In this document: positions 1-39,541 of the stretch, piece after piece
Layout: each line of letters starts with the position of its first letter
Numbering within the stretch: position 1 is the first letter of the stretch
DNA from: a virus
IMG/VR virus record: IMGVR_UViG_3300042922_001453
Location: 1-39,541 of that record
Reading direction: 5' to 3' (one strand)
Length of the DNA stretch: 39,541 bases
Position numbers and translations under genes: made by a program
Notes under the pieces: generated by a model
Databases searched by the model: none
The model's input: the letters and a program-made list of their open reading frames with translations, nothing else
What the model was told of the DNA's origin: nothing

Positions 1-2
1 AA

Positions 3-89
3 ACTTTAAACTGTGAAGGGGCTGATACTGTAATCGAACAAATAAAACAAGCTTTGAAAATAGGAGGCAAAGAAGAAAAAGTTTATTGA
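3..89 (+). CDS. C-terminal fragment of a gene cut by the window edge
   Basis: An open frame enters from the left edge and stops at TGA 87-89, giving 28 residues (ending KIGGKEEKVY). The composition (acidic and lysine-rich, a short helix around VIEQIKQALK) is like the small early proteins that follow. The family cannot be named from so short a tail. The same frame stays open after the TGA up to 201-203, noted separately. Confidence 0.45.
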   Translation, partial: TLNCEGADTVIEQIKQALKIGGKEEKVY

Positions 90-203
90 TTGCTTCAAGG
101 AGCCGCTGGAGTACATCCGGTTGAAAAGTTTTCTAATAATGATTGTCTGCTTAATGATTCTGATATTAGAGAGGAGGTTTTAGAGAGTGGAACCGTATTG
201 TGA
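90..203 (+). other. Open frame continuing past the TGA at 87-89
   Basis: After the stop at 87-89 the same frame runs on for 37 codons from a TTG at 90 (starting LQGAAGVHPVEKF, ending ESGTVL) to TGA 201-203. The only good ribosome binding site nearby (AGGAGG at 62-67) is about 22 bases from this TTG, too far for normal initiation. It is either a weakly started small gene or the tail of the upstream gene cut off by a nonsense mutation. I cannot choose between these. Confidence 0.2.
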
Positions 204-315
204 TTATCCTAGGAGAATTAAAAATTACGTAATAAACGGACATCGCATAAGTTTCAGAGATTATGTAACTGCAATAACTTCTAAAAGGCGTAAACATAAA
301 AAGAATAGGAGGTAA
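187..315 (+). CDS. Small basic early protein (42 aa)
   Basis: A GTG start follows a strong GAGGAGG site at 171-177. The product is short and very basic, with a lysine/arginine-rich C-terminus (SKRRKHKKNRR) and several Tyr and Arg residues in the first half. There is no recognisable domain. The charge suggests contact with nucleic acid, which is inference only. It lies at the head of a row of tiny early genes, eight bases before the next start codon. Confidence 0.5.
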   Translation: MEPYCDYPRRIKNYVINGHRISFRDYVTAITSKRRKHKKNRR

Positions 316-322
316 ATTTCAA

Positions 323-454
323 ATGCAGAAATGTAATGGTGGTTGTAATGAAGGAAATGACAATGAAGAGAGTTGCTTGGACTGTCCATGCTTAAATTGC
401 CCGGATAATGAAACTTGCACAATAGAAGATAATGATGATTGCGATAAATGGTAG
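323..454 (+). CDS. Cysteine-rich small acidic protein (43 aa)
   Basis: The ATG is ten bases after AGGAGG (307-312). Eight of 43 residues are cysteine: C4, C8, C18, C21, C23, C26, C32 and C40, including a CLDCPCLNC cluster. The rest is largely Asn, Asp and Glu. Such spacing suggests zinc or another metal ligand set, but no named family is recognised. It sits in the early operon beside another Cys-containing small protein. Confidence 0.6.
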   Translation: MQKCNGGCNEGNDNEESCLDCPCLNCPDNETCTIEDNDDCDKW

Positions 455-463
455 GAGGCTGTG

Positions 464-625
464 ATGAGCTACAAGGAACTCTGGATTAAACTTCATCCGC
501 ACAAAGACTTCAAGACAGCTAAGTGCAGGGACTTGGAATTTCCGGGACGATTAAGGAAGCCGTGTGCTGGTAAGAGATGTAACGATTGTTGGAACGAAAA
601 ATACGAAGGAGGAATTCAGGTATGA
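464..625 (+). CDS. Small early protein with CxxxxCxxC motif (53 aa)
   Basis: The ATG follows AGGAGG (454-459 region). The product starts MSYKELWIKLHP and has its cysteines at C21 and in CAGKRCNDC near the C-terminus, a possible single metal site. The stop overlaps the next start as ATGA (622-625), the usual sign of translational coupling in this operon. The function is unknown. Confidence 0.6.
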   Translation: MSYKELWIKLHPHKDFKTAKCRDLEFPGRLRKPCAGKRCNDCWNEKYEGGIQV

Positions 626-1137
626 AAGCAATTAAAATTACAGCTGATGATGTAATAAGTGTAGTTGACATCCAAGAACCAACATTAAAGGGAATGCAGG
701 AGCATGTCGAAGGGAACATTCAAACAGTAAGGCCTGAAGTATATAACAGGCTGAACGTTCCTGATTATGACTCATTGATAATAATTTGTAATGAAGAAGG
801 AGGGCGCTTAGGGAAAGAATTTAATTACATAGCAAGTGATTTATACGACTATGATGTTATTGTTGGAGACATTTTGATAATGGCTGAAGGGATTGCAAAT
901 GGAGAACCGGATATTGTAGGGCTAACTGATGAACAAGTACAAGCTTTGTATGGTGAGTTGCTAAATGAATATGATTTTTGTTTAAAATATACTAGCAACC
1001 GCAAATGCCGAGTGTGCGGTTGTACTGAAGATCATGCGTGCCCAGGAGGATGTTACTGGGTTGAAGAAGATCTCTGTAGCGAATGTATTGGCAAGGAAAT
1101 AGAAGTTGAAATTGAAATCAAGGAGGAAACTAAATGA
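622..1137 (+). CDS. DUF3846-like protein with C-terminal zinc motif
   Basis: The start is ATG 622 (MKAIKITADD): it overlaps the upstream stop and follows GGAGG at the right spacing, unlike an in-frame ATG at 586. Residues 1-115 resemble phage DUF3846 proteins, including the VGDILIMAEG and DIVGLTDEQ blocks. Residues 129-155 carry a Cys-rich module (C129, C132, C134, C140, C144, C152, C155) with the CPGGCYW pattern seen at the ends of many phage proteins, probably zinc-binding. The family function is unknown. The stop overlaps the next start as ATGA. Confidence 0.7.
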   Translation: MKAIKITADDVISVVDIQEPTLKGMQEHVEGNIQTVRPEVYNRLNVPDYDSLIIICNEEGGRLGKEFNYIASDLYDYDVIVGDILIMAEGIANGEPDIVGLTDEQVQALYGELLNEYDFCLKYTSNRKCRVCGCTEDHACPGGCYWVEEDLCSECIGKEIEVEIEIKEETK

Positions 1138-1466
1138 AACTAACAAAAGACCAAGAAACAAAATTAACTGAGCTGTCATTCGCAGAAAAGTCTAATAAGG
1201 AAATAGCTGAAGCTATAGGAATAGAAGTAAAGGATGTTCACGCAGCTCGAAGCAGATTAGGAATCACTATTCCAAAAATTAAAGAAATGAAGTCAAGGGG
1301 TGTACAACCTTCAGGAAGAACTAAAGAAGAAATAAAAGCGGAAATAGACAAGGTCCAAAAAGCTAGAGCTGAAGCTTTTAAAAAAGTTGAGCGCTGCAAT
1401 GAAAGGATTGACCAACTTTATAAGGAATTAAGTGGTGAGGTGCAGCATGCCGACAATAACAACTGA
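1134..1466 (+). CDS. Putative HTH/coiled-coil regulator (110 aa)
   Basis: It starts inside the upstream stop (ATGA). Residues about 10-48 look like a helix-turn-helix (SNKEIAEAIGIEVKDVHAAR), reminiscent of sigma region 4 or Trp-repressor-like phage proteins that decide when to act on DNA. Residues 65-100 are strongly helical and charged, probably a coiled coil. Its end overlaps the next gene by 20 bases. A transcriptional role is inference from the HTH alone. Confidence 0.6.
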   Translation: MKLTKDQETKLTELSFAEKSNKEIAEAIGIEVKDVHAARSRLGITIPKIKEMKSRGVQPSGRTKEEIKAEIDKVQKARAEAFKKVERCNERIDQLYKELSGEVQHADNNN

Positions 1467-1680
1467 CACTGTATCTGACAATGGACCTATTGAATGCTTC
1501 TACGACGCCGAAGCCAGCCAAGACTTCTATGATCTTACGCTGCCGACTATGGATGGCTGCCTGGTAACGGTCAAGGTCCACAAGCACACGACCGTTGACT
1601 TGATTGATGTCCTGAAGCGACACGATGAAAGAATGCGAATTGCAGCCGGAGGGATGTGGAGAGGTGACAGGAACTTCTAA
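1447..1680 (+). CDS. Hypothetical early protein (77 aa)
   Basis: The best start is ATG 1447 (MPTITTDTVSDNG), a few bases after GAGGTG. An in-frame GTG at 1432 has no better site. The product mixes beta-like stretches (CLVTVKVHKHTTVDLIDV) with a basic, Trp-containing C-terminus. It overlaps the regulator upstream and the sigma-like ORF downstream, so all three are probably coupled. I do not recognise the family. Confidence 0.55.
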   Translation: MPTITTDTVSDNGPIECFYDAEASQDFYDLTLPTMDGCLVTVKVHKHTTVDLIDVLKRHDERMRIAAGGMWRGDRNF

Positions 1681-2995
1681 ACTTACCGAGGAACAACAGA
1701 CACTTGTTGAAGAAAATTTGAAATTAGTACATTACTTTTTAAAACGTTCAAATTTTTTCAACCATTATGAAGATTTTTATCAAGCAGGTGTATACGGTTT
1801 ATGCTTAGCAGCTCAGAGGTTTGATGAATCAAAAGGATTCGAATTTACTACATTTGCTGCGATCTATATACAAGGTTATATCAAGCGGCATTTTAGAGAT
1901 TTTGAATCTGGACCAATAAAGCCGCTAAGGGATGGCAGCAACATAAAGATACCTGATTATTTGTATATAGATGGAACGATAAACGATAATGGCGACTGCT
2001 ACGGATATGATTTCATAGATGCTGGTATAGAAAACGAAGACGAATCAATTATTGGACTAACTTTTAAAAATATACTTGTGAAATTATCTGAACGAGAACA
2101 GGACATAATCAAGCTTTCACTGGCCGGTAAAACTCAGATGCACATTGCAGAACAATTAAGTTTAAGTCAAGCACAAATAAGCAGATTGCTGAGAAAACTA
2201 CAGAAAAAATTTAAAAAGGAGTTGAATTATGAAGGTTATTTGCACGATCTGCAACGAGGTTTGGGACGCAAGCAAATACACAATAGAGAGCAGTTACATA
2301 TGTCCACACTGCGACTGGAAGATGAAACGCAACGTAACGATAAAACTGGGAAGGAGGCGAAAGAAATAGCACTTTATTCCGATTCGGAAATTTGTATGTT
2401 GTACAGGGATGCAAAAAACAAGAAGAATCAAATTGAAATACTAAAGCAATTGACCGGATATAGTGATTTACAGATTGAGTACATATTGAAAAAAGGAGGA
2501 TGTTTTGAATTGAAAGATGAAAAGAAGGCAGAAATCATCGAGCAATACAACAAAGGGCTTAGTGACAAAGCAATCAGCAGAGAAGTAGAAATTTCGCAAA
2601 GCCAGGTATCAACATTTTTACGAGGTCAAGGCCTGCCACCAAACGGCAAGAAGTTTCCTGGTAAGACTGAGACTAAGGAAATAATTAATGTTCCTGAGGT
2701 AGTTGAAGAAATCCATGAAATAGACGCAGAAGTAAAAGTAACAGAAAAAATCGAAAAAGAGGAGGACAAAGAAATGCCAGATGTAACAAAAGAAGCAATA
2801 GTTGATTACAGAGATGGACATTCAGAACCAATAACAAGTGAGGTAGCAGCTGCAGTAGAAGAAATTAAAGAAGAAGCTGAACAGGTTATCAAGCAGAGAC
2901 CGAGACTGTCAGAATACGAAGCAAACATGACTGACGAAGCTTATTTGAAGCTTGCAATACTAACTTTAGAAATTCTAAAAGGAATTTGGGGGTAG
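1625..2995 (+). CDS. Sigma-70-family-like regulator, as a 456-codon composite ORF
   Basis: Residues about 20-100 match sigma region 2 (LVEENLKLVHYF, GVYGLCLAAQRFD, FTTFAAIYIQGYIKR). Residues about 152-198 match region 4 (LSEREQDIIKLSLAGKTQ, then QISRLLRKLQ). This would make a phage sigma factor or sigma-like activator. ATG 1625 lacks a good site; GTG 1664 follows GGAGGG and may be the true start. After about residue 200 the reading looks like noise for 47 codons, overlapping a real zinc-ribbon gene in the +1 frame (2229-2369). It then enters two further modules with their own binding sites: an ALYSDSEICMLYRDAK module near 2366 and an HTH protein near 2510. I think the sigma protein normally ends near 2220-2232 and a one-base indel in the A-rich tract at 2203-2218 removed its stop. 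Confidence 0.6.
   Translation: MKECELQPEGCGEVTGTSKLTEEQQTLVEENLKLVHYFLKRSNFFNHYEDFYQAGVYGLCLAAQRFDESKGFEFTTFAAIYIQGYIKRHFRDFESGPIKPLRDGSNIKIPDYLYIDGTINDNGDCYGYDFIDAGIENEDESIIGLTFKNILVKLSEREQDIIKLSLAGKTQMHIAEQLSLSQAQISRLLRKLQKKFKKELNYEGYLHDLQRGLGRKQIHNREQLHMSTLRLEDETQRNDKTGKEAKEIALYSDSEICMLYRDAKNKKNQIEILKQLTGYSDLQIEYILKKGGCFELKDEKKAEIIEQYNKGLSDKAISREVEISQSQVSTFLRGQGLPPNGKKFPGKTETKEIINVPEVVEEIHEIDAEVKVTEKIEKEEDKEMPDVTKEAIVDYRDGHSEPITSEVAAAVEEIKEEAEQVIKQRPRLSEYEANMTDEAYLKLAILTLEILKGIWG
2229..2369 (+). CDS. Zinc-ribbon protein hidden in the +1 frame (46 aa)
   Basis: ATG 2229 lies eight bases after AAGGAG. The 46-residue product has a clean pair of zinc knuckles, C5-x2-C8 (CTIC) and C25-x2-C28 (CPHC), followed by a basic tail ending GRRRKK. 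This is far more protein-like than the overlapping sigma frame in the same bases. The stop is TAG 2367-2369. It is too short and too overlapped for most gene callers. Likely role: a small nucleic-acid or protein adaptor; the function is unknown. Confidence 0.65.
   Translation: MKVICTICNEVWDASKYTIESSYICPHCDWKMKRNVTIKLGRRRKK
2510..2995 (+). CDS. Candidate separate HTH protein in the frame of the composite ORF
   Basis: A TTG at 2510, ten bases after GGAGG (2495-2499), opens a 161-residue module in the same frame as the sigma-like ORF. Residues about 5-45 form a homeodomain-like HTH (AEIIEQYNKGLSDKAISREV then SQSQVSTFLRGQGLP), followed by a long acidic, Glu/Lys-rich linker and a C-terminal helical segment (EAYLKLAILTLEILKGIWG). 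Because no stop separates it from the sigma module, it may be made as a fusion, separately, or both. Confidence 0.4.
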   Translation: MKDEKKAEIIEQYNKGLSDKAISREVEISQSQVSTFLRGQGLPPNGKKFPGKTETKEIINVPEVVEEIHEIDAEVKVTEKIEKEEDKEMPDVTKEAIVDYRDGHSEPITSEVAAAVEEIKEEAEQVIKQRPRLSEYEANMTDEAYLKLAILTLEILKGIWG

Positions 2996-2997
2996 AC

Positions 2998-3240
2998 ATG
3001 GTCATTTTAAGCCAGGACAAACAAGCAGTAATAAACTTTGATAATGTAAAATCACTTGAATTGGTACAAAGAACGGATAGAGGCGCTTCAATAGAGGTTA
3101 ATTATAACGACACTTCATTTGAGATTATTGCAAAATACAGCAGTATGGATCAGGGGAAGAAAATCATTAATGAAATCTTCACCGGCTACAGAGGGAGCTC
3201 TATTTATAGTATGCCAGCTGACAAGAAAGGCGATATCTAA
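2998..3240 (+). CDS. Small phage protein, MVILSQDK family (80 aa)
   Basis: The chosen start is ATG 2998, with a G-rich site just upstream; an in-frame TTG at 2986 is possible. The beginning (MVILSQDKQAVINFDNV) and the later EIIAKYSSMDQGKKIINEIF segment fit a widespread small Firmicute phage family of unknown function. A beta-rich N-half and one C-terminal helix are expected. The next gene starts directly after the stop. Confidence 0.6.
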   Translation: MVILSQDKQAVINFDNVKSLELVQRTDRGASIEVNYNDTSFEIIAKYSSMDQGKKIINEIFTGYRGSSIYSMPADKKGDI

Positions 3241-3501
3241 ATGGACGAAAATTGGTGTGTACTTTGCATTGCTGTCGTAATGAACCTGTCCGTCGAACAA
3301 GCATTCAATAAATGGCAAGGTATAAATCCTAAAGGCCAATTTACTTATACAGATCAGGACGTCGAGGACATGGTAAAGATGAGAGAGACAATGACGTACC
3401 GACAAATCGGGCAAATATATGGTCTCAGTGATGGAGCTGTTTATAGAAGGATTGACAGATATAAAAAGAACCGCCCTGTTGGCGCAGGAGCGGCCTCTTA
3501 A
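3241..3501 (+). CDS. HTH protein (86 aa)
   Basis: It begins immediately after the previous stop (taaATG), so it is probably translated by coupling. Residues about 48-75 are a helix-turn-helix: TMTYRQIGQIYGLSDGAVYR followed by RIDRYKK. The C-terminus is Ala/Gly-rich. It is likely a DNA-binding regulator, perhaps of the early region. No partner can be named. Confidence 0.6.
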   Translation: MDENWCVLCIAVVMNLSVEQAFNKWQGINPKGQFTYTDQDVEDMVKMRETMTYRQIGQIYGLSDGAVYRRIDRYKKNRPVGAGAAS

Positions 3502-3553
3502 AGAAAATTAACTAACCGTAATAATTATACCAAAATATTTACGAGGTGTAAAT

Positions 3554-3853
3554 ATGCCAAGCAAAAACTTAATAATACTGCTCTGTCCCGTTTGTGGGAC
3601 AGAGCTTCATGTAACGAACCAAAGAGAATTTAAGTGCAAATGTCTGAATAAATTGATGGTTTTAGGCTCAGGCAAAGATAGACAGATAGTAAAACTTGAG
3701 GACGCACCTGCAGCGAAGAAAGCCATGCAGGTTAAATGCAGAGAGTGTCTCAATTACAGAAATGGCAGCTGCCTGGATTTAGAAAAACCAAAAATAAAAG
3801 TAGATCCGGATTGTGCAAGGATCTGTAAGAAATTTAGTTACATAGGAGGGTAA
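3554..3853 (+). CDS. Double zinc-ribbon protein (Com-like N-terminus)
   Basis: It is preceded by GAGGTG. Residues 11-30 carry CPVC...CKC, similar to the small zinc-finger translational regulator Com of phage Mu. Residues 62-91 carry a second Cys set (C62, C65, C73, C87, C91). Metal binding is well supported by the spacing. Control of translation or transcription is only analogy to Com. The 52-base gap upstream holds no gene. Confidence 0.6.
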   Translation: MPSKNLIILLCPVCGTELHVTNQREFKCKCLNKLMVLGSGKDRQIVKLEDAPAAKKAMQVKCRECLNYRNGSCLDLEKPKIKVDPDCARICKKFSYIGG

Positions 3854-3854
3854 G

Positions 3855-4109
3855 ATGAAATTTTGGAAATGGGAAATGAACATTAAGACTAAAAGGTTGA
3901 ACGCTGATGAAAGAATAGGGTTCTTAGCAAATGCATTAATCAAAGAATTAAAAGCTAGTGGAAGAAGCATTGAGGATTCTCATATAAGCGAGGGATTTGG
4001 AAGTTTAGATATTTATGTACATCGCTTAAACACCGAAGATGCATCAATGAATATAGAAAACACAGGTAAATGGAGGGTTGAAGTAAAGCCCACATTCACT
4101 GAATTTTAG
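3855..4109 (+). CDS. Hypothetical early protein (84 aa)
   Basis: AGGAGGG lies just upstream and the ATG is one base after the previous stop codon. The product is mixed alpha/beta: an N-terminal Trp-rich segment (MKFWKWEMN), a helix around residues 20-36, and a beta-like C-half (SLDIYVHRL, WRVEVKPTF). It has no recognised family. It is part of the continuous early operon. Confidence 0.55.
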   Translation: MKFWKWEMNIKTKRLNADERIGFLANALIKELKASGRSIEDSHISEGFGSLDIYVHRLNTEDASMNIENTGKWRVEVKPTFTEF

Positions 4110-4118
4110 GGAGGTATT

Positions 4119-4391
4119 ATGTCAGGTCTAGAAAAAATATTAGAAGCTGGTAACCTCAGCTCTGTTGCAATAATCACCGAAAGTGAGGTTAATGCAAGAA
4201 TAAACAAGATAGTAAATTTGTTCAGTCCGATTAAAAATGAAGATTTGCCATTTATAATTATGGCGCTTGATAAGTTTCTAGAGGCTGTTAAGGCCGCACA
4301 CCCTCAAGAGGCCAATATTGCTAAAATGCTGGCAGAAGCTTTAAATTTTGAAACGGTTTATATAGAAAGGAGAAATAAAGACAATGAGTAA
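4119..4391 (+). CDS. Hypothetical early protein (90 aa)
   Basis: ATG 4119 follows GGGAGG. The product is mostly helical (INKIVNLFSPIKNED, FIIMALDKFLEAVKAAHPQ). Its end overlaps the following gene by eight bases, so it is probably co-translated with the candidate recombination protein downstream. The family is not recognised. Confidence 0.55.
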   Translation: MSGLEKILEAGNLSSVAIITESEVNARINKIVNLFSPIKNEDLPFIIMALDKFLEAVKAAHPQEANIAKMLAEALNFETVYIERRNKDNE

Positions 4392-5469
4392 TGCATTACA
4401 AATTCTAAATAATTATGATGAAAAAAAATACAATGTTTTGGTGCCAGTGCAGACCATGCAGGATTTCCCGGACATATACAAGATGGCTATTAATACAGTA
4501 AAGATAGATATTGCAGAAGATACCTTCCCCATGGACAATGAGAAGGATTCAAGCGGGCAATGGGTACCTAAAAACTATGCCCTAAATAAGGTGGGCCTTG
4601 AAAAGCTCATGGCAGCGGCCAACATACAAGTCATAGAGAGTCGTCCTATTATACCAACAAGTGTGAGTTATGCAGCTGAAATGGCAAAGCAGTTGGGACA
4701 ACCTGTTAATTTTGATAAAAGAGACATAGCTTATCAGGTTACTATAACCGTACCTGACTTGACTGGAACGATACGTACTATTGTTGCCACAAAGGAAATG
4801 ATTGCTGATGAAATCTATCAAGAATGCCTAGACCAAGTTTCTACTAAAAAGAAGTGGGTTAATAAAAAACAAGTTGATTGCAGTCAGGAAGAGAAAGAAA
4901 CAGCTGCTAAGAAGTCATTTAACCAAATAATGAAGTTTAGAAACGCTCTCTGTGAGAGCAAAGCCCTCAATAGAGCAATCCGAAAAGCGCTGCAAATTAA
5001 GTCTAAATATACAGCTGAGGAATTAAGTAAGCCATTCGCAGTGCCGATTGTGGTCCCGAATACAGAAGATCCAGATATGAAAAGAGCAATGATTGATAGA
5101 TATAGAGTTGGAACCAGCGCCCTGTTTGGTATAGATTGGGGTTCAGGTCCTGATCAGACGGCACGCATCTCCGCTCCGCAACAATACAATGCCTTAGATG
5201 CTCCAGAAATTGAACCTGACACTGACTTAGAAGATATTGACTACGATGAAGCGCCGGAAGGGGATGAAGGAACTGAAGACGAAGACACTGATAATGAAGA
5301 AGATGGTCCCGTATATTGCGAAGACTGCGGTTGCGAAATAAAAGATTTCACTAACGCTCAAAAGCAAACCATGACCGTAGAGCAAATCGTAGAATATTCA
5401 AATACTCAATTTGGTACAGATTTATGTGCTAAATGTATTGCAAAAAGAGAGAAGGACAGGAGTAAATAG
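4384..5469 (+). CDS. Candidate single-strand annealing / ssDNA-binding recombination protein
   Basis: A 361-residue protein with three parts: a globular N-terminal region (1-250), an acidic linker (about 268-308), and a C-terminal zinc module (C312, C315, C317, C348, C351, with YSNTQFGTDLCAKC). The block around residues 190-225 (ALCESKALNRAIRKALQIK then YTAEELSKPF) loosely recalls the conserved helix of phage annealing proteins of the Rad52/Erf type. It lies just before an SSB-tipped small protein and the Mre11-Rad50 gene, where phages often keep an annealing protein. The assignment is inference; it could be another phage DNA-metabolism protein. Confidence 0.4.
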   Translation: MSNALQILNNYDEKKYNVLVPVQTMQDFPDIYKMAINTVKIDIAEDTFPMDNEKDSSGQWVPKNYALNKVGLEKLMAAANIQVIESRPIIPTSVSYAAEMAKQLGQPVNFDKRDIAYQVTITVPDLTGTIRTIVATKEMIADEIYQECLDQVSTKKKWVNKKQVDCSQEEKETAAKKSFNQIMKFRNALCESKALNRAIRKALQIKSKYTAEELSKPFAVPIVVPNTEDPDMKRAMIDRYRVGTSALFGIDWGSGPDQTARISAPQQYNALDAPEIEPDTDLEDIDYDEAPEGDEGTEDEDTDNEEDGPVYCEDCGCEIKDFTNAQKQTMTVEQIVEYSNTQFGTDLCAKCIAKREKDRSK

Positions 5470-5493
5470 AAGGCGTGAATGCGCCTTCTTTAA
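5468..5493 (+). terminator. Weak hairpin after the candidate annealing gene
   Basis: AGAAGGCG at 5468-5475 pairs with CGCCTTCT at 5482-5489 around a six-base loop, followed by only a few T residues. The stop codon of the upstream gene lies in the left arm. It probably acts as an attenuator or RNA stability element rather than a full stop, because the operon continues. Confidence 0.45.
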
Positions 5494-5507
5494 AACAGGA
5501 GGGTTTT

Positions 5508-5804
5508 ATGAATTATTTTAACTTAGTTTTTATAAACCATGGAGATAACGACAAAAATTACCTGTTCAAAGCACCACTACAGGTTAATTTGCAAGCGGGA
5601 GAAAAAGTGTTCGTAGACACAATTAACGGGCAATGGCCAGCAAGTTGTGCATCTGACAGTTTCATAGTAGACGGATATACCGCTCAGCAAATAATAGTAG
5701 GTTCAGGGGCGTATTTACCGTTGAAACGTGTTGTTGGCCGAGCAAAAGAAAAGTACGAGTGTGAAGAATTTATACCGCCGGAAGGCGAAGACATTCCATT
5801 TTAG
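5508..5804 (+). CDS. Small protein with SSB-like C-terminal tip (98 aa)
   Basis: The start is ATG 5508, right after AGGAGGG; an upstream in-frame GTG lies inside the hairpin. The body is beta-rich (FVDTINGQW, QIIVGSG) and resembles small Clostridia phage proteins of unknown function. The last residues, PPEGEDIPF, match the acidic DxIPF tip with which bacterial SSB recruits repair and replication proteins. With recombination genes on both sides, it may be an SSB-like or SSB-mimic protein, but an OB fold is not evident from sequence. Confidence 0.5.
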   Translation: MNYFNLVFINHGDNDKNYLFKAPLQVNLQAGEKVFVDTINGQWPASCASDSFIVDGYTAQQIIVGSGAYLPLKRVVGRAKEKYECEEFIPPEGEDIPF

Positions 5805-5813
5805 GGAGGAAAA

Positions 5814-5999
5814 ATGAATAAATTTGAAAGCTACAAAGAAAATGGACTTACTGAGGAAGCGGAGAAAAATTTCAATATTATAAGAGGAGTGATTTTAGGT
5901 GCTCTCCTTAAAAATGAGGAAAAGAAAAAACTTTGCGACTTTGTTAATGAGCTGGAAGAATACTTTAACGGTGATGTTGAGGAGGAAGATAAAAAATGA
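5814..5999 (+). CDS. Small acidic helical protein (61 aa)
   Basis: ATG 5814 follows GGGAGG. The product is a charged helix-rich peptide ending EEEDKK with no Cys and no known motif. It overlaps the Mre11-Rad50 start as ATGA (5996-5999), so it is probably coupled to it. A role as an accessory of that enzyme is possible but only by position. Confidence 0.5.
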   Translation: MNKFESYKENGLTEEAEKNFNIIRGVILGALLKNEEKKKLCDFVNELEEYFNGDVEEEDKK

Positions 6000-8900
6000 A
6001 AATATTTCATATAGCAGACATACACCTGGGAGACTTCCCGGGACCGACAATAAACGGCGAAAATGCAAGGCGTTTGATGATACAAAGAGCGCTGCATGAC
6101 ATTGCTGACAGAGCAGAGATTGAGGAACCAGACATTATTCTTATAGCCGGCGATTTGTTCCATAAATCTAAGATATGGGCCGATGCAATGCTGGTTCAGG
6201 TTAATATTATTAGAGAATGGCTCAAGAGATTAAGAACTGTAACACCGAACATAATTGTATTATTTGGTACTGGTAATCATGACAACATGAAAGCTTTTGA
6301 GCTCATGAAGGACTTAGATGTTTACATTGTCACTGAGCCTGAAAATGTAGCACTTGATATTAATTGTGAGAGTGTAATTGTGTCATGTGTGCCCAGCATT
6401 GATAAGAGAGTTTTTAGAAGCAAGATAACAGCAGCTGATACATCAGATGAAAATGTAATTATATCTGGAATGCTAGGCGATATTGTAAGAGGACTGGCAA
6501 TCGAAGCAGATGAAGCCAGAGCTGATTACAAAATTCTAATGGCTCATTACTCCGTCATCGGCGCCAGCATGGGGAATGGCCAGCACATATTCAACACATC
6601 GGACGTAACTCTAAATACTACAGCAATAGGTGAATCAGGCTTGGATCTGGCATGCTTGGGGCATATACATGGGCCACAGAAACTGACAAATATTAAAATA
6701 CCTACATATTACAGCGGCAGCATTCATCGTGTCAGCTTCACAGAAGAAGACCAAAGAAAGGGCTTTTATATTCACGACCTGCAGAGAGGCTCTGTTGAAA
6801 GTAAGTATGTGGATGTGCCGGCATACGGAATGCAGACAATAAGTCTTAACCAGGACGGCGTCTTGCAATTTATAAATACAGGTGACATTCCTATAGGAGT
6901 TGGTATATTCCCGATTGAAAATATGATAGTTAAAGTCCTCTATGAATGTGACAGTGAGCTTGATAAGAGATTCAACAAGAAATCACTAGAAGAGTATTTA
7001 TATTCTCAAGGTGCATTTTACGTTCAAGAGATCCGTCCAGAAAAAATAACTATGAAGGTTGTTGAAAAGACGTTGTCAGAGCAGGAGGGAGTTATAGAGA
7101 ATATAATCTCATACCTGAAAGAGCATACTCTTCCGGACAGCATAACCATTGAAAATATTATTGAGGTCGCAACGCCTTTAGTTCAAGAAGTAGAAGCTTC
7201 TTTAAACAAGAATAAGTCCAGGGGGCTGTTCGTGCCGCTGAGCCTAGAGGTTAATAACTACAGAAAATACAAGCATGAAGAATTTGACTTTACAAAGATA
7301 GACTTCGCCATGGTAACCGGACAGAACGGCGCCGGCAAGAGCAGCTTCTTCATGGACGCAGTTATAGATTGCCTGTTCGAAGAACCTAGGGAAGGCGACT
7401 TGACCGGCTGGATCAGCAGCGACATTGACGTCAGGTCCGGAAATATAAGGTTTAGATTTAAAATCGGTTCTAAGACGTATGAAGTAAACAGGAGTCGTAC
7501 AAAGAGCGGCAAGGCTGGACTGTCTATTTTGGAAATTGGAAAAGCTGCATCCGAAGATATTTCAGAACTTAAGAAAGAAGATACTCAAAAGAAGATAGTG
7601 GACATTCTTGGAATGGATAGCAGGATGTTCAAGGTCTGCGTAATGATTATGCAGGATAATTACGGACTCTTTCTCGAAGCTAGCAAAGATGAACGTATGA
7701 AAATACTGAGCAGGATCCTTGGCTTAGAGGTGTATGAAATCCTTGAAAAGAGATTCGATAATGAACGTCTTGAACACGGTCGCAAAGTTAAGTTACTCAT
7801 GGATCAGGTTGAAAAGATTGATAGTGAATTATTGGAAAGCGGCAATATTGAGAACGATATTGAAAATTCAAAGGTAAATATAGTTAACATTGAGAACGAT
7901 ATATTGAAATTCAAAGACGAAATAGCCATAACCGAAAGCGCCTGGAACAATCTGAAACTGCTCCGGGATATGAAGGATAAGGCTGAAATCCGACTGAAGG
8001 CTTACAATGATGAACGAATTAACCTGAAGAGAGCCGGCGATGATCACTATATGCATGTAGCAAGATGCCAGCAGGTTCTTGATAAAAAGGAATACTATGC
8101 TGAACGTGCTGCCGAGGCTGAACAAATTGCAGAGGAAACCAGGAAAAGAAGTGAGCTTGACCGCAGAAGAATAACGATTGAAGAAAATGTCAGAGTTTTG
8201 GATTCTAAGCTTGCCAGGCTGGAGAATGAGCTGGCTGGCAAGAATAACCGTATAACTGGCATAAAATTAGCATTGTCACGCAAATCTGAATTGATGTCCA
8301 AGAGTCAAGGCGTAGAGGAATTAATTATTAAAAAAGGCCAATGGAGTGAATTAAGTGAAAAACGATTAAGATTTAATAATGTTGTAACAAACATCAAAAA
8401 CACCTTAAATATCAGGAAAATTGAATTTGATAACACAAAACGCCGCCTAGAAACAGAAATTGCAATGCTTAATAACAAAGTCCTTATACTTGATAACAGT
8501 AACTGTATTGACGCCGCAAATGCCAAATGCAAGTTTCTTGAAGATGCTATTAAAGCAAAAGAATACCTTCCGACAGTAGATGAAAGTCTCAGGATTGCCA
8601 TAAATGAATACAATGCCAGCTTGGATAGTATTACAACTGAGCTGCAGGAAGCTGAGAAGAAGGTTGCTGATAATGAAGAACTTATGAAGGACTTGGACAT
8701 TGACCTTATAGAAAAAGAACTGAGAGAAAAGCAGGAGGCTTTTGACAAGCTGAAGTTGTTGGAAAAGGATGAGGAGTTGCTGAAAGTTGAAATGGAAGCG
8801 GCTGTCAGAATTGAAGTTGAAAAAACTGAAGTCCTGGATAATAAACAAATACTGTATGCCGAGCTGGGGCCGATAGTCCGGGAACTCAACAACATCAAAT

Positions 8901-9817
8901 TCTATGACTCGGCTTATCTTGACAATCTCAGGGACGATTGCAAGATTCATAAAAACATGGCAGTAATTGAAGAGCAGCTAAAGAATGCTGTTGCGAATAA
9001 GAACAATACGGACCTTCAGATTCAAGAGGTGGATAGGCATATTGAAGAGCAGGAAATGGAACTGAACGACTATAAGGATAAGTTATCAGAAACTGACTAC
9101 GTAGCATTAAAACTCAAAATAGAGGGATTTAATATTGAGCTTAGAAAACTTGAGAAGCAAAAGAATGATGAAAATATTAAGCTTGGCGCTCTGATGAAGG
9201 TAAAAGAAGACAAGAAGGCTTTAAGAGAGATGAGGACAAAGCTTAACGAGCAAATCACCGGCAGCAACAGGCTTAGGAATATATTTTCTATTCTCAAGAC
9301 AGCTGCGAGCATGGACGGCGTACCGTTTATGATTGTTAAATCAGTCCTGGATGTGTTGACAAGTATTGCAAATGACATCCTATCAGAGATGACTGCCGGA
9401 AAAATGAAGATTGAAATGCTTACGGAGAAAACCTTGAAATCCAACAAAGATAAGGAAATCAACGCTTTAGAAGTACTTATAAACAATCCATTTAATCCGG
9501 AGTTGGGAGCTATACCATACTTAAGCCGTTCCGGAGGCGAAAAAGTTAAAGCAGCTCTGGCCGTAGCATTCGCGCTGTCGGAACTTAATGCGAAACGCGC
9601 TGGCGTTCAGCTGGGAATGATGTTCGTTGATGAACCACCGTTCCTGGATGAAGATGGAGTACAAGCTTATACGGATGCATTAGAGGCACTTTCTAATAAA
9701 TTCACGGATATGTCAGTATTGGCCATAAGTCATGATCCGGCTATGCAAAGCAGATTCGCTCAGACGATTGAAGTAGTTAATACTTCAGAGGGTAGCAAAG
9801 TTATTTTTAATAATTAG
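5996..9817 (+). CDS. Single-chain Mre11-Rad50 (SbcD-SbcC fusion) DNA repair nuclease
   Basis: A 1273-residue protein. Residues 1-290 are a calcineurin-like nuclease of the SbcD/Mre11 type: D8-x-H10, GDLFH with D53, GNHD 93-96, H184, and GHIHG with H223 and H225. Residues about 410 to the end are an SbcC/Rad50 ABC ATPase: Walker A GQNGAGKSS 442-450, long coiled coil about 570-1120, signature SRSGGE 1177-1182, Walker B with D1212-E1213, and a downstream His in AISHDP. The coiled-coil apex has C837 and C845 (C-x7-C), not the usual CxxC zinc hook. Known relatives (SbcCD, T4 gp46/47, T5 D12/D13) are two separate proteins that process DNA ends, so one chain is unusual. No frameshift was found at the junction. 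Confidence 0.9.
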   Translation: MKIFHIADIHLGDFPGPTINGENARRLMIQRALHDIADRAEIEEPDIILIAGDLFHKSKIWADAMLVQVNIIREWLKRLRTVTPNIIVLFGTGNHDNMKAFELMKDLDVYIVTEPENVALDINCESVIVSCVPSIDKRVFRSKITAADTSDENVIISGMLGDIVRGLAIEADEARADYKILMAHYSVIGASMGNGQHIFNTSDVTLNTTAIGESGLDLACLGHIHGPQKLTNIKIPTYYSGSIHRVSFTEEDQRKGFYIHDLQRGSVESKYVDVPAYGMQTISLNQDGVLQFINTGDIPIGVGIFPIENMIVKVLYECDSELDKRFNKKSLEEYLYSQGAFYVQEIRPEKITMKVVEKTLSEQEGVIENIISYLKEHTLPDSITIENIIEVATPLVQEVEASLNKNKSRGLFVPLSLEVNNYRKYKHEEFDFTKIDFAMVTGQNGAGKSSFFMDAVIDCLFEEPREGDLTGWISSDIDVRSGNIRFRFKIGSKTYEVNRSRTKSGKAGLSILEIGKAASEDISELKKEDTQKKIVDILGMDSRMFKVCVMIMQDNYGLFLEASKDERMKILSRILGLEVYEILEKRFDNERLEHGRKVKLLMDQVEKIDSELLESGNIENDIENSKVNIVNIENDILKFKDEIAITESAWNNLKLLRDMKDKAEIRLKAYNDERINLKRAGDDHYMHVARCQQVLDKKEYYAERAAEAEQIAEETRKRSELDRRRITIEENVRVLDSKLARLENELAGKNNRITGIKLALSRKSELMSKSQGVEELIIKKGQWSELSEKRLRFNNVVTNIKNTLNIRKIEFDNTKRRLETEIAMLNNKVLILDNSNCIDAANAKCKFLEDAIKAKEYLPTVDESLRIAINEYNASLDSITTELQEAEKKVADNEELMKDLDIDLIEKELREKQEAFDKLKLLEKDEELLKVEMEAAVRIEVEKTEVLDNKQILYAELGPIVRELNNIKFYDSAYLDNLRDDCKIHKNMAVIEEQLKNAVANKNNTDLQIQEVDRHIEEQEMELNDYKDKLSETDYVALKLKIEGFNIELRKLEKQKNDENIKLGALMKVKEDKKALREMRTKLNEQITGSNRLRNIFSILKTAASMDGVPFMIVKSVLDVLTSIANDILSEMTAGKMKIEMLTEKTLKSNKDKEINALEVLINNPFNPELGAIPYLSRSGGEKVKAALAVAFALSELNAKRAGVQLGMMFVDEPPFLDEDGVQAYTDALEALSNKFTDMSVLAISHDPAMQSRFAQTIEVVNTSEGSKVIFNN

Positions 9818-9828
9818 GAGGTTCTTAT

Positions 9829-10005
9829 ATGCTTGGTAAATTTTTTAGAAAAATAATAATGATGGCAGCTCCAAGTACTGATTATATGGATAGGCATTAC
9901 GTAAGAATTTATGAAACGCCTACAAGACCCGGTAAGGCCTATAATAATAGAGTTAAGACAAATATTAAACAGCCTAATGGCAAGGAAAGCAGAGGTAGGC
10001 TATGA
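9829..10005 (+). CDS. Small basic protein (58 aa)
   Basis: ATG 9829 is seven bases after TAGGAGG. The product starts MLGKFFRKIIMMAAPS and is rich in Arg, Lys and Asn at its C-terminus (KESRGRL). It has no recognisable domain. The stop and the next start overlap as ATGA (10002-10005). It was found by reading the gap after the Mre11-Rad50 gene and may be missed by length filters. Confidence 0.5.
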   Translation: MLGKFFRKIIMMAAPSTDYMDRHYVRIYETPTRPGKAYNNRVKTNIKQPNGKESRGRL

Positions 10006-10379
10006 AAGAGTCAGAAAAGTTATCTAATGTCCTTGCTGACGCAAGAAGTTTAAAAAGTCAATACGAGGTTTCCTTCAATAAAATCAATGAAATGGACCAG
10101 CTGCAGAACGACCTCCTGCACAAGCTTGAATTTAAAGACAAGACTGCCAGTGAGCGTGGCAAGACAAGCACTGCGTTGAGGAAGTGCCGGCTTGAAAGGC
10201 GAAGGCACAAGGAAAATGTCGAGTTGCTAAGGGAACTTGTTGAAGTTATAGACAGTAATCAACCAATGATTAAAAGGCTTGAAAAGGTGCTCGGCAACAT
10301 GAGGAGAATTGAAGAAACTCAGGGTAAAAGGTCGTATAAGCCTCGCGTCCTAACGGAAGAAGAGTATGAAAGGAGTTAA
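10002..10379 (+). CDS. Coiled-coil protein (125 aa)
   Basis: Long amphipathic helices dominate (KLSNVLADARSLKSQYEV; ENVELLRELVEVIDSN), with a basic central patch (RKCRLERRRHK). It is coupled to the upstream gene by ATGA. The pattern suggests a structural or nucleic-acid-associated accessory protein of the replication region. No family is recognised. Confidence 0.5.
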   Translation: MKESEKLSNVLADARSLKSQYEVSFNKINEMDQLQNDLLHKLEFKDKTASERGKTSTALRKCRLERRRHKENVELLRELVEVIDSNQPMIKRLEKVLGNMRRIEETQGKRSYKPRVLTEEEYERS

Positions 10380-10382
10380 GAC

Positions 10383-10634
10383 ATGGCGAGAATAGAAAGC
10401 ATTAAATCAGGTGGTCTTAATGAAACTGACCGACTTGAAATAGCAAAGTTATTAATCAAGGCCGGCTATACTGTAATGCTTGGGAAAGAAAAGCCAGGAA
10501 ATAGTAAAACATACAATCACTTTGTTGAATACTTTGAAGACGATAAGCATGAGGATGGACCGACATCACAAACCATTTTCGATGATATAAATAAAATGTA
10601 TGATGATTTGCATCTGGAGGCCTCAAATGGGTAG
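10383..10634 (+). CDS. Hypothetical phage protein (83 aa)
   Basis: It starts three bases after the previous stop with AAGGAG upstream. It contains a helical segment (TDRLEIAKLLIKAGYTVMLG) then a Tyr/acidic region (YNHFVEYFEDDKHEDG). The function is unknown. Its end overlaps the next gene by eight bases. Confidence 0.5.
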   Translation: MARIESIKSGGLNETDRLEIAKLLIKAGYTVMLGKEKPGNSKTYNHFVEYFEDDKHEDGPTSQTIFDDINKMYDDLHLEASNG

Positions 10635-10854
10635 CGACAATGATTTAAGAAAAAACGGTAGTGGCTGTAGTGATCCTACAGCCTTCGCTGCCATTGCGAA
10701 GATAACACGTTACGGTAAGATGAAGCCCAGGAACAGGGACAAGGATGTCAATGACATGATGAGTATCATCAAGCGGATCCTGGACATAATGGACTTCAGG
10801 CTTGAGGGCAGGTTGATTTTGATTGATAAGCAGACGGGGAGGAGGTATGAGTAA
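10627..10854 (+). CDS. Small phage protein with SDPTA motif (75 aa)
   Basis: ATG 10627 (MGSDNDLRK) has GGAGG six bases upstream and is preferred to an in-frame ATG at 10600. The GSGCSDPTAFAAI stretch is typical of a family of small Firmicute phage proteins that sit in replication or regulatory regions. The rest is helical and basic. The stop overlaps the next start by one base. Confidence 0.55.
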   Translation: MGSDNDLRKNGSGCSDPTAFAAIAKITRYGKMKPRNRDKDVNDMMSIIKRILDIMDFRLEGRLILIDKQTGRRYE

Positions 10855-11474
10855 TGAAACCGATACTTTTTAACACAGAAATGGTGCAGGCTATATTAGA
10901 AAATAGAAAAAGCGTAACGAGAAGAATAATAAAATTGCCAGAAGGCATGAACGGAAGACCTGTTGGAATAGAAGGCAATATCATAGACAACTCAATAGGC
11001 TTACTTTATCCTGGAGGAATAAAAAGGCCTCCTTACAAAGTTGGAGACATTCTATATGTTAGGGAAACATGGTTGAAGGCTGATGATGGAATTTACTATA
11101 AGGCAAGCATTAAAGTGCCTAGTGAAAGCGAAGATATACGGAAAGCATACGGCTATAAATGGAAGCCATCAATTCACATGCCGAAAAAGGCGGCAAGGAT
11201 ATTTCTAAAAGTAACAGCTATTAGGGTTGAGAGGTTGCAGGATATAACATCAGAGCAGGCTAAAAATGAAGGGGTTGATTTAACTTCCGGCACACCATTT
11301 CCTAAGACAACAGCAAGAGATTGCCATGGAGCTAAAAATGGATTATCTATGTATCAATCAAAATTTGTTATCTTATGGGATAGTACAATTAAGATACAAA
11401 ACATTGACAAATACGGATGGGAAGCGAATCCATGGGTGTGGGTGATTGAGTTTGAAAGGGTTGAAGCAAAATGA
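10854..11474 (+). CDS. ASCH-domain-like phage protein
   Basis: This 206-residue protein fits a common phage family related to the ASCH/PUA-like fold: KPILFNTEMVQAIL and RKSVTRRI at the N-terminus, PPYKVGDILYVRETW at about 60, PSIHMPKKAARIFLKVTAI at about 105, RVERLQDIT, and a C-terminal YGWEANPWVWVIEFE. ASCH domains are thought to bind RNA or modified bases. In phages the role is unknown. It overlaps the ERCC4 nuclease gene, so the two are co-expressed. Confidence 0.75.
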   Translation: MKPILFNTEMVQAILENRKSVTRRIIKLPEGMNGRPVGIEGNIIDNSIGLLYPGGIKRPPYKVGDILYVRETWLKADDGIYYKASIKVPSESEDIRKAYGYKWKPSIHMPKKAARIFLKVTAIRVERLQDITSEQAKNEGVDLTSGTPFPKTTARDCHGAKNGLSMYQSKFVILWDSTIKIQNIDKYGWEANPWVWVIEFERVEAK

Positions 11475-12025
11475 GATACCATTACACTGAAAAAGAGCAG
11501 AAAGAAATTCTAAATAACCTCACTATCCTGGTTGATACTAGGGAGAACGAAAACAAGCACATTATTGAGTTTTTTGAAAGAAAAAAGGTCAAATTCAAAG
11601 AGAAAAAGCTTGATTTTGGAGATTACTCGTTCATGCTACCGGCCATGCCAGAGCTCGGAATTATTAAGCCTCTTTTCTTTGATAACGAAATTGTGGTTGA
11701 AAGAAAAGGATCCTTGACGGAGCTGTCCGGAAACCTGACGAAGGACAGAGAGAGATTTGAGAAGGAGCTCATCAGGAAGCAGGATGCGAAGTTCCATCTG
11801 ATGATAGAGAATGGATCTTGGGAGATGATCCAGAGCGGCCGTTACGGGACCGAATACAAACCGGTGAGTTTCTTAGCAACACTTAATGCGTATATAGCAA
11901 GATACGGTATTAATATAAATTTTGTCACTAAAGAATATGCAGGAACATTTATTTTCGCATTATTTAATTACCATCTTAGAGAGGTAATATTGAACTACAA
12001 GGGAGACCTGGAAGAAGGTGAGTAA
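11471..12025 (+). CDS. ERCC4-type (XPF/Mus81-like) nuclease
   Basis: A 184-residue ERCC4 nuclease domain with no added helicase. VDTRE places D22 and E25, GDYS is at 50-53, and the hallmark ERK motif is at 77-79 (VVERKG), followed by GNLTKDRERFEKEL. XPF/Mus81/Hef-family enzymes cut branched DNA, which suits a recombination-dependent replication module. It overlaps the ASCH gene by four bases and is two bases from the primase-helicase gene. The tandem HhH motif of larger relatives is absent, so an oligomer or partner may provide DNA binding. Confidence 0.8.
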   Translation: MRYHYTEKEQKEILNNLTILVDTRENENKHIIEFFERKKVKFKEKKLDFGDYSFMLPAMPELGIIKPLFFDNEIVVERKGSLTELSGNLTKDRERFEKELIRKQDAKFHLMIENGSWEMIQSGRYGTEYKPVSFLATLNAYIARYGININFVTKEYAGTFIFALFNYHLREVILNYKGDLEEGE

Positions 12026-12027
12026 CT

Positions 12028-14667
12028 TTGTTTGACTATCAGAAAATGTGGGACGAGATACTTCCACGGCTGCAAGATAAAAAGAAAAATTTCAATTCAA
12101 AAGATAGAGAAAATTACAGCTTCAAGTGTACTCACCATGAGGACAAGACTGCATCCGCTTATATTGCATTAAAATCCGATGGTGGTATTGTAGCCGGATG
12201 CAGAACCTGCGGCAGCTCTTACGGTCTTAATACTCTTCTTTCAGATCTCGGCATTAATAAGATGGACTTTGTTGAAAAGAGCGAAACTTATTACAGTAAG
12301 GAAAATCTGATTAAGTACATAAAAGAGAATAATACTGGAAATGTCACAAAAGATGGTGATATTTGGGTTGTTGACAATGATTATAAATTTGACAATGCCT
12401 ACTTCTATTCTGATGAAAGAGGTACTCTTGTCAGCGTAAAGATCAAGTACAAGCTTGTGAATCCGGCTGCAGATAAAAGGTCAAAGAAATTTGTCCAGCG
12501 TGTTATTAGAGAAAATGAAATCATTGCAGCTTCTAAGGAGACAGTGGACCAGCTGCCAAAGCAATATATTTACAATGCACCTGCAGTGCAGCATGCCATC
12601 CGGGAAGGTTATTATATTTACCTGGTTGAAGGCGAAAAGGATGCCGAAACTCTAATCTGGAATGGCTTGATTGCAACATCATTTGCAACCGGCGCCGGAT
12701 CCATGTTTGACGACTATAAGTCACAGCTCCGGGGAGCGAAGCTTGTAATTTGCGGTGACTTTGACGAGCCAGGGCGCAAGCATGTTGAAAAGGTTAAAAA
12801 CTTCCTGTCTGACCAGGTTGAAAAAATGTACATCGTCGAGTATCTTCCAGAGTTGGGTAAGGTGCAAAACGATAAAGCAGATGTAACGGACTGGCTGAAT
12901 GCTGGCCATACGGTAAAAGAGTTTACGGACTATGTATTTGAAAACTGCCTGGATGTCCTGAGCGATTTTCAATTGCAAGAAAAAAAAGACGAGTTCAGCT
13001 ATGGAATTTGGAAGACTTCTTTTAGCAACAAAGAAGGCAAGGTAAGCAAGCAGATCTGCAACTTCACGATTGACGGTATTAACATCATCAACCGCGTTGA
13101 CACTGAGGAAGAGTACTTTGAAATGATTATCCGGACGAAAGGCAACCACATAATCAAAAGACGTGGCAGCATACTCGTGTTCAATGATGTGCGAAAATTT
13201 AGAGATTTCTTGAATTCCTCTGACCTCGTATTCAGGGGAACCATTGATATATTAATTGACCTGAAGGAATGGTGCTTCAGGTACAAGAAGAGAGAGACTA
13301 CAACGGCCTATGACATCGGAGGCATAAGGAAAATAAATAAAAAGTGGCTGTTCGTTACGAGTGAAGGAAGCTTTGACGGCAACTTCATATATGACAAGTC
13401 CAGGATCTTTTATGATGATGACAATTTTTCTGACTTTCAGTTCCTGGAGCTACCAATTCAAGAAGAGGTACAAAGCGTTTATGAGAGCCTTCTCAATTTT
13501 AATAGAAAAGAAATAACTTATACAGCTCTTGGCCATGTAGGAGCAATGCTGCTGAATGGTAAGTATAAGGAGCTGGACATTAAGCTTAATCATCTGGCCA
13601 TATTCGGTGAAGCCGGCGCCGGTAAATCGACGATCGTTGAAAAGGTCATAATGCCACTCACGAATTATGGAATTAAAAATAATGCCAGGGATGTGACGAA
13701 CTTCGGCTTTATTAAAGAGACTTCCAACAACACAACTATGCCTTTTTTCGTTGATGAATACAAGCCGTCAACTTTCATGTTGAAAAAGAACCAGGAACTG
13801 AGCAACCTTTTTAGAAACATTTATGACGGCAACAGCAGCGTCCGAGGAAACAAAGCTATGCAGACAACCAAGATCACTCCGGTAAGACCGCTTGTCATAG
13901 TTGGAGAGGAAGGCTTTTGGCAGGATGAAACTGCCCTGGTAGAGCGCTCTAATATTATATATGCTTCAAAGGCAACCAGGAGCGAGGAGAGCCTGGAACA
14001 CATCAATAATCTGATCAGAAATAAAGACGTTCTTAATAAGTTTGGAAAGCTGCTTGTTAAAATTGCACTGGATATAGATGAAAGTAAGTTCATGGACTTC
14101 CGAAAGAAATGCGAAAACCTGGTTAACTTCAAAGACAGAGTTTTGACGACATTTGTTAATACAGTTCAAGGCCTTAATATTTTTAGAGTGGCTTTCAAAT
14201 TTTACGGTATTGAGCTTGATTACAAAGAAGGCATTGAATACATTAGAAAAAACATATATGACAATGTCCTGCAAAATAACAATGAGGCCAAGACACAGTT
14301 AGAAAAAATCTTTGAGATCATTGATGAGATGATTTCAAACCATATAAGTGTGAAAGACGGTCTAAGGGTTGACAAGGAAAATAGTTCTGTTTACATGTAC
14401 ATTCCTGTCATTTACCCAACTATCAAGAAGTATGTCAAGGAATATAATCTTGATGAAAATGTGCTCGGCAAGAATGATTTTATCAAGCAGCTGAAAGGTA
14501 GCAAATATTTGATGGAAAAGACTGTAACAAATGTTCGAGTAAATGGAATTGTTAGAAAATGCTATACATTAGATTTGGACCTGCTTGATTCGCTGGGACT
14601 TGACAACATATGCACCTTCGTGCCGGTCAGCGAAGAGAAAGGCGAGCAGCAAGAGATACCTTTTTAG
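12028..14667 (+). CDS. Primase-helicase (CHC2 zinc, Toprim, AAA-type ATPase)
   Basis: Start TTG 12028, with AAGGTGAG upstream. The 879-residue protein has an N-terminal zinc site (C34-x2-H37, C58-x2-C61), a Toprim domain (VEGEKD at 200-205; CGDFDEPG at 242-249), and a C-terminal P-loop ATPase (GEAGAGKST at 527-535; PFFVDEY about 572). It should prime and unwind DNA at the phage origin. It ends EQQEIPF, similar to an SSB acidic tip. The ATPase resembles DUF927-type superfamily-3-like helicases more than DnaB. The candidate origin follows directly. Confidence 0.85.
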   Translation: MFDYQKMWDEILPRLQDKKKNFNSKDRENYSFKCTHHEDKTASAYIALKSDGGIVAGCRTCGSSYGLNTLLSDLGINKMDFVEKSETYYSKENLIKYIKENNTGNVTKDGDIWVVDNDYKFDNAYFYSDERGTLVSVKIKYKLVNPAADKRSKKFVQRVIRENEIIAASKETVDQLPKQYIYNAPAVQHAIREGYYIYLVEGEKDAETLIWNGLIATSFATGAGSMFDDYKSQLRGAKLVICGDFDEPGRKHVEKVKNFLSDQVEKMYIVEYLPELGKVQNDKADVTDWLNAGHTVKEFTDYVFENCLDVLSDFQLQEKKDEFSYGIWKTSFSNKEGKVSKQICNFTIDGINIINRVDTEEEYFEMIIRTKGNHIIKRRGSILVFNDVRKFRDFLNSSDLVFRGTIDILIDLKEWCFRYKKRETTTAYDIGGIRKINKKWLFVTSEGSFDGNFIYDKSRIFYDDDNFSDFQFLELPIQEEVQSVYESLLNFNRKEITYTALGHVGAMLLNGKYKELDIKLNHLAIFGEAGAGKSTIVEKVIMPLTNYGIKNNARDVTNFGFIKETSNNTTMPFFVDEYKPSTFMLKKNQELSNLFRNIYDGNSSVRGNKAMQTTKITPVRPLVIVGEEGFWQDETALVERSNIIYASKATRSEESLEHINNLIRNKDVLNKFGKLLVKIALDIDESKFMDFRKKCENLVNFKDRVLTTFVNTVQGLNIFRVAFKFYGIELDYKEGIEYIRKNIYDNVLQNNNEAKTQLEKIFEIIDEMISNHISVKDGLRVDKENSSVYMYIPVIYPTIKKYVKEYNLDENVLGKNDFIKQLKGSKYLMEKTVTNVRVNGIVRKCYTLDLDLLDSLGLDNICTFVPVSEEKGEQQEIPF

Positions 14668-14998
14668 AGAATTTTGTTACTTTTGTTCCCTGCTTGTTAC
14701 CTGTTTTTTTGAAAAAAGGTAACACCGAAATTTTTTTAAGGCAGGACGTGAAAGCCTTGGTATTACTATATATATAATAAATTAATATTAATTATTATTA
14801 TATATTATATATATGTTACCCGTGTTACCTAATATAAATTAATACACTTACACACGAGATATACATTGTAACATAGGGTGTGTAAATAAAATTACAGGTA
14901 ACAAAATAAAAAGGTTTAATATTTGTTTAAATTTCAAAGAAAACTGCGTTACTTTGACAGGTAACGCAAAGCTACGAAAAAAGTAACAAGGAGGCCTT
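14668..14998 (+). other. Candidate replication origin: GTTAC iterons around an A/T tract
   Basis: No gene fits in these 331 bases. GTTAC occurs on the + strand at 14676, 14696, 14815, 14824 and 14948, and its complement GTAAC at 14719, 14868, 14898, 14961 and 14983: ten copies, six extended to GTTACC/GGTAAC. Fewer than one would be expected by chance. A nearly pure A/T stretch lies at 14761-14814, fit for DNA unwinding. Inverted pairs include GTTACC 14696 with GGTAAC 14718, GCGTTAC 14946 with GTAACGC 14961, and TTACACAC 14848 with GTGTGTAA 14878. Position just after the primase-helicase gene supports an origin. Confidence 0.65.
14696..14742 (+). terminator. Possible terminator hairpin after the primase-helicase gene
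   Basis: GTTACC plus a T run pairs with an A run plus GGTAAC (14696-14723), and a run of seven T follows shortly after. The same bases are part of the iteron set, so this could be an iteron pair, a terminator, or both. Confidence 0.35.
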
Positions 14999-15193
14999 AT
15001 GGAAGAATTAATCAATAAATTCAATAACAACATAAACCGAATACGAAACGCAAATCAGTACTTCAGGAGTCACCAGGGGAATGACAAGGCAGAGCAGGAG
15101 CTGACGAATATCATCAATGACTGCAATAACATATGCAATGAGCTCCAGGCGAAGGGGTACGACACAAGCAAATTGAACATGGATATTACATAA
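14999..15193 (+). CDS. Small helical protein (64 aa)
   Basis: ATG 14999 follows AAGGAGG. It is a helix-rich, Asn-rich peptide (INKFNNNINRIRNANQYF; ELTNIINDCNNICNEL). It starts directly after the candidate origin and precedes the late regulator. It has no known family; a role at the origin is possible only by position. Confidence 0.55.
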   Translation: MEELINKFNNNINRIRNANQYFRSHQGNDKAEQELTNIINDCNNICNELQAKGYDTSKLNMDIT

Positions 15194-15206
15194 CAGAGGT
15201 GAGAGA

Positions 15207-15782
15207 ATGTCAAAGAAAGATAAATTAAACATAAACACAAATGACAGTACAAAGATCATTGAGCTGACAGCACAGACTGCAGCAGAGAAGGTGGTCCTGG
15301 AACTGCAGAAGAAAGGGCTGTTGAAGGACAGTAAGCAGTCAGCTTTTCAGAAGACTGAGATACTTCTGTATAATTACTATAACTTTAAGAATGCAATTGA
15401 AGACAAACAAGAGCAGATTAAGAACATCCGGAAATCTGGTACTAATAAGAAGAGCAAGAGTATTACATCATTTAGCAGCGGACAATCATTTGAAGTTAAG
15501 GATGAAGCTGAGAAGGCTGAAGAACAAATTGCCAAGCTTGAACATTCAATAACTGTCACCAGGAGCTTCATCAGGATGATTGATAATTCATTGAATAAGC
15601 TCCAAGATGATAAATATTTTGAAATTATAAAATTAAAATATTTCGAAGGCAAAAAAAGAGAAGAAATGGCATCAGCTTTTGACTGTGATGAAAAGACCGT
15701 TACAAGGAACAAAAACAGATTGATAAATCAATTAAAAATTGACTTATTCAGTGATGAATCAATAATCGAAATGTTTAAGTAA
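15207..15782 (+). CDS. ArpU-like late transcriptional regulator
   Basis: A 191-residue protein with a helical N-half and a sigma-region-4-like HTH at about 140-180 (IIKLKYFEGKKREEMASAF then DEKTVTRNKNRLINQL). This layout and its position between the replication genes and the terminase region match ArpU/RinA-type activators of phage late genes. Directly after the stop are three 12-bp repeats running into a promoter-like sequence, the obvious candidate target. GAGGTGAGAG lies upstream of the ATG. Confidence 0.75.
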   Translation: MSKKDKLNINTNDSTKIIELTAQTAAEKVVLELQKKGLLKDSKQSAFQKTEILLYNYYNFKNAIEDKQEQIKNIRKSGTNKKSKSITSFSSGQSFEVKDEAEKAEEQIAKLEHSITVTRSFIRMIDNSLNKLQDDKYFEIIKLKYFEGKKREEMASAFDCDEKTVTRNKNRLINQLKIDLFSDESIIEMFK

Positions 15783-15783
15783 A

Positions 15784-15819
15784 ATGTCCTTTTATATGTC
15801 CTTTTCCATGTCCTTGACA
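15784..15819 (+). repeat. Three tandem 12-bp repeats (ATGTCCTTnnnn)
   Basis: ATGTCCTTTTAT (15784), ATGTCCTTTTCC (15796) and ATGTCCTTGACA (15808) follow one another with exact 12-base period. The last contains a perfect -35 box (TTGACA). Such phased repeats on one DNA face abutting a -35 are what an activator operator looks like. The ArpU-like protein encoded just before is the likely ligand (inference). Confidence 0.7.
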
Positions 15820-15842
15820 TTTCTCTTATTATAAAGTAAAGT
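15814..15842 (+). promoter_or_regulatory. Putative activator-dependent late promoter
   Basis: TTGACA (15814-15819), a 17-base spacer, then TAAAGT (15837-15842), a poor -10. A perfect -35 embedded in the last 12-bp repeat with a weak -10 fits a promoter needing an activator. Four terminator-like hairpins lie between it and the terminase genes. Confidence 0.5.
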
Positions 15843-15905
15843 GGTAGTAACTAAAATTCTACAAAATCATATGTCACAAGGATAGCAGCTTTAAAGACAT
15901 AGAGC

Positions 15906-15936
15906 AAAAGCACTCAATGAAAGAGTGCTTTTTTAT
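15906..15936 (+). terminator. Rho-independent terminator
   Basis: AAAAGCACTC (15906-15915) pairs with GAGTGCTTTT (15923-15932) around a seven-base loop, continuing into T residues. It separates the putative late promoter from the next gene. Confidence 0.75.
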
Positions 15937-15946
15937 TTCAAAACTA

Positions 15947-15975
15947 TTGCAAAGAAATGTTTTCCGCAGTACAAT
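15947..15975 (+). promoter_or_regulatory. Promoter of the 87-residue gene
   Basis: TTGCAA (15947-15952), 17-base spacer, TACAAT (15970-15975): a good sigma-A type promoter 28 bases before ATG 16004. With terminators on both sides this gene looks like an independent transcription unit. Confidence 0.65.
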
Positions 15976-16003
15976 GAAATAAAAATGTATTGGGGGATTT
16001 ATT

Positions 16004-16267
16004 ATGAACGGAAACACTAGATATGATGTAATTACTTTAACTACAGACAGGACTTTAGTTGAATCAGACAGTGAAGTAATATTTGCAAAAGGAGAAATTG
16101 CAATCACTTTGCACGATGCAACAACTCCTGGAATTATTAAAAAAATTTACAACATAGGGGATAAAATTGTTACTATAATCGGAACTGTAAACGGAGATAC
16201 AAATAATATTCTGTATCCACACCAAAGTGTAGAATTAATTACCGATGGTTTAGGATGGAGATGTTAA
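16004..16267 (+). CDS. Small beta-rich protein, tail-fibre-domain-like (87 aa)
   Basis: ATG 16004 follows TTGGGGG. The product is beta-rich, and its C-half (KKIYNIGDKIVTIIGTVNG, then SVELITDGLGW) is like the small beta domain found at the ends of phage tail-fibre proteins. It has its own promoter and terminator, so it is expressed apart from the structural operon, as morons are. It may be a remnant of a fibre gene or an independent moron. The function is unknown. Confidence 0.5.
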   Translation: MNGNTRYDVITLTTDRTLVESDSEVIFAKGEIAITLHDATTPGIIKKIYNIGDKIVTIIGTVNGDTNNILYPHQSVELITDGLGWRC

Positions 16268-16278
16268 TACTAAGTTTG

Positions 16279-16308
16279 AAAAGAACTCATAACTGAGTTC
16301 TTTTTTAT
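16279..16308 (+). terminator. Rho-independent terminator
   Basis: AAAAGAACTC (16279-16288) pairs with GAGTTCTTTT (16295-16304) around ATAACT, followed by further T residues. Confidence 0.8.
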
Positions 16309-16371
16309 TGGATGCTGCTGATGCAGAGGGAAGTACATATCTTAAGGCTAGGGGTGGGAGCTGATATGTTG

Positions 16372-16400
16372 TTGTTAAAATGTTCCTTTTGGTATATAAT
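16372..16400 (+). promoter_or_regulatory. Promoter of the lipoprotein gene
   Basis: TTGTTA (16372-16377), 17-base spacer, perfect TATAAT (16395-16400), 28 bases before ATG 16428. This is a strong constitutive-type promoter, suggesting expression in the lysogen. Confidence 0.75.
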
Positions 16401-16427
16401 ATTTTTAAATATATCAGGAGGGGTATT

Positions 16428-16883
16428 ATGAAAAGAGTTTTATTAATTATTTTGGCAGCATTTATTTTAGTTAGCTGCAGCAGTAAAGAAACAGTCAATT
16501 TAGAAAGTATGACTGTTAAGGAAATAGTTGATTATACAGCTGATATTAAGAATTTTGAAGTTGATAGTATCAAAGAGACAGCTGATAATCGTTACAGGGT
16601 AATTTTAAAAACGGAAATACTATCATCTGGAACAGCAAGGAAAGAGTTCTTGATGGATACACAGGATCTCTTAATTAATTTAAAAGACAAGGCTGATATT
16701 CAATTTATTAACATTGAATGGCAAGTGGAGTTTAAGGATTCATACGGGAATTTGGAATACAAACCTGCATTAAGGTTAGATTTCTCAAGAGAAACACTTG
16801 ACAAAATTAACTGGGACAACATGGATTACAATAATTTAGATGATATAGCAGACGATACCTGGAGTCATCCAGGATTGGAATAA
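16428..16883 (+). CDS. Lipoprotein, moron candidate (151 aa)
   Basis: ATG 16428 follows AGGAGGGG; an in-frame ATG at 16380 lies inside the promoter and is rejected. The N-terminus MKRVLLIILAAFILVSC is a lipoprotein signal with lipobox LVSC (C17). The mature part is a compact beta-rich domain (ENIEW-type strands WQVEFKDSYGN and LRLDFSRETLDKINW) ending near DDTWSHPGLE. It has its own promoter and terminator. Surface lipoproteins in this position often block superinfection by related phages (Ltp-type), an inference from context, not from sequence match. Confidence 0.7.
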   Translation: MKRVLLIILAAFILVSCSSKETVNLESMTVKEIVDYTADIKNFEVDSIKETADNRYRVILKTEILSSGTARKEFLMDTQDLLINLKDKADIQFINIEWQVEFKDSYGNLEYKPALRLDFSRETLDKINWDNMDYNNLDDIADDTWSHPGLE

Positions 16884-16906
16884 AGCACTCGAAAGGGTGC
16901 TTTTAT
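16882..16906 (+). terminator. GAAA-tetraloop terminator
   Basis: AAAGCACTC (16882-16890), GAAA loop, GGGTGCTTT (16895-16903), then a T. It begins in the stop codon of the lipoprotein gene. Confidence 0.65.
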
Positions 16907-16922
16907 TACAAGGAGGATTAAA

Positions 16923-17198
16923 ATGTTAGTAGTATGTAATGGTGACAATGGATGTAATAAAGAATTTATCTTAGATAAGCTTGAGGTCGAATATTTAGAC
17001 AATGAAGTAGAAAAATCTTATTTTATATGCCCTAATTGCGGAAAAGAGTTTGTGGCATTTTATACAGACAAGGCTATTCGAAAGAAACAGAACAAGGTAA
17101 AAAAAATAAAGGATGTTAATAAATTTAATATACTTAAGAAAAGTATCGCAATTGATATGAAAGTGCTAAAGGAAAAAATCGAACAAGGAAATATGTAA
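16923..17198 (+). CDS. Zinc-ribbon protein (91 aa)
   Basis: It follows AAGGAGG. Cysteines C5 and C11, and the knuckle CPNCGKEFV near residue 38, suggest one zinc ribbon, followed by a basic helical C-terminus (RKKQNKVKKIKDVNKF). It is flanked by GAAA-loop hairpins on both sides and is part of the terminator-separated cassette. Related short zinc-ribbon proteins are common beside phage HNH genes. The function is unknown. Confidence 0.55.
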   Translation: MLVVCNGDNGCNKEFILDKLEVEYLDNEVEKSYFICPNCGKEFVAFYTDKAIRKKQNKVKKIKDVNKFNILKKSIAIDMKVLKEKIEQGNM

Positions 17199-17209
17199 TT
17201 ATATCATAT

Positions 17210-17235
17210 AAAGCATCCGAAAGGGTGTTTTTTTT
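17210..17235 (+). terminator. Second GAAA-tetraloop terminator
   Basis: AAAGCATCC (17210-17218), GAAA, GGGTGTTTT (17223-17231) with two G-U pairs, then more T. Very similar in plan to the hairpin at 16882, possibly a duplicated element. Confidence 0.6.
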
Positions 17236-17249
17236 AATGGGTGATTTTA

Positions 17250-17537
17250 GTGCCAAAAAAGCAAACTTTAAAAGAGCAAGGCTGGTATAAAAAATCAGTA
17301 CATCAGAAATGGCGCAGACTTGTTATGCAGCGTGACAACTGGTTGTGCCAGGAATGCTTAAGGCATGGACGCATAACACCAGCGACCGAAGCTCATCATA
17401 AGATACCATTAGAAGAGAGACCAGACCTTGGACTTAATGTAGATAATGGTGAGGCTTTGTGCTGGGACTGTCATGAGGTTACTAAGGTGAGAGAAAAGAA
17501 AAAGTTACCAGGTAATGTCAGAATAATTAAGGCATAG
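17250..17537 (+). CDS. HNH endonuclease
   Basis: GTG 17250 with GGGTGA five bases upstream is preferred; GTG 17241 has no site. The 95-residue protein has the small phage HNH fold: CQEC, HGRITPATEAHHKIPLE with the HH pair, then a loop to N and LCWDCHE. In HK97-type cos phages such an HNH protein, encoded next to the terminase, is needed for cos cleavage with TerS and TerL. The very GC-rich bases following it are the likely cos region. Confidence 0.85.
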   Translation: MPKKQTLKEQGWYKKSVHQKWRRLVMQRDNWLCQECLRHGRITPATEAHHKIPLEERPDLGLNVDNGEALCWDCHEVTKVREKKKLPGNVRIIKA

Positions 17538-17640
17538 CCCCCCCTACCTCATGGGTCAATAATGCAAAAACCTAGACCGGGGGCGCCTCATTCCTTCACA
17601 CCGCGCATCAAAAATTCGTACATGAAAGGGGGGTATCCCC
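17538..17640 (+). other. Probable cos region between HNH and terS
   Basis: A 103-base gap that is strikingly GC-rich for this genome, with a C run after the HNH stop, ACCGGGGGCGCCTC (from about 17576), CACCGCGCATC and GGGGGGTATCCCC directly before the terS ATG. No gene fits. In related phages the cohesive end site lies exactly here. The cut position and overhang cannot be read from sequence alone. Confidence 0.5.
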
Positions 17641-18036
17641 ATGGCAAGAAAAAGTAAAGCCCAGTTAGAAGCCGAGCGTGCCGGCGAAGAGGCAAAGGAA
17701 CGAATCGCAAATTATCTGAAAGATGGGCATGTACTTCAGGCATCCGACCTTGAGCTAATTAATCTATACGCAGAAACATATCAGTTCTATTGTCAGCTAC
17801 GGGGTGAGTTATCCGGAAAGAAGTTGCTTATGAGCTACACTAATAAAGCAGGTGCAACTAATCTGGTCAAAAATCCTCTTGCGATTGAGCTGACAAAGAC
17901 TGCACAAGTTTTAAGTAACCTTCTTCGCTCTCTCGGCCTCACCCCGGCTCAGCGTAAAGAGTTTGCTGATGATGGTTTTATTCCGAAGGGCAGTGAAAAG
18001 GATGAGCCAAAACGCGACGAGTTTGAAAGCTTCTAA
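17641..18036 (+). CDS. terS: Terminase small subunit, P27 family
   Basis: A 131-residue P27-type TerS: a helical N-terminus (KSKAQLEAERAGEEAKERIA), the L-x-ASDLELINLYAETYQFY core, NPLAIELTKTAQVLSNLL, and LGLTPAQRKEFADDG. TerS recognises the packaging site and starts DNA packaging with TerL. It overlaps TerL by 35 bases in another frame. Strong evidence from motifs and order. Confidence 0.85.
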   Translation: MARKSKAQLEAERAGEEAKERIANYLKDGHVLQASDLELINLYAETYQFYCQLRGELSGKKLLMSYTNKAGATNLVKNPLAIELTKTAQVLSNLLRSLGLTPAQRKEFADDGFIPKGSEKDEPKRDEFESF

Positions 18037-19738
18037 TATTCCAAGTCCAATTGAAGCATCTAAGGCTTATCAATTCGCCTCTGACGTTCTTGCCGGGAAA
18101 ATAGTTTCAGGTAAACGTAGAAAACAAGCATGCCAGCGATTCATAGACGATTTGGAGAAATCTCAAGACCCTAAATACCCTTGGAAATTTAACGTAACAA
18201 AAGCCTACCGCCCTATAGATTTTATGGAGCGTTTTTTAGTTCCGACAAAAGGTAATTATGACAGCATGATTCTTCAACCTTGGCAGCACTTTGTAGAAGC
18301 AAATCTCTACGGTTGGGTTCACAAGAAAACAGAACTTCGGCGCTTCCGTGAAGGTCTAATTATCGTTGGCTCCGGTAATGGCAAGAGTACAATGATTGCC
18401 GGAAACGGAGTGTATATGCTATCTAAGGACGGCGAGCGCGGTCCGGAAGTTTACTGTTTAGCCAACTCCAAAGAGCAGGCTAGAATCATCTTTGATGAGT
18501 GCTCCAACCAGGTTAAGGTAAGTCCATTATTGTCAAAACATTTACGCGTCACACGTGATGGTATTTATTATGATCCAGCACTTGGCAAGATGCTGCCGCT
18601 TGCTACGGATTCCAAAAATCTTGACGGTATGAATGTATACATGGGGATATTTGATGAGATACAGGAATACCGGGATTACAAACTAATCAACCTCATTAAG
18701 AAAAAAGGCAAAAAGCGGCGCCAACCGCTTTTTATTTATATTACGACACTCGGAACGGTTATTGACGGACCACTGATGGATTATTACATCCTAGGCGGAC
18801 AAATTCTTGACGGAGCCGAAGCGATATCGCCAAGAGCTTCCGATAGAATGTTTGTTTACATCGATGAAATCGATGAGGACGACGATCCTGATGATGTTTC
18901 CTGCTGGGGCAAAGCGAATCCGTCTCTAGGATCTCTGCTTCTTTTGGATGACTTAATCGATGAATGGGAACGGTGCAAATTAATTCCTGCAGAGCGGTCT
19001 GACTTTATAAATAAGCAGCTGAATGTTTTTACTATGGTTGATGAACTGTCATTCCTGGATATAAAGGTAATTAAGTCAAATGACAGAGAAATAAACATAA
19101 AAACACTAGAAAAACAGCTTTGTTACGGCGGTTTTGACCTAGCAGAGACCGGAGACTTTACATCGGCATGTCTTGAATTTCCTTTACCGAACAATGACTT
19201 TTTTGTCTTAGAGCATTCATGGGTACCGCGGAAAAAAATAAAAGAAGACAAGGAAAAACTTGACTGGCTCAATCTTGAAAAATCCGGTGTCCTTACATTT
19301 GTCGATAAAGACTATGTTGAATATGAGCTTATTTTAGCCTGGTTTTTGAAAATGCGAGAGCTTTATCGCATAGATTCTATTGGATTTGACCCGGCAAAAG
19401 CATTTATGTTGGTGCAGGAGCTCAGAAAAAATGGCTTAACATTAAATGAGGTGAGACAGGGAGAGCTTACTTTGACTAATCCAATGGATAATCTGAAAGA
19501 GCGCTTTATTGACAGAAATATTATTCATAATAACAATCCTTTGTATTATTGGTATCTTGGTAATGTCAAGCTAACTAAGCGTGGTCCAAATGCCACTTAT
19601 TTACCAACAAAGCAGCATAAAAACCGAAAAATAGACGGTTTTGCCGCACATTTAAACGCTCACTGCGAATGGATGCGTAAGCATCCAACTTATATTGCTC
19701 CGGACAAAAAAGTCTCGACAATTATAAAAATTAATTAA
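18002..19738 (+). CDS. terL: Terminase large subunit
   Basis: The best start is ATG 18002 (MSQNATSLKAS). The 578-residue protein has the packaging ATPase with a glycine-rich P-loop GSGNGKS (123-129, a TerL variant without the usual RQSGK form), Walker B GIFDEIQEY (D218, E219), and a C-terminal RNase-H-like nuclease (GGFDLAETGDFTSA; DSIGFDPAKA). It cuts at cos and pumps DNA into the prohead. It belongs to the phage Terminase_1 group. Confidence 0.95.
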   Translation: MSQNATSLKASNIPSPIEASKAYQFASDVLAGKIVSGKRRKQACQRFIDDLEKSQDPKYPWKFNVTKAYRPIDFMERFLVPTKGNYDSMILQPWQHFVEANLYGWVHKKTELRRFREGLIIVGSGNGKSTMIAGNGVYMLSKDGERGPEVYCLANSKEQARIIFDECSNQVKVSPLLSKHLRVTRDGIYYDPALGKMLPLATDSKNLDGMNVYMGIFDEIQEYRDYKLINLIKKKGKKRRQPLFIYITTLGTVIDGPLMDYYILGGQILDGAEAISPRASDRMFVYIDEIDEDDDPDDVSCWGKANPSLGSLLLLDDLIDEWERCKLIPAERSDFINKQLNVFTMVDELSFLDIKVIKSNDREINIKTLEKQLCYGGFDLAETGDFTSACLEFPLPNNDFFVLEHSWVPRKKIKEDKEKLDWLNLEKSGVLTFVDKDYVEYELILAWFLKMRELYRIDSIGFDPAKAFMLVQELRKNGLTLNEVRQGELTLTNPMDNLKERFIDRNIIHNNNPLYYWYLGNVKLTKRGPNATYLPTKQHKNRKIDGFAAHLNAHCEWMRKHPTYIAPDKKVSTIIKIN

Positions 19739-19754
19739 AAGGTGGTGATGAATT

Positions 19755-20993
19755 TTGAATATAGTAAATCTCCTGTTTAAGCGGGAAAAAGCGGCTGAAA
19801 CAGGAAAAGCCGCCGAACATAAATCAACAGGCACTAGAAAAATCGTGCGTGCAATACCTTTTATGCCCAGGTGGCTGCGCGGAGATTATACCTTGCAAAA
19901 CAGCGAGCTTATTTTCTCAGCTGTCAGCAGGATCTCTAATTCTCTTTCAGCAATGCCGGTGCAGCTCTACCGTGGTACAACACCGGTAAAAAATGAGCTG
20001 AATGACATGATTGGATTTGAGCCTAATACCAACATGACAAGTTGCCAGTTTTTTAAAACTATGGAAGCTTGCAGAGGTACAGAGGGAAATACATATGCAT
20101 TAAAAGTATTTAATCCAGATGGAACGCTCTCAGAATTAAGACCTCTTGATCCTCTTAGAGTCAAACCAATTTTGGAAGAGGAGTCTGATGAGCTGTGGTA
20201 TAAATTGACGCCGGATAAGGGTGCAGAATATTATGTACATAATTTTTATATTATCCACATTCCCTTTATCTCAACAAACGGGTATAAAGGAGTGAATCCG
20301 GTATCGGTTTTGTTTAACACCCTTTCGTACAACGAAGAAATACAGAAATTCAGCATGTCACAGTTAGACAAGGGTATTAATGCCCAGGTTGTTTTAGAAG
20401 CTCCGGCCAACTTAGGACAACAACAAAGAGAAGACATGATCAATGACTTCATGACAACTTACAAAAACACAGGCGGAGGCATATTATTATTAGAATCCGG
20501 AGTCCAGGCTAAGTCATTGAATTTGTCTCCGATTGATGCAAAGCTTTTTGAAGTAGAAAAAATAAGCCGGTCAAGAGTGGCAATGGTATACAATATACCG
20601 CCGCATCTGTTAGGTGACTATTCTGATATTTCCTTTAGCTCTCAAGAGCAGCAGATGTTAGAGTTCTTAATGTTGACTATGCTGCCGATAGTAACTGCTT
20701 ACGAGCAGGAACTCAGTCGCAAATTATTAACACGCGAAGAACGAAAGAGAGGTTATCATTTTGTTTTTGACATGAATGCAATATTAAGAGCAGATGCAGC
20801 TACCAGGGCAGATGTACATCAAAAAGCTATCCGTGGAGGTTGGGAGACACCTAACGAAGCCAGGGCGGATTACGGAAAAGACAAGGATCCTAACGGCAAC
20901 AAGTTGTTGGTTTCAAGAGACCTAACAACATTAGAATACCTGGTTAAAAATCCAGATAAAGAGAAAGGAGGTAATGGAAATGAGTCTATTTAA
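19755..20993 (+). CDS. Portal protein, HK97 family
   Basis: TTG 19755 follows GGTGGTG by eight bases (ATG 19748 is in another frame and stops early). The 412-residue protein shows the portal pattern: WLRGDYTLQNSELIFSAVSR, the GTEGNTYALKVFNPDG wing, MVYNIPPHLLGDYSDISFS and a C-terminal crown region. It forms the dodecameric ring for DNA entry. The standard slot after terL confirms it. Confidence 0.95.
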   Translation: MNIVNLLFKREKAAETGKAAEHKSTGTRKIVRAIPFMPRWLRGDYTLQNSELIFSAVSRISNSLSAMPVQLYRGTTPVKNELNDMIGFEPNTNMTSCQFFKTMEACRGTEGNTYALKVFNPDGTLSELRPLDPLRVKPILEEESDELWYKLTPDKGAEYYVHNFYIIHIPFISTNGYKGVNPVSVLFNTLSYNEEIQKFSMSQLDKGINAQVVLEAPANLGQQQREDMINDFMTTYKNTGGGILLLESGVQAKSLNLSPIDAKLFEVEKISRSRVAMVYNIPPHLLGDYSDISFSSQEQQMLEFLMLTMLPIVTAYEQELSRKLLTREERKRGYHFVFDMNAILRADAATRADVHQKAIRGGWETPNEARADYGKDKDPNGNKLLVSRDLTTLEYLVKNPDKEKGGNGNESI

Positions 20994-21360
20994 AATGTGG
21001 GAGAATGCTTTTAAAATAGGGAAATTACCTGATGAGTGGGAGAAATGGGACAGTTTCAGATCATGGGCAATTAAAAACAACTACAAAGCTGAGTATGGCT
21101 ACAAAGGTGAATTTACTCCAGAAGGATGCCTGAAAGCTATGCCTGAATATGTAGAAGAAAGCTCAAATGCTACAGTAGCAAATCTTTTCAATATTCCAGA
21201 AGAGATTCTCAGTAAATCATCAAATGAATACGCAGCATGGCTTGATAAAAACGGAACTGTTGAAAGCTTAAAGAAATTTGCAGCTGATTCTAATATTAAT
21301 CTAGGCAAAGTCAAAACCAAGAAAGAGATTATAGAAATCATCATAAAGGCTGGTGAATAA
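20980..21360 (+). CDS. Hypothetical protein between portal and protease (126 aa)
   Basis: ATG 20980 lies eight bases after AAAGGAGG; ATG 20974 would be too close. The product has Trp-rich helices (KMWENAFKIG; WEKWDSFRSWAIKNN) and a C-terminal stretch (SLKKFAADSNINLGKVKTKK) resembling a SAP or Rho-N-like DNA-binding helix pair. No structural role is known for this slot. It overlaps both neighbours, so it is made with the head proteins. Confidence 0.55.
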   Translation: MSLFKMWENAFKIGKLPDEWEKWDSFRSWAIKNNYKAEYGYKGEFTPEGCLKAMPEYVEESSNATVANLFNIPEEILSKSSNEYAAWLDKNGTVESLKKFAADSNINLGKVKTKKEIIEIIIKAGE

Positions 21361-22123
21361 ATTGGACAAGATTGAAAAATTTAAATCGGTTAGTACGATA
21401 GCGGCTGATCCTGATGCTGACATCGAATTAATAAATAAATACGCTGTTAAGGAGCTTACTCCGCAGGAAGTATTTTGTTTTTCTCTGATACTTTGTGATA
21501 ACGAGGTGGACAGAGACATGGAGCGATTCACCAACGAAAGCCTTGACAAATTGGCACCATTATTCCTGGGAAGAACAGTGCTTTTTGATCATCGCTGGAG
21601 TGCTGAAAAGCAAGTCGCACGTCTATACCGCACATTTGTAGAGACAACAAAAGAAAAAACTGCAATGAAAGAGCCTAAGAGGGTATTAAGAGGCAGCGCT
21701 TATATGTTACGAGACGGCAATGAGGATCTCGTAAAGGCAATTGAGGGTGGCATAAAAAAAGAGTTGTCTGTTGGCTGTCAAATGGGAAATTGTACCTGCT
21801 CAGTATGTGGTACAAAATTCCGCTACAATTGGCAGACTGATAAATATCTTTGTGAAAACGAGCATTTTAAAGGCAATATTTATGATGGCAAAATGTGCGT
21901 TGGTGACCTGGTTGACCCTAAAGATGGTTTTGAGGTGTCATTTGTTGCCGTGCCTTCACAAAGAGGCGCTGGAGTTACAAAAGACTTTGAAATTAAAATA
22001 CTGACAGTAGAAGAAAAAAGGGACATGATTAAGCAGCTTCAATTATCTCTTGCGGATGATGATGAGCTTGCAGAAAGAACAAAAATCTTAGAAAACAATA
22101 AAAAATACTTGGGAGGTATTTAA
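21353..22123 (+). CDS. Prohead protease with zinc-binding insert
   Basis: GTG 21353 is the longest start; TTG 21362 is also possible. The protein (256 residues) has the HK97 prohead-protease pattern: FCFSLILCDNEVDRDMERF, candidate catalytic H80 (FDHRWS) and S139 (KELSVGC), and FEVSFVAVPSQRGAGVTK. An insert with CTCSVCG and a later C-x-x-x-H (LCENEH) looks like a zinc knuckle, absent in HK97 gp4. The protease removes the scaffold region of the capsid protein that follows. Confidence 0.8.
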   Translation: MNKLDKIEKFKSVSTIAADPDADIELINKYAVKELTPQEVFCFSLILCDNEVDRDMERFTNESLDKLAPLFLGRTVLFDHRWSAEKQVARLYRTFVETTKEKTAMKEPKRVLRGSAYMLRDGNEDLVKAIEGGIKKELSVGCQMGNCTCSVCGTKFRYNWQTDKYLCENEHFKGNIYDGKMCVGDLVDPKDGFEVSFVAVPSQRGAGVTKDFEIKILTVEEKRDMIKQLQLSLADDDELAERTKILENNKKYLGGI

Positions 22124-22124
22124 T

Positions 22125-23558
22125 ATGACTTTATACGAATTGAAAGAAAAACTCGCAACACTTAACGCACAAATCAGCGTGGACGCTAACTGGATAGCTG
22201 AAAAAGCAGCAGATCCAACTGTAACTATGGATGAGATCAAAACAAAGACTGCTCACAGAGATGAATTGACTGAGAGAAGAAATCTTTTGCAGAAACAACA
22301 TGACGAGCTTGAAGAACAGCAAAGACAAGCTCTTGCTTCTCAGATTAAGGGTTCGTCCGGCGATACTGAAAAAGATTCTGAAATCAAAAATAAAGCTGGA
22401 TTTTACCGTGCTATTGCTTTTGGCGACAAAGAAACAGCTAAGAAAACTTATGCTGGTTTGGGCGGAATCCCTGCTTTGTCAAGCGACTTAGGAAATGGCT
22501 CTAATTTGCTGCCTGTGAACTTGTCAAACGAGCTTATAACAGAGCCTTTTGAACAAAACTCATTAAGAAATGTTGAGGAAACCTCTCAGGTTGCTGGACT
22601 AGAAGAGCCTAGACTTACTTTCGCAATCGACGATGAGGACTTGCTGGGTGATGTAGTTGACATTGAAACTGCAAAAGAAATTGAAACTGCAACTGATTTG
22701 GTTACTTACGGCAGGTATAAGACTAAAGTTAAAATAGAAGTTGCTGACACTGTTGTTTACGGCACTGACACAAACTTAGTTACTACAATTGAAAACGGAT
22801 TGCGCTCTGCAATTGCCAGAAAGGAAAAATTAAGAGCATTCGCTCAAAGCCCTGATGAAACTCATAAGCATATGTCTTTCTATGCTAATGAAATCAAAGG
22901 TGTTACCGGAACTACTGTTGTGGCTGCAATCATGGCTGCTCTTGGTGATTTGGATGATTTGTTTAGAGCTAATGCTTCTGTAGTAATGAGAAGCGCTGAC
23001 TGGTACACTTACCTGCAGACTCTTACAAATCAATCTGACACCTTGTTTACTGCTAAGCCTCAAGATGTGCTTGGCGTGCCTGTAGTTTTTAACGACAAAG
23101 CCGTAATTCCTGTTATAGGGGATTTTAGATTTGCTAAGCAAAACTATGATCCTACTGTTGTTCTGGACAGTGATAAAGACGTTGACAAAGGCGTATTCAA
23201 GTATGTTTTGACAGCATGGGGAGATCATCAAATTAAATTAAAGAGCGCTTTCAGACTTGCGATTGTTGCTGTAGCTGTAATAGGCGGTATTGTAACATCA
23301 GAAACTGAAGCGGCTCTTGCCGGTGAAAAATTAACGGCCGTAGGTGTATTTAATAGCGACACTGTTCCAGCTTCAGGAATAACTTATTTATGGCAGAGTC
23401 TCCAGGCTGGTACTTGGACTAACTTGACAGTAGCTTATACTGGCTACAACACTAACACGTTAACTACTGTTGATGGTGCCGATGAGGATGGAGTATTTAG
23501 ATGTGCTATTACTTATGACGGTAAGACTGCTTACTCTAACGCGGTGAAGATGTCCTAA
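22125..23558 (+). CDS. Major capsid protein with C-terminal Ig-like domain
   Basis: A 477-residue HK97-fold capsid protein. Residues 1-80 are a coiled-coil scaffold arm (LKEKLATLNAQISVDANW; RRNLLQKQHDELEEQQRQ). Residues about 90-385 are the capsid core (GGIPALSSDLGNGSNLLPVN, the E-loop and A-domain strands). Residues about 390-477 are an extra beta domain (TYLWQSLQAGTWTN; GVFRCAITYDGKTAYSNAV), an Ig-like fold with the W and C of the family. It follows a strong GGGAGG. The Ig-like domain probably decorates the capsid surface and may bind host surfaces. Confidence 0.9.
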   Translation: MTLYELKEKLATLNAQISVDANWIAEKAADPTVTMDEIKTKTAHRDELTERRNLLQKQHDELEEQQRQALASQIKGSSGDTEKDSEIKNKAGFYRAIAFGDKETAKKTYAGLGGIPALSSDLGNGSNLLPVNLSNELITEPFEQNSLRNVEETSQVAGLEEPRLTFAIDDEDLLGDVVDIETAKEIETATDLVTYGRYKTKVKIEVADTVVYGTDTNLVTTIENGLRSAIARKEKLRAFAQSPDETHKHMSFYANEIKGVTGTTVVAAIMAALGDLDDLFRANASVVMRSADWYTYLQTLTNQSDTLFTAKPQDVLGVPVVFNDKAVIPVIGDFRFAKQNYDPTVVLDSDKDVDKGVFKYVLTAWGDHQIKLKSAFRLAIVAVAVIGGIVTSETEAALAGEKLTAVGVFNSDTVPASGITYLWQSLQAGTWTNLTVAYTGYNTNTLTTVDGADEDGVFRCAITYDGKTAYSNAVKMS

Positions 23559-23577
23559 TTAGAGAGGAGGTCGCAAT

Positions 23578-24051
23578 ATGGCAGTTACGTCAGATGATTT
23601 AAAAGAATACTTAAGGCTGCCGCATGACAATATAACAGTCGTGGGCGATGCAACAATTGACCGTGCTGCTTTTACTGCGGCTGTTACAAGAAGCGGCTTA
23701 TATATATTTATTAAAAACGGAACAGGGTGGCTCCTTGATGGAGCTCCTGTTCTTTTAAGTACTTATGGGATTGTTCCAAATGAGAATGAAACGGAAATTT
23801 CTGTTGACTATCTGACTATATCTGTAGACAAGTATCTTGCTGCAGCTGTATCAAAAGCAAAAGCAGCGGGGATCCCGGCGTTTAACAATAATGCTCAATA
23901 CGACTTGTTCATCCTGGCATTAGCGGCTATGTATTATGACAACAGAGGAATGGTATTTGAAGGTCAAAGACCTGATTACAGTGAACCTGCAGCACGCAAC
24001 ATTATAAACAGTTTTGTAAATGAGCTGCGGTATGCCAAGGAGGATGTATAA
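23578..24051 (+). CDS. Head-tail connector, gp6-like
   Basis: A 157-residue protein. The start (TSDDLKEYLRLP) and C-terminal helical half (NAQYDLFILALAAMYYDNRG, then NIINSFVNELRY) match gp6/QLRG-type connectors that form a ring under the portal. Residues about 20-90 form a beta-rich insert (LYIFIKNGTGWLLDGAPVLL) longer than in most relatives. Overlapped start and stop with the next gene. Confidence 0.75.
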   Translation: MAVTSDDLKEYLRLPHDNITVVGDATIDRAAFTAAVTRSGLYIFIKNGTGWLLDGAPVLLSTYGIVPNENETEISVDYLTISVDKYLAAAVSKAKAAGIPAFNNNAQYDLFILALAAMYYDNRGMVFEGQRPDYSEPAARNIINSFVNELRYAKEDV

Positions 24052-24368
24052 TGAATTCAGGGCAATTTAGAACTCGAATCATGGTGCAGAAAAAATCAAT
24101 AACGCATAACAGTTATAATGAACAGATTGAGTCATGGAAGGACTCTTTTGATTTGTGGTCAGATGTTATTAACACTGGCGGCGGTGAATTTTATGCTGCA
24201 CAAAAGTTAAATGCAATGACTACGGCGGTATTTAGAACTCGCTATGTTAGCTCAATAAGTACCCTTGACAGAATAAAGTACGGAAATAGAATTTTTGAAA
24301 TTCTATTTATTAATGACATTTCAGAAAAACATATTGAGCTGCTCATTAGTGCGAAAGAGGTGGTATAG
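24051..24368 (+). CDS. Head-tail adaptor (SPP1 gp16-like)
   Basis: A 105-residue beta-rich protein with the head-closure pattern: SGQFRTRIMVQKKS at the start, ESWKDSFDLWSDVINTGGGE, FRTRYVSSISTLDRIKYGNRIFEI, and SEKHIELLISAKEV. It closes the head below the connector ring. It is coupled at both ends by overlapping start and stop codons. Confidence 0.85.
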   Translation: MNSGQFRTRIMVQKKSITHNSYNEQIESWKDSFDLWSDVINTGGGEFYAAQKLNAMTTAVFRTRYVSSISTLDRIKYGNRIFEILFINDISEKHIELLISAKEVV

Positions 24369-24559
24369 TGGCTAAATTACCAAAATATATAAATTTAGAA
24401 TTCAAGGAAAGAAAAGCCTTTATCCATTTAAAAACATGGGGCATTCCTATTTTGATGTTTCAAGCAATGGTGAAAATGGAAGGTTTGAAGTGGTATCACT
24501 GGCTGCTATATCCGAAAATCTGCGTCAAGGCTATGCGAGGTGGTTTAAATGAACATTGA
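24368..24559 (+). CDS. Hypothetical short protein in the usual gp10 slot (63 aa)
   Basis: GTG 24368 overlaps the adaptor stop, and the end overlaps the next gene by 11 bases. It is hydrophobic and Trp-rich (LKTWGIPILMFQAMVKM; KWYHWLLYPKIC) and basic. HK97-type phages normally carry a gp10-like protein here, which in this genome is found downstream at 26348. The role is unknown. Confidence 0.45.
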   Translation: MAKLPKYINLEFKERKAFIHLKTWGIPILMFQAMVKMEGLKWYHWLLYPKICVKAMRGGLNEH

Positions 24560-24953
24560 GGAAGCGATGGTTGAGCATTTATTGAATTATCCCGGACTCA
24601 AAGCGCTGATTAATGATAAGATTTATCCTGAGGAGATACCACAGAAAACAAAATTACCTGCAGTGTTCTGGATTAAGGTTAGTGATAATAAAGATCACTT
24701 CCTGGATGGGCAGTGCAAGACTGAAAGACCTATATATCAGTTTACGGCGCAAGCGAACTCAAAGGGCGCAGTTAAACCTGTAGCAGAACAGATTAAGAAG
24801 GCTCTATGTGATTATCAGGGTATTTTGCATGGTGTTGAAGTGCAAAAAATAGAGTTGCAAAATGAATTTAGCAGCATGGAAAAGAACGGTGATGGAACAG
24901 TCAGAATTTTTTATGAGGATTTAGAATTTGAAATTACATTTGTAAAGGAGTGA
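24549..24953 (+). CDS. Tail completion/terminator protein, DUF3168-like
   Basis: A 134-residue protein with the DUF3168 (gp17-like) pattern: LLNYPGLKALINDKIYPEEI, KLPAVFWIKVS, RPIYQFTAQA, IKKALCDYQG. Such proteins cap the tail tube at the head-facing end. It sits directly before the major tail protein as expected. Confidence 0.75.
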   Translation: MNIEEAMVEHLLNYPGLKALINDKIYPEEIPQKTKLPAVFWIKVSDNKDHFLDGQCKTERPIYQFTAQANSKGAVKPVAEQIKKALCDYQGILHGVEVQKIELQNEFSSMEKNGDGTVRIFYEDLEFEITFVKE

Positions 24954-24957
24954 AAAT

Positions 24958-25665
24958 ATGCCAGGAAAAAAGACACACGCATTTGGCACTAAGTTTAACT
25001 GGGATGGCAAGCAAGTGGCGTCGATTAATAACATTGGTGGTGTTGAGTTCAATGTTGACACAGTAGATGTCACCACACATGACAGTGAAGGTGCTTTTAA
25101 AGAGTTTATAGCTGGTTTATTGGATGCCGGTGATGTACCGATTTCCGGTTTCTTTGATCATACAGATACCGATGGCCAGCTGGCCATGGTAGCGGATTGC
25201 GCTTCAAGATTGATTAAGCCTGCAACTATTGTATTCCCAGCGAGTACAGGTACACAGTGGGCTTTTAACGGCCTGATAACAAATATTAAGGTGGGAGATG
25301 CTCCTACTGATGACGGCATTCCATTCAGCGCAACTATAAAGATTAGCGGTAAGCCTATATTAACAGTCACAACGGCTGCAGGATTGACTAACTTAGCAGT
25401 AACAGGAGCAACATTAGTTCCTGCATTTAGTGCAGCTGTTAAAGGTTATATTGCAACAGCTTCAGCTGCAACAGAAACTATTACAGTAACACCTACAGCT
25501 GCAGGTATTATAAAGGTTAATGGAACTGTTGTTACTTCAGGATCTGCATCAGGAAATATTGCACTTGGCGAAGCTGGAAGCATAACAAGTATCATCATTG
25601 AGGTTACAGAAGAAAACAAAGCACCAAAAGTATACACTATATCAGTAGCAAGAGCAGCAGTATAA
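24958..25665 (+). CDS. Major tail protein with cadherin-like C-terminal domain
   Basis: Residues 1-140 form the tail tube fold (AFGTKFNWDGKQVASINN; DTVDVTTHDSEG; FKEFIAGLLDAGDVPISGF). Residues about 140-235 are an added beta-sandwich of cadherin-like type (LTNLAVTGATLVPAFSAAV; GYIATASAATETITVTPTA; PKVYTISVAR). It polymerises as the tail tube, with the extra domains exposed as knobs. A strong terminator follows. Confidence 0.85.
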   Translation: MPGKKTHAFGTKFNWDGKQVASINNIGGVEFNVDTVDVTTHDSEGAFKEFIAGLLDAGDVPISGFFDHTDTDGQLAMVADCASRLIKPATIVFPASTGTQWAFNGLITNIKVGDAPTDDGIPFSATIKISGKPILTVTTAAGLTNLAVTGATLVPAFSAAVKGYIATASAATETITVTPTAAGIIKVNGTVVTSGSASGNIALGEAGSITSIIIEVTEENKAPKVYTISVARAAV

Positions 25666-25667
25666 TT

Positions 25668-25694
25668 GGCAGGGTAAAACCTGCCTTTTTTTTT
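25668..25694 (+). terminator. Strong terminator after the major tail protein
   Basis: GGCAGG (25668-25673), loop GTAAAA, CCTGCC (25680-25685), then nine T. It sits 14 bases before the chaperone ATG, and probably cuts mRNA so that tube protein exceeds the chaperones. Confidence 0.8.
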
Positions 25695-25707
25695 GAAGGA
25701 GGAAAAT

Positions 25708-26046
25708 ATGGCAATACCTTTTATTACTATAGAATTAGATAAACCTTATCAGATACGCTTTGGTATGGGGACACAGTTAGAATATGAACAGTTATCAGGG
25801 AAAACTATACCTCAACTTGGTAATGAAATGTTGACAGGATTATCTGCGACAACTTTGAATAAAGTTTTATTTGTAATGTTAAAAAAAGAAATTAAGGATT
25901 TGACATTAGAAAAGACGACTGAATTGATTGATGATTACTCTAATATTACCTATGTGACGGAAAAAGTATGTGCCGCAGTTAATGCAGCATATGAGACAAA
26001 ACTCCCAAACGCAGAAACGCCGGAAGTTCAGAGCCTGAATGGTTAG
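25708..26046 (+). CDS. Tail assembly chaperone, short form (gpG-like)
   Basis: ATG 25708 follows GAAGGAGG. The 112-residue product (TIELDKPYQIRFGMGTQLEY; LNKVLFVMLKKEIKDLTLE) is the first tail assembly chaperone, which coats the tape measure before tube polymerisation. It ends at TAG 26044-26046. A slippery CCCAAAC at 26004-26010 near its end allows a -1 shift into the following frame. Confidence 0.75.
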   Translation: MAIPFITIELDKPYQIRFGMGTQLEYEQLSGKTIPQLGNEMLTGLSATTLNKVLFVMLKKEIKDLTLEKTTELIDDYSNITYVTEKVCAAVNAAYETKLPNAETPEVQSLNG

Positions 26047-26351
26047 ACTTTTCGGCGGAGTATGATTTTGGAATTACTTACTTAGATTTGAAGCCGGCTG
26101 AATTTTGGGAGCTGACTCCTGCAGAATTTTACGAGATGGCTGAAGGCCACAATAAGAGACGCATCATGAGAACCAATGAATTGATAACTCTCGCATGGAA
26201 TACGGCGGCTATGTTGCGAATAAAAGAAATGCCGGAGCTGAAAAACATATTAATATCTGATGTCGTTAAGGAAAGTCAAACGGATGATGAAATGCTTAGC
26301 ATTGTCAAAATGTTAAATACTGCATTTGGCGGGGAGGTGTTGGAGATTTGA
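25708..26351 (+). CDS. Tail assembly chaperone, long form by -1 frameshift (gpGT-like)
   Basis: Reading frame 0 to AAC 26008-26010, slipping back one base, then continuing to TGA 26349-26351 gives 214 residues. The extension reads EPEWLDFSAEYDFGITYLDL and LKPAEFWELTPAEFYEMAEG, like the T part of chaperone pairs. The extension has no convincing start of its own (a TTG at 26088 lies mid-domain without a good site). A hairpin lies seven bases after the slip site. This matches the conserved lambda G/GT strategy. Confidence 0.8.
26004..26057 (+). promoter_or_regulatory. -1 programmed frameshift signal
   Basis: Slippery heptamer C-CCA-AAC at 26004-26010 fits X-XXY-YYZ in the gene's frame. After a seven-base spacer, CGCCG GAAGT (26018-26027) can pair with ACTTT-CGGCG (26047-26057) with one T bulged, the loop holding the frame-0 stop. 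Spacing and stem length are as in known sites. Confidence 0.75.
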
Positions 26352-26845
26352 AAGGGCAGGAAGTTGTAAAAGTTAATTATTTAAAGCAAGATAAAAGCAA
26401 GAACTGGCAAGGTAGAAAAGTTGTTGATTTTGAAGTTGAAGGACTTGACGAATTAATGAAGGCTTTTTCAGATCTTGGCACTGATGCTATATACAAACTT
26501 GCTGATCCGTCTGTTGAGGCCGCTGAACTTATCTTGAACAGAGCTAAATCAAAAATCAATGATCAATCAGGTGAGCTTGAAAATGCATTGGAAGTTAAGC
26601 GACCTGGAAGACAAAGAAATAAGCAAGCTTACCGCATATTTGCTAAAGTTGGATTTAAACCAAGGCAAGGAATGCACGGAGTACCCTTGGAGCTAGGACA
26701 TAGGCTTTATTTTTTTGGCAAGAAAACACTAAAGGATGTTAAGCCTAGGCCGTACTTAAGACCTGCAGCTGATGAAAGCAAGGAAGAGGTTGCGAACATC
26801 ATGGCAAATGGAATGAATAAGGTCCTCGAGGAATGGGGTGAGTAA
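26348..26845 (+). CDS. HK97 gp10-like tail protein, displaced
   Basis: TTG 26348 follows GGAGGTG by seven bases and overlaps the chaperone stop (TTGA). The 165-residue product has the gp10 pattern: DFEVEGLDELMKAFSDLG, EAAELILNRAKSKIN, a basic middle, LELGHRLYFFGKKT and KPRPYLRPAADESKEEV. gp10-like proteins normally lie between the head-closure and tail-terminator genes. Here it lies after the chaperones, just before the tape measure, suggesting a local rearrangement. Confidence 0.75.
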   Translation: MKGQEVVKVNYLKQDKSKNWQGRKVVDFEVEGLDELMKAFSDLGTDAIYKLADPSVEAAELILNRAKSKINDQSGELENALEVKRPGRQRNKQAYRIFAKVGFKPRQGMHGVPLELGHRLYFFGKKTLKDVKPRPYLRPAADESKEEVANIMANGMNKVLEEWGE

Positions 26846-26846
26846 A

Positions 26847-26975
26847 TTGTTGGAAATTGTTTTATTGCTTTTATTTTTATCAGTATGTTCATCTTCAAAG
26901 TCTTGTCGTGGTAAAAGGGGGACTGGGGGCACAATTAGATTTAATCAGCCTCCTGTTCCACCAAAAAGTAGGTGA
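26847..26975 (+). CDS. Small hydrophobic, lipoprotein-like peptide (42 aa)
   Basis: TTG 26847 (or 26850, or GTG 26838) with GGGGTGAG upstream opens a short frame ending at TGA 26973-26975. It has a hydrophobic stretch and lipobox-like site (IVLLLLFLSVCSSS), then a basic, Pro-rich tail (PPVPPKSR). It fills the gap before the tape measure. It could be a small membrane or lipoprotein, but might also be a chance frame. Confidence 0.35.
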   Translation: MLEIVLLLLFLSVCSSSKSCRGKRGTGGTIRFNQPPVPPKSR

Positions 26976-26979
26976 GTAA

Positions 26980-28776
26980 ATGAGCAATGTAATTAGAAGC
27001 CTGATAGTTAAGGTCGGAGCTGACACATCACAGTTTTCTACTGCAATGAAAAACGTCTCTAAGGATTTGGGCGGTATTAGCAAAAATCTTACCAAGACAG
27101 GGCAGAGCCTTAGTAAGGCCGGCGCGAATCTGACCAAGAGTGTTACTGTGCCTATTGCAGGAATTGGCACTGCATCAGTAAGTGCAGCCTTTAACTTTGA
27201 AGCGCAGATGTCAAGGGTACAGGCTATATCAGAGGCAACAGGAGAAGAGTTAGAACAATTAAATAAACAGGCCCTTGACCTGGGAGCCAAGACTAAGTTT
27301 GGCGCCACAGAAGCTGCAGAAGGTATGGAACAATTAGCAAGTGCCGGCTTTAATACAAAGGAAATTATGGCAGCTATGCCAGGGCTCTTGGATTTAGCAG
27401 CATCTTCCGGAGAAGAACTAGCCGTTGCGTCTGATATAGCAGCTTCAACTCTGAGGGGCTTTGGCCTTGACGCAAGTAAAGCCGGACACGTTGCTGATGT
27501 ATTAGCAAAAAATGCTTCTAAGACGAATGCAGCTGTTTATGATACAGGTGAAGCTATGAAATATATAGCTCCTGCAGCTAAGGCAATGGACATGGAGTTA
27601 GAGGAAGTTACAGCTGCTATAGGTATCATGGCCGACAGCGGAATTAAAGGATCACAGGCTGGTACAACTCTTAGAGGAGCTCTCACGAGACTAGTTAAGC
27701 CTACAAAACAGATGTATGGCGTAATAGATAAATTAGGATTGTCCTTTTTTGATACAAGTGGAAACATGCTTGACATGGAAGGCATATTGAGAGAGTTGGA
27801 AGAAGGTACAACTGGACTCACTCAAGAACAGAAAAACCAAGCCCTTGCAACTTTATTTGGACAGGAAGCATTGTCAGGTATGTTGGCATTGGTTGATGCA
27901 GGCCCAGATAGGCTTAAAGCTCTAACAGATGAATATAAAAATGCTGATGGCGCCGCAGCTGCCATGGCTGAGACAATGATGAATAACGGCAAGGGCTCTA
28001 TCGAACAGATGATGGGTAGTTTGGAGACAGCTGGTATAAAAATCGGTCAAGCTCTTACTCCACATATTATAAAAGCGGCTGATGCAATAGGAAAATTAGC
28101 AGATAAATTTTCTGCAATGTCTCCGGAACAACAAGAAATGATTATAAAAATGGCTGCTACAGCTGCAGCTATGGGTCCAGTGTTGAGTCTTGCTGGTAAC
28201 ATAACTAAGGGATTTGGAGGGATATTTGACACAGCCTCTAAGGTTACCGGAGCTGTAGGGAAATTTAATAAGGCTTTAGATGGTGGTAGTACTATATTAG
28301 GAGCATTAGGAACAATGCTAGGTCCTGGCGGAGCTGTAATATTAGGATTAGCAGCTGTTGCTACGGCGGCTGTCCTGATTTATAAAAACTGGGATAAAAT
28401 AACGGCGGCAGTTAAAGGTGCTATTGACGCGGTTAAGAATTTCTTAGGATTAGATGGTAAAAAAGCTGAAGTAAAAGTTGGAACAGCTGTGACTGGATCG
28501 AGTGGTGATAAGTGGGTTAGTCCACGATGGAATGCCGAAGGCGGAATATTTACTAAACCTACAGTGCTGCCAACGATAGCAGGTTGGCAGGGATTTGGTG
28601 AAGCTGGTGCTGAAGCCATACTTCCACTGTCAAAGCTGGAAAATATGCTTAAAAACGGCGAAGGGAGTAATCCTGTAAAAAATGAATATAACATTCAAAT
28701 TAATAATCCAAAGCCTGAGAAATCGTCTGACAGTGTTAGAAGAACGTTAATGAAGCAATCATATGGAATTAGTTAG
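26980..28776 (+). CDS. Tape measure protein (598 aa)
   Basis: The TP901-type tape measure core is at about 60-350 (SRVQAISEATGEELEQLN; GAKTKFGATEAAEGMEQLAS; ASTLRGFGLDASKAGHVAD; GIKGSQAGTTLRGALTRLV). A hydrophobic segment is near 440-465 (GGAVILGLAAVATAAVLIY). The C-terminus (GWQGFGEAGAEAILPL) is the usual end. At 598 residues it is short, implying a short tail of very roughly 90 nm by the usual rule of about 0.15 nm per residue. Confidence 0.9.
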   Translation: MSNVIRSLIVKVGADTSQFSTAMKNVSKDLGGISKNLTKTGQSLSKAGANLTKSVTVPIAGIGTASVSAAFNFEAQMSRVQAISEATGEELEQLNKQALDLGAKTKFGATEAAEGMEQLASAGFNTKEIMAAMPGLLDLAASSGEELAVASDIAASTLRGFGLDASKAGHVADVLAKNASKTNAAVYDTGEAMKYIAPAAKAMDMELEEVTAAIGIMADSGIKGSQAGTTLRGALTRLVKPTKQMYGVIDKLGLSFFDTSGNMLDMEGILRELEEGTTGLTQEQKNQALATLFGQEALSGMLALVDAGPDRLKALTDEYKNADGAAAAMAETMMNNGKGSIEQMMGSLETAGIKIGQALTPHIIKAADAIGKLADKFSAMSPEQQEMIIKMAATAAAMGPVLSLAGNITKGFGGIFDTASKVTGAVGKFNKALDGGSTILGALGTMLGPGGAVILGLAAVATAAVLIYKNWDKITAAVKGAIDAVKNFLGLDGKKAEVKVGTAVTGSSGDKWVSPRWNAEGGIFTKPTVLPTIAGWQGFGEAGAEAILPLSKLENMLKNGEGSNPVKNEYNIQINNPKPEKSSDSVRRTLMKQSYGIS

Positions 28777-28786
28777 GAGGTAATAT

Positions 28787-29548
28787 ATGTGGAATTTCAA
28801 TGGAACAAATTTATCTTCTACTGATTGGAAGGTTCAAGCAGTACTTGATGGGTTAGGTCATCCGGGATTTAGGGGTGAGGATTTACAAGTGCCGTTTGAG
28901 GATGGCCGAAGGCGGATAAAGAAAAGATACAATTCTAGGATTATAGTCTTTTCAATGTATGTTAAAGGCGTAACAGAAGAAACTTTTGAATCTAATATAG
29001 ATATATTGTCAAGATTGTTTGGAGCAAGAGGTCAGCATACTTTAAAGCGTACTCTGGCGAACGGAGAAATAAGAGAAGCTAAAGCTGAAGTTTATAACAA
29101 GGTTAACTTTCCAATAGAAATGCCTAATTACTCTAAGTTTTCGGTTGAGTTTGAGCTGGCGGATCCGTTCTTCTATGGCACAGACTTGACCAGCCAGACA
29201 AAGGCAATAGGCAGCACTGATGTAACATGGACACACAACAATCCAGGTACTGCTCCTGTGACAAAGGCAGTAATTACCTTTAACGGCCCTCTAGACAGTC
29301 CAAGGTTTGAAAATTTATCAAATGAAATATGGCTGAATTACCAGGGAGCCATTGCTGCAGGAGAAACTGTTGTAATCAATACTGCAGATTTCACATGCGC
29401 AAAAGACGGAGTAAACATGATATCGGCTATTAAACACGGAGGCGATGCCTACTGGTTTACTTTAGAGTCTGATAATAATAGTATGAAGTTAACAAGTGAA
29501 GCAACAGGCGGAAGTATTAAAATAGAATACTATCCGGCATATTTTTAG
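28787..29548 (+). CDS. Distal tail protein (Dit-like)
   Basis: A 253-residue siphovirus tail protein of the Dit/gp19.1 type: WNFNGTNLSSTDWKVQAVLD, QVPFEDGRRRIKKRYNSR, KGVTEETFESNIDILSRLF, and FSVEFELADPFFYG. The C-terminal half is a galectin-like beta domain (WTHNNPGTAPVTKAVITFNG). It forms the ring at the tail tip linking tube and baseplate. AGGAGG precedes the ATG. Confidence 0.85.
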   Translation: MWNFNGTNLSSTDWKVQAVLDGLGHPGFRGEDLQVPFEDGRRRIKKRYNSRIIVFSMYVKGVTEETFESNIDILSRLFGARGQHTLKRTLANGEIREAKAEVYNKVNFPIEMPNYSKFSVEFELADPFFYGTDLTSQTKAIGSTDVTWTHNNPGTAPVTKAVITFNGPLDSPRFENLSNEIWLNYQGAIAAGETVVINTADFTCAKDGVNMISAIKHGGDAYWFTLESDNNSMKLTSEATGGSIKIEYYPAYF

Positions 29549-29559
29549 GAGGTTTTTAA

Positions 29560-30378
29560 ATGCCATATCCAGTAATATCAAGTAGAAGAATACCTTATGA
29601 TATAGATGGAACAGAAATAGGGAGAAGTTCGGACATTCAAATTAACGGAATTGCAAGCTGGGCTGATTCCACAACTAAAATAAATTTAAATGGCAACAGA
29701 GCTTTGAACGAACAAATTTACCGAGAATATAAAACTTTTTGGTTTTTCTTTCCTGAAGCAAAAGAAATTGAAAATATGTTTATTGATATAACAGGTGACA
29801 CTAATGCAACTGTTGTTGTAAAAGGTTCAAATGATACCACTAACGGAATTGACGGGACGTGGGAAACAGCAATATATACCTATTCAGGTTTAAATGATGT
29901 TGATGCATGGAGAAAGAATATAAAAACAGTTTCTTTTTCAAGTGCTGTAAAAGTTTTATATGTTCAGATATATGGCGATATTGGTGCAAGATATTTAAGA
30001 GGTATTCATATTTATGGTAGGAAAGCAGCAGGGGAAACTGTTGATGACATACTATTTTGCGACACTAATGGAAATGAGTTGACAGCACTAAAAGATTGGG
30101 GGGATAGACCAGAAGGAACTACTGTAATAGATAGCTTCAAGATAAAAAATGCAAGCACGACAAAGATTGCAAATAATGTCAATCTACAGCTTAATCATGC
30201 TGATTTTGGTTTGTCATTTTCTGAAAATGGTCCTTGGACAGCAACACTCGATATAACAAGTATAGCAGCAAATAGTTTGAGTGCTACTATATATATTAGA
30301 AATCTCTTAGGACCTCCATTATTAATGCTAGGCCCAAAAGACGCAAGGGTAATCGCAACAGTTGAAAGCTTTACATAA
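29560..30378 (+). CDS. Tail-tip or baseplate protein, discoidin-like (272 aa)
   Basis: It follows AGGAGG. Residues about 20-155 are a beta jelly-roll of discoidin or galactose-binding type (ALNEQIYREYKTFWFFFPEA; ATVVVKGSNDTTNGIDGTWE; LYVQIYGDIGARYLRGIHIY). Residues about 180-272 are a second beta domain (GTTVIDSFKIKNASTTKIAN; DARVIATVESFT). Its place between Dit and the long tail protein suggests a structural or receptor-binding role. No specific family is recognised. Confidence 0.6.
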   Translation: MPYPVISSRRIPYDIDGTEIGRSSDIQINGIASWADSTTKINLNGNRALNEQIYREYKTFWFFFPEAKEIENMFIDITGDTNATVVVKGSNDTTNGIDGTWETAIYTYSGLNDVDAWRKNIKTVSFSSAVKVLYVQIYGDIGARYLRGIHIYGRKAAGETVDDILFCDTNGNELTALKDWGDRPEGTTVIDSFKIKNASTTKIANNVNLQLNHADFGLSFSENGPWTATLDITSIAANSLSATIYIRNLLGPPLLMLGPKDARVIATVESFT

Positions 30379-30390
30379 GGTGGTGTTTTT

Positions 30391-33012
30391 ATGACACTTA
30401 AACGAGTTTTATATCAATATGAAAATGTAGCTAAATTTCCTGTTAATTGGGCTAATAAAAGAACACTATATCAGAACGAGAATATAGCAAAATATGGGCC
30501 GGATTGGACAAATCAGAGGGCTTTCTACCAATATCAGAATATAACAAGTGATCCCCCAACTCCTTACATTGGAAATATATCTACAAGGCGTGCTCCTGCA
30601 GGTTCTGTAATAAAAGTAACCGGCAACGGATTTGGAGCAAAATATCAATCAGATTCCGAGAATGTAGATAGATCATTGAGGGGTTATGGTGGATATGTAT
30701 ATATTGGCAGTCAAATTTGTAATATAATTTCCTGGACATGGACAGAAATAACATTCCAGCTGCCCGTTGAGGCCATAACAGGAGCAATAAAAGTAAGACT
30801 AACAGTTCCAACAACTAGAGACAGTAATTTAATAGGATTTGAGGTATATGAAACAACTCCGGCAAATGATATTGGCTTGGAGTTGTTTATTTGTGACAAA
30901 AGCAATCCCAACACTATTTTATGTCAATTGGATGGAGCAAAGGGTAAAGCATTTCAATCGTTATTAAATAATCCGGGTAGTGGACAATTTTCTATCAGCC
31001 GCTATGATCCTAAGGGCAGTAACAGAGATTATATTAAAGACCAAAACTTTGTTCTTTGTAGACTTGATGGAGTTGATGTTTTTAAATGGATTATTGAAGG
31101 TAGAAGCCCAAGTTATGTAAGCGCAGACGAACAGCAAATGATTGGTATAAGTGGCAGGGGAGTTCTTGCAATGCTGGAATGGGCGGTTGTTTATCCATCT
31201 GACATAGGTACTCCAGTACTTGACAGAGCATTTTCAGGGAATGCAGGAGCTATATTAAGAACTCTAATAATTGAAGCTCAGGCAAGAGGATGCATACCTG
31301 GCGTATCTGTTGAGTGGACTGCCACGAATGATAGTATAGGAAATAGTTTTGATGATACGACAAATATAACTTTTCATGTTGGAACTCCAGTATCAGAGGT
31401 TGCTAAAAAGTTTTCTGATGGATTAGGTTTATTTGACATTGAAATGACTCCTGATTTAAAGCTGAGACTCTATAAAATTAAAGGTGAAGATAAATATGAC
31501 ACTGTAAAATATATGCCTGGTCAAGCAATTACAAGTCACCAAAACCAAAGCAATGCTTCTAAAGTTGTCAATGAAGTACTTGTCGAAGGTAAAGACGGTG
31601 TTTTAGCAATAGCTGACCATCCGACAAGTCAAGTTGATTGGGGTAGGAGAGAGGGGTATTTACAAGCATCAAATATCAGTGACGGTTTATCTGAGTATGG
31701 ACAGAGATTTCTTGATAAAGCAGCCTATGCTGAGTGGGGGATTCAAGGCCAAGTTACTAAATTTACAGATAGTCAAGGTAACATTATCAAGCCATTTGAA
31801 ACATTCCTTAACGGAGACTGGATTGGTTGGCTAATACCACCAGAGGGAGCTGATACAGTAGGATTTGATGGCAAATTAAGAGTTAAAGGCATAACTGTTG
31901 AGGAAGACGATGAAACAGGAGACTTGGGTTATACATTAGAACTTAATAATATTATGCTAGAAAATGAAATAAAAGTGGCTCAAGCAGTTGAAAGGTTAAG
32001 CGGATTTAGTCAAAACGATGTTTTGGCTAACCCATCAAATGGTGGTTCAAGCGGAACTGGAACTGATGGATTATCTGCATATCAAATAGCAGTTAATAAT
32101 GGGTTCACTGGAACAGAAGCTGAATGGCTTGCTTCTTTAGTTGGGAATGATGGGTATACTCCAATAAAGGGAACTGATTATTTTGACGGCACAGATGGAG
32201 CTGACGGAAAGGGTATTAGTTCTATTGTTAGGACAAGTGGAACTGGTGCGCCAGGAACAACAGATACATATACAATTACATTTACAGATAATACGTCAAC
32301 AACATTTAATGTTTATAATGGAGCGGATGGTTCAGGCAGTGGAGGCGGAACGCCTAAAGATAGAATTTATGTTCCTAATGGTGCGGATTTAGGTTATGAC
32401 GATGAATTTGACGATGGGGTTATTGATAGTGATTGGGTGTCAATAGATGTATCAGGCAAAGAAAACCTATGGTACGAACCAAGCGGAATAAAAGGTTTAA
32501 GTTGTTATGCTCCAAGCGACAAGGGCGGTTTTAAATTATGTGGAAAATTAAAATCTCTTGGGGATATGACATACCCAATGTATATAGAAACTGCTTATAA
32601 ACTTCAAGGTAGAAGTGCTGGATATCCCCATGCAGGCGTTATGTTTTCTGATAGTAATGTATTAGGAAACGGTTTACAAATTTATTGTGGCTATAATGGG
32701 TATCACAATAAAATGTTTTGGGGAAAGCAGACAAATTTTACAATACGTACAAGTTATGGCGAATATGACATGTTGCCCTATGCAACTACTGATTATGTAC
32801 ATATTAGGTTGGTATGGGTTGCAGCAAATACATTTTCTATTTATTATAGTATGGATGGGGTTGTATGGATTTTAGCTTATGAAAATTTATCATATTCGAT
32901 GACTCCTTCATATTTTGGAATTTGCGAAAATACAGAAGATAATAGTACATATCCTGTTCTGATAAATTATGCATATTTCAGAGTGCGTGCAGGATTACCT
33001 GTAAATGGGTAA
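30391..33012 (+). CDS. Tail-associated multidomain protein (873 aa)
   Basis: GGTGGTG precedes the ATG. Domains: an N-terminal triplicate of about 19 residues (LYQYENVAK, LYQNENIAK, FYQYQNITS each with nearby W and N); an IPT/TIG-like sandwich about 55-155 (TRRAPAGSVIKVTGNGFGA); a tail-hub domain about 160-530 similar to gp37/Tal-type proteins; a collagen-like segment about 585-610 (GTDGADGKG); and a C-terminal lectin-like jelly-roll about 665-873 (GFKLCGKLKSLGDMTYPMYI). It is likely the tail hub with receptor-binding tip. Confidence 0.75.
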   Translation: MTLKRVLYQYENVAKFPVNWANKRTLYQNENIAKYGPDWTNQRAFYQYQNITSDPPTPYIGNISTRRAPAGSVIKVTGNGFGAKYQSDSENVDRSLRGYGGYVYIGSQICNIISWTWTEITFQLPVEAITGAIKVRLTVPTTRDSNLIGFEVYETTPANDIGLELFICDKSNPNTILCQLDGAKGKAFQSLLNNPGSGQFSISRYDPKGSNRDYIKDQNFVLCRLDGVDVFKWIIEGRSPSYVSADEQQMIGISGRGVLAMLEWAVVYPSDIGTPVLDRAFSGNAGAILRTLIIEAQARGCIPGVSVEWTATNDSIGNSFDDTTNITFHVGTPVSEVAKKFSDGLGLFDIEMTPDLKLRLYKIKGEDKYDTVKYMPGQAITSHQNQSNASKVVNEVLVEGKDGVLAIADHPTSQVDWGRREGYLQASNISDGLSEYGQRFLDKAAYAEWGIQGQVTKFTDSQGNIIKPFETFLNGDWIGWLIPPEGADTVGFDGKLRVKGITVEEDDETGDLGYTLELNNIMLENEIKVAQAVERLSGFSQNDVLANPSNGGSSGTGTDGLSAYQIAVNNGFTGTEAEWLASLVGNDGYTPIKGTDYFDGTDGADGKGISSIVRTSGTGAPGTTDTYTITFTDNTSTTFNVYNGADGSGSGGGTPKDRIYVPNGADLGYDDEFDDGVIDSDWVSIDVSGKENLWYEPSGIKGLSCYAPSDKGGFKLCGKLKSLGDMTYPMYIETAYKLQGRSAGYPHAGVMFSDSNVLGNGLQIYCGYNGYHNKMFWGKQTNFTIRTSYGEYDMLPYATTDYVHIRLVWVAANTFSIYYSMDGVVWILAYENLSYSMTPSYFGICENTEDNSTYPVLINYAYFRVRAGLPVNG

Positions 33013-33042
33013 TAAACAAATAAATTAATTAAGAGGTGTGGA

Positions 33043-33090
33043 ATGATGGAATATATTGAAAAACATTTTGACAGTGTACAGCCTATATAG
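33043..33090 (+). CDS. Possible truncated XkdX-like peptide (15 aa)
   Basis: After AAGAGGTG a frame begins MMEYIEKHFDSVQPI and stops inside the left arm of a terminator. XkdX-type proteins (about 40 residues, with a similar start) often lie in this slot, so this may be a shortened remnant. It is too short to be sure. Confidence 0.2.
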   Translation: MMEYIEKHFDSVQPI

Positions 33091-33099
33091 GCTGTTTTT
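33078..33099 (+). terminator. Terminator after the tail operon
   Basis: ACAGCC (33078-33083), TATATA loop, GGCTGT (33090-33095), then T residues. It ends the tail section before the lysis genes. Confidence 0.7.
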
Positions 33100-33126
33100 A
33101 TTTTGTAAAAATTGTGAGGTGTTGGG

Positions 33127-33435
33127 ATGACGATAGAAGTCGCATTATTAATTTCAATCGTATCAGTAGGTTTTGCGGTTTACTCAGGAATTGAGAACAG
33201 GAAGCGAAACGAAAAAAACGACAATAAAAAAGAAGCTACTGATATGACAACGGTAATAGTAAAGCTTGAAACAATCAACACAGGTATAACGGAAATCAAG
33301 ACGGAACTTTCAAGCGTAAAAAATGACACAAAAGAGGACAGAGAAAGAATCATTAAGTGTGAAGAGTCCGTGAAATCTGCATGGAAGAGAATTGATATCC
33401 TGGAGGGAAACAGAAAAGGTGAAGCTGATGGATAA
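33127..33435 (+). CDS. XhlA-like membrane-associated lysis protein
   Basis: A 102-residue protein with an N-terminal membrane segment (VALLISIVSVGFAVYSGI) and a charged coiled coil (VKLETINTGITEIKTELSSV; RERIIKCEESVKSAWKRID). This is the plan of PBSX XhlA-type hemolysin/holin helpers, though with the membrane segment first rather than last. GAGGTGTTGGG lies upstream. It is first of four lysis-region genes. Confidence 0.6.
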   Translation: MTIEVALLISIVSVGFAVYSGIENRKRNEKNDNKKEATDMTTVIVKLETINTGITEIKTELSSVKNDTKEDRERIIKCEESVKSAWKRIDILEGNRKGEADG

Positions 33436-33459
33436 TAAAAAACTACGGGAGGTGATGTC

Positions 33460-33729
33460 TTGAAAGGAGACATGCCTATTTCAAAAATTAAGTACAAGAT
33501 GGAATTTTCAAAGAAGATTTTCATCGGAGTTTCTATTGCTACAATTTTAATAACCGTGTTTTCCATGTACATGATCTGGAAGACGAGTGACACTTCAATG
33601 CTTGCTTATCTCATCCCGGCCATGTTTACGGAGCTGGCCACAGCGACCGGCTTCTACTACAACAAAGCCAGGGAAGAGAACATCAGGAAGATTGAAAATA
33701 ATAAAAAAGAAGAAGAGGAGAAAATATGA
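33460..33729 (+). CDS. Small membrane protein, holin-like (89 aa)
   Basis: TTG 33460 lies seven bases after GGGAGG; ATG 33472 after AAAGGAG is an alternative. Two membrane segments are predicted (IFIGVSIATILITVFSMYMI; DTSMLAYLIPAMFTELATAT), followed by a charged tail (RKIENNKKEEEEKI). Two start points for one small membrane protein recall holin/antiholin pairs, which is inference. It overlaps the next gene by four bases. Confidence 0.5.
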   Translation: MKGDMPISKIKYKMEFSKKIFIGVSIATILITVFSMYMIWKTSDTSMLAYLIPAMFTELATATGFYYNKAREENIRKIENNKKEEEEKI

Positions 33730-34235
33730 AAATGGAAATATCAATCAGCGCATTAATAACAATAGCATTATTTATTGAGGCTTTGGTGCAAGTAATCAAG
33801 CCACTCTACAACGAGGAGGCAAAGAAGTTTTCAATTCCGGAAATCATATCGGTAGCAGCCGGAATTCTGGTTGCGGTTATCGGTAAGATAAATATGTTGG
33901 AGGGACTCATCACAACCGACAACATAGTGGCTATTTACATACTGTACGGTTTGTCCGGAGTAGCATTAGGCAGAGGGCCTTCCTTCGTTCATGACCTGTG
34001 GAGCAAAATTAAAATATTCGATATTGATAAAGCAACAAACGCTGCAACATCAGCTGCAAACCTATCAACTATAATTACAAATATAATAAGCAGCTATACG
34101 AAGGTACCTGCGTCAGCTGAAGAAACTAAAACAGAGTCCAAGATTGAGGCAGAAGTATCAGAAGCTGAGGAAGCTGAAGCAAAAAAGAAAACTGAACAAT
34201 CGGAAGAAGACGAGGACGAAAGTGAGGTGCAATAA
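33726..34235 (+). CDS. Holin candidate with long acidic tail (169 aa)
   Basis: Three hydrophobic segments lie in residues 5-90 (SALITIALFIEALVQVI; ISVAAGILVAVIGKI; NIVAIYILYGLSGVALG), fitting a class of phage holins. The C-terminus from about 130 is very Glu/Lys-rich and probably cytoplasmic. It overlaps the endolysin start, so both are made together. The holin label rests on topology and position. Confidence 0.6.
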   Translation: MKMEISISALITIALFIEALVQVIKPLYNEEAKKFSIPEIISVAAGILVAVIGKINMLEGLITTDNIVAIYILYGLSGVALGRGPSFVHDLWSKIKIFDIDKATNAATSAANLSTIITNIISSYTKVPASAEETKTESKIEAEVSEAEEAEAKKKTEQSEEDEDESEVQ

Positions 34236-35071
34236 TGGCCAACTTTACAAACACAGGTCTTGTAGCTCTTGCAAAGAAAGCCTTAGATGAGGGATGGGGA
34301 TATGTGAACGGTACTTTCGGAAACATACTCACAGAGACATTGATGAATCAGAAATGCTCCCAGGCTGGCGGTGTTGGGGAATACAACTCCTACTGGAAGG
34401 ATAAGTATATTAAAAAATTCATCAGCAAAAGAGTATCAGACTGTTATGGACTAGTGAAGGCGTATGTATGGTGGACCGGAGAAAACAAAAGTCCGGCATA
34501 CAATTCTAACGGCTGCACGGACCGCAACCAGGAGGGAGCATATGCTGCAGCAAAAGAGAAAGGACCTCTGGCTACGTTGCCGGAAATCCCAGGAGTAATA
34601 CTTTGGATGAAAGGGCATGTAGGAGTATACATCGGTAATGGTGAATTCATTGAATGCGCCGGTTGTCCTATTGGTACCAGAAAAGGAACAGTAAAAAACG
34701 GTATCATCACAAGCGGCAGCAAGTTCACGCATTGGTTCAAAGATACCTGGATAACTTATGAAACAGCAAAGAAATCCTTCACGCTGGAAACTGCGAAGGT
34801 TTATCTGCAGACTGAGGCACGTATTGATGATAATACGAAAGCATACTTGTCAGCGTACAGGTATGATGAGAGCCTCTTCATCAAGCTGGCCACTGCAATG
34901 TACAATGATGAGTACAGAGCGCAGTATAAGAATAAGACAATCACTGAAGATGTTGCTAAAGAAATCATCAAGAAGGCGGCAGGGCTCACGGACGAAACAA
35001 TTCAATTCCTGCAGAAAGATTACAAGTATGGCGATTCACTGATTGTGAAACTTGCAAATGCAATGATATAG
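34235..35071 (+). CDS. Endolysin, NlpC/P60-type
   Basis: A 278-residue cell-wall hydrolase. The catalytic domain (about 1-180) has C70 (VSDCYGLVKAYVWW) and H128 (WMKGHVGVYIGNGEFIE), the Cys-His pair of NlpC/P60 papain-like enzymes. The C-terminus (about 195-278) has two similar repeats (AYRYDESLFIKLATAM and DYKYGDSLIVKLANAM), probably the cell-wall binding part. There is no signal peptide, so it should rely on a holin for release. A strong terminator follows. Confidence 0.85.
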   Translation: MANFTNTGLVALAKKALDEGWGYVNGTFGNILTETLMNQKCSQAGGVGEYNSYWKDKYIKKFISKRVSDCYGLVKAYVWWTGENKSPAYNSNGCTDRNQEGAYAAAKEKGPLATLPEIPGVILWMKGHVGVYIGNGEFIECAGCPIGTRKGTVKNGIITSGSKFTHWFKDTWITYETAKKSFTLETAKVYLQTEARIDDNTKAYLSAYRYDESLFIKLATAMYNDEYRAQYKNKTITEDVAKEIIKKAAGLTDETIQFLQKDYKYGDSLIVKLANAMI

Positions 35072-35097
35072 CCAGGCCAAATGCCTGGCCTTTTTTT
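35071..35097 (+). terminator. Strong terminator after the lysis genes
   Basis: GCCAGGC (35071-35077), CAAAT loop, GCCTGGC (35083-35089), then C and seven T. It begins in the endolysin stop and closes the late operon. Confidence 0.9.
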
Positions 35098-35157
35098 ATT
35101 TCATAAATAAATTAAAATAACGTTGAAATTTAGCCATATCATGGATATAATTGGTCC

Positions 35158-35186
35158 TTGTTTTATATGTTTTTTACAGATATAAT
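35158..35186 (+). promoter_or_regulatory. Promoter of the 39-residue ORF
   Basis: TTGTTT (35158-35163), 17-base spacer, perfect TATAAT (35181-35186), followed by a strong GGGAGGTGA site. A well-formed unit just outside the late operon, so probably active in the lysogen. Confidence 0.6.
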
Positions 35187-35218
35187 ATGTTTAAAATATA
35201 CAAGGGAGGTGAGATGTT

Positions 35219-35338
<120 letters not shown>

Positions 35339-35362
35339 AAAGTAAGACTAAAAGAAATCAAA

Positions 35363-35395
35363 CATGATTGAGTGGAGTAGATCTGCTCATGATTG
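35363..35395 (+). repeat. CATGATTG pair around a near-palindrome
   Basis: CATGATTG occurs at 35363 and 35388. Between them GAGTAGATCTGCTC (35375-35388) is a near-perfect palindrome with one mismatch pair. It may be an operator or a weak terminator for the minus-strand gene. Confidence 0.35.
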
Positions 35396-35429
35396 TTAGC
35401 CTAAAAGATAAATTAAAATAGGTAAAACA

Positions 35430-35669
35430 TCATTTCATAAACAGATACCAAATCCCACTTTCAATCTCATATTTCAACTCATAGAAATACTTTTCTCTTT
35501 GTTCGCATAGAAAAACTAGCCTTGGATTTCCGGCTAAGTGTTCCTCATAAGATTTTACTACCTTATGCACGTTTATAACTTTATCATCCAGCGTGAACTG
35601 TACCGGCTCAATTTTTCCATCAGTTTTAAAAATCGCCAGGACCTTGACTGGCTTGTTTACTATTTTCAT
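35430..35669 (-). CDS. Small conserved Firmicute protein (79 aa), minus strand
   Basis: The only convincing minus-strand gene. Its start at 35669 (MKIVNKPVKVLAIF) has AGGTGATG upstream on that strand; an in-frame GTG at 35678 is less likely. The product resembles small hypothetical proteins of clostridia: a beta-rich N-half (KIEPVQFTLDDKVINVHKV) and YELKYEIESGIWYLF at the end. It is divergent from the RHH gene. A TATAAT-like box lies about 20 bases upstream of it. The function is unknown. Confidence 0.65.
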   Translation of the reverse strand: MKIVNKPVKVLAIFKTDGKIEPVQFTLDDKVINVHKVVKSYEEHLAGNPRLVFLCEQREKYFYELKYEIESGIWYLFMK

Positions 35670-35782
35670 AATCATCACCTGAATTATATTATATCATAAT
35701 TTCAAAAATAAAATATTAAAAGTAGTAAAGTTTTCCATACTTTCGCATATTATTAAGTAAGAGTGTAGAAAAGGAGGTACTT

Positions 35783-35950
35783 ATGGCTAAGATTGCAATT
35801 CCGCTTAGTTTTAAAAATACAGAAGAAGACAAGAAACTTCTTGCTTGGATCAATGAGCATTCTAACAAGAGTGGATTTATCAAAGACATCTTAAGGAAGG
35901 AGATGGAGAAAGATTTAAAAAGAAGACTTGGTATTTTTTCAGTAGAATAA
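35783..35950 (+). CDS. RHH-type regulator (55 aa)
   Basis: ATG 35783 follows AAAAGGAGG. The short product has the ribbon-helix-helix layout: a basic beta start (AKIAIPLSFKNTEED), helix KKLLAWINEHSNK and SGFIKDILRKEMEKDL. Such proteins repress their own operon or set plasmid copy number. Upstream, AAAGT and ACTTT at about 35727-35742 form an inverted pair near a TATTAT box (35748), a possible operator. It is too short to appear in many gene sets. Confidence 0.6.
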   Translation: MAKIAIPLSFKNTEEDKKLLAWINEHSNKSGFIKDILRKEMEKDLKRRLGIFSVE

Positions 35951-35954
35951 TAAA

Positions 35955-36007
35955 ACTCCCCCAGCGCCGGGAAGCAGAAGAGGGAGTAAACACAGAAGTG
36001 TTTTTAT
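35955..36007 (+). terminator. Double hairpin terminator after the RHH gene
   Basis: ACTCCC (35955-35960) pairs with GGGAGT (35982-35987) as a long outer arm, abutted by AAACAC (35988-35993), AGAA loop, GTGTTT (35998-36003) and TT. The second stem is a good rho-independent terminator. Confidence 0.65.
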
Positions 36008-36056
36008 TATGCTATCAAAAAGCCGGTAGGATGTCTGTCGAATATTAGGAGGGTGT

Positions 36057-36257
36057 ATGATAGAAATTTTAGGAAGAAAGATTGAAGAAATAGGATCTCA
36101 AATTAATGACTTAGAAAATAGACTTGCTGAAATAAATAGGATTTGTAAAATGTACGGATGTCAGTATGACTATTATGAGGAATATGCTGAAATATATGTA
36201 GAGCTCAATAAGCTGCAGTTTGCTTTGAATATTCTAAGTGAGTTGCAGGAGGCATGA
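36057..36257 (+). CDS. Small coiled-coil protein (66 aa)
   Basis: It follows TAGGAGGG. Long charged helices (RKIEEIGSQINDLENRLAEI) with a Cys/Tyr cluster in the middle (CKMYGCQYDYYEEY) suggest a dimeric coiled coil. It is coupled with the next gene. No family is recognised. Confidence 0.55.
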   Translation: MIEILGRKIEEIGSQINDLENRLAEINRICKMYGCQYDYYEEYAEIYVELNKLQFALNILSELQEA

Positions 36258-36259
36258 CA

Positions 36260-36448
36260 ATGGGATTCTTATATAAGAGTTTTGAGAAGGCTTGTTATAA
36301 GGGAATTCACGAGGCTAACAAAGAAGGTATAAGGCAACTCCGGGAGCAAGTTGCAGAAGGAAATATGACTAAGGAGTACTTTAATAACTTTGTTTATGGC
36401 GCTAATGACAAGGAAGAAATTAGAAAAAAGAGGAAGAATATCTGGTGA
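36260..36448 (+). CDS. Small basic helical protein (62 aa)
   Basis: ATG 36260 is eight bases after AGGAGG, better than ATG 36254 (two bases). The product is helical and basic (KSFEKACYKGIHEANKEGI; KEEIRKKRKNIW). It may be an accessory of the plasmid-like block. The function is unknown. Confidence 0.5.
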   Translation: MGFLYKSFEKACYKGIHEANKEGIRQLREQVAEGNMTKEYFNNFVYGANDKEEIRKKRKNIW

Positions 36449-36524
36449 AAAACACGTGGCACAGAACTGCATTCCGCATCCGCTTCATGCGTTCTTATAA
36501 GTTACAATTTGATTTGTCCAATTA

Positions 36525-36590
36525 TTGATATATCAGCATTTTGATATACTTTACGTTGGTACAGTTGTTAGTATAGTTGATGGTACAGGG
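36525..36590 (+). promoter_or_regulatory. Repeat-containing regulatory region before the FtsK-like gene
   Basis: TTGATATA occurs at 36525 and 36541 (16-base step). TGGTACAG occurs near 36557 and 36581 (24-base step). TATACT at 36545 and TATAGT at about 36572 are possible -10 boxes but no ideal -35 was found. It looks like an operator region. The stretch 36449-36598 has no gene. Confidence 0.4.
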
Positions 36591-36598
36591 GGCCAATT

Positions 36599-37864
36599 AT
36601 GGATTTATATAAAAGTATGGAAAAAGACATATACAATTTCATCGGCAGCGTTGGACTGCTGATCAGTAATAGCATGTTTGATTTTATGCCAGGCGGATTT
36701 GTTTTACCTCTGCTGATTAGTGTTCTTTCTGGCGGAATGCTGCTCAGTGAATTTAAAGAAAGCAAGTGGGAAAAAATTTTTTCTAACTGCGGACTGAAGA
36801 ACAAAGACAATCAATATCCTATTTTGATAGAAGAGTCTAAGAACGACATAGGAGATAAATTTGTTTTCAAGCTGCCGCACGGATTATGCTATGAAGATTT
36901 CAAGAAGATGAAGTCAGAGCTTCAGACGTCCCTTGGCAAGAACTTGATTATAGAATGTGCAAATAATTTTAATGTCATAATGCAAATATTCAACGTCAAG
37001 TATAAAACGGTTTATAGGCCATTCTGGAGCCTCGGTGACGATAAAACCGGCATGTGCTTTCCTGTTGGCGTCGAATTGACTGCTGAAGGTGAGAGAATAG
37101 TGTACCTGGACTTAGAGAGCCAGGCTCACGTCCTCATCGGCGGCATTACCGGCAGCGGAAAGACCAGCTTTCTCAAATGCTTACTTACGGCCATGTGTCT
37201 CCGAGATGTTGAACTGAAAATCCTGGACATGAAGATGGGTGGAGACTATAACGTCTTTAAATATTATAAGTATTTGACAGCCTTTGTGAAGAACGTGGAA
37301 GCTGCTGAAGCTGAGATTGAGAACGTGAAGAAAATCATGTCCGACAGGTTTAGGGAGCTTGATAGGTGCAACTGCAAAGATTACCGGGACTACAATAAGA
37401 AGTATAATGATACAATGAAGCCGATTGTCATGCTGATAGAAGAGTATACGATGTTGAGCGACGACAAAGCATTCAATAAGGACTTGAACATCCTCCTGGC
37501 ACAGTCCAGGGCAGTAAACATTAAGATCATATTGAGCATCCAGAGGCCCTGTCACGAGAACCTTAACACAAAGCTGAAAGCCAACCTAAATCACACTGTT
37601 GCATTCATGGTCAAGAATACGTACAACTCAGAGATCCTTCTGGACAAAGGAGACTACAGAGCTGTGACCGAGCTTCATGGGAAAGGCGAGGCAATACTGT
37701 CAAACGAAAATACAGACGTGATGTTCAAAAGCTACTTCTTGGAAGACAAAGAGATTAAGAAACTGATTTCTAATAAAATGAACTACAACCGGGAGAGAAC
37801 TGCGGCTGTGCCGAAGCTTCAAGTAATCGTCAAAGATGCGAAGGTGGTGAGTCTCTGTGACTGA
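36599..37864 (+). CDS. FtsK/SpoIIIE-like DNA translocase (421 aa)
   Basis: The N-terminus has hydrophobic segments (MFDFMPGGFVLPLLISVLSG), so it is probably membrane-tethered. P-loop GGITGSGKTSF at about 180-190 and Walker B VMLIEEYTML at about 278-287 identify an FtsK-HerA ATPase, followed by a sensor segment (IKIILSIQRPCHENLNTKLK). Such proteins pump double-stranded DNA in plasmids and conjugative elements (TcpA-type) and are common in phage-plasmids. It overlaps the replication-relaxation gene, so both act together. The gamma domain for KOPS recognition is not seen. Confidence 0.85.
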   Translation: MDLYKSMEKDIYNFIGSVGLLISNSMFDFMPGGFVLPLLISVLSGGMLLSEFKESKWEKIFSNCGLKNKDNQYPILIEESKNDIGDKFVFKLPHGLCYEDFKKMKSELQTSLGKNLIIECANNFNVIMQIFNVKYKTVYRPFWSLGDDKTGMCFPVGVELTAEGERIVYLDLESQAHVLIGGITGSGKTSFLKCLLTAMCLRDVELKILDMKMGGDYNVFKYYKYLTAFVKNVEAAEAEIENVKKIMSDRFRELDRCNCKDYRDYNKKYNDTMKPIVMLIEEYTMLSDDKAFNKDLNILLAQSRAVNIKIILSIQRPCHENLNTKLKANLNHTVAFMVKNTYNSEILLDKGDYRAVTELHGKGEAILSNENTDVMFKSYFLEDKEIKKLISNKMNYNRERTAAVPKLQVIVKDAKVVSLCD

Positions 37865-38357
37865 TCGAGACGCAATGGTAGTAGAATTTGTAGAGAAGTG
37901 TCCTTGTTGCTCTGATACAATTCAAAAGCTGTTCTATCCTTCGCAGAGGGTAGCGAACCGGCGCCTTGCCTGGCTGCATGATCAGCTGTATTTGAGACGG
38001 ACCAGGGACACTGCAGCTGAAAGGTACTTCTATTTTACAAGAAACAGAAATAAGCAGCGAGAGCACTTTGACACTATCGCCAGAACGTACCTGTGGCTCA
38101 TGAGCAATGGGTACCGGATCCATGGGTTCGAAGTTCAGAAGCAGCACGGGAAGATTCGGCCGGATATGTTACTTGACTTAGAGAGGGAAAAGCGTATAAT
38201 ATTGCCTGTAGAGGTTGAGCTGAGCAACAATGACATTCAGACAAAAATTAAAAAATATGAGGAAAGCACATTCAAGAAAATGCTCCTGGTTAGCAGCGTA
38301 CCAAGAAACAGTAAAAGCGTTGATATTATAAACCTTAATGTAAAAGAGCTGCCTTAA
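37857..38357 (+). CDS. Replication-relaxation family protein
   Basis: GTG 37857 overlaps the FtsK-like stop. The 166-residue product has a winged-helix start (VVEFVEKCPCCSDTIQKLF; RVANRRLAWLHDQLYLRR) and a restriction-enzyme-like alpha/beta half (RPDMLLDLEREKRIILPVEV with E and D). This pattern fits Replic_Relax, whose members pair with FtsK-like genes on plasmids and integrative elements and are thought to relax or nick DNA for replication or transfer. Activity is inferred, not shown. Confidence 0.75.
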   Translation: MTDRDAMVVEFVEKCPCCSDTIQKLFYPSQRVANRRLAWLHDQLYLRRTRDTAAERYFYFTRNRNKQREHFDTIARTYLWLMSNGYRIHGFEVQKQHGKIRPDMLLDLEREKRIILPVEVELSNNDIQTKIKKYEESTFKKMLLVSSVPRNSKSVDIINLNVKELP

Positions 38358-38360
38358 GTC

Positions 38361-38381
38361 TTTGCCCACGGTTTGCCCACG
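38361..38381 (+). repeat. Tandem TTTGCCCACG pair, possible integrase arm sites
   Basis: TTTGCCCACG occurs at 38361-38370 and again at 38372-38381, starting four bases after the last phage gene. Short direct repeats of this kind are typical integrase arm-type sites near attP ends. No integrase is in view. Confidence 0.45.
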
Positions 38382-38535
38382 ATATTAAAAATTTTACAAA
38401 ATTTAATAAAAGTTAATAAGATATATAAATCGATATTTATCTTAATATTTCAATGTTTAAGATTTGATAAAAGTTAGTAAAATTTAACAAAATAAGCCGA
38501 GTAAGCAGTACAGAACTCGGCTTATGTATTTACTC
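38382..38535 (+). other. AT-rich boundary region with repeats and a hairpin
   Basis: No gene is seen. It is almost all A/T, with two related copies of ATAAAAGTTA (about 38405 and 38467), a near-palindrome at 38418-38443 (centre ATCGAT), and ATAAGCCGAG (38492-38501) pairing with CTCGGCTTAT (38516-38525) across a 14-base loop. It could be the right attachment region, but the core sequence needs the other end of the element. Confidence 0.4.
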
Positions 38536-38550
38536 ACCAAAACGAACTTA

Positions 38551-38578
38551 AACACTCGATTTTTATCGGGTGTTTTTT
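38551..38578 (+). terminator. Rho-independent terminator near the prophage edge
   Basis: AACACTCGAT (38551-38560), TTTT loop, ATCGGGTGTT (38565-38574), then T residues. It shields the AraC-type gene from phage transcription or ends a chromosomal gene. Confidence 0.8.
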
Positions 38579-38605
38579 ATTCTTTATATATAAATTCGAT
38601 AATTT

Positions 38606-38636
38606 TTGTAGTAGAAATGTCGAGTATTATTATAGT
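38606..38636 (+). promoter_or_regulatory. Possible promoter of the AraC-type gene
   Basis: TTGTAG (38606-38611), 19-base spacer, TATAGT (38631-38636), 42 bases before ATG 38678. The long spacer makes it only a fair promoter. Confidence 0.35.
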
Positions 38637-38677
38637 AGTCTTGGTATTATGTATACATGAAAAGGAGGGAAACAACA

Positions 38678-39541
38678 ATGCTAAAAGAATTGAATCAGGT
38701 GATGGACTATATTGATGAGCATTTAACAGATGATATATCTCTTGAAATTATATCCGAATATGCTGGCGTTTCTGATTATCACTTTAGAAAGATATTTTTT
38801 TATCTTTCAGGTATGACGCTTAACGAATATATCAAAAACAGAAAATTGTCAGAATCAAATAAGGATTTATTAAAGGGAGAAAAGGTGACGGATGTTGCTT
38901 TTAAATATGGTTACCAGTCAATGGACGGTTTCACAAGAGCATTTAAAAAATGGAGTGGGTTTTTACCATCCGATGTAATAAAAACAGGCGTTAGTAAGTC
39001 ATTTCCCAAGCTTTCATTCATAATAACCGTTAAGGGAGGAATATCTATGGAATTTATAATTGAAGAAAAACCAGCATTTAATTTAGTTGGAGTAAGTAAG
39101 CGTGTACCCATGCAATTTGAAGGTGTCAACAATGAGATTATTAATCTTGCAATGAGCATAACAAAAGAACAAAAAGAAGAAATGCATTCTCTGCAAAATA
39201 TGGAGCCTCGTGAGATCGTCAATGCTTCTTATGATGCAGATGCTAACTTTTTAAAAGAAGAGGGAGACTTAACTCACTTGATAGGTGTTTTAACAACTGA
39301 AAACAAGGTAAGTGAACATTTAAATATAGTGAAAGTAGAAGCATGCACCTGGGCCATATTCCCAAATGAAGGACCGTTTCCTTCTACATTACAAGAAACA
39401 ATGGCAAAAGTATATTCTGAATGGCTTCCTTCTTCAGATTATGAAGTAATTAATGTACCAACTTTTTCATTTACTAAAATGGATAAGAATAAAAAAGACT
39501 TTGCTTACAGCGAAGTTTGGATTCCTGTGAAGAAGAAATAA
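38678..39541 (+). CDS. AraC-family regulator with GyrI-like effector domain
   Basis: ATG 38678 (MLKELNQVMDYIDEHL) follows AAAAGGAGGG; an ATG at 38657 overlaps that site. The 287-residue protein has two AraC HTHs (LEIISEYAGVSDYHFRKIFF; KVTDVAFKYGYQSMDGFTRA) and a C-terminal GyrI/SOUL-like effector-binding domain (MEFIIEEKPAFNLVGVSKRV; TWAIFPNEGPFPSTLQETMA; YSEVWIPVKK), complete at the window end. This Rob/BltR-like architecture is common on Firmicute chromosomes and rare in phages, so it is probably host DNA flanking the prophage. Confidence 0.85.
   Translation: MLKELNQVMDYIDEHLTDDISLEIISEYAGVSDYHFRKIFFYLSGMTLNEYIKNRKLSESNKDLLKGEKVTDVAFKYGYQSMDGFTRAFKKWSGFLPSDVIKTGVSKSFPKLSFIITVKGGISMEFIIEEKPAFNLVGVSKRVPMQFEGVNNEIINLAMSITKEQKEEMHSLQNMEPREIVNASYDADANFLKEEGDLTHLIGVLTTENKVSEHLNIVKVEACTWAIFPNEGPFPSTLQETMAKVYSEWLPSSDYEVINVPTFSFTKMDKNKKDFAYSEVWIPVKKK

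Follow-up and report, generated by a model that had tools for sequence, protein, structure and literature searches.

A widespread family of single-chain Mre11-Rad50 proteins in Clostridia phages, with a conserved upstream gene for a predicted annealase

Can a phage carry both halves of the Mre11-Rad50 enzyme in one polypeptide, and if so, what does it do with it? The question is raised by the window analysed here, a whole virus record of 39.5 kb (39,541 nucleotides) that includes terminase, portal, major head and tape measure genes. As a sequence-only reading had claimed, one uninterrupted frame on the + strand (5996-9817) encodes Mre11 followed by Rad50; it begins with ATG at 5996, comprises 1273 codons with no stop inside, and terminates at the stop codon at 9815-9817. 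A ribosome-binding-like GAGGAGG is located 5' of the ATG. The gene, its parts and the small ORF that precedes it are as follows.

5814..5999, + strand: 61-aa ORF whose stop overlaps the ATG of the fused gene (ATGA), from the sequence
5996..9817, + strand: single-chain Mre11-Rad50 (SbcD-SbcC) gene, 1273 aa, from the frame, Pfam/PHROG/NCBIfam matches and alignment
5996..6781, + strand: Mre11/SbcD nuclease core, residues 1-262, from Pfam Metallophos, invariant metal ligands, model and Foldseek
6782..7051, + strand: capping domain, about residues 263-352, from the secondary structure of the model and a Foldseek alignment that spans the capping domain of 3tho_B and of SbcD
7091..7201, + strand: helix-loop-helix, expected to grip the root of the Rad50 coil, residues 366-402, a putative assignment from model helices 366-376 and 385-402
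7202..7228, + strand: linker, residues 403-411, from the alignment of relatives
7229..7726, + strand: Rad50 N-lobe with Walker A (442-450) and Q-loop Q553, from NCBIfam, alignment and model
7727..8503, + strand: ascending coiled coil, about residues 578-836, helical in the model to 640 and predicted beyond that by Rad50 homology
8504..8530, + strand: extended hook C837-x7-C845 (canonical Rad50: CXXC), from the sequence and comparison of homologues
8531..9265, + strand: descending coiled coil, about residues 846-1090, predicted by Rad50 homology
9266..9814, + strand: Rad50 C-lobe with signature S1177-x-SGG, Walker B D1212-E1213, D-loop D1218 and H1246, from the alignment

Judged by sequence, an Mre11/SbcD nuclease occupies residues 1-400, and an SbcC/Rad50 ATPase occupies residues 412-1273. 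Pfam Metallophos matches residues 1-227 (E 1.8e-11), PHROG families match as SbcD-like over 1-407 (1.1e-19) and as SbcC-like over 255-1271 (1.4e-69), and NCBIfam places sbcd at 1-255 and sbcc from 413 onwards, the sbcd match (E 1.4e-20) scoring 74.1 bits against a cut-off of 77.65. All SbcD/Mre11 metal-ligand motifs (D-x-H, GD, GNHD-type, H, GHxH) are present, and D8, H10, D53, N94-H95-D96, H184 and G222-H223-I224-H225 are invariant when 21 fused homologues are aligned. The SbcC/Rad50 set is likewise complete (Walker A, Q-loop, signature, Walker B, D- and H-loops; two lobes with a coiled coil between them), and Walker A GxNGxGKSS at 442-450, Q553, SGG at 1179-1181, D1212-E1213, D1218 and H1246 do not vary in the same alignment. 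The earlier description of both halves as complete is thereby borne out: every motif that it named is invariant, several further ATPase motifs are as well, and the nuclease half also has a capping domain and the helices at 366-402.

An AlphaFold2 model of residues 1-640 (monomer, pLDDT 83) contains the nuclease core, the capping domain, helices 366-376 and 385-402, the short linker and the first Rad50 lobe. Among solved structures Foldseek ranks Mre11 from Mre11:Rad50 complexes and E. coli SbcD highest, with a top E of 2.7e-21; the capping-domain and helix-loop-helix (HLH) elements of the model lie at 256-352 and 366-402, with Foldseek matches to 3tho_B and 4lty. Helices 366-402, which we take to correspond to the HLH of T. 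maritima Mre11, would constitute the Rad50-binding HLH. The distance from the start of the second helix to the start of Rad50 is 28 residues in 38 of the 39 aligned relatives. Since the HLH is kept and is followed by a linker of about nine residues and near-constant length, the fusion looks like a covalent form of the existing Mre11-Rad50 contact. The proposal that fusion could alter how the nuclease is gated is weak for the same reasons, and the Mre11:Rad50 stoichiometry of the split enzyme is already 1:1.

How common is such a gene? Single-sequence locus searches found no relatives, and a DNA-level search in phages gave no match. Relatives were found by alignment-based searches: IMG/VR contigs yielded 32 more of the fused type, and bacterial genomes, for the most part those of Clostridia, yielded 78 loci. 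A complete single frame with all three profile segments is present in 96 of 117 loci, the window included; the incomplete loci are contig ends, apart from L086, L106 and L115, three draft loci in which the frame is broken. The 95 other complete homologues come from uncultivated viral contigs and Clostridia (pro)phage loci, are about 31-37% identical over their full length, and keep the catalytic motifs. Clustering of the 96 genes leaves 88, 54 and 14 clusters at 95%, 70% and 50% identity, respectively. When fused and split cases are counted among close relatives, as the sequence-only reading had proposed, all 96 complete genes are fused; split genes are found in four distant viral relatives and in cellular relatives. 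When a tree is built from the nuclease together with the two ATPase lobes, 24 representatives of the fused genes found here form one clade (UFBoot 97), with split phage, split cellular non-canonical and canonical SbcCD sequences outside it. As the fused genes form one clade, their sequences are most simply read as the outcome of a single fusion event in this family that was then kept. Within the same class (Clostridia) 3 of 391 sampled genomes contain the fused gene, and 8 of 10 host genomes examined have a separate SbcD- or SbcC-like match elsewhere; the phage copy is therefore not the housekeeping gene. Fused Mre11-Rad50 is thus a widespread family in Clostridia phages.

One feature sets these proteins apart from textbook Rad50. 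The two hook cysteines are invariant and lie 6-7 residues apart in all 96 fused proteins (C837-IDAANAK-C845 in the window), none of which has CXXC, a motif stated to be conserved in Rad50 across all life, from archaea to viruses (PMC5093744). CXXC is present, as CPVC, CPIC or CPTC, in each of the 12 split SbcC proteins of cellular origin that were examined. A CX7C hook is also found in two split phage SbcC proteins (L002, residue 366; L036, residue 403), which makes the long spacing a trait of some phage Rad50s and not of fusion. Because the catalytic features hold, we would class the fused protein as a Rad50 variant despite its hook, and the altered spacing offers a test of how strict the CXXC rule is.

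The stop of the 61-aa ORF overlaps the start codon of the fused gene, so translation of the two is probably coupled. A conserved internal start that would yield a separate Rad50 was considered and rejected. Of the 35 valines at codon 413, GTG encodes 10, which equals the 30% background, and Shine-Dalgarno matches occur sporadically. AGGGGG precedes GTG413 in the window, where an internal start keeps a small probability.

The surroundings of the fused gene bear on what its product may act with. Four features of the early region are relevant.

4384..5469, + strand: conserved upstream partner, 361 aa, phrog_13782 ("unknown function"), predicted annealase (SSAP), from linkage, model and Foldseek
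5299..5466, + strand: C-terminal zinc ribbon of the partner, common to ERF and Rad52-type annealases, from ribbon comparison
11471..12025, + strand: ERCC4-type nuclease
12028..14667, + strand: primase-helicase-like protein, phrog_26824, similar to DNA primase families

The neighbours of the relatives, as read from sequence, include repressor, integrase, replisome-organiser-like and DnaC-like genes, which are temperate-phage early modules. Near the start of the early region of the window lies a gene for a sigma-70-like protein (1625-2995; regions 2 and 4, extra HTH repeats, 456 aa). After the lysis region an FtsK/SpoIIIE-like ATPase (PF01580, 36599-37864) is followed by a phrog_9996 protein (37857-38357), a pair that a plain siphovirus would not usually have and that recalls the maintenance genes of plasmids or phage-plasmids. 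An AraC-type regulator with a GyrI-like domain (38657-39541) reaches the end of the record and may be host flank or a moron gene.

A profile search found a relative of the partner upstream and on the same strand in 91 of the 95 other fused loci, ending at most 600 bp from the fused gene in 83 of the 91, and this linkage holds across fused proteins that are just ~32% identical. Two of the four remaining loci start too near a contig end, and the other two (L096, L105) have upstream sequence yet lack the partner. The partner gene also occurs without the fused nuclease in apparent prophage remnants near guaA-type genes (L174 and L175, in G183 and G114).

What kind of protein is the partner? Against Pfam no family exceeded the cut-off and no SSAP family matched. 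Its AlphaFold2 model (pLDDT 84) has RAD52 as best PDB match in Foldseek, with probabilities of 0.80-0.90, E-values of about 0.01 (0.009-0.015) and low TM-scores of 0.15-0.35. The best viral match, in BFVD, is an ERF-superfamily protein (E 2.6e-5, again with low TM), and more ERF, SSAP, RecT and Rad52 entries are listed. A fold of the RAD52/ERF annealase type is suggested by this model, suggestive being the proper word. In hhalign comparisons with ERF and Rad52-like sets, which included a few wrong-strand ORFs, the N-terminal core scored no better than negative controls. The zinc ribbon was informative in another way. Across 382 Clostridia genomes it is found on eight other proteins that do not have the partner core. 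Of the six that were typed, one scores above the Pfam cut-off for ERF, another above that for Rad52_Rad22, and a third has a match to the PHROG Erf-like annealase family; the other three are of no named function. The ribbon pattern C-x2-C ... YS..FG..LC..CQ was seen on phage proteins of the ERF and Rad52 types and on unassigned ones of phrog_10048 (L137, L141, L142, L138, L140, L139). The ribbon may be a mobile tail module of annealases, and as such may flag new SSAP families. Taken together, fold similarity and zinc ribbon make an annealase the most likely identity of the partner.

On this evidence we favor, as the probable explanation, that a tailed phage makes a functional single-chain Mre11-Rad50, a nuclease that forms a Red-like recombination or repair module with the predicted annealase encoded upstream. 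Contacts between the Mre11 cores, between the ATP-bound Rad50 heads and at the hook would join two chains into a dimer with the M2R2 architecture of SbcCD, and ATP-driven opening and closing of the heads would let the nuclease nick and trim phage DNA ends, hairpins or blocked ends. The upstream neighbour, as an SSAP of Rad52/ERF fold, would anneal the exposed single strands, and the pair could then serve phage replication in the way of lambda Exo-Beta, as a module for recombination without RecA, for concatemer formation or for repair. The main effect of the fusion may be that both halves are co-synthesised and co-transferred. In its most specific form the proposal is that of a new Red-like system of Clostridia phages, with a CX6-7C-hook single-chain Mre11-Rad50 as exonuclease and phrog_13782 as a new Rad52-fold annealase family whose ribbon tail is interchangeable with that of ERF/Rad52-type annealases; we put the chances of this at about even.

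Other explanations have to be weighed against the favored one. The fused nuclease could be a stand-alone replication or repair factor, performing end resection and hairpin clearance in the manner of T4 gp46/47, with the upstream gene an ordinary early-operon neighbour such as a ssDNA-binding protein. Split phage SbcCD do work in T4 recombination-dependent replication (PMC3175470), and the annealase assignment combines a weak fold similarity with a small zinc ribbon. However, the linkage survives at just ~32% identity between fused proteins, the partner resembles annealases and not OB-fold SSBs, and in the Clostridia sample the partner ORFs that lack the fused gene (G114, G183) belong to apparent prophage remnants; we regard a stand-alone factor as rather unlikely. 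Even less probable, and in our opinion by a good deal, is a role in counter-defence or host take-over, by which the phage enzyme would destroy or compete at host DNA ends, or shield phage ends from host nucleases. Such a role would accord with the separate SbcCD-like genes of the hosts and with a weak similarity between the Rad50 part and LmuB, the SMC protein of Lamassu (3.3e-11), which any Rad50 would show, but the nuclease and ATPase sites are intact, the gene lies in the replication-recombination region and not among morons, and no defence-system match goes past generic SMC similarity. That the locus is itself a defence gene was rejected, as PADLOC yields generic SMC/ATPase matches only (LmuB, AbiLi).

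Finally, the single frame could be an artefact, a lost stop or frameshift that joins two adjacent genes. Indels do occur in assemblies of the fused gene, as the three draft loci with broken frames illustrate. This explanation is nevertheless refuted, and keeps a negligible probability, by 95 other complete, independent frames across the linker and by the near-constant linker length; a frameshift or stop near codons 400-415, which would have undone the original claim, is thereby excluded.

The novelty implied when a single-chain Mre11-Rad50 was first noticed in this phage did not survive a comparison with the literature. Yoshida, Claverie and Ogata reported in 2011 Mre11/Rad50 fusions in Mimivirus (R555), eukaryotes, Bacillus phage 0305phi8-36 and five bacteria, namely two C. 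kluyveri strains (on plasmids), Anaerostipes, Ruminococcus sp. 5_1_39BFAA and Deferribacter (on a megaplasmid), and made the case that fusions retain the HLH, that a linker of 9-12 residues is enough and that viruses are their main reservoir (PMC3175470). Since its HLH, linker (403-411) and 28-residue spacing fit these points, the present gene is a known kind of fusion. As in the earlier cases Mre11 precedes Rad50 in one frame (both halves being complete here), with the HLH kept and a short linker; the genes are on phages and plasmids and in gut Firmicutes, and the hosts retain a separate set. The Clostridium-Ruminococcus fusions of 2011 likely fall in the present clade. The present set differs in that its 96 complete genes make up one clade, ATPase and nuclease are both complete, a partner gene is linked to them and the hook is CX6-7C, and what we add to the 2011 work is this wholly fused clade, the C-x6-7-C hook and the conserved upstream gene.

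With E. coli SbcCD and archaeal Mre11-Rad50 the fused protein shares domain architecture and catalytic motifs, and its model matches 3tho, 7yzo and 4lty, whereas those enzymes consist of two chains and have a CXXC hook. Because one gene supplies both halves, a natural one-chain Mre11-Rad50 is convenient for structural and single-molecule study of how ATP gates the nuclease. T4 gp47/gp46 and the split phage SbcD/SbcC of Moorella phage MTATph1 (L002) and an IMG/VR contig (L036) are also phage-borne, and the L002 and L036 SbcC proteins share the CX7C hook; these are separate genes, however, that fall outside the fused clade, and the coils of L002 are shorter. If the neighbour is an annealase, the pair would be a two-gene recombineering candidate for anaerobic gut Firmicutes, where tools are scarce, and would show Mre11-Rad50 in the place of a phage exonuclease. 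Like lambda Red (Exo and Beta) and other exonuclease-SSAP pairs, it is a conserved pairing, located in the early region of temperate phages, of a nuclease that processes DNA ends and a predicted annealase; unlike them, its nuclease is Mre11-Rad50 and not of the lambda-Exo/YqaJ type, and its annealase would belong to a family unrecognised by Pfam and unnamed in PHROGs.
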